The notes beneath the pieces were generated by a model. It ran no database searches. It saw only the letters and a program-made list of their open reading frames with translations, and was not told where the DNA came from. Positions 1 through 32,068 of a stretch of 32,068 nucleotides of DNA are shown here, piece by piece. A program made the position numbers and the translations under genes. Where the stretch lies: positions 1 to 32,068 of the forward strand of contig JAKABB010000023.1 of NCBI GenBank assembly GCA_021802045.1, in the 5' to 3' direction. Position 1 is the first letter of the stretch. Each line of letters opens with the position of its first letter. The DNA comes from a bacterium. GTDB lineage: Bacteria > Chloroflexota > Dormibacteria > Aeolococcales > Bog-877.

Positions 1-600
1 CCCTCGACCGTGGTCCTCCCAGGCCGAGCCACCAAGATCCCTGCGCCCCGAGCTCAGCTTCTGGCGTCCCCCTCCGGGCGCCTGCCCCCTCCAGACCCAG
101 GACAGAACTTATGGCGACCGGCTTAGGCCCGTTGCCAGACGGTCTGTCGCGGGACCGAGCGCGGGAGGGGTCCGGCACGCCCGGCGTAGGCCCCCGGCAG
201 TTGACTCGGGCGGGGCGCGCCCGGCCATCGGGTCGCCCGGATCCGAGACGGTGCCGAAGGCCTGGCCGCGCCGGGCGGCCTGCTGCTGGAGCGCCGGCCC
301 CGCGTGAACGCCGCGTGAGAGGGCTGCGCCACCGGTGGGGCGGATGCGTCGAGGGGCAGCCGGATGACCATCGCCGGGCGCGCGCCGCCAGACCATCCCG
401 CGGTTCGGGCCACGGTGGCGTTAGGCGGCCGCCGGCGTCTCGATCAGCCCCGGCGGTCTACCCGATGGCGGCCCATGCGTTTGCCGCCCCGACCGGTCGC
501 GCCTGCCCACGCTCGGACCACCGGACCCGCCCCTTCAGGCGGCCCCGACGGTGCGACACCACTCCTACCGCGCTGGGCCTCTCTCACCCCCGGGCCTCTC
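1..600. other. No supported gene (intergenic or eroded)
   Basis: I see no supportable gene here. Open frames exist on both strands, as expected at this GC content. None has a recognisable domain, a convincing ribosome-binding site or a protein-like composition: the translations are rich in Arg, Pro, Gly and Ala. No intrinsic terminator is visible after ribF. The only structured feature is a 17-bp tandem duplication at 575-608, described separately. The stretch could be spacer, an eroded gene or the 3' end of an unrecognised gene that continues outside the window. Confidence 0.5.
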
Positions 601-608
601 TCACCCCC
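575..608. repeat. 17-bp tandem duplication across the ribF stop codon
   Basis: The 17-mer GGGCCTCTCTCACCCCC occurs twice back to back at 575-591 and 592-608. On the minus strand the upstream copy supplies the ribF stop codon TGA at 603-601. The second copy lies just beyond it. Confidence 0.9.
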
Positions 609-1554
609 GGACCGCCTCCGCCCCGGGGGCGAACCAGGCCCGGGCCCGCGCCACGTCCCGCCCCATCTGGGCGATCAGTTCGGCGTCGGACGCGAAGACG
701 GCCTCATCCCGCAGCCAGGCGAGGCAGTCGACGGCCACCCGCTGCCCGTACAGGTTCCCCGGGTCGTCTAGGCAATGGGCCTCGACCTGCGGGGCTCCCG
801 CGCCGAAGTGGGGCCGCACGCCGACATTGCCGGCAGCCTCGTGCCAGCGCCCGCCGGCGTCGCGCAGCCGCATGACGTACACCCCGCGTCGTGGCAGCGC
901 CTGCCCGGGCAGCAGGCGCAAGTTGGCGGTGGGGAAGCCCAGCCTCCGCCCCAGCGCCCGCCCCGGCACCACCCACCCGGCCAGGCGCAGCGGCCGGCCG
1001 AGGAGGTCGGCCGCGGTCTCCAGGTCACCCGCGGCCACCACCTGCCGCACCCGGCTGCTGCTGATACGCTCGCCCCCCGCCAGAGCCGGATCGACCACGA
1101 CCACCCGGTACCCGTGGACGCGGCCATCAGCCTCCAGCATCGCCACCGTTCCCCGGCGACGGTAGCCGAAGGCGAACCCCGGCCCCACGACCAGCGCCGC
1201 CAGCCGGTGGGCGGCTCGGAGTCTGGCGAGGAACAGCTCCGGTTCGAGGCGCATCGTGGCCGGCGTGAACTCCACCACACGCAGCCGGTCGACCCCAGCC
1301 CCCTCCAGCAGGTCGCGCTTGGCGTCCAGCGGACTGAGGAGTGCCGGGGCTGGGCCCCCGCCGACCACCGCGCGCGGATGGGGCTCGAAGGTCACCACGA
1401 CGGTGTGCCCCGCCAGCGGCGCGGCCGCCGCCCGGGCCGCCTGGATGATGGCCAGGTGGCCCCGATGGACGCCGTCGAAGTTGCCGATGGTGGCCACCAC
1501 GGAAGGCCCCTCTGGGCTGCCGCCGGGGAGCGGCAACCCGACCGAGACCTCCAT
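601..1554 (-). CDS. ribF: Bifunctional riboflavin kinase / FAD synthetase
   Basis: Makes FMN and then FAD from riboflavin and ATP in the cytosol. The 317-residue length is normal for the family. The N-terminal adenylyltransferase domain has the nucleotide-binding motif NFDGVHRGH (about residues 25-33) and ISSSRVR (about 164-170). The C-terminal flavokinase domain begins at GRALGRRLGFPTANL (about 198-212). I chose the ATG at 1554 because a GAGGG sequence lies about 8 nt upstream and the protein then begins just ahead of the family core. It follows truB after 23 nt and is the last gene of the rimP-to-ribF operon; truB-ribF is a very common pair. The stop codon lies inside a 17-bp tandem duplication. 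Identification is firm. Confidence 0.96.
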   Translation of the reverse strand: MEVSVGLPLPGGSPEGPSVVATIGNFDGVHRGHLAIIQAARAAAAPLAGHTVVVTFEPHPRAVVGGGPAPALLSPLDAKRDLLEGAGVDRLRVVEFTPATMRLEPELFLARLRAAHRLAALVVGPGFAFGYRRRGTVAMLEADGRVHGYRVVVVDPALAGGERISSSRVRQVVAAGDLETAADLLGRPLRLAGWVVPGRALGRRLGFPTANLRLLPGQALPRRGVYVMRLRDAGGRWHEAAGNVGVRPHFGAGAPQVEAHCLDDPGNLYGQRVAVDCLAWLRDEAVFASDAELIAQMGRDVARARAWFAPGAEAVRG

Positions 1555-1577
1555 CTCAGTGGCCCTCGGTCCCGTCG

Positions 1578-2510
1578 TCAGCCAGCACCCGCCACCAGCA
1601 CCTTGGTCGGCCGCAGGTGGGCCCCGCGCACCTCCCCGAGGGCCAGCAGACGGCCGTCGGGGCCATGGGCCCGGACCTCGGTCCCCGCCGGGACCGCCGG
1701 TGGCTGGGCCAGCCACGTCCCCTGGCCCCGCCGAATGGCGGAGGCGCCGGCGGGCAACAGGTCGACGCGAGGCAGGCTGAGGACGGCCAGCTCCATGGGC
1801 AGCAGCAGGGTCGAGGGATCCGGTGCGGCCTCCAGCGCCTCCAGCGAGACCGCCGACTCCAGCAGGAAGGGCCCGTAGGCGGTTCGCTCCAGCCAGGCCA
1901 GGAGGCCACCCACCCCAAGGCGGTCTCCGAGGTCCGAGGCCAGCACGCGCAGGTAGGTGCCCCGGTGGCACTCGACCGTCACCTCGGCCTCCGCGGTGGG
2001 GCCAGGCCGAAACGCCATCAGGTCGATGGAGAGGATGTGGACGACGCGGGCGGCCCGCTCGACCTCCATCCCCTGTCGTGCCAACTCGTACAGGTGGCGG
2101 CCCTCGTGACGGACGGCGGAGTGCATCGGGGGCACCTGCTCGATCCGCCCGACGAACCCCTGCAGCGCCTCCGCCACCACCTCCCGGGTCAGGTGGCTGG
2201 CGTCCGCCCCCGGGGTGATGGTCCCCTCCAGGTCACCGGTGTCGCTGCGCTCCCCGAGGCGCAGGCGGGCGTGATAGGTCTTCGGCTCCCGCAGCAGGTA
2301 GTCCACCAGGCGGGTCGCCCGCCCCAGGCAGATCGGCAACACACCGGTGGCCGCCGGATCCAGGGTGCCAGCATGGCCCACATGCCGCTCATCCAGCGCC
2401 CGGCGCACCATCCGGACCACCTGGAACGAGGTCATCCCGGCCGGCTTGGCGATGTTGAGGATGCCAGACACGGTCAGGGACCGCGGAGACCAGGCGCGAG
2501 TCGCGGTCAC
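1578..2510 (-). CDS. truB: tRNA pseudouridine(55) synthase
   Basis: Isomerises U55 in the T-loop of tRNAs. The conserved opening GILNIAKPAGMTS (about residues 16-28) is followed by HAGTLDPAATGVLP, where the Asp of GTLDP (about residue 51) is the catalytic nucleophile. The C-terminal part (about 240-310) looks like a PUA-type RNA-binding region. The GTG at 2510 overlaps the nrnA stop as GTGA and gives 310 residues. A second GTG at 2471 would put the start 3 residues before GILNI, closer to most family members. Neither has a strong Shine-Dalgarno sequence, so the first 13 residues are uncertain. It sits between nrnA and ribF, the usual neighbourhood. Confidence 0.95.
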   Translation of the reverse strand: MTATRAWSPRSLTVSGILNIAKPAGMTSFQVVRMVRRALDERHVGHAGTLDPAATGVLPICLGRATRLVDYLLREPKTYHARLRLGERSDTGDLEGTITPGADASHLTREVVAEALQGFVGRIEQVPPMHSAVRHEGRHLYELARQGMEVERAARVVHILSIDLMAFRPGPTAEAEVTVECHRGTYLRVLASDLGDRLGVGGLLAWLERTAYGPFLLESAVSLEALEAAPDPSTLLLPMELAVLSLPRVDLLPAGASAIRRGQGTWLAQPPAVPAGTEVRAHGPDGRLLALGEVRGAHLRPTKVLVAGAG

Positions 2511-3487
2511 GTTCCGGCCACGGTCGCCGCGTCACGGGCGGCGTCCAGGACCAACGCCTCGACCTCATCGATGGGCAGTGACATCTCGATTCCGGCGGCC
2601 CGAGCATGCCCGCCGCCCCCGAACTGTCCGGCCAGCTCGTGGGCCGCCACCGGGGCCCTGGTCCGCAGGCTGACCTTGGTCAGGCCGGGCTCGACCTCCT
2701 TGAAGAGGAGGGCGCAGCGCATGGTGTCGAGACTCTGCAACTGGTCGATGATCCCCTCCGACTGCTCCAGGATGGCCCCGGTGGCCCGCAGAGTGGACTG
2801 GCGCACCTCGCTCCAGATGAGACGATCGTCGCACTCGTAGCGACTGGCCGCGGCGGTGGCGGCATGCAGCCGCAGGGTGGAGGCCGAGAGCGACTTGTAG
2901 CTCTTGAGGGCGACCCAGGCCGGGTCGGCGCCCAGCCGCGCCAGCGCTGCCCCAATCTCCAGGGTCACCGCGGTGGTGTTGCCGTGGCGGAAGCCTCCGG
3001 TGTCGGTGAAGAGGGCCGCGTAGAGGTTGGTGGCCGTCGGCACCGTGATCTCCAGCCCCCACTCCTGGAAGAGGCGGTAGACGATCTCGCCAGTGGCCGC
3101 CGCGTCGGGCCGGACCAGGTGCAGGGTACCGAACCCCTCGTTGCTGAGGTGATGGTCGATCACCACCACTGCCGGGGCCCGCTCGATCCGGGCCCGCAGG
3201 TTGCCGAACCGGGCCGGGCTGCCGGCGTCGAAGGCGAAGACCACGGCGTCCTCCGGGGCTTCGGTGCGGTTGACCTCCGCGTAGCCGGGGAGATGGTCCA
3301 GCAGGGTAGGCAGCGGCTCCGGCACCCAGGGGTCGGCCTGACGCCCCAGCCCGCGCAGGACCTCGGTGAAGGCCAGCACGCTGCCCAGGGAGTCGGCATC
3401 CGCGTCCTTGTGACCGACGCACATGAAGTGCTGGTGGCTCTCGACCAGGGCGCGGATGGCGGCCGACGTGCCCTCGCCACCGCTCAT
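2507..3487 (-). CDS. nrnA: Bifunctional oligoribonuclease / pAp phosphatase (DHH family)
   Basis: Degrades very short RNA oligomers to mononucleotides and, in characterised homologues, dephosphorylates 3'-phosphoadenosine 5'-phosphate. The protein has 326 residues. The N-terminal DHH domain shows HKDADADSLGS (about 26-36, metal ligands H26, D28, D30) and VVVIDHHLSNEG with the DHH motif at about 111-113. The C-terminal DHHA1 domain carries GQFGGGGHARAAG (about 285-297). The ATG at 3487 overlaps the rbfA stop as ATGA. The location between rbfA and truB is conserved in many Gram-positive and Chloroflexota genomes. Confidence 0.94.
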   Translation of the reverse strand: MSGGEGTSAAIRALVESHQHFMCVGHKDADADSLGSVLAFTEVLRGLGRQADPWVPEPLPTLLDHLPGYAEVNRTEAPEDAVVFAFDAGSPARFGNLRARIERAPAVVVIDHHLSNEGFGTLHLVRPDAAATGEIVYRLFQEWGLEITVPTATNLYAALFTDTGGFRHGNTTAVTLEIGAALARLGADPAWVALKSYKSLSASTLRLHAATAAASRYECDDRLIWSEVRQSTLRATGAILEQSEGIIDQLQSLDTMRCALLFKEVEPGLTKVSLRTRAPVAAHELAGQFGGGGHARAAGIEMSLPIDEVEALVLDAARDAATVAGT

Positions 3488-3861
3488 GGCTGCCCCTCCG
3501 CGGAGGGACCCGGCTCCCCCGGCTCCAGCTCCGCCAGGATGCGGCTGACCCGCACCGCGTAGCCGATCGACTCGTCCAGCTGGAAGCGCAGCTGAGGGAC
3601 TCGGCGCAGGTGCGGGAGACGGTCCCGCAGGCGACCGCGCAGGAAGCCGGCCATGCGCTGCAGGCGGGCCACCGCAGCACGGCGCAGCGCCTCATCCTCC
3701 CCCAGGACGCTGATCCGCACCCGGGCCTGGCCCAAGTCGGCGCTGCAGGAGACCGCGACCACCCCGACCGCGCCGACGTTGGGGTCCTTGACGTCGCGAC
3801 GCAGGACCTCGGCCAGCTCCTGGCGCAGCTGCGCGTTGACCCGCTCCACACGATGGTCCAT
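3484..3861 (-). CDS. rbfA: 30S ribosome-binding factor A
   Basis: Helps late 16S rRNA 5'-end maturation and cold adaptation of the 30S subunit. The protein has 125 residues, typical for RbfA, and opens MDHRVERVNAQLRQELAEVL, with the family segment RDVKDPNVGAVGV shortly after. A single KH-like fold is expected. I chose the ATG at 3861 because GGGGAGGA lies 5 nt upstream (3874-3867). A GTG at 3921 would overlap the infB stop as GTGA and add 20 Ala-rich residues not typical of the family. A 56-nt gap to infB is therefore likely. The operon order infB-rbfA-nrnA-truB-ribF is classic. Confidence 0.93.
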   Translation of the reverse strand: MDHRVERVNAQLRQELAEVLRRDVKDPNVGAVGVVAVSCSADLGQARVRISVLGEDEALRRAAVARLQRMAGFLRGRLRDRLPHLRRVPQLRFQLDESIGYAVRVSRILAELEPGEPGPSAEGQP

Positions 3862-3917
3862 CGGCGTCCTCCCCGCGTGCCGGCCGGCGGCGGCGGCGGT
3901 CGCGATCCAGGCTGTCG

Positions 3918-5669
3918 TCACGCGTTGCGCTGCTCGACGACGAAGGCTTCGAGGAGGTCGCCTTCCTGGAAGTCCTGGAAGTCGGCGATCTCGATGCCGC
4001 AGTCGTAGCCCTGGGCCACCTCGCGGACGTCATCCTTGAAGCGCCGCAGGGAGGCGACCTTGCTCCGCTGCAGCTCGCGCCCGTCACGGCGGATGGAGAG
4101 CACGGCGTCCCGCACCACCTTGCCCTCGGTGACGTGAGAGCCGGCGATGAAGCCGATCTTGGGGACCTTGATGCGCATCCGGACCTCGGCCCGACCCACG
4201 AAGACCTCCTCGAAGGTCGGGGCATGCATGCCCCGAACCGCGCGCTCGATGTCCTCCGTGATCTGGTAGACCACGTCGTAGGTGCGCACGTCGACCCCGC
4301 CCCGGTCGGCAGCGGCGCGGGCATTGGGCTCGGGTCGCACGTTGTAGCCGATGACGATCGCGTTGGCGGCGGCCGCCAGGTCGACGTCGGTCTCGGTGAT
4401 GGGGCCGACCCCCTCGAAGACCAGCCGCAGGCGCACCAGCGAGTCCTCGAACCGCAGCAGCACCCCCCGCAGCGCCTCCAGCTCCCCCTGGCTGTCGGCC
4501 TTGAGGACCAGGGCCAGGTCCTGGACCCCCGATCCCGCCTGCCGGCCGATGTCCGCCAGGCTGACCCGCCGGGCATCCTGCGAGCGCTGGTCGGCGGCGC
4601 CCCGGTTCCGATCGGCGATGCTCTTCGACTGACGCTCGCTCTCCGCGGCCAGGAACCGATCGCCGGCCCGGACCACCTCCGGCATGCCCGCGACGACCAC
4701 CGGGATCCCCGGGCCCGCCGACTGGACCCGCCGACCGCGATCGTCGGTCAGCGACTGCACGCGGCCGGCCACCGGGCCAACCACGAAGAAGTCGCGCACC
4801 CGCAGGGTTCCGTTCTGGACCAGGACGGTGGCCACCGGGCCGCGCCCCCGTTCGAGGTGGGCATCGATCACCGTCCCCTCGGCCAGCCGGTCGGGGTTGG
4901 CCCGCGGCTCCCGCAGATCGGTCACCAGCAGGATCATCTCCAGGAGGTGGTCGATCCCCTCGCCGCTGCGAGCCGACACCGGCACCGCCACCACCTCGCC
5001 CCCGTACTCCTCGACCACGATCCCCCGCTCGGTGAGCTGCTGCTTGACCCGATCAGGGTTGGCATCGTCGCGGTCGATCTTGTTGATGGCCACCAGGATC
5101 GTCACCCCCGCCTGCTTGGCGTGCTGGATGGCCTCGTCGGTCTGGGGCATGATGCCGTCATCCGCGGCAACCACCAAGACCGCCAGGTCGGTGACGTTGG
5201 CGCCCCGGGCCCGCATGGCCGTGAAGGCGGCATGACCCGGGGTGTCGATGAACGTGACCGGCCGCCCGCCCACATCCACGGTGTAGGCCCCGATCCGCTG
5301 CGTGATCCCCCCAGCCTCCCCCGCCGCCACCTGGGTGTGCCGGATCGCGTCCAGGAGGCTGGTCTTCCCATGGTCCACGTGGCCCAGGACGGTCACCACC
5401 GGTGGGCGCGTCCGGAGCTCGCCCTCCTCCTCCCGCGTCAGGTCTGGAGCCTCGCCGGCCACCCCGGTGACCGTCTCCGCCTCGGCCCGCAGCACCTCCA
5501 TCCCGAGCTGCTGGGCCGCCAGCCCGGCGGTCTCGAAGTCCACGCTCTGATTGATCGTGGCCAGGATGCGGTGCTGCAGAAGGGCCTTGGAGACCTCTGC
5601 GGGTGGAACCCCGAGGGCCTGGGCGAGCTCCTTGACCGTCAGGCGGGGGGGCAGGGCGACCTGCTTCAC
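3918..5669 (-). CDS. infB: Translation initiation factor IF-2
   Basis: GTPase that delivers initiator tRNA to the 30S subunit and promotes subunit joining. A short IF2_N region (about residues 8-60, [21 protein letters not shown]) precedes the G domain: P-loop GHVDHGKT (96-103), DTPGH (142-146) and NKID (196-199). Domains II, III and the C-terminal fMet-tRNA-binding domain follow and end in FVVEQRNA. At 583 residues it is a short IF-2 without the long N-terminal extension of Enterobacteria. The GTG at 5669 overlaps the ylxR stop as GTGA. A GGAGGA lies about 15 nt upstream of that GTG, rather far. An ATC 9 nt further upstream would suit that site better but is an unusual start. Identification is certain; the first residues are less so. 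Confidence 0.97.
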
Positions 5670-5995
5670 AGTGGCGATGGCCTGTCCTCCAGGGGAAGGG
5701 ATGACGACGGAGAGCGAGAGGCGAGAAGGCCCTGCAGAGCGGCGCTCACCCGCTCGGCGTCGACGCTGGTGGGCGAGATCCGCAGAGCCCGGGCGACCGC
5801 TCGCCGACGCCGGGCCCGCTCCCAGCACCCCATGGTCGCACAGACGTAGGCTCCACGGCCGGGCCCCCGCCGCCCGGGGGGCTCCACCGCCACCTGCCCG
5901 TCCCGCCAGGCGAGCCGCATCAGGCCCTCCTGGGGCAGGGCCCTCCGGCAGCCAAGGCAGGTGCGCTGCGGCCGCGCCGCCCGGGCCCCGCTCAC
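5666..5995 (-). CDS. ylxR: YlxR-family RNA-binding protein (DUF448)
   Basis: Small protein of the nusA-infB operon. The family is thought to bind nucleic acid, and one characterised member affects RNase P activity. It has 109 residues. The family signature RTCLGCR (11-17, Cys 13 and Cys 16) and GRGAYVC (46-52) are both present. Because the tail is Ser-rich, the C-terminal third is less conserved. The GTG at 5995 overlaps the nusA stop as GTGA, and its own stop overlaps the infB GTG. Its presence between nusA and infB is standard in Gram-positive-type genomes. The usual companion L7Ae-like gene is absent here. Confidence 0.92.
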   Translation of the reverse strand: MSGARAARPQRTCLGCRRALPQEGLMRLAWRDGQVAVEPPGRRGPGRGAYVCATMGCWERARRRRAVARALRISPTSVDAERVSAALQGLLASRSPSSSLPLEDRPSPL

Positions 5996-7080
5996 CCCGG
6001 CGCCTCGGCACGGATGTCGATCCGCCACCCGGTCAGGCGTGCCGCCAGCCGGGCGTTCTGGCCCCCGCGCCCGATCGCCAGGGTCAACTGGCCCGGCAGC
6101 GTCAGGACCCGGGCCCGGTGCGCCGCCTGCTCGAGATCGACGGCGGTCACCAGCGCCGGCGCCAGCGCCCGCCGCACGAAGACTGCCGGGTCCTCGTCGA
6201 AGGCGACCACGTCCACCCGCTCCGGCGCGATCTCCGCGGCCACCACCCGGATCCGGACCCCGCGCGGGCCCACGCAGGCGCCCACTGGGTCGATACCCGC
6301 GCGCCGTGACTCCACCGCCACCTTGGCCCGCTGGCCGGGCTCGCGCACGAGGGCTCGCACCACCACCAACCCCGCCGCGACCTCGGGCACCTCGGCCTCC
6401 AGCAGGCGCAGGAGCAGGCTGTGATGGGCTCGCGAGACCACCACCGTGGCCCGCGCCGCCCCGCGGCCGGGGTGGACCTCCAGCAGCACCACCTTGAGGT
6501 GGCGCCCGGGCGTGACGACCTCCCCCGGCAGCTGCTCCTCGACCGGCAGCACCGCCTCCAGCCGTCCAACCCGGAGATGGACCACGCCGTCCTCGATGCT
6601 CTCGACGATCCCGTCGGCCAGCTCTCCACGCCGAGCCCGCCCCTCGGCCACCGCGCGAGCCCGGTCGGCCTCTCGGACCTCCGTCAGGACCGCGGCCTTC
6701 GCCAGCTGGATCGCGCGCGCCACCACGTCCGGCGGCGGGTCGGCGTCGCGCAGGACCCACGCGCCCGCCTCGGCCCCGGGCTCCAGACTGCGGGCGGCCT
6801 CGACGGTGATCTGTCCGGGCCCGGCCGGCCGGTCCGCGACCACCAGGGCCGGGACCCGCAGCCGCAGCCGACCCGAGCCGGCGTCCAGCTCGGCGCGGAC
6901 GCCGCCCGGTCCCCCTTCGGTCCGCTCCCAGGCGGTGGCCAGCGCCCGCTCCACCACCGCGATCAGGGTGGCGTCGCTGACCCCGTGGGCCTCCCGCAGG
7001 AGCGCCAGCGCCGCGGCCAGCTCGATCCCGTCGGGCCCCAGCGCCCGGCGCGGGACCGCGGCCCGCCCACCCCGTGTCAC
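5992..7080 (-). CDS. nusA: Transcription termination/antitermination factor NusA
   Basis: Binds RNA polymerase and nascent RNA, modulating pausing, termination and rRNA antitermination. It has 362 residues. The N-terminal polymerase-binding domain spans about 15-140, the S1 domain about 153-217 (GELADGIVESIEDGVVHLRV), KH1 about 240-300 with loop GPRG (271-274) and KH2 about 305-360 with GRGGQNARLAARLTGW. It ends right after KH2, so it lacks the C-terminal acidic repeats of Proteobacteria, as in Gram-positive NusA. The GTG at 7080 overlaps the rimP stop as GTGA, and this start matches the family N-terminus. Confidence 0.96.
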   Translation of the reverse strand: MTRGGRAAVPRRALGPDGIELAAALALLREAHGVSDATLIAVVERALATAWERTEGGPGGVRAELDAGSGRLRLRVPALVVADRPAGPGQITVEAARSLEPGAEAGAWVLRDADPPPDVVARAIQLAKAAVLTEVREADRARAVAEGRARRGELADGIVESIEDGVVHLRVGRLEAVLPVEEQLPGEVVTPGRHLKVVLLEVHPGRGAARATVVVSRAHHSLLLRLLEAEVPEVAAGLVVVRALVREPGQRAKVAVESRRAGIDPVGACVGPRGVRIRVVAAEIAPERVDVVAFDEDPAVFVRRALAPALVTAVDLEQAAHRARVLTLPGQLTLAIGRGGQNARLAARLTGWRIDIRAEAPG

Positions 7081-7553
7081 AGATCCACCACCCGGTGGGC
7101 CAGGACCACGGTCTCCCTGGTCACGGCCCGGCGCTCGCTGCGGCCGCGCCCGAGCCGCACCTCCAGCAGGACCTCCGTCGGGCCCAACTCGAGGAGCCGC
7201 CCCTCGAGCACGGTCTCGGCGTCGCCGTCGCGGTGACGCAGCCGCACCCGGTGGCCCACCGCCCGCTCCCAGTCCATCTCCCCCTGGAAGGGCCGCTCGA
7301 TCCCCGGGGAGGAGACCTCCAGGAGGTAGGGGCCGGGAACCGGGTCGGCGGCGTCGAGCAGGGCCGAGATGGCACGGCTCACCGTCCCGCACTCGTCGAG
7401 GGTGATGCCCCCGGGCCGGTCCACGGTCACCAGCAGCCGGCGCTGCCGCCCGTGCGGCCGCCAGCACACCTCCACCAGCTCCACCCCGGCGGCGGCCATC
7501 GGCGCCGTCAGCAGCTCACGGATCTGGTCCGCCGACGCGACCTCAAGCGACAT
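7077..7553 (-). CDS. rimP: Ribosome maturation factor RimP
   Basis: Assists 30S subunit assembly. The protein has 158 residues, normal for the family. The N-terminal domain contains VELVEVCWRPHGRQRRLLVTVDRPGGITLDECGTVSR, matching the RimP alpha/beta domain, followed by the LEVSSPGIERP motif (about residues 79-89) that is diagnostic of the family. The C-terminal part is an SH3-like barrel. The ATG at 7553 gives the expected N-terminus. It is the first gene of the rimP-nusA-ylxR-infB-rbfA-nrnA-truB-ribF operon and is 122 nt downstream of secDF. That gap contains a candidate -10 and a G-rich leader. Confidence 0.95.
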   Translation of the reverse strand: MSLEVASADQIRELLTAPMAAAGVELVEVCWRPHGRQRRLLVTVDRPGGITLDECGTVSRAISALLDAADPVPGPYLLEVSSPGIERPFQGEMDWERAVGHRVRLRHRDGDAETVLEGRLLELGPTEVLLEVRLGRGRSERRAVTRETVVLAHRVVDL

Positions 7554-7563
7554 CGATGCCCGA

Positions 7564-7594
7564 CCCCCGTGGGACCCGCCGACCCCGGAGCCCC
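7564..7594 (-). other. G-quadruplex-capable G-tracts in the rimP leader
   Basis: On the minus (mRNA-sense) strand four G-tracts of 4, 4, 3 and 5 Gs lie at 7594-7591, 7586-7583, 7577-7575 and 7568-7564. They are separated by loops of 4, 5 and 6 nt and end 10 nt before the rimP ATG. The pattern fits the usual G3+N1-7 quadruplex rule. In so GC-rich a genome it may be chance. Confidence 0.4.
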
Positions 7595-7636
7595 GGTACC
7601 GGCCGACTCCTCACCTCCAACGGGAGCCGGGTCCCG

Positions 7637-7642
7637 ATTCTA
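7637..7642 (-). promoter_or_regulatory. Candidate -10 element upstream of rimP
   Basis: TAGAAT on the minus strand, AT-rich within a GC-rich gap, about 84 nt upstream of the rimP ATG. No recognisable -35 hexamer is found 16-19 nt upstream. This is a weak prediction. Confidence 0.35.
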
Positions 7643-7675
7643 CCGCCCGCCCATCGCCCGGCCGGCTGTGTCCCC

Positions 7676-10258
7676 TCAGGGGGCGAGGTCCCGGCCCGCC
7701 GCCGCCGCCCGCCGCAGGCCGCCGCCACCGAGGGCGGGCTGGCGCCGGTCCAGCTGGCGCCAGGCCGTCAGCAGGGTGCTGGCGTTGAAGATCGAGCTGT
7801 AGGTCCCCGAGGCGATGCCGATCAGGAGGGCCAGCACGAAGCCCTGGATCGTGGTCCCCCCGAAGAGGAACAGCGCCAGCAGCACGAACAGCACCGTCAG
7901 TGAGGTGTTCAGCGACCGGGCCAGGGTCTGCATCACCGAGAGGTTCACCGTCTGCTCGAAGGTCAGACGGCTCCCCTGGGTGCGCAGGTTCTCCCGGATC
8001 CGGTCGAAGACCACGATGGTGTCGTGGACCGAGAAGCCCACCACCGTCAGGAGGGCGGTGACGAACAGGGTGTCGACCGTCCCCAGCGCGCTGAAGCGCC
8101 CCAGGATCGCCCACAGCCCCGCCAGCAGGAAGACGTCGTGGAGCAGCGCCGCCAGGGCGCACAGCCCGAAGCGGCGGGCCTGGACCTGGGTCTGGGAGAA
8201 GCGGAACGCCAGGTAGCCGGCGATCAGCAGGCTGGCGACGATGACCAGGGCCACCGAGCTCACCACCAGCCCCGAGGCGATGGTGGGGCCCACCGTGCTC
8301 TCGTTGACGATGGGCGCCCCCGTGGCCCCGTGGGGGATCCCGAAACGGTGGTCCAGCGCCGCCACGATCCCGCCCAGCTCCTGCACGCTGATGGGCAGGG
8401 TCTGCACCGAGAAGTGGTGCCCGCCCTCGGCCAGCACCGTCGGCCGGGCGCCGGGCGCCACCGCCCGGGCCACCTGCAGGACCTGGGCCGCCGTCGCCGG
8501 CCGCAGCAGCCGGGCGGTGACCTGGTCCCCGCCGGTGAAGCTGATCCCGAGCCGGAACCCGGCGAAGAGGATGGTCAGCAGCCCGGGCACGATGATCGCC
8601 AGCGAGGCCGCGAAGAACCAGTTGCGGTGGCTGACAATGTCGAAGCGCCGGCCCGGGCCCATGGCCTGGGCCAGACGCTCGGTGGGCGCGACCCGGGTGT
8701 ACAGCTGAGCCCGCCGAGCCAGGGGCAGCCAGCGCTGGGCGTAGTGCAGGATGGTGTGGGTGATGACGATCGCGGAGAACATGCTCGCCGCCACCCCGAT
8801 GAAGAGGGTCAGCGCGAAGCCCTTGACCTCGCTGGCGCCGAAGAAGTACAGGACCGCGCAGGTGATGCTGGTGGAGATGTTGGAGTCACGGATGGCGGGC
8901 CAGGCCCGCTTGAAGCCGTGCTCGGTCGCCGTCGCCAGCGGCTGGCCCTGGCGCAGTTCCTCCTTCATGCGTTCGAAGATCAGCACGTTGGCGTCCACCG
9001 CCATGCCCACGCTGAGCACGAACCCCGCCAGGCCGGCCAGGGTCAGGGTCACCGGGATCAGCTTGAAGATGGCCAGCACCAGGGCCCCGTAGGCCAGCAG
9101 GGCGATGCTGGCCAGCAGTCCCGGGAAGCGGTAGTACAGCAGCATGAAGAGGATCACCAGCGCCAGGCCGAAGGCGCCGGCGATCAGGGTGCGGTGCACC
9201 GACTGCGCCCCCAGGGTGGCGGAGACGGTCGTCTCCTGGGCCACCGCGATCTGGGCCGGCAGGGCCCCGGCGTTGATGTCGTCGACCAGCCGCTGGGCGG
9301 AGGCGAAGGTGAAGTTCCCCGTGATCTGGGTCTGGTTGCTGCTCGGGGACTGCACGCAGGGCGCGGTCAGCACCTGCCCGTCGAGGAAGATCGCCACCTG
9401 GCCCAGCGGCGGGCAGCCGCTGTTCACCGGGGTCGCGCTGGTGGTGTTGGTGCAGCTCGGGTTGTGAAGGCAGGCCTGGGTGGTGATCCGGTTCCAGACC
9501 GACGCCCCGGCGCTGTTGAAGGTCAGGTTGACCGCGTAGGCCCCGGTCTGGGTCTGCCCCACGGAGGCGGTGCCGACGTCGCTGGCGGCCAGCTGGCGCA
9601 CGATCTGCCAGTGGTACGGCTGCCCGGTGGACGACAGCGGGTAGTCCAGGGGGTTGCGGAACTGGCAGCTGGGTTTCGGGTGCCCGGCCGGGAAGCAGGC
9701 GGGGTCCACCAGCTGCTGCTGGTCGACGCAGGTCGGGGTGGTGCAGGGGATGCCGGCGGCCGGGTCGCCGTTGACGGTCGGCGCCCCCGGCACCGCCCGG
9801 GCGAAGTGGAGCTGGGCCGTGGTCCCCAGGGCCTGCAGCGCCTGGGAGATCCCGACTCCGGGCAGGGAGACCAGGATCTGGTTGTTGCCCTGCGCCTGCA
9901 CGGTGGTGTTGGCCACTCCGAGGGCGTTGATCCGGCGGTCGAGGATGGTCAGCGTCGCCGCCTGGGCCTCGGCCAGGGTCTTCCCCCGCGGCAGCCCGGT
10001 CCGGCAGCCGATCCCGGGGGGCGTGTCCGGCCCCTGGCAGATGGCGATCGTCAACTGGGTCCCCCCCTGCAGGTCCAGCCCCTTGTGGATGTAGAGCGGG
10101 GTGCCCAGCAGCCGGGGGTGGGCCCCGTGGGGCAGCGCCTGGTTCAGCCCTACGTGGGCCACCGCCGCCCGGTAGACGTAGGAGTAGCCGTCGATGAAGA
10201 GGGCCCCGGCCACCAGCACCACGACCAGCCCCAGCCACCAGCGGGTGATGCGGATCAC
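7676..10258 (-). CDS. secDF: Fused protein translocase subunit SecDF
   Basis: Uses the proton-motive force to help pull secreted proteins through SecYEG. SecD and SecF are fused in one 860-residue chain. TM1 is at about 8-22. A long extracytoplasmic P1 region (about 30-350) precedes SecD TM2-6. Typical motifs are GLDLQGGTQLTI (about 60-71), SVGMAVDANVLIFERMKEELR (about 417-436) and, in the SecF half (about 540-830), GISFTGGDQ and VGFSVHDTIVVFDRIREN. The P1 domain has ten cysteines (74, 85, 172, 177, 188, 198, 263, 269, 282, 301), unusual for SecD. The GTG at 10258 gives a proper N-in TM1; an AGGAGG lies about 14 nt upstream. The common neighbours yajC, queA and tgt are absent. It lies downstream of ruvB after 109 nt. 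Confidence 0.96.
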   Translation of the reverse strand: MIRITRWWLGLVVVLVAGALFIDGYSYVYRAAVAHVGLNQALPHGAHPRLLGTPLYIHKGLDLQGGTQLTIAICQGPDTPPGIGCRTGLPRGKTLAEAQAATLTILDRRINALGVANTTVQAQGNNQILVSLPGVGISQALQALGTTAQLHFARAVPGAPTVNGDPAAGIPCTTPTCVDQQQLVDPACFPAGHPKPSCQFRNPLDYPLSSTGQPYHWQIVRQLAASDVGTASVGQTQTGAYAVNLTFNSAGASVWNRITTQACLHNPSCTNTTSATPVNSGCPPLGQVAIFLDGQVLTAPCVQSPSSNQTQITGNFTFASAQRLVDDINAGALPAQIAVAQETTVSATLGAQSVHRTLIAGAFGLALVILFMLLYYRFPGLLASIALLAYGALVLAIFKLIPVTLTLAGLAGFVLSVGMAVDANVLIFERMKEELRQGQPLATATEHGFKRAWPAIRDSNISTSITCAVLYFFGASEVKGFALTLFIGVAASMFSAIVITHTILHYAQRWLPLARRAQLYTRVAPTERLAQAMGPGRRFDIVSHRNWFFAASLAIIVPGLLTILFAGFRLGISFTGGDQVTARLLRPATAAQVLQVARAVAPGARPTVLAEGGHHFSVQTLPISVQELGGIVAALDHRFGIPHGATGAPIVNESTVGPTIASGLVVSSVALVIVASLLIAGYLAFRFSQTQVQARRFGLCALAALLHDVFLLAGLWAILGRFSALGTVDTLFVTALLTVVGFSVHDTIVVFDRIRENLRTQGSRLTFEQTVNLSVMQTLARSLNTSLTVLFVLLALFLFGGTTIQGFVLALLIGIASGTYSSIFNASTLLTAWRQLDRRQPALGGGGLRRAAAAGRDLAP

Positions 10259-10306
10259 GGCGAGCGACGCCCTCCTGGATGCCCGGTGCGGTGGATGCGG
10301 TTAGTG

Positions 10307-10312
10307 ATTGTA
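10307..10312 (-). promoter_or_regulatory. Candidate -10 element upstream of secDF
   Basis: TACAAT on the minus strand, 48 nt upstream of the secDF GTG, within the 109-nt gap after ruvB. There is no good -35 hexamer at the normal distance. It would let secDF be transcribed independently of the ruv operon. Confidence 0.4.
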
Positions 10313-10347
10313 GGCCCGGGGCTCCGGTGGGCTCGCCCGGGATCGCG

Positions 10348-10366
10348 CCCCCGGCCCCCGGCCCCC
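10348..10366 (-). repeat. Three GGGGG tracts directly after the ruvB stop
   Basis: CCCCCGG is repeated three times on the plus strand, giving three G5 tracts separated by CC on the minus strand, with another GGG about 9 nt upstream inside the ruvB-proximal gap. The same unit occurs four times between thrS and tRNA-Val (23522-23547). Confidence 0.7.
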
Positions 10367-10367
10367 G

Positions 10368-11413
<1,046 letters not shown>

Positions 11414-11417
<4 letters not shown>

Positions 11418-12031
11418 CGTGGGCTGACCGGATCCAGCCGCCGCAGGGCCGCCGCCACCAGCTGCTCCAGCCCCGCGGGCTCGGCGTCCCCGGCGGCGGC
11501 GGCGGCCACCGCCGCCCGGGCCTGGGCCGTGCTGAAGCCGAGCCCGGCCAGCACGGCCACGGCGCTGTCCCTCAGCGTCCGGGCTGGCGGCGAGGCGCCC
11601 CCCGCGGCTGCGGGGAGGCGCGCGTCGAGGCCGTCCATCTTCCCGCGCAGCTCCAGGATCACCCGGGCCGCCGTCTTGGGCCCGATCCCGGGCACGGCCG
11701 CCAGGATGACCGCCTCGCCGGCCTGGATGGCCTGGACCAGCACCGGCCACTCCGCCCGGGCCAGGATGGCCAGGGCGGCCTTGGGCCCGATCCGCTCCAC
11801 CCCGATGAGGAGCCGGAAGCAGGCCAGCTCCTCGGCGCTGGGGAAGCCGTAGAGGCTGATGGCGTCGTCGCGAACCGCGGTGTGGGTGTGCAGCACCACC
11901 GGTCCCGGCTCCCCGCGCAGCCAGGCACCCGTCCGCGGGTGCACGAACACCCGGTAGCCGACCCCGCCCACGTCGAGGACCACCCACTCGTCGGTCAGGG
12001 CCGCCACCGCGCCCCGGAGCTGGGCGATCAC
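11414..12031 (-). CDS. ruvA: Holliday junction DNA helicase subunit RuvA
   Basis: Tetramer that binds the four-way junction and loads RuvB. It has 205 residues. Domain I (about 1-65) begins MIAQLRGAVAAL and includes VGGVGYRVFV. Domain II has tandem helix-hairpin-helix motifs, IGVERIGPKAAL and VPGIGPKTAARVILEL (about 112-127). An Ala-rich flexible linker leads to the small C-terminal domain III that contacts RuvB (about 150-195). The GTG at 12031 overlaps the ruvC stop as GTGA, and its own stop overlaps the ruvB start. Identification is firm from domain order and context. Confidence 0.96.
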
Positions 12032-12531
12032 CGGGCCACCTGGGCCGCGATGGCCCGGCGGGTGCCGGCCGCATGGTGATGGCAGATGGCCACCGCGCAG
12101 GCGTCGGTGACGTCGTCGGGCCCGGGCACGACCGCCCCCCGCAGCAGCAGGCGGACCATCCGCGCCACCTGCTGCTTGCTGGCGGCGCCGTTCCCGCTCA
12201 CCGCCTGCTTGACCTCACTGGGCCCGTAGGTGTGCAGGGGGAGGGCCGCCTCGGCGACCCCGCAGAGCAGGACCCCGCGGGCCTCGGCCACCGGCAGGGC
12301 GGTGCGCAGGTTGCGGCCCACGAAGAGCCGCTCCACCGCGATCGCGGCGGGCTGCCGGGACCCCAGCAGGGCCCGCCACTCGCGGGCCAGCTGGGCCAGC
12401 CGCTGCTCGTGGGCCATCCCCGCCGGGGTGCGCAGGCAGCCGGCCTCCACCAGCTCCAGGGCCCCCGCACGCCCGCCGATGAGGGCGTACCCGCTCAGCG
12501 CCAGTCCGGGATCGAGCCCAAGGACCAGCAT
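12028..12531 (-). CDS. ruvC: Crossover junction endodeoxyribonuclease RuvC
   Basis: Dimeric resolvase that cuts Holliday junctions symmetrically. It has 167 residues. All four acidic catalytic residues can be placed: D7 in LGLDPGL, E67 in AVERLF, and D140 and D143 in PDDVTDACAVAI. The DNA-binding segment GPSEVKQAVSGNGAASKQQV (about 103-122) is also conserved. The ATG at 12531 gives the canonical N-terminus MLVLGLDPG; no strong Shine-Dalgarno sequence is visible. It begins 51 nt after the yebC stop and overlaps ruvA by 4 nt. Confidence 0.97.
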   Translation of the reverse strand: MLVLGLDPGLALSGYALIGGRAGALELVEAGCLRTPAGMAHEQRLAQLAREWRALLGSRQPAAIAVERLFVGRNLRTALPVAEARGVLLCGVAEAALPLHTYGPSEVKQAVSGNGAASKQQVARMVRLLLRGAVVPGPDDVTDACAVAICHHHAAGTRRAIAAQVAR

Positions 12532-12582
12532 CGACCGTCGCCGGCTGCGCGCGCGGGACCCGAGGCCGCCGGCCGCCGGGTC

Positions 12583-13326
12583 TCAGACCCGGGCCAGGAC
12601 GTCGTCGGGAAGGACGGCGTTGCAGTGAACCCCCTGAACGTCGTCATGATCCTCCAGCGCCTCCAGCAGGCGCACCACGGCCGGCGCCTGCTTGGCGTCG
12701 ACCTCGACCAGGGTGCTGGGGTGCATGGTCACCTCGGCACGCTCCACCGACTGGCCCGCATCGATCAGCCCCTGGCGGATCGCCTCCAGGCGGTCGGGCG
12801 CCACGTAGATCTCCACGCCCTCCCCCTCCACCTGCACGTCGTCGGCGCCCTGCTCGATCGCCAGCAGCCCGATCACGTCCGGGTCCTGCCCGGCCGGGTC
12901 CACCGTGATGATGCCGGTGCGGGAGAAGAGCCACGCCACCGAGTTGGTCTCACCGAGGCTGCCCCCGGCCCGCATGAAGAGGTTGCGGATGGCGGCCACC
13001 GTCCGGTTGCGGTTGTCGGTCAGGGTGTCCACCAGGACCGCCACCCCACCCGGGCCGTAGCCCTCGTAGCGCACCTCCTCGATCGCCTCGCCCTGGAGCT
13101 CGCCGGTCCCGCGCTTGACGGCCCGGTCGATGTTGTCGGCCGGCATGTTGACCTCGCGCGCCTTCTGGATGGCCAACCGCAGCCGGAAGTTGCTGGTGGC
13201 GTCGCCCCCGCCCTCGCGCGCCGCCACCGTCAGCTCCCGGGCCACCTTGGTGAAGGTCTGCCCCTTCCTGGCGTCGACGATCGCCTTCTTGTGCTTGATG
13301 CCGGCCCACTTGGAGTGCCCCGACAC
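12583..13326 (-). CDS. yebC: YebC/PmpR-family protein (TACO1-like)
   Basis: YebC-family proteins were long annotated as transcriptional regulators. Some members are now linked to relieving ribosome stalling on difficult sequences, so the exact role here is open. The 247-residue product opens with the family signature SGHSKWAGIKHKKAIVDARK and contains the acidic patch and three-domain organisation of the family (domain I about 1-75, then YEGYGPGGVAVLVD, about 93-106). I chose the GTG at 13326 because GGGAGGTGG lies a few nt upstream and the next codons are SGHSKW. An ORF extension further upstream would cover the promoter. It heads the ruvCAB operon, a widespread arrangement. Confidence 0.95.
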   Translation of the reverse strand: MSGHSKWAGIKHKKAIVDARKGQTFTKVARELTVAAREGGGDATSNFRLRLAIQKAREVNMPADNIDRAVKRGTGELQGEAIEEVRYEGYGPGGVAVLVDTLTDNRNRTVAAIRNLFMRAGGSLGETNSVAWLFSRTGIITVDPAGQDPDVIGLLAIEQGADDVQVEGEGVEIYVAPDRLEAIRQGLIDAGQSVERAEVTMHPSTLVEVDAKQAPAVVRLLEALEDHDDVQGVHCNAVLPDDVLARV

Positions 13327-13364
13327 GCGCCACCTCCCTGCGTGATCGTCCCAGCGATCACAAA

Positions 13365-13378
13365 CGAACATCCATTCG
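13365..13378 (-). promoter_or_regulatory. Putative LexA (SOS) box of the yebC-ruvCAB operon
   Basis: On the minus strand CGAATGGATGTTCG matches 9 of the 10 fixed positions of the Gram-positive LexA box CGAACN4GTTCG; the single mismatch is T for C at position 5. It directly follows the -10 hexamer and covers the expected start point, an ideal position for repression. ruvAB are classic SOS genes. No LexA gene is in the window, so recognition is inferred. Confidence 0.6.
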
Positions 13379-13380
13379 CC

Positions 13381-13390
13381 AGTCTAGCAC
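13381..13390 (-). promoter_or_regulatory. Extended -10 promoter of yebC-ruvCAB
   Basis: GTGCTAGACT on the minus strand contains TGC-TAGACT, an extended -10 element with a TANNNT hexamer at 13386-13381. No -35 is evident. The predicted start point near 13374 lies inside the LexA-type box and about 48 nt upstream of the yebC GTG. Confidence 0.5.
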
Positions 13391-13464
13391 CGGGCCGCCG
13401 GTCTGGGCATCAGGCTAGCAGCCGCCTGGGGTCCATCCCGCTCCGGCACCGTCCGCGCACCATC

Positions 13465-14667
<1,203 letters not shown>

Positions 14668-14714
14668 GCCGTCCTCCCGCTCTGGCCGCGATGCCGGCGG
14701 GCACCCTCGGGCGC

Positions 14715-14720
14715 ATTTTA
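14715..14720 (-). promoter_or_regulatory. Candidate -10 element upstream of tyrS
   Basis: TAAAAT on the minus strand, 47 nt upstream of the tyrS ATG and conspicuously AT-rich for this region. No -35 hexamer is found at 16-19 nt. No T-box leader features (specifier loop, antiterminator, terminator) are visible between it and tyrS. Confidence 0.5.
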
Positions 14721-15652
14721 CGGGGCGCGCCGGGTCGGGCCCGGGACCACCACCCGGGGCCGCAATCGCGTTCGCCCTCCGCCATCCGGACCGCCACGAG
14801 GCGCTGATGGGGTCAAGCCTTCTCGACTGGTCCCCCACCACGACCAGGACTGGGGGCAGGGTCGTTGGCCGTCAGCGAGCAGATGGCCCATCTCTCATGC
14901 GCCGCGACAGCGCGAACTACCTGCGGGCCTGACGTGGGATGCCATTGCTGGCCAGGACGAGATCGCGGGTCGCCCCTGGAGCTTCCTGGAGTCGGCTGGA
15001 CGCGAAGGTCAAAGGGCTGAGCGCCCAGCGACGAGAGCCCCGAGCGTCCCGTCGGGGGGAGTGACTGCTCACTCCCTTTCGCGGTCCCCGTCCGGCTCAT
15101 GAACCCGGGCCCGGCCCGGGTCTGGTTCCCTGAGAGGCTGGGGAGGTTCGGGAGCCGGCTCCGGCTCGGCCTCCTGGGCCGAGCCGCGGTGGCCATGGCG
15201 GTCTGCCCCAGGAGGGTGGTGACGGCCACACTCGGGTGGGCCGCGGCCCGCGGGCCGCGCGCGCCGACCAGACGGCCGCCGTGTCCCCGGGCGAGGTGCC
15301 CACGCTGCCATGTTCGGTGATCACCCCCGCGGTCTCCCGGGCCCGGGGTACCTCCACGCAGCCGGTCGGTCGGCCAGCGCCAGCCACAGACCAGCATCTC
15401 GGCGACGGTCTTGCGCCGGGCCCGGTGGAGGCGCTGGGGGTGGTGAGGTCGAGGGCCGCGGGGTTCTCGGGGTCCCCCACCCGGTCGTGGTCCCGCTGGC
15501 CACCAGCTCGCCCGGGAGCTCCCCACGGCCCGTCTGGCGGCCCGGGCGCACCGGTTGCGGTCGGCGCCGTCGGCCCAGGTGGTCGCCTCGAGTCGCTGGG
15601 CGGTGCGGCGGCAACGGCCACCGCGGCGCCCGTGAGGACCGACACTGCCCGC
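14721..15652. other. About 0.9 kb with no supported gene
   Basis: No reading frame on either strand gives a recognisable protein or has a good ribosome-binding site. Positions 14811-15056 look less GC-rich than the neighbouring genes. A perfect 8-bp inverted repeat lies at 15057-15076. A short minus-strand reading at 15312-15268 resembles a terpene-cyclase motif, without a usable frame around it. The stretch may be an eroded gene or insertion. Confidence 0.55.
15057..15079 (+). repeat. 8-bp perfect inverted repeat with short T-run
   Basis: GGGAGTGA, a 4-nt loop, then TCACTCCC, followed by TTT on the plus strand. It can act as a weak intrinsic terminator on the plus strand or as a two-fold symmetric operator. 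Nothing nearby is known to use it. Confidence 0.5.
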
Positions 15653-15680
15653 TTGACAGACGCCGGGGCGGTGCTACAGT
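15653..15680 (+). promoter_or_regulatory. Strong sigma70-type promoter of the structured RNA
   Basis: A perfect -35 TTGACA at 15653-15658 is followed, after 16 nt, by TACAGT at 15675-15680. It is one of only two sites I found in the window with both a perfect -35 and a good -10. The predicted start is near 15687. Confidence 0.85.
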
Positions 15681-15725
15681 GAGGGTACGGATCCGGTTCG
15701 GAATTGGACAGGAGGTTTCCATCCA

Positions 15726-15770
15726 GTGCGGACCGTATGGCAGCGTCTGAGGTACTCCCGGGCGGAGTAG
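15726..15770 (+). CDS. Possible 14-residue leader peptide inside the RNA
   Basis: A GTG at 15726 opens a frame reading MRTVWQRLRYSRAE and stops at TAG 15768-15770. A full AGGAGG lies at 15710-15715, 10 nt upstream, about 25 nt into the transcript. The last five codons and the T of the stop lie within hairpin TACTCC/GGAGTA (15753-15769), so a translating ribosome would melt that hairpin. It may instead be a chance frame in an untranslated RNA. Confidence 0.4.
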   Translation: MRTVWQRLRYSRAE

Positions 15771-15915
15771 GCGGCCCCCCCGGAGCTGGAGCTCTCGGTC
15801 GTGGTGCGTCGCGGGACGTGTCGCACACAAAGCTCCGGGATGGGGAACGGAATACGCGCCGCGAGTTGAATCCGGCTGATCCGCCGGATGCCGGAACACC
15901 ATACCGGTTGTACGA

Positions 15916-15946
15916 GAGGCCCACCCACTGCGGTGGGCCTCTTTTT
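15916..15946 (+). terminator. Intrinsic terminator of the structured RNA
   Basis: A perfect 10-bp stem GAGGCCCACC / GGTGGGCCTC with a 6-nt loop, followed by five Ts (15942-15946). It ends 4 nt before the mpg stop codon, which lies on the opposite strand. In the minus direction the hairpin has no U-tract after it. Confidence 0.95.
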
Positions 15947-15950
15947 CGTG

Positions 15951-16553
15951 TCAGCCCAGGCGGCCCGCGGGGGCCGCTGCCCGGGCAGCCCTGGGACCGG
16001 AGACGGACCCGCTGGCCGGGTCGAACCAGCGCAGCGCCCGAGGGTCCGCGACCCCGATCCGGGGCGTCGTCGCCACCGGCCCCCGGACGGCGGGGCCCGT
16101 CGTGATCCAAAGGCACCCCGGTCCCGCCCGGCAGAGGTCGGCGCGATCGTGGTGCCGGCTGATGCCGAAGGCGCGGCAGAGCCGGCCCGGGCCATCGGCC
16201 CGCGGGTAGGCCCCGGGCGGCAGCGCCTCCACCTCCACGGCCCGCACCAGCACCGCCATCGGGTCTCCGGCCGCGCCGGTGACGACGTTGAAGCAGTCGT
16301 GGAGCCCGTAGATCCGGTAGACGTAGGCGTGGCCTGGGGGGCCGAACATGGGGGCATTGCGCGCGGTCAGGCCGCGCGCGGCGTGGGACGCCGGGTCGTC
16401 CCGGCCCAGATAGGCCTCCACCTCCACGATCCGGCCGACGCACAACCCCTGGGGACCGGCGTGGAGCAGGCGGCAGCCCAGCAGGTCTCGAGCCACGGCC
16501 GGGCTGGGCCGATCGTAGAAGGCCCGCGGGAGCGGGTGGCGGGCCGGGGGCAT
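15951..16553 (-). CDS. mpg: 3-methyladenine (alkyladenine) DNA glycosylase, AAG/Mpg type
   Basis: Removes alkylated and deaminated purines to start base excision repair. It has 200 residues. Family segments are seen in order: FYDRPSPAVARDLLGCRLLH (about 12-31), the catalytic-site strand VEVEAYLGRDDPASHAARG (about 43-61, with the catalytic Glu) and AYVYRIYGLHDCFNVV (about 75-90). CRAFGISR follows further on. The C-terminal tail after about 178 is low-complexity Ala/Gly/Arg. The ATG at 16553 lies 19 nt after the cvpA-like stop, so it is probably the last gene of the thrS-to-mpg operon. It ends tail to tail with the structured RNA, 4 nt from its terminator. Confidence 0.93.
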   Translation of the reverse strand: MPPARHPLPRAFYDRPSPAVARDLLGCRLLHAGPQGLCVGRIVEVEAYLGRDDPASHAARGLTARNAPMFGPPGHAYVYRIYGLHDCFNVVTGAAGDPMAVLVRAVEVEALPPGAYPRADGPGRLCRAFGISRHHDRADLCRAGPGCLWITTGPAVRGPVATTPRIGVADPRALRWFDPASGSVSGPRAARAAAPAGRLG

Positions 16554-16572
16554 GGCGGCCGGCGGCCGCCCC

Positions 16573-17121
16573 TCAGCCGTCGACGCGGCCGAGGAGCAGC
16601 GGGAGTTCGGCGGGCAGGGCGTACCGCATCACCGACCGGGTGAAGGCGCCCCCGCCCAGAATCGGCTGGGCCAATGGCGAGCTGTGCACGGCCGAGGCGA
16701 CCAGCACCCGGCTCGGTGGCAGCAGGCCGCCCCCGGCGGACGCCGCCCCGACCGCCAGGGCCACGGTGATCCAGGTCCCGCACACGAGGAAGGCGGACAG
16801 GCCGCCGGCCACGAGTCCCAGGACCCGGTCCCCGGCGACCACCAGCAACCGGCGCAGCTGGTCCCGGTACAGGTAGGTGATGATCTCGCCGATCACCCAC
16901 CCGAGCAACCCCAGGCCGCAGACGGTGATCCCCGACCAGTACAGCGGGTCCAGCCCGAAGTCCCGCCCGAAGAAGCTGGTGCCGGCGGTGGCCCCTCCCA
17001 GGAGCGTGCCGCCGTAGAAGAAGGCGAAGGGCAGGAGGCGGCGGAGCAGTCCGAAGCGCCAGCCGCAGTAGAGGCTGACCGCGAAGACGACCACGATCAC
17101 GACCCCGATGATGAAGCTCAT
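16573..17121 (-). CDS. CvpA-family integral membrane protein
   Basis: A 182-residue protein with about four hydrophobic segments (about 2-18, 28-47, 60-83, 100-127). It matches the general pattern of the CvpA/colicin-V-production family: short N-terminal TM, a Gly-rich second helix and a third helix. Homologues are needed for colicin V export or for envelope stress resistance, but the molecular role is not settled. The ATG at 17121 overlaps the pheT stop as ATGA, so it is translationally coupled to pheT. CvpA-like genes commonly follow pheT in Gram-positive bacteria. The family assignment is by topology and context rather than a diagnostic motif. Confidence 0.7.
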   Translation of the reverse strand: MSFIIGVVIVVVFAVSLYCGWRFGLLRRLLPFAFFYGGTLLGGATAGTSFFGRDFGLDPLYWSGITVCGLGLLGWVIGEIITYLYRDQLRRLLVVAGDRVLGLVAGGLSAFLVCGTWITVALAVGAASAGGGLLPPSRVLVASAVHSSPLAQPILGGGAFTRSVMRYALPAELPLLLGRVDG

Positions 17122-19544
17122 CCCCCCTCCCTCAGACGGGCACCGGCAGCCAGCGACAGGATGGTGACGACGCGATCTCGCACAGCATGCGCCTCCGCAC
17201 CGGTCAGGGTGCGCGTGGGGTCTCGCAGGACGAGCCGGAAAGTCCACCCCTTGTGGGCCGGACCCAAGCGGGCGTCAGTGTACTCGTCGAGCAGGCGGAT
17301 CGACTCAAGTTGAGGCAGGTCGCCGGCGCGGACGGCCCGCAGCGCCACCCCCAGGGCGGCCCGCTCGCCCACCACCACGCTGAGGTCCTCCACCACCGCC
17401 GGGGTGCGGGCCACGGGGTGGACCCGCGGCACCCGCCCGCCGTCCTGGAGCCAACCGTCGCACCGGAGCTCGGCGGCCACCACCCGCCCGCGCAGATCGA
17501 AGGACGCCGCGACGCCCTCGTCCACCTCCCCGGCGACCCCCAGCCACCGCCCCGCGGCGCTCAGGTGGACACAGCGGGACGCGTGCCAGCCGGGCTCGCC
17601 CCCCTCGACGGGCTGGAACTCCAGGGGGCTCAATCCCACCCGCTCCCCGATCAGGGCCAGGACGGCCAGGAGCCGGCGCAGTCGCTCCGCCGCCTCCACC
17701 GCGCCGCCGCCCGGCACATGGTCGACGAGGGCGGCCAGCAGCGGCTCCGTGGGCTGGTCCGGGCCGGCCGGGCCCCAGAAGGCGTGACCGATCTCGACCA
17801 GCCGCGTGCGCTCCAGGGAGCGGGCCTGGTTGCGGGCGCAGCTCTCCAGCAGCCCCGGCAGGCAGCTCACCCGCAGCCAGGCCCACTGCGGCCCCAGGGC
17901 ATTGCGCAGGGGCACCGGCGCCTGCCCCCGTCCCGCACCCGGCAGGCGCCGCCCCACGGCCTCGGCCTGGAAGCTGTAGGTGATGGCCTCGTCGAACCCC
18001 GCGGCGCAGGCGACGTCGAGGGCCAGCCCGGCCCCGCGCGGGGCTGGGGCCAGGGCACCGACAGCCTGCCGCCGGCCGGGGAGAGTGGCCGGGACCTGGT
18101 CGTACCCCACCACCCGGCCGACCTCCTCCACCAGGTCCTCGGGGATGGCGACGTCGAGTCGGTCCGGCGGCGGGCTGGCCGCCAGCCGGCCGTCCGCCAC
18201 CGTCACGGTGAACTCCAGGCTACGCAGGGCCGCCGCCGCCCGCTCCAGGGACAGCGGCAGCCCCAGCGCCCCCGCCAGCCGGGCCCCGTCGATGATCACC
18301 GGTGGCGCCGGCGGCCGCCGGCCCGGATAGGCCTCGACCGGGCCCGGGTGGAGCTGCGCCCCGGTGATCTGGTCCAGCAGCCGCAGGAAGCGGGCGCTGC
18401 CGACCTCGGGCAGGGTCGGGGCCAACTGGCGCTCGAAGCGGGCCGAGGCCTCGGTGCGCAGCCCCAGCCGGCGCGCGCTGGCACGCACGGTGGTGCCCGC
18501 GAAGCAGGCCGCCTCCAGCAGGATCGCGGCGGTGTCCGGGTCGACCGCGGTGCCGGCCCCGCCCTGGACCCCGGCCAGCCCGACCGGACGGTCCGCGGCC
18601 GTGATGACCAGGACCTCGGGCCCCAGGCGGCGCGTGACCCCGTCGAGCCCGGTCAGCTCCTCGTCGGACCGGCCACGGCGCACCCCGACGGCGACCGGCG
18701 CCGCCCCGCCGCCCATCTTGCTCCAGTCGAAGGTGTGCAGCGGCTGGCCCACGTCGAGCATCACGTAGTTGGCGATGTCCACCACCGGGTGCAGCGGGCG
18801 CTGCCCCACCGCCCGCAGACGCTGGGCCATCCACGCCGGGGTCGTGGCTCGGCCGATCCCGGTCACCAGCTCCGCCCGGTACCGCCGGCAGTCGCCGGGG
18901 TCCGCGACCTCCAGCGTCACGCGCTCCGCCGCGGGCGTCCCGGCGCGAGCCGGCAGGCGCAGGTCGGGGGGGCGCAGCGGCCGCCCGAGCGCGGCCGCCA
19001 GCTCCCGGGCCACCCCGGCGTGGTGGAGGCAGTCCGGGCGGTTGGCGGTGACCTCCAGCTCCAGGACGCGGTCGGGCGGGAAGACCGCGCTCAGCGGGGC
19101 CCCGACCTCGGCCGCGCCCTCATCGAGGAGGAGGATGCCCTCGTGGTCGTCGCCCAGCCGGAGCTCGTCCGGGGCGCAGAGCATGCCGCGGCTCTCGTGG
19201 CCCCGCATCCGCCGGACCGCCAGGCGCAGCCCGTCGGGCAGCACCGCACCCGGCGGGGCCCAGGGCACCAGGGCCCCCGGGTGCAGGTTCTGAGCCCCGC
19301 AGACGACAGGCACCGGCTCGGCTCCGCCGCCGTCGACGTCGACGTCGACCAGCCACAGGTGGTCGCTGCCGGGCATGCGGCGCAGGCCGGCGACGCGGGC
19401 CACCCGGACCTCGGCCAGGCCCTGGCCGACCTCCCGCACCTGCTTGACCTCGGTGCCGGTGAGGGTCAGGCGCTCGACCAGCCGCGCGCTGGGGACGTCC
19501 TGGCAATCGACGTAGTCCTGGAGCCAGGCGACGCTGACCAGCAT
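17118..19544 (-). CDS. pheT: Phenylalanyl-tRNA synthetase beta subunit
   Basis: Editing and tRNA-binding subunit of the alpha2-beta2 enzyme, 808 residues. It opens [14 protein letters not shown] tRNA-binding (EMAP-like) domain spans about 39-150, with VARVAGLRRMPGSDHLWLV and VVCGAQNL. The B3/B4 editing domain follows (about 205-385, with HPVVDIANYVMLDVGQPLH), then B5 (about 400-470), the catalytic-like core and a C-terminal FDX-ACB anticodon-binding domain (about 715-808, RVHPVARTPAVVEDLSVVV). The ATG at 19544 overlaps the pheS stop as TGATG. All domains appear complete. Confidence 0.97.
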   Translation of the reverse strand: MLVSVAWLQDYVDCQDVPSARLVERLTLTGTEVKQVREVGQGLAEVRVARVAGLRRMPGSDHLWLVDVDVDGGGAEPVPVVCGAQNLHPGALVPWAPPGAVLPDGLRLAVRRMRGHESRGMLCAPDELRLGDDHEGILLLDEGAAEVGAPLSAVFPPDRVLELEVTANRPDCLHHAGVARELAAALGRPLRPPDLRLPARAGTPAAERVTLEVADPGDCRRYRAELVTGIGRATTPAWMAQRLRAVGQRPLHPVVDIANYVMLDVGQPLHTFDWSKMGGGAAPVAVGVRRGRSDEELTGLDGVTRRLGPEVLVITAADRPVGLAGVQGGAGTAVDPDTAAILLEAACFAGTTVRASARRLGLRTEASARFERQLAPTLPEVGSARFLRLLDQITGAQLHPGPVEAYPGRRPPAPPVIIDGARLAGALGLPLSLERAAAALRSLEFTVTVADGRLAASPPPDRLDVAIPEDLVEEVGRVVGYDQVPATLPGRRQAVGALAPAPRGAGLALDVACAAGFDEAITYSFQAEAVGRRLPGAGRGQAPVPLRNALGPQWAWLRVSCLPGLLESCARNQARSLERTRLVEIGHAFWGPAGPDQPTEPLLAALVDHVPGGGAVEAAERLRRLLAVLALIGERVGLSPLEFQPVEGGEPGWHASRCVHLSAAGRWLGVAGEVDEGVAASFDLRGRVVAAELRCDGWLQDGGRVPRVHPVARTPAVVEDLSVVVGERAALGVALRAVRAGDLPQLESIRLLDEYTDARLGPAHKGWTFRLVLRDPTRTLTGAEAHAVRDRVVTILSLAAGARLREGG

Positions 19545-20565
19545 CAGATCTGCCGCAGGAAGCGGAGGTCGTTCTCGTACAGGTCGCGGCCGTCGGCGAT
19601 CCCGTACTTCAGCATGGCGATGCGGTCGGGGCCCATCCCGAAGGCGAAGCCGCTGTACCGATCTGGGTCGACGCGGCCGTTGCGCAGCACCTGGGGATGG
19701 ACCATGCCGGCGCCCAGGATCTCGATCCACCCGCTGCTGCCGCAGACGCGGCAGCCCGCGCCCCCGCAGAGGAAGCAGGAGACGTCCACCTCGATGCTGG
19801 GCTCGGTGAAGGGGAAGTAGCTGGGCCGCAGCCGGATGGCCCGGTCCGGACCGAACATCGAGCGGCTGAAGTACTCCAGGGTCCCCTTCAGGTCGGAGAA
19901 GCTGATCCCCTCGTCGACGCACAGCCCCTCCACCTGGTGGAACATCGGGAAGTGGGTGGCGTCGGGGTTGTCGCGACGGAAGACCCGCCCCGGGGTGATC
20001 ACCCGCAGCGGCGGCGGCTGGGCCCACATGGCGCGGATCTGGGCGGGAGACGTCTGGGTGCGCAGGAGCAGGGTCTCGGTCAGGTAGAAGGTGTCCTGGG
20101 TGTCCCGGGCGGGGTGCTCGGGGGGGATGTTGAGGAGCTGGAAGTTCACCTCGTCCAGCTCGACCTCGGGCCCCTCGACCACCCGGTAGCCGAGCTGGGC
20201 GAAGATCGCCTCCACCTCTCGCTGGATGCGGGTCGAGGGGTGCAGGTGGCCCAGTTCCAGGGAGACCGCGGGGTCGCTCAGGTCCAGCCACTCGGCCTCA
20301 GCCGCCTGCGCCCGGGTGGTCTGCAGCAGCGCCGACCGGCGCTCGGCCAGGGCCTGCTCGATCTCCGCCTTGGCCGCGTTGAAGGCCCGGCCCATCGGGC
20401 CCCGCTCCTGGTCCGGGAGGCGACCGATGCTGGCGGCGGCCACGGTGAGCTCCCCGTCCCTCCGGGCCAGGTAGCGCAGCCGCACCGCCTCCACGCCCTC
20501 CAGGTCGACGGCGGCCGCGACCTCGGCCCGGGCGGTCGCGGCGAGCCCCGCCAGGGACTCCGGTC

Positions 20566-20569
<4 letters not shown>
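19544..20569 (-). CDS. pheS: Phenylalanyl-tRNA synthetase alpha subunit
   Basis: Catalytic subunit, class II, 341 residues. The N-terminal coiled coil (about 1-95) is followed by the catalytic domain with motif 1 [21 protein letters not shown], the DTFYL segment, motif 2 [23 protein letters not shown] and motif 3 [16 protein letters not shown]. The cysteine-rich insertion [20 protein letters not shown], common in bacterial PheS, is present. The GTG at 20569 overlaps the rplT stop as GTGA. It lies in the conserved infC-rpmI-rplT-pheS-pheT order. Confidence 0.97.
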
Positions 20570-20928
<359 letters not shown>

Positions 20929-20931
20929 GGC

Positions 20932-21135
20932 TCAGGCCCCCAACTTGGGCGCGTCGCGGCGGATGGCGGCCAGATCCCCACCGGCCACCGGCTGGGGGCG
21001 GGCGAAGTTGCGCTTCCGCTTGGCGGACTTGTGCTCCAGCATGTGCGACTGGAAGGCACTGCGCCGCATGACCTTACCGGTCCCCGTCACCCGGAAGCGC
21101 TTCTGGGTTCCCTTGTGCGTCCGAATCTTTGGCAT
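20932..21135 (-). CDS. rpmI: 50S ribosomal protein L35
   Basis: Small basic 50S protein of 67 residues. It opens [22 protein letters not shown] and has the typical [14 protein letters not shown] segment. The ATG at 21135 is preceded by GGGAGGG about 11 nt upstream. Its first 20 codons overlap the 3' end of infC, which runs on to 21074 in another frame. This overlap of 62 nt is unusually long for the infC-rpmI pair. rplT follows after 3 nt. Confidence 0.97.
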
Positions 21136-21679
21136 TACTCGCCGGCCCTCCCTTGGCCGCCCGTTTCTGGATGGGGTTGAGGATCATGATCATGTTGCGC
21201 CCCTCGACCAGCGGCTGGCGCTCGACCGTGGCCAGGTCCTTGGCCTCGCTGGCGATCCGCAGGAGCTGCTTGCGCCCGATCTCCTGATGGACCACCTCGC
21301 GGCCGCGGAACATGATGGTCAGCTTGACCTTGTCGCCTTCCTCCAGGAAGTGTCGCACATACCCGTACTTGGTCTGGAAGTCATGCTCGGAGATCTTGGG
21401 CCTAAGCTTCATCTCCTTGAGCCGGATGACGTTGTGCTCCCGCCGGGAGTCCTTCTCCTTCTTCAGCGCCTCGAACTTGTAGCGGCCGTAGTCCATCAGC
21501 CGGCAGACCGGTGGCTGCGCCTGGGGCGCGATCTCCACCAGATCGAGCTCCCGCTCCTGGGCCAGGCGCTGGGCCTCCTGCACCGTGACGATGCCGAGCG
21601 CTTCCTCGGTCGTGCCGTCGAAGAGACGGACCTGGGCGATACGGATCTGGTCGTTGACGCGCAACTCGCGAAACGCTAT
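21074..21679 (-). CDS. infC: Translation initiation factor IF-3 (AUA start codon)
   Basis: Binds the 30S subunit, prevents subunit joining and proofreads the start codon. Family motifs: RVNDQIR (about 7-13), VDLVEI-like [20 protein letters not shown] (about 46-65), [18 protein letters not shown] (about 110-127) and MIMILNP. No ATG or GTG lies at the N-terminus. An ATA at 21679 has a perfect GGAGGA (21692-21687) 7 nt upstream and places the start 6 residues before the conserved RVNDQIR. A TTG at 21664 lacks a usable ribosome-binding site. AUU/AUC/AUA starts allow IF-3 to repress its own synthesis. The product is 201 residues, with a polar tail of about 27 residues that overlaps rpmI by 62 nt. 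Confidence 0.93.
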
Positions 21680-21686
21680 GGACGGG

Positions 21687-21692
21687 TCCTCC
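21687..21692 (-). promoter_or_regulatory. Shine-Dalgarno site that fixes the infC AUA start
   Basis: GGAGGA on the minus strand, 7 nt upstream of ATA 21679-21677 and 22 nt upstream of the in-frame TTG. Upstream lies a GCGCGC inverted repeat with 3-nt loop (21703-21708 and 21712-21717). Confidence 0.8.
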
Positions 21693-21731
21693 GACTGCGG
21701 TGGCGCGCTTGGCGCGCGGGTGCGAGCCGTG

Positions 21732-21740
21732 ATCCTACCA
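21732..21740 (-). promoter_or_regulatory. Candidate extended -10 promoter of infC
   Basis: TGGTAGGAT on the minus strand fits TGn plus TANNNT. It lies 53 nt upstream of the infC start and directly after the thrS stop. No -35 is apparent. It would give infC-rpmI-rplT its own start about 46 nt upstream of the ATA. Confidence 0.4.
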
Positions 21741-21751
21741 TCTTGCCCGCC

Positions 21752-23497
21752 CTATCCCCGCCGCTGGGCCTCCACCCGCAGCCGCTCCGCCAGGGCCTCG
21801 ACCGCCAGCGACGCCTGCACCTTGGTGCGGGTGTCCCGCAGGCTGACGCTGCCGGCGGCCACCTCCCGCTGCCCGATGATCCCCAGGTAGGGGATCTTCT
21901 GCAGCTCCCCCTGGCGGATCTTGAGCTGCATGCGCTCCCCCGGGTGGTCGGGGACGTCCACCCGCAGGCCGGCGGCCCGCAGGCGCTCGGCCACCGTCCG
22001 CGCGTACGGCAGCTGCTCGTCGCCGACGGTGATCAGGCGGCACTGGACCGGGGCCAGCCAGAGGGGGAAGGCTCCGGCGTAGTGCTCGATCAGGACCCCC
22101 AGGAAGCGCTCCAGCGACCCCAGGAGGGTGCGGTGGACCATGAGGGGCCGGTGGGGGGTGCCGTCGGCGCCGATGTACTCCAGCTGGAAGTTCTCCGGCT
22201 GGATGAAGTCGAACTGGATGGTGGCGCACTGCCAGGGCCGGTCCAGGGCGTCGCGCACGTACAGGCTGATCTTGGGCCCGTAGAAGGCGCCGCCCCCCGG
22301 GTCCAGGCGATGCTCCAGCCCCTCCGTATCCAGGACCTGGCGCAGCACCGCCTCGGCCGCCGCCCACTGCTCGGCGCTCCCCGCCGCCTTCTCGGGTCGG
22401 GTGCTCAGCTCCACCAGCAGGTCGCGGAAGCCGAACACCGCCAGCATCTCCCGGGAGAAGGCGACCGCCCGACGGACCTCCTCCGGCATCTGCTCCGGGG
22501 TGCAGAAGAGGTGGGCGTCGTCCTGGGTGAAGCCCCGCACCCGCAGGAGCCCGTGCAGGACGCCGCTGCGCTCGTTGCGGTAGACCGTGCCCAGCTCGGC
22601 CAGGCGCAGGGGCAGCTCACGGTAGCTGCGCATCCGGGAGCGGTAGATCAGGATGTGGAAGGGGCAGTTCATCGGCTTCAGCCGGTAGGGCACGCCGTCG
22701 ACGTCCACCGGCCCGTACATGTCGTCGGCGAAGAACTGCAGGTGGGTGCTGGTGGCCCACAGCTGCTCGCGGGCGACATGGGGGCTGTAGACGAGCTGGT
22801 ACCCCCCCGCCTGGTGGGCGGCCCGCCAGTGGTCCTCGACCAGGGAGCGGACCATGGCCCCGTTGGGGTGCCAGAGGATCAGCCCCCCGCCGAGCTCCTC
22901 CCCGGTCGAGAATAGGTCCAGCTCCCGCCCGAGACGGCGGTGGTCGCGGCGCTCCGCCTCGGCCAGGCGCTGGAGGTGGGCCTCCAGCTCCGCCGCCGTG
23001 AGCCAGGCGGTGCCGTAGATCCGCTGCAGCATCGGCCGCCGCTCGTCGCCCCGCCAGTAGGCCCCCGCCGGGTGCAGCAGGCGGAAGGCCGGGATCGCGC
23101 CGGCGTCGGGGACGTGCGGGCCCCGGCAGAGGTCGAAGAAGTCCCCGGTGCGGTAGCAGGTGATGCGCTCGTCCGCGGGCAGCGCCTCGATGATCTCCAC
23201 CTTGAAGCGCTGGCCGGAGCGGCGGAACGCCTCCAGGGCCTCCTCGCGCCCCAGCTCGACCCGCTCGAAGGCCGGCCGCCGGCTGGCGATCTCCCGCATC
23301 CGGGCCTCGATCGGGGGCAGGTCCTCGGCGCTGAGGCGGCGGTCGCCGGGCAGCAGGAAGTCGTAGTAGAAGCCGTCGGCGATGGCGGGGCCGATGGCGT
23401 ACTCCGCGCCGGGGAACAGCTCACAGACCGCCGCCGCCATCAGGTGGGCGGCGCTGTGGCGCAGGGTCTCCAGCTCCTCCGGAGCGGGCGTGGGCAT
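21752..23497 (-). CDS. thrS: Threonyl-tRNA synthetase without TGS domain
   Basis: Class II synthetase for tRNA-Thr, 581 residues against about 640 in E. coli. The N-terminal TGS domain is missing. The protein begins directly at the SAD editing domain with HSAAH (H14, H18) and CRGPH (C124, H128), the four metal-site residues of editing. The catalytic core has the zinc-ligand Cys in MNCPFH (C278), motif 2 VYRNERSGVLHGLLRVRGFTQDDAH and motif 3 near MVHRTLLGSLERFLGVLIEHYAG. A C-terminal anticodon-binding domain follows. The ATG at 23497 has no Shine-Dalgarno sequence. A TACAAT hexamer ends 9 nt upstream, so the mRNA may be almost leaderless. Confidence 0.96.
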   Translation of the reverse strand: MPTPAPEELETLRHSAAHLMAAAVCELFPGAEYAIGPAIADGFYYDFLLPGDRRLSAEDLPPIEARMREIASRRPAFERVELGREEALEAFRRSGQRFKVEIIEALPADERITCYRTGDFFDLCRGPHVPDAGAIPAFRLLHPAGAYWRGDERRPMLQRIYGTAWLTAAELEAHLQRLAEAERRDHRRLGRELDLFSTGEELGGGLILWHPNGAMVRSLVEDHWRAAHQAGGYQLVYSPHVAREQLWATSTHLQFFADDMYGPVDVDGVPYRLKPMNCPFHILIYRSRMRSYRELPLRLAELGTVYRNERSGVLHGLLRVRGFTQDDAHLFCTPEQMPEEVRRAVAFSREMLAVFGFRDLLVELSTRPEKAAGSAEQWAAAEAVLRQVLDTEGLEHRLDPGGGAFYGPKISLYVRDALDRPWQCATIQFDFIQPENFQLEYIGADGTPHRPLMVHRTLLGSLERFLGVLIEHYAGAFPLWLAPVQCRLITVGDEQLPYARTVAERLRAAGLRVDVPDHPGERMQLKIRQGELQKIPYLGIIGQREVAAGSVSLRDTRTKVQASLAVEALAERLRVEAQRRG

Positions 23498-23506
23498 GGT
23501 GGGCCG

Positions 23507-23512
23507 ATTGTA
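23507..23512 (-). promoter_or_regulatory. Candidate -10 of thrS
   Basis: TACAAT on the minus strand, 9 nt before the thrS ATG, predicting a start point around 23500 and a leader of only a few nt. The -35 position is occupied by G5 tracts instead of a hexamer. Confidence 0.5.
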
Positions 23513-23521
23513 CGAGCCCGG

Positions 23522-23547
23522 CCCCCGACCCCCGGCCCCCGGCCCCC
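23522..23547 (-). other. Perfect four-tract G-quadruplex motif
   Basis: On the minus strand four GGGGG tracts are separated by exactly 2 nt each (23547-23543, 23540-23536, 23533-23529, 23526-23522). This fits G5N2G5N2G5N2G5. It lies between the divergent -10 elements of thrS (23512-23507) and tRNA-Val (23562-23567), at the -35 distance from both. Confidence 0.85.
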
Positions 23548-23561
23548 GGCGCGGGCGGCCG

Positions 23562-23567
23562 TATAAT
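23562..23567 (+). promoter_or_regulatory. -10 element of tRNA-Val
   Basis: A perfect TATAAT, 19 nt upstream of the mature tRNA 5' end, predicting a start near 23574. The -35 distance falls in the C-tracts opposite the G-quadruplex motif. No TTGACA-like hexamer is seen. Confidence 0.6.
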
Positions 23568-23586
23568 GCCCCCGCCACGGGCGGCC

Positions 23587-23660
23587 GGGCGCATAGCTCA
23601 GGTGGTTAGAGCGCTACCCTGACACGGTAGAGGTCCCAGGTTCGACTCCTGGTGCGCCCA
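23587..23660 (+). tRNA. tRNA-Val (anticodon GAC)
   Basis: A 74-nt cloverleaf. The acceptor stem is GGGCGCA / TGCGCCC with discriminator A at 23660. The D arm contains AGCTCAGGTGGTTAGAGC. The anticodon stem CTACC/GGTAG encloses loop CTGACAC with anticodon GAC, reading GUC valine codons. The T arm is CCAGG-TTCGACT-CCTGG. CCA is not encoded. It is the only tRNA in the window, divergent from thrS. An inverted repeat GGCGCC-N6-GGCGCC follows at 23662-23679, without a T-run. Confidence 0.97.
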
Positions 23661-23785
23661 CGGCGCCGCGGCTGGCGCCACCGCCGGGATGTGCACCCTG
23701 TCCACACCTGCGGTGGGGAAAATGGGGATAACCGTTGATCGGCCGGTGCGCAGAATTCCTGCATGAATACTGGGAAGAAATCCCC
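23661..23785. other. Non-coding stretch with DnaA-box-like 9-mers
   Basis: No gene. CTGTCCACA at 23698-23706 differs at one position from the high-GC DnaA box TTGTCCACA. TGGGGATAA at 23723-23731 is TTATCCCCA on the minus strand, one mismatch from TTATCCACA. TGGGGAAAA (23714-23722) is a weaker third copy directly abutting it. The stretch is clearly less GC-rich than its surroundings. Further short inverted repeats are ATTC-N6-GAAT (23755-23768) and GGGA-N5-TCCC just upstream of the next -35. Confidence 0.4.
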
Positions 23786-23816
23786 TTGACAGGCTCGCGA
23801 AGATGGGGGGTATGAT
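23786..23816 (+). promoter_or_regulatory. Promoter of the small zinc-finger gene (leaderless)
   Basis: A perfect -35 TTGACA (23786-23791), 19-nt spacer and TATGAT (23811-23816). The predicted start at 23823-23824 coincides with a GTG codon at 23824, the likely translation start, so the mRNA would have no leader. Confidence 0.65.
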
Positions 23817-23823
23817 CCCTGCC

Positions 23824-24111
23824 GTGCCCGTTCGGTCCCGCCCCCGCGCCCCCGCGCCCCCCCCGCGGCAGTGCGCTCGGATCGGATGCCAGAACCTGGT
23901 GCACAAGCCCACCGCGCGCTACTGCAGCGTCCGCTGCAGCAGCCTCGACCCCAACCGCCGGGCCCGCCTGCGGGCCGGGGCCCAGCGGGGACGGGTCCTG
24001 CCCATGGCCCACCAGCTCACCCTCAACTTCGATGCCGCCGAGGCCGACCTGGCAAACCTGGCTGCGGCCCGGGAGGACGTCCCCGCCGGCCTGGCCCGGC
24101 TGGTGGTGTAG
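23824..24111 (+). CDS. Small four-cysteine zinc-finger-like protein
   Basis: A 95-residue product of unknown function. It starts with a basic Pro/Arg-rich stretch (1-15), then C17-x4-C22-x11-C34-x3-C38, a spacing suited to binding one zinc ion. A basic patch follows (DPNRRARLRAGAQRGR, 42-57). The C-terminal helix begins after QLTLNF (64-69), which resembles the hexameric beta-clamp-binding consensus QLxLx(L/F). I prefer the GTG at 23824 because it sits exactly at the predicted transcription start. ATG codons at 23803 and 23812 lie upstream of that start, one inside the -10. The presence of a strong promoter, the Cys pattern and its plus-strand orientation among minus-strand genes support a real gene. 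It is convergent with the zinc-ribbon gene at 24169. Confidence 0.7.
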   Translation: MPVRSRPRAPAPPPRQCARIGCQNLVHKPTARYCSVRCSSLDPNRRARLRAGAQRGRVLPMAHQLTLNFDAAEADLANLAAAREDVPAGLARLVV

Positions 24112-24168
24112 GGCGCCCGGGGCCCACCGCCGGCCGGCCCGGCGACGCGGCGCGACCGGTTCGGCGGC

Positions 24169-24375
24169 CTAGACGGCGGGGCCGGAGGGGGCCAGGCGCC
24201 GCGGGGGCGCGGTCGTGGCCCGGGTCCGGGCGGCCCGGACGTCGGCGGCGGTCACCGCCACCAGCAGGGTGCGCTCACAGCTGTGGCAGATGATGTGGAA
24301 GGTCTCCGGCGCCTGGATGGTGCGCGCCACCACCTGGCGGTGGCCGCACCCCTCACAGGTCACGATCGCGCGCAT
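24169..24375 (-). CDS. Small zinc-ribbon protein, function unknown
   Basis: A 68-residue protein starting at ATG 24375 with GAAGGAG about 7 nt upstream, a good ribosome-binding site. Two CxxC knuckles, C7-E-G-C10 and C31-H-S-C34, separated by 20 residues, form a classic rubredoxin-like zinc ribbon. The first 45 residues read MRAIVTCEGCGHRQVVARTI and so on. The tail (about 46-68) is basic and Pro/Ala-rich. It follows the MFS gene after 122 nt and is convergent with the plus-strand zinc-finger gene, 57 nt away. No function can be assigned; nucleic-acid or protein binding is possible. Confidence 0.7.
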   Translation of the reverse strand: MRAIVTCEGCGHRQVVARTIQAPETFHIICHSCERTLLVAVTAADVRAARTRATTAPPRRLAPSGPAV

Positions 24376-24497
24376 GGCCGGGCTCCTTCGCTGCCAACCG
24401 GTGGGTCCGGGAACCCCTCGATTCAACGGCGCCGGCCAGGGGTCCGGCCCATCGCCACCACTTCTTCGGCATTCCGCAACAGCGGCGCGCGGCCCCG
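24376..24497. other. Short gap upstream of the zinc-ribbon gene
   Basis: 122 nt between the MFS stop and the zinc-ribbon ATG. Apart from the Shine-Dalgarno site near 24385 I see no convincing promoter hexamers or terminator. Confidence 0.4.
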
Positions 24498-25847
24498 TTA
24501 CCGGGGTTCGACGGCGGCGGCGTCCAGCCGACCCCACCGGCGCAGGCGGCCCACCCCCGCGGTGCCCAGCAGCAGGACGCCGGCCGCGGCGATGACCACG
24601 TTGGCACCGAAGATGTCCGCCACCGCCCCCGCCACCAGCAGGGGCAGGGCGATGGCCAGGTTGATGGCCACGAAGGCCCCACCGAAGATGGTGCCCCGGG
24701 TGGCCTCCTCGGTGTGCTCTTGGATCAGGACCAGGGCCGGGATCATCACCGCTCCCAGGCCCAGCCCGAAGAGGAGGGCCAGCCCGACCGCGAGGGGGAC
24801 CAGGGCCCCGTCCACCCGCAGGTGCCCGAGGATCGGGGGCAGGACCCCCAGGACCAGCATCGCCACCCCGGTGGCCCCCAGCCCCAGGACGATGGTCCGG
24901 GCCCGCCCGACGTGGGCCGCGCGCCGGGTCACGGCGACCCCCATGGCGATCATCCCCACGGTGGCGGGGAGCAGGAGGATGGCGCTGTCGCGGGGGCTCT
25001 GGCGCAGGACCTGCTGCATGTAGCCGGCGGAGAGGGCGAAGATCGTGAAGACCACCACCAGGGCCACCGTCAGCACCGAGAAGGCGAAGCGCAGGATACG
25101 GCTGCCGCGCACCAGCTGGTAGGCGACGCCCACCTCGCCCGCCACCTGGCGCAGGCGCTGGCGCAGCGAGACCTCCTCCCCGGCCCACGCGGCGTCGCGC
25201 TGGCGGGAGAGCTTGGTGCGGATGGCCCAGATGGCCACCCCCGAGCCCAGGAAGAGGGCCGCCCCGAAGTAGTAGGGCCCCTCCAGGCCGAAGAAGGTCT
25301 GGGCGATCGAGGCCGCCGGGACGGCGACCACGATGGTGAGGATGAGGGTGATCGTGAACAGCGACGTGGCCGGCACCAGCTGCTCCCGCGGCACCAGCAC
25401 CGGGATGCTGGCCGCCTCGGCGGGGGCGAACAGCTGCCCCACCCCGGCGAAGACCAGGGTGATGGCGTAGAGCGGGGCCGCCTGGTGCTGGGCGATGCCG
25501 GTCAGCTCCAGGGCCGGGACTCCCAGCACCAGGGCCCCCCGGGCCAGGTTGGACCACAGCATCACCGCCTGCTTGTCCCACTGGTCGGCGATGATCCCCG
25601 CCGGCACCGAGAGGAAGACGGAGGGGATGGTGTAGGCCAGGAGCAGGGCGGCATCGCTGATGTAGGCGTGGGTCAGGGCGTAGATCGACAGCAGCAGCGA
25701 GAAGGCGAAGAACTTGTCGCCCAGCTGGGCCGCGACCTGGGCCAGCCAGAGCAGGCGGAAGTCGCGCAGCCGCAGCAGCCGCCGGAAGCCCGCGACGTCG
25801 GGCGCCGTCGGCGGTGGCGCCGGGGCTATCGGGTCCACAGCCGCCAT
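24498..25847 (-). CDS. Major facilitator superfamily transporter
   Basis: A 449-residue membrane protein with about 12 predicted helices. A cytoplasmic N-terminus (about 1-35, Pro-rich, then FRRLLRLRDFRLLWLAQVAAQLGDKFF) leads to helix 1. The MFS loop 2-3 signature is degenerate: AGIIADQWDKQAVMLW (about 93-108), the usual GxxaDrxdrr pattern. A large central loop (about 220-245, KLSRQRDAAWAGEEVSLRQRLRQ) divides the two halves. It resembles the EntS/tetracycline-macrolide efflux type more than sugar importers, so drug or metabolite export is a reasonable guess; the substrate is unknown. The ATG at 25847 starts 8 nt after the rsmA stop, suggesting co-transcription. Confidence 0.85.
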   Translation of the reverse strand: MAAVDPIAPAPPPTAPDVAGFRRLLRLRDFRLLWLAQVAAQLGDKFFAFSLLLSIYALTHAYISDAALLLAYTIPSVFLSVPAGIIADQWDKQAVMLWSNLARGALVLGVPALELTGIAQHQAAPLYAITLVFAGVGQLFAPAEAASIPVLVPREQLVPATSLFTITLILTIVVAVPAASIAQTFFGLEGPYYFGAALFLGSGVAIWAIRTKLSRQRDAAWAGEEVSLRQRLRQVAGEVGVAYQLVRGSRILRFAFSVLTVALVVVFTIFALSAGYMQQVLRQSPRDSAILLLPATVGMIAMGVAVTRRAAHVGRARTIVLGLGATGVAMLVLGVLPPILGHLRVDGALVPLAVGLALLFGLGLGAVMIPALVLIQEHTEEATRGTIFGGAFVAINLAIALPLLVAGAVADIFGANVVIAAAGVLLLGTAGVGRLRRWGRLDAAAVEPR

Positions 25848-25855
25848 CTGCCCGA

Positions 25856-26713
25856 CTATAGCACCGGGCCCGCGAGCCACCCGGCGCCGCTGAGCTCGGC
25901 CACCAGCCGGCGCCACTCCTCGACCGACAGGGTGCCCGGGCGCCGCTCCGGGTCGAAGCCCCGCGCCGCCAGCCAGGGCCGGACGGCGGCGGCCGGCCGC
26001 TGGACGGCGCGACCCACCCCGTGGGCCAGCTGCTTGCGCCGCGCCTGGAAGACGGTCCGGGCCACCCGCAGCACCGCCTGGCGCTCGCCGAGTGGGGCCA
26101 CCGCCATCGGCACCAGGCTGAGGAAGGTGCTGACCACCCGGGGCGGCGGCCAGAACGCCCCGGGCGGGACGTCGAAGTGGCGGTGGGTCTCCCCCAGCAG
26201 GCGCACGGTCAGGGTGGCCAGCGACCAGTTGCCCTCGTCGGCGTCGAGACGGGCGGCGACCTCGCGCTGGATCAGGACCCCGCAACGCTGGGGCGCCGGC
26301 TCCCAGGTGAGCAGCCGGGGCAGGAGGGCCCCGGTGAGGTTGTAGGGCAAGTTGCCGACGACCAGGTAGCGGTCCGGCAGCCCCAGGCTCGCCGGCTCCT
26401 CCCGCAGGATGTCACCGGCCACCACCCGCAGGCTCGGGAAGTGGTGCCCCAGCAGTCCCAGGGCCGCCCGGCAGGCGGGGTCGATCTCCACCGCCACCAC
26501 CGCCGCCCCCGCCTCCAGCAGGGCCTGGGTCAGGCTGCCCAGCCCCGGGCCGACCTCCAGGACCGGGAGGTCGGGGGTCAGCTGGAGGGTGTCGACGATC
26601 CGGCGCCGGACGGCGTCGTCCACCAGGAAGTGCTGTCCCAGGCCGGGCTGGCGGCGGACCTGGAAGCGCCGCGCGACCGCGCGGGCGGTGGCTGGGTGGG
26701 CCAGGTTGGGCAC
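25856..26713 (-). CDS. rsmA: 16S rRNA dimethyladenosine transferase
   Basis: Dimethylates A1518 and A1519 of 16S rRNA with S-adenosylmethionine, a checkpoint in 30S maturation. The 285-residue product shows GQHFLVD (26-32), the SAM-binding motif VLEVGPGLGSLTQALLEAG (51-69), VEIDPA (75-80) and the catalytic NLPYN (121-125), followed by the C-terminal helical domain. I chose the GTG at 26713, 2 nt after the tatD stop. An upstream GTG would overlap tatD heavily and adds low-complexity residues. tatD-rsmA adjacency is common in Gram-positive bacteria. Confidence 0.95.
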   Translation of the reverse strand: MPNLAHPATARAVARRFQVRRQPGLGQHFLVDDAVRRRIVDTLQLTPDLPVLEVGPGLGSLTQALLEAGAAVVAVEIDPACRAALGLLGHHFPSLRVVAGDILREEPASLGLPDRYLVVGNLPYNLTGALLPRLLTWEPAPQRCGVLIQREVAARLDADEGNWSLATLTVRLLGETHRHFDVPPGAFWPPPRVVSTFLSLVPMAVAPLGERQAVLRVARTVFQARRKQLAHGVGRAVQRPAAAVRPWLAARGFDPERRPGTLSVEEWRRLVAELSGAGWLAGPVL

Positions 26714-26715
26714 GC

Positions 26716-27540
26716 TCAGAGCGGGGGCAGCCCGAACAGGGCCTCCACGGTGGCGGTGGTGGCGCGGGCCACCGTGTCCGGGCACTCCCCACGCAGGGCC
26801 GCGACCAGGGCCAGGGTCGCCGGCAGGAGCGCGGGCTCATTGCGCCGCCCGCGGTGAGGCTCGGGCGCCAGGAAGGGGGCGTCGGTCTCCACCGCCAGCA
26901 GCCCCGCCGGGACCGCCCGGACCGCAAGGCGCAGCTCCCCGGCGTTGCGGAAGGTGACGGTGCCGGCGAAGGAGCAGACGAAGCCCCGCTCCGCGCACGC
27001 CCGCACCAAGGCCGGCCCCCCGCTGAAGCAGTGCATCACCACCCCCACCGGGGGCCGCGCGTCCAGCTCCTCCAGGACGGCGTCGTGAGCCAGGCGGTCG
27101 TGCACCACCACCGGCTTGCCGGCGGTCCGGGCCAGGTCGAGCATGGCCCGCAGGGTGGCCCGCTGGGTGGCGTCCGGGGCCGTCCGGCCCCCGGGCGGTC
27201 GGTGGTAGTCCAGCCCCACCTCCCCCACCGCCACCGCCCGCGGGTGCTGCAGGAGTTCCGCCAGCGCCGCCAGCTGCTGGTCGTCCGGCGGGGCGGGGGC
27301 CCGCGGCTCCCAGCCGATGGCCACGAACACGCCGGGGTGCCGCTCGGCCAGGGCCAGCGAGCGCGCCCCCTCGCCGACCCCGTCCGCGATGGTCACCACC
27401 CGCTCCACCCCGGCGGCCCGCGCCCGCGCCAGGGCCTGCGCCGGCGGCAGGCCCTGCTCGGCCAGCGCCAGCAGATGGCAGTGGCTGTCGATGACCGGTC
27501 CCGGCGCGCACCGGTCGGGCTCGGCGGGCGGTCGGGTCAC
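26716..27540 (-). CDS. tatD: TatD-family metal-dependent DNase
   Basis: TIM-barrel hydrolase of the TatD family, linked to 3'-5' exonuclease activity and repair of oxidative damage. The 274-residue product shows the metal-binding motifs in order: IDSHCHL (17-23, His 20 and His 22), GEVGLDYH (about 106-113), the VVHDR segment (about 145-149), MHCFSG (about 170-175) and the VETDAPFL Asp (about 219-226). The GTG at 27540 overlaps the rsmI stop as GTGA. A more upstream GTG (27570) would add ten basic residues and a longer overlap. Genes rsmI-tatD-rsmA form a tight group. Confidence 0.93.
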   Translation of the reverse strand: MTRPPAEPDRCAPGPVIDSHCHLLALAEQGLPPAQALARARAAGVERVVTIADGVGEGARSLALAERHPGVFVAIGWEPRAPAPPDDQQLAALAELLQHPRAVAVGEVGLDYHRPPGGRTAPDATQRATLRAMLDLARTAGKPVVVHDRLAHDAVLEELDARPPVGVVMHCFSGGPALVRACAERGFVCSFAGTVTFRNAGELRLAVRAVPAGLLAVETDAPFLAPEPHRGRRNEPALLPATLALVAALRGECPDTVARATTATVEALFGLPPL

Positions 27541-28226
27541 GGCTCGCGGGGGCCGGCCACGACGGTGCACTCCCCGCGCGGCGGCACCGCCGCGAACCGT
27601 CCCGCCAGCTCCTCGGCCGTCCCTTGGTACCAGGCCTCGTGGAGCTTGGTCATCTCCCGGGCCACCACCACCGGGCGCCCGGCCAGCGCGGGAGCCGCCA
27701 GCTCCAGGGTCCGAGCCAGCCGCTGCGGGGCCTCGTAGAGCACCAGCGCCCAGTCGGCGGGCACCGCCTCCAGCACCCGGCGGAGCCGGGAGGGGGTGCG
27801 GGGCAGGAAGCCCAGGAAGCAGAAGCGGTCGCCGGCGAGCCCGCTGGCGGCCAGCGCGGCCACCACGGCGGAGGGCCCCGGGATCGGCACCACGTCGTGG
27901 CCGGCGGCCCGCACCGCCGCCACCAGGCGGCGCCCCGGGTCGCTGATGGCCGGGGTCCCGGCGTCGGTCACCAGCGCCACCGGTCCGACCGCCAGCTGGG
28001 CCAGGACCGCGGGGATCCGTCGCGCCTCCAGGGCGGCCGGGAGGGAGAGCAGGGGCACGTGGATGCCCAGGTGGCTCAGCAGCTGCCGGCTCCGGCGGGT
28101 GTCCTCGGCCACCACCAGGCTGGCCTCGCGCAGGGTGCGGGCGGCGCGTTCGGAGAGGTCCCCGAGGTTGCCGATGGGGGTGGCCACCACGAAGAGGGCG
28201 AACCCTTCCGACCCCGCCGCGGTCAT
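27537..28226 (-). CDS. rsmI: 16S rRNA (cytidine1402-2'-O)-methyltransferase
   Basis: Methylates the ribose of C1402 in the decoding centre of 16S rRNA. Tetrapyrrole-methylase fold, 229 residues. It has ATPIGNLGDLSERA (15-28), EDTRRSRQLLSHLGI (41-55), LVTDAGTPAISDPG (about 84-97), PIPGPSAVVAALAASGL (about 113-129) and FLGFLPR. This is shorter than the E. coli protein (286) because the C-terminal domain is missing, as in many Gram-positive relatives. The ATG at 28226 overlaps the nadE stop (TGATG). The tatD GTG overlaps its stop. Confidence 0.95.
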   Translation of the reverse strand: MTAAGSEGFALFVVATPIGNLGDLSERAARTLREASLVVAEDTRRSRQLLSHLGIHVPLLSLPAALEARRIPAVLAQLAVGPVALVTDAGTPAISDPGRRLVAAVRAAGHDVVPIPGPSAVVAALAASGLAGDRFCFLGFLPRTPSRLRRVLEAVPADWALVLYEAPQRLARTLELAAPALAGRPVVVAREMTKLHEAWYQGTAEELAGRFAAVPPRGECTVVAGPREP

Positions 28227-29050
28227 CAGTACCCCCAGTCCCGCGGGTAGCGGAAGTCCCGATCGATGGTGCGCCGGGAGAGCTTGGCGATGAGGGGCAG
28301 CCGGCGCTTGTACTGGTTCTGGCGCATCCGCTCGCGCACGGTGGCGACCAGCTCCGGGGAGAGGCCCAGGGCCACCACCTCCGCCGGGCGCCGACGCTCG
28401 TCCACCAGGTGGTAGAGGATGCGGTCGGCGTCGGCGTAGGTGAAGCCGAGGTCGGCCTCGTCCGACTGCCCCGCCCAGAGATCGGCGCTCGGGGCCTTGG
28501 CCAGGACCGGCTCCGGGACCGCCAGGGTCCGGGCCAGCTCGTAGACCTGGGTCTTGTAGAGGTCCCCCAGCGGGTTGAGCGCGTGCGCCATGTCCCCGTG
28601 CAGGGTGCCGTACCCGAGCAGGAGCTCGGTCTTGTTGGAGGTCCCCACCACCAGGGCGGCCTCCGCCAGGGAGAGGTCGTAGAGGACGCTCATCCGCTCG
28701 CGCGCCATCTTGTTGCCCCGGCGCAGCGGGCTGGCCTCGGGCACCCCCGCCAGGTAGGCGTCGACCTGGGCCGTGATCTCGACCACCCGGTGGCGCACCC
28801 CCGTGCGCTCCACCACCGCCAGGGCGTCGCGCATGCTGGCGGGGTCGGTGGTGCGGTACGGCAGGAGCACCGCCAGGACCTGCTGCGGCCCCAGGGCCTC
28901 GGCCGCCAGGCAGCAGACCACGGCCGAGTCGACCCCGCCGGACAGCCCGACGACCACCCGGCCGAACCCGACCTTGGCGGTCTCCTCGGCCAGGAAACCC
29001 CGGAGGATCCCGGCCACCAGCGCCGGGTTAATCGTCAGTGGGGAGCTCAC
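28226..29050 (-). CDS. nadE: NH3-dependent NAD(+) synthetase
   Basis: Amidates deamido-NAD to NAD using ATP. The 274-residue product has the PP-loop SGGVDSAV (37-44), KMARERMSVLYDLS, VGTSNKTELLLGYGTLHGD and PSADLWAGQSDEADLGF. This is the ammonia-type synthetase without a fused glutaminase domain. I chose the GTG at 29050 because GAGAGG (29060-29055) lies 4 nt upstream. A TTG at 29065 has no such site. It overlaps the upstream glutaminase gene by 23 nt in another frame. The pair probably forms a two-subunit glutamine-dependent enzyme. Confidence 0.94.
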   Translation of the reverse strand: MSSPLTINPALVAGILRGFLAEETAKVGFGRVVVGLSGGVDSAVVCCLAAEALGPQQVLAVLLPYRTTDPASMRDALAVVERTGVRHRVVEITAQVDAYLAGVPEASPLRRGNKMARERMSVLYDLSLAEAALVVGTSNKTELLLGYGTLHGDMAHALNPLGDLYKTQVYELARTLAVPEPVLAKAPSADLWAGQSDEADLGFTYADADRILYHLVDERRRPAEVVALGLSPELVATVRERMRQNQYKRRLPLIAKLSRRTIDRDFRYPRDWGY

Positions 29051-29924
29051 CGCCCCTCTCCCCAAGGGCCGCCGCGACGATCGCCGGCCGCTCGTCCCGC
29101 AGCAGCGGGTAGGCGATCCGGGCCCGGCGCAGGCCCCCCCGGTCCACGGCCGCCGTCAGGATCAGGGGCTCGGCCGGGGCCGGGCCCGCCAGCAGCGAGC
29201 CGTCCGCCCCGAGGACCCGGCTCCCCCCCCAGAACTGGACCCCGTCCTCGTACCCCACCCGGTTGCAGTAGACCAGGAAGGTGGTGAAGAGCTCGGCGTA
29301 GGTGCGGGTCATGGCGGTGTAGGAAGCGGCGCTGCCCAGCGGCCCGTCCGGGCCCTGCACCCCCTGGGCGGGGCTGGCGGACGGGCACAGGAGCAGGTCC
29401 AACCCCTGGCGGCTCAGCACGTACGGGGCCGAGGGGTGCCAGAGGTCCTCGCAGATGAGGATGCCCACCCGCCACGGCACCCGGCCCGGCAGCCGCACGG
29501 TCCTGGCCTGGATCCGCTGGCCCGGCGCCAGGTCGCGCTGCTCGTCGAAGAGGCCATAGGTGGGCAGGTAGAGCTTGCGATGCACCTGCAGGACCCCGCC
29601 CTCTCCCAACAGGATGGCGGCGTTGTGGAAGCGGTGGTCCGGGGTCTCCAGCACCGCCCCCACCAGGGCCAGCAGCCCGCCCGCGGCCCGGCGCAGCCTC
29701 TCCACCTCGGGGCCCTCCAGGCTGATCGCCACCTCGGGGACGAGGTCCTTGAGGAAGTACCCGGTGAGGCTGAGCTCGGGGAAGACCGCCAGGTCCGCCC
29801 CCTGGGCCCGGGCCGCGGCTAGCAGGTCGCAGGTGGCCTCGAGATTGGCGGCCACGTCGCCCAGGACCGGCCGGAACTGGACGCAGGCCACGCGCAGGGT
29901 GGGGTCGGCGACCGGCTGGCTCAT
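29028..29924 (-). CDS. Nitrilase-family amidase, probable glutaminase partner of NadE
   Basis: A 298-residue carbon-nitrogen hydrolase. The catalytic triad is visible: Glu 50 in FPELSLTGY, Lys 117 in HRKLYLPTYG and Cys 158 in ILICEDLWHP. The segment YGLFDEQRDLAPG and the LICEDLWHP motif resemble the glutaminase domain of fused NAD synthetases more than general nitrilases. Overlap with nadE makes a role in releasing ammonia from glutamine likely. The ATG at 29924 overlaps the dinG stop as ATGA. An upstream extension (to 30257) would be antisense-like Gly/Pro-rich sequence overlapping dinG and is rejected. Substrate assignment is inferred from context. Confidence 0.88.
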   Translation of the reverse strand: MSQPVADPTLRVACVQFRPVLGDVAANLEATCDLLAAARAQGADLAVFPELSLTGYFLKDLVPEVAISLEGPEVERLRRAAGGLLALVGAVLETPDHRFHNAAILLGEGGVLQVHRKLYLPTYGLFDEQRDLAPGQRIQARTVRLPGRVPWRVGILICEDLWHPSAPYVLSRQGLDLLLCPSASPAQGVQGPDGPLGSAASYTAMTRTYAELFTTFLVYCNRVGYEDGVQFWGGSRVLGADGSLLAGPAPAEPLILTAAVDRGGLRRARIAYPLLRDERPAIVAAALGERGGELPTDD

Positions 29925-32068
29925 GGCACCGGCTCCAGGCTCCCGGCCACCACCCCCTGGCGGATGAACCGCTCCACGACCTCCGGCACCGACGCCGCCG
30001 GCCCCCGGCTGACCCCCGCCCGCGGCAGGGCCTCGAGGAAGGTGGGGCCGTAGTCCCTGGTGGTGAGGCGGGAGTCGGCCAGCACCACCGCCCCGCGGTC
30101 GCGCGTCGTGCGCAGCAACCGTCCGAAGCCCTGGCGCAGCCGCAGCACCGCCTGGGGCAGGGCCAGCTCCCGGAAGGGGTCGCGCCGGTGGCGGGCCCGG
30201 GCCCGGTAGAGCGGGTCGGTGGGCACGGGGAACGGAAGGCGGTCGATGATGACGCACTGCAGGGCGTCACCGGGGATGTCGATCCCCTCCCAGAAGCTGC
30301 TGGTGCCCAGGAGCACGGTGCGCGGGTGGCGCCGGAACGCCCGCAGCAGCTGGTTGCGGCTCCCGTCGATGCCCTGGCCGGCCACCACGATCCCCTCCCC
30401 CCCCACCAGCGCCGGGAGGGCGGCGTGGACCGCCCGCAGGGAGGCGTACGCGGTGAAGAGGACCAGAGTCCGCCCCCCCAGCGCGCGCGCCACCCCCGCC
30501 ACCAGGCCGGCCACCGCCGCCGCCCGCCCCGGGTCGTCGGGGGCGGGCATGTCGCCGGGGAGCACCAGCAGGGCCTGGTGCAGGTAGTCGAACTCCGAGG
30601 TCAGCACCAGCTCCTCGCTCTCGGCGAGGTGCAACCGCTGGCGGACATAGGCGAAGGAGCCGGCGACGGCCAGGGTGGCCGACGTGAGCACCGCCGTCTC
30701 GCATGGGTCGAAGAGGCGGGCGGCCAGACGGCTGCCGACGTCCACCGGCGCCAGCCGGACCGCGGCCTGCTCGCCGGGCCCCAGCTCCACCCACGCCACC
30801 ATCTCCTCCCCCTGGGGGTCCGGCGTCAGGGCCAGCGCCAGGTGACCAGCGAAGGTCTCCAGCGCCTCGGCGGCGACGTGGCACTCGCGGGCGGCGTTGT
30901 CCGCCTGGGGCCAGAGCCCCGGCTGTGCCGGGCCCGCGTCGGCCAGCTGGTGCAGCTGCCGGGCGGCCGCCTGGAGCTGGCCCACCGCGCGGCCCAGGGA
31001 CCGGGCGGGCCGCTCCCAGGCGGGAGCCTCCCGGGTCCGATCGTCCAGCGCGTGGCTGCGCGTCCGGGGCCGCTCCCCCGCCGCGGACCCCTCGGCCAGG
31101 AACCCCTTGAGGTCGCCGAAGGCGGTGATGGCGGCCTGGCGCGCCCCCTGAAGGGCGGCAACCACCTCGGCCTGGCCGAGGGCGGGCAGCCGGTCGAGCA
31201 CCTGGAGCACCCCGCCCAGCGCCAGGCGCTGGGTGGCGCTGGCGGTGGCCGCGTCGTCGAGATGGTGGGCCTCATCGACCACCAGCCGGGTGAAGGCAGG
31301 CAGGACCGAGCCGCCGCTGTCCCCATCGGCGAGGAGCAGGGCGTGGTTGACGACCAGCAGGTCGGCCTGCTGAGCGGTCAGCCGGGCCTGCACCATGAAG
31401 CAGGCACCCGACCGCCAGTTGTGGCAGGCGGGGCCCAGGCAGTCGTCGGTGGTCGAGGCCACCCGGTCCCACAGCTGGAGGTCGGGCCCGGCCAGCCGCA
31501 GTTCGGCCCGGTCCCCACGCGCGGTCTGGGCCGCCCAGACCAGACAGCGCAGCTTGAACCGCAGCACGTCGAGGTCCACCCGGCCGCGGACGTCGGTGGA
31601 GGGGAGGCGCAGCCACCGCTCCAGGCGGCGCAGGCTGAGGTAGTGGCCCCGGCCCTTGAGCAGAGCCACCCGCAGGCCCAGCGGGCGCTGGGCCTCCAGA
31701 GCGGGCAGGTCGTGCTCCACCAGCTGCTCCTGGAGCGGGATGGTGTGGGTCGAGACCACCACCCGCTCCCCGGTCAGCGCCGCCCACTCGCGTGCGGGGA
31801 CCAGGTAGGCGTAGGACTTCCCGATCCCCGTGCCAGCCTCCACCAGCAGGTGGCGGCTCCGGCGCAGCGCCTGGCCCACCGCGATCGCCATCTGCTGCTG
31901 CGTCTCCCGCAGCTCGAACTCCGGCGAGCTCCGGGCCAGGGGGCCCTCCGGGCCCAGCAGGGCCGCGACCTGGACCGGGTGGAACGCGGCCGGCGAGCCG
32001 TCCCGTGGCCGCGCCGGTGGCGGGGCGACCGCCGCGGGCGGCGCCGAGGGCCCCGGGGCCACCGGGGG
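29921..32068 (-). CDS. dinG: DinG-family ATP-dependent DNA helicase (5' end outside window)
   Basis: XPD-like superfamily 2 helicase that unwinds D-loops, R-loops and replication-blocking structures. Numbering from a GTG at 32062: GTGIGKS Walker A (77-83), VVDEAHHLDD (262-271) with DEAH, SATLAVAGSFAYVRQRL, GTSSFWEGIDIPG and the late motif ALPQAVLRLRQGFGRLLRT. Cysteines 173, 208, 213 and 221 lie in the region that holds the Fe-S cluster in E. coli DinG, but the usual first ligand Cys after KGRxxYL is Ser 143. The frame is open to the window edge. The Pro/Ala-rich first 28 residues look like a linker after an N-terminal exonuclease domain, as in Firmicutes DinG. This suggests the gene continues outside. 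Its stop overlaps the glutaminase ATG. Confidence 0.92.
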   Translation of the reverse strand, partial: PPVAPGPSAPPAAVAPPPARPRDGSPAAFHPVQVAALLGPEGPLARSSPEFELRETQQQMAIAVGQALRRSRHLLVEAGTGIGKSYAYLVPAREWAALTGERVVVSTHTIPLQEQLVEHDLPALEAQRPLGLRVALLKGRGHYLSLRRLERWLRLPSTDVRGRVDLDVLRFKLRCLVWAAQTARGDRAELRLAGPDLQLWDRVASTTDDCLGPACHNWRSGACFMVQARLTAQQADLLVVNHALLLADGDSGGSVLPAFTRLVVDEAHHLDDAATASATQRLALGGVLQVLDRLPALGQAEVVAALQGARQAAITAFGDLKGFLAEGSAAGERPRTRSHALDDRTREAPAWERPARSLGRAVGQLQAAARQLHQLADAGPAQPGLWPQADNAARECHVAAEALETFAGHLALALTPDPQGEEMVAWVELGPGEQAAVRLAPVDVGSRLAARLFDPCETAVLTSATLAVAGSFAYVRQRLHLAESEELVLTSEFDYLHQALLVLPGDMPAPDDPGRAAAVAGLVAGVARALGGRTLVLFTAYASLRAVHAALPALVGGEGIVVAGQGIDGSRNQLLRAFRRHPRTVLLGTSSFWEGIDIPGDALQCVIIDRLPFPVPTDPLYRARARHRRDPFRELALPQAVLRLRQGFGRLLRTTRDRGAVVLADSRLTTRDYGPTFLEALPRAGVSRGPAASVPEVVERFIRQGVVAGSLEPVP

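Follow-up and report, generated by a model that had tools for sequence, protein, structure and literature searches.

A putative dual-function RNA gene with a conserved mini-ORF beside mpg in Candidatus Dormibacterota

What is encoded between tyrS and mpg, where a strong promoter and an intrinsic terminator enclose about 260 nt? The question arises from the window, that is, the whole stretch of 32,068 nucleotides that was analysed (contig JAKABB010000023.1). The first-pass annotation, made from the letters of the window alone, had read the element as a purely structured RNA. Its structure and discreteness were upheld by comparison with relatives, but the reading as a purely structured RNA was incomplete, since its best conserved part is an ORF of 14-16 codons with a Shine-Dalgarno sequence. 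This conserved ORF (15726-15770) had been missed, and it is what is new with respect to the earlier reading. The comparison indicates that a small gene standing by itself in the window specifies a folded RNA and, within it, a conserved 14-residue peptide; the gene is about 260 nt long here and about 210-350 nt long among relatives (Table 1). As it occurs in essentially all genomes examined from one order of uncultured soil bacteria and fits no known RNA family, we regard it as a real, previously undescribed RNA with a putative function.

Table 1. Features of the element, in positions of the window
Feature	Position	Strand	Description
Promoter	15653..15680	+	-35 TTGACA 15653-15658; 16-nt spacer; -10 TACAGT 15675-15680; extended TG before -10
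Shine-Dalgarno	15710..15715	+	AGGAGG, 10 nt ahead of start codon; from sequence and alignment A4
Mini-ORF	15726..15770	+	GTG start, TAG stop, 14 aa VRTVWQRLRYSRAE; conserved peptide in all copies
P1 5' strand	15775..15787	+	CCCC + CCCGGAGCT; conserved GCCC motif starts 6 nt past Glu codon
Variable domain inside P1	15788..15830	+	elsewhere short loop to well over 100 nt
P1 3' strand	15831..15845	+	AGCTCCGGG, AT bulge, GGGG
P4 hairpin	15870..15889	+	ATCCGGC-TGATCC-GCCGGAT; five core pairs formed in 17/17 family-1 rows, one with compensatory change
P5 hairpin	15890..15908	+	GCCGG...CCGGT; from alignments and folds
Intrinsic terminator	15914..15946	+	stem-loop 15914-15943: 12 pairs, 8 G-C, loop 6, T-run

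A predicted discrete transcription unit outside the known RNA families

The TTGACA-N16-TACAGT promoter was found as the first-pass annotation had claimed, and no other sigma-70-like site occurs within 14600-16600 (shuffles lead one to expect 0.0). In the sequences that precede 47 distinct copies, the top sigma-70 score averaged 8.4 of 12, against 5.3 in shuffles, and reached at least 9 in 60% of the copies as compared to 1% of shuffles, with the -10 end usually lying 38-50 nt ahead of the start codon. The strong terminator described at the other end was likewise present, with its 12 pairs and T-run at 15914-15943, and such a terminator closes every complete copy, 120-247 nt past the stop codon. 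As in dual-function small RNAs, the transcript would thus have its own promoter and terminator and serve no downstream gene.

A search against Rfam had been proposed, and no family of Rfam 15 reached its gathering score in the window; permissive thresholds added just chance matches at the element. The statement that it is not RNase P RNA, tmRNA, SRP RNA or a T-box agreed with the lack of any covariance-model match to these in the window, and tmRNA, RNase P RNA and SRP RNA were each located elsewhere in every genome tested. When 18 loci were searched with Rfam, T-box included, the only match was a riboswitch of the c-di-GMP-I-GGC family, in the vicinity of the third copy in one genome (G025), and none fell at the element. 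6S RNA (RF00013) did not match at the element either. Sub-threshold 6S RNA matches of about 40 bits (gathering 46.4) were seen at G008:C47:212733-212845 and G004:C46:5783-5895, which possibly represent a divergent 6S RNA of the order. Our literature search found no paper joining Dormibacterota and small RNA.

We examined 50 genomes, all of them MAGs, of the window's order in Candidatus Dormibacterota; profile E-values are per genome, and the counts treat related sequences as separate. The first BLASTN matches in relatives were short and confined to the 5' half of the element. It was found in 43 of the 50 genomes, nearly always as one copy, with a profile built on its 5' part (R1). Further copies came from a second profile (R2, in G020), from the ORF beside mpg (G035) and from reading the locus (G021, G028), so that 47 of the 50 genomes carry the element. 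It was not found in the remaining three assemblies (G009, G032, G040), which are also without detectable mpg, and the locus may therefore be missing from them. In other families of the class we found no convincing copy; those weak matches there and in the wider phylum that were inspected proved to be coding or repeat sequence, or lacked the element. An exact degenerate pattern run over 84,980 named genomes hit 79 places. All matches with an ORF ending in RAE or RAEx plus stop belonged to Dormibacterota or to similar unnamed or Chloroflexi bins, and the other matches, without an ORF ending at RAE*, were judged to be chance. Named carriers are Candidatus Dormiibacterota (ranked as a phylum by NCBI), Aeolococcus or Changshengia bins, and some Chloroflexi bins.

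Collection of homologues bore out the expected conservation of the element between tyrS/yebC and mpg. On one flank lie ruvC, yebC and mostly tyrS, on the other mpg, cvpA and pheT, all on the minus strand; in the window, too, no protein gene follows on the strand of the element, as the annotation had said. The element is thus convergent to mpg, and no same-strand downstream gene recurs consistently across relatives, for which reason it is not an ordinary leader. This bears on a cis-acting attenuator, in which translation of the leader peptide would control a downstream gene. A leader peptide, a stem and a terminator are indeed the parts of an attenuator, and a few copies do have a same-strand neighbour: tyrS after L078, and a membrane-protein ORF after L206 and L210, which we take to be DedA-like from reading its translation. 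However, these neighbours are unrelated to each other, and almost every genome has its following genes on the opposite strand, which makes such a leader improbable. With its 14 codons the gene escapes gene callers, and it escapes Rfam as well, yet it occupies one fixed place in essentially every examined genome of the uncultured order.

Some genomes depart from the single copy. G025 has three divergent copies (L078, L095 and L211, on contigs C194, C4 and C196) and G041 has two. The riboswitch mentioned above (RF03167, 73.5 bits) lies at L211:3307-3381 (+), and the third copy of G025 follows about 0.9 kb downstream.

A mini-ORF conserved as protein

The GGAGG of the Shine-Dalgarno sequence is kept in nearly all copies (alignment A4), and the start codon is also conserved. 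The ORF is 14-16 codons long across copies and its peptide follows the consensus MRTVWxxLRHxRAE(G/R), as seen in MRTVWSFLRHTRAE, VRTVWRYLRHTRAE, MRAVWTRLRHTRAE and MRTVWQRLRHGRAEG of relatives beside VRTVWQRLRYSRAE of the window. Among 36 distinct ORFs, pN/pS was 0.44 for the reading frame of the peptide, as against 1.2 and 1.7 for the two alternative frames, and none of 300 column shuffles gave a value as low. The core residue Trp-4 was exchanged only for Tyr or Phe, and Arg-8 and Ala-12 were invariant. These figures indicate that the mini-ORF is under purifying selection as protein, and this selection, together with the conserved Shine-Dalgarno sequence, points to a translated ORF of the kind found in dual-function small RNAs. 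They also make it scarcely credible that the element is a purely structural non-coding RNA in which the ORF is fortuitous or a mere RNA motif. That explanation would account for the several conserved, covarying hairpins, but neither for a pN/pS that is low in the coding frame alone nor for the conserved Shine-Dalgarno sequence and start codon.

A type I toxin-antitoxin locus, with the short ORF as the toxin, would equally place a short ORF within a structured, terminated RNA. The peptide, however, is charged and Arg-rich rather than a hydrophobic membrane peptide, a consensus scan gave no opposing promoter, and mobile toxin modules would hardly be expected to occur, as the element does, at about one syntenic copy per genome in 47 of 50 genomes; we therefore hold a toxin to be highly improbable.

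Arginine accounts for 3-5 of the 14-16 codons, and these are skewed to the rare AGG (26% vs 5% in neighbouring genes) and away from CGC (10% vs 39%), although they form no run such as amino-acid attenuators have. The skew is only suggestive, because related sequences are not independent and yet were counted as if they were.

Individual copies depart from the usual ORF. In two genomes of one genus (L206, about 215-323; L210, about 398-505) the N-terminus is extended to give an ORF of about 35 aa, with the C-terminus and P1 retained. L084:5054-5116 (G033) has lost the usual stop, and its ORF continues beyond the Glu for six residues and so enters P1, which still starts 7 nt from the Glu codon. 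Three pairings that might mask the Shine-Dalgarno sequence were rejected. A hairpin of CAGACGG with CCGUCUG is common, but not above randomised sequences (mean z -0.5), and shows no covariation; pairing with the P4 loop (UCCG), judged by eye, is missing in L061 and L067; and pairing with the terminator tail, from RNAalifold, was dropped as probably spurious.

A stem at fixed distance from the ORF, and covarying hairpins

The perfect 9-bp long-range helix noted earlier, 15779-15787 (CCCGGAGCT) with 15831-15839 (AGCTCCGGG), was seen again in the centroid and MEA folds of the window; it is P1, the stem that starts directly behind the mini-ORF. P1 has the beginning of its GCCC 6 or 7 nt past the conserved Glu/Asp codon in every one of 43 distinct sequences. 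The stop codon itself moves among these 43, following the Glu/Asp directly in 16, one residue later in 26 and six residues later in L084, so that all copies but one terminate translation no more than about one codon from the Glu. The spacing holds both in L084, where the stop is lost, and in L210, with its longer N-terminus. At 6-7 nt a stem meets the ribosome that is decoding the codon in question, as in ribosome-pausing and frameshift-stimulating stems, the typical spacing of which is 5-9 nt. The stem of the element resembles these in its distance from the conserved codon; unlike frameshift elements, no conserved shifted frame follows the ORF, and a programmed frameshift was rejected on this ground.

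With the body folded alone, 75% of 32 diverse copies, but 20% of shuffles, formed a P1 of 11 or more pairs. A weaker test, which took the energy of the duplex between the first 15 nt and the remainder, gave a mean z of -1.5 over 46 copies. The outer GCCC/GGGC hardly varies, and the inner part differs between lineages, for example GCCCAGTTGG/CCAACTGGGC in L210, GCCCCGGTCGAC/GTCGACCAGTGGGC in L078 and GCCCCGACCACC/GGATGGTCTGGGGC in L095. A small alignment restricted to three P1 strands yielded nothing. Part of the P1 pairing is expected by chance in such GC-rich sequences.

The window copy on its own folded only mildly better than its shuffles (z -1.75; 12 of 200 shuffles as good), and it is therefore the comparative evidence that carries conviction. 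We aligned two families separately (A2 and A3), with P1, (P3), P4, P5 and the terminator as the structure. Paired cells amounted to 95.8% in both alignments, as against 33-54% in slid controls. Cells changed on both sides numbered 28 in A2, against 6.5 in shuffles (none of 500 as high), and 12 in A3, against 4.2. The covariation proposed as a check thus appeared on shuffle testing in the homologues of both families; much of it sits in P4, P5 and the terminator, the stem of the last showing compensatory change at 6 of 9 pairs in family 1. Together with the shared locus, these helices substantiate the discrete, structured promoter-to-terminator RNA that had been suggested, with the exception of a possible closing stem joining its two ends, which is unsupported and not conserved. 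The second element type has a different set of 3' hairpins.

The main rival to a role for the RNA is a microprotein gene, whose product would be the peptide of 14-16 aa, with the hairpins serving as a 3' UTR that stabilises a very short mRNA. Such a gene with a protective UTR would account for much of what was seen: conservation is highest in the ORF, which is under purifying selection, whereas the sequence behind it varies in length and letters but keeps its hairpins and terminator. We nevertheless think it somewhat unlikely, since none of the 43 distinct sequences departs from the exact distance of 6-7 nt between Glu and P1, not even those with a displaced stop, and several hairpins covary beyond the needs of a loose protective UTR.

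A possible attenuator without an operon

We favour, tentatively and at somewhat short of an even chance, a stand-alone dual-function RNA whose fold would be gated by the ribosome finishing the mini-ORF and which would act in trans like a freed attenuator. Comparison provides the promoter, the selection on the ORF, the P1 geometry, the terminator, the conservation and the synteny; the ribosome gating and the role in trans are what we infer. Transcription from the promoter would yield an RNA in which a short 5' UTR and a strong Shine-Dalgarno sequence precede an ORF of 14-16 codons that encodes an Arg/Trp peptide; the intrinsic terminator would end this RNA with no gene consistently served downstream. 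As P1 starts 6-7 nt past the Glu codon, a ribosome on the last codons would run into P1 and hold it open while there; upon its release P1 would close and the RNA could adopt the hairpin fold. Translation, through its speed, pausing at the Arg codons or the end of the peptide, may thereby switch the RNA between two states. The folded RNA, the peptide or both might then act in trans.

The closest analogue appears to be rnTrpL, a freed trp attenuator, which is reportedly a short terminated RNA with a Shine-Dalgarno sequence and, ahead of its stem-loops, an ORF for a 14-aa peptide. The element shares this architecture; it differs in being its own gene, with neither a biosynthetic operon downstream nor a run of Trp codons. 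In Sinorhizobium meliloti, rnTrpL is an attenuator RNA whose leader peptide, peTrpL, acts in trans (PMC7298713), and this is how the RNA of the element, its peptide or both may act.

Like SgrS/SgrT, Spot 42/SpfP and the dual-function RNA VcdRP (PMC8672173), the element has an independent promoter and terminator and a small ORF in an RNA of regulatory size. In contrast to them, its ORF abuts a stem at fixed distance and its lineage is unrelated. As for base-pairing with target mRNAs in trans, we recognised no conserved single-stranded seed, and none common to the 3' parts of the two families; the fast 3' divergence would fit poorly with one conserved target site. Comparative genomics has also found conserved intergenic sORF/uORF motifs, labelled sORF mainly when no structure beyond the terminator remained (PMC6429828). 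The element resembles these in being intergenic, with a Shine-Dalgarno sequence, a short conserved ORF, an independent gene context and, as is sometimes the case there, RNA structure. It departs from the sORFs in that several of its helices covary and its stem keeps an exact spacing to the ORF.

In a bolder form, which we consider unlikely, the element would be a free-standing translation sensor, with mini-ORF and stem reading the behaviour of the ribosome at the last codons and setting accordingly the state in which the RNA acts in trans; one bacterial order would thus have fixed an attenuator that has no operon. Attenuator-like parts can, on this evidence, occur without an operon, and the exact spacing of ORF and stem offers a testable case of messenger and structured RNA in one molecule.

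The surroundings of the element in the window are also of note. Nearly 1 kb (14700-15650) separates tyrS from the element, which is unusual in so compact a contig, and the two ORFs that overlap here, 15236-15682 (+) and 15321-15902 (-), are without a Pfam match.
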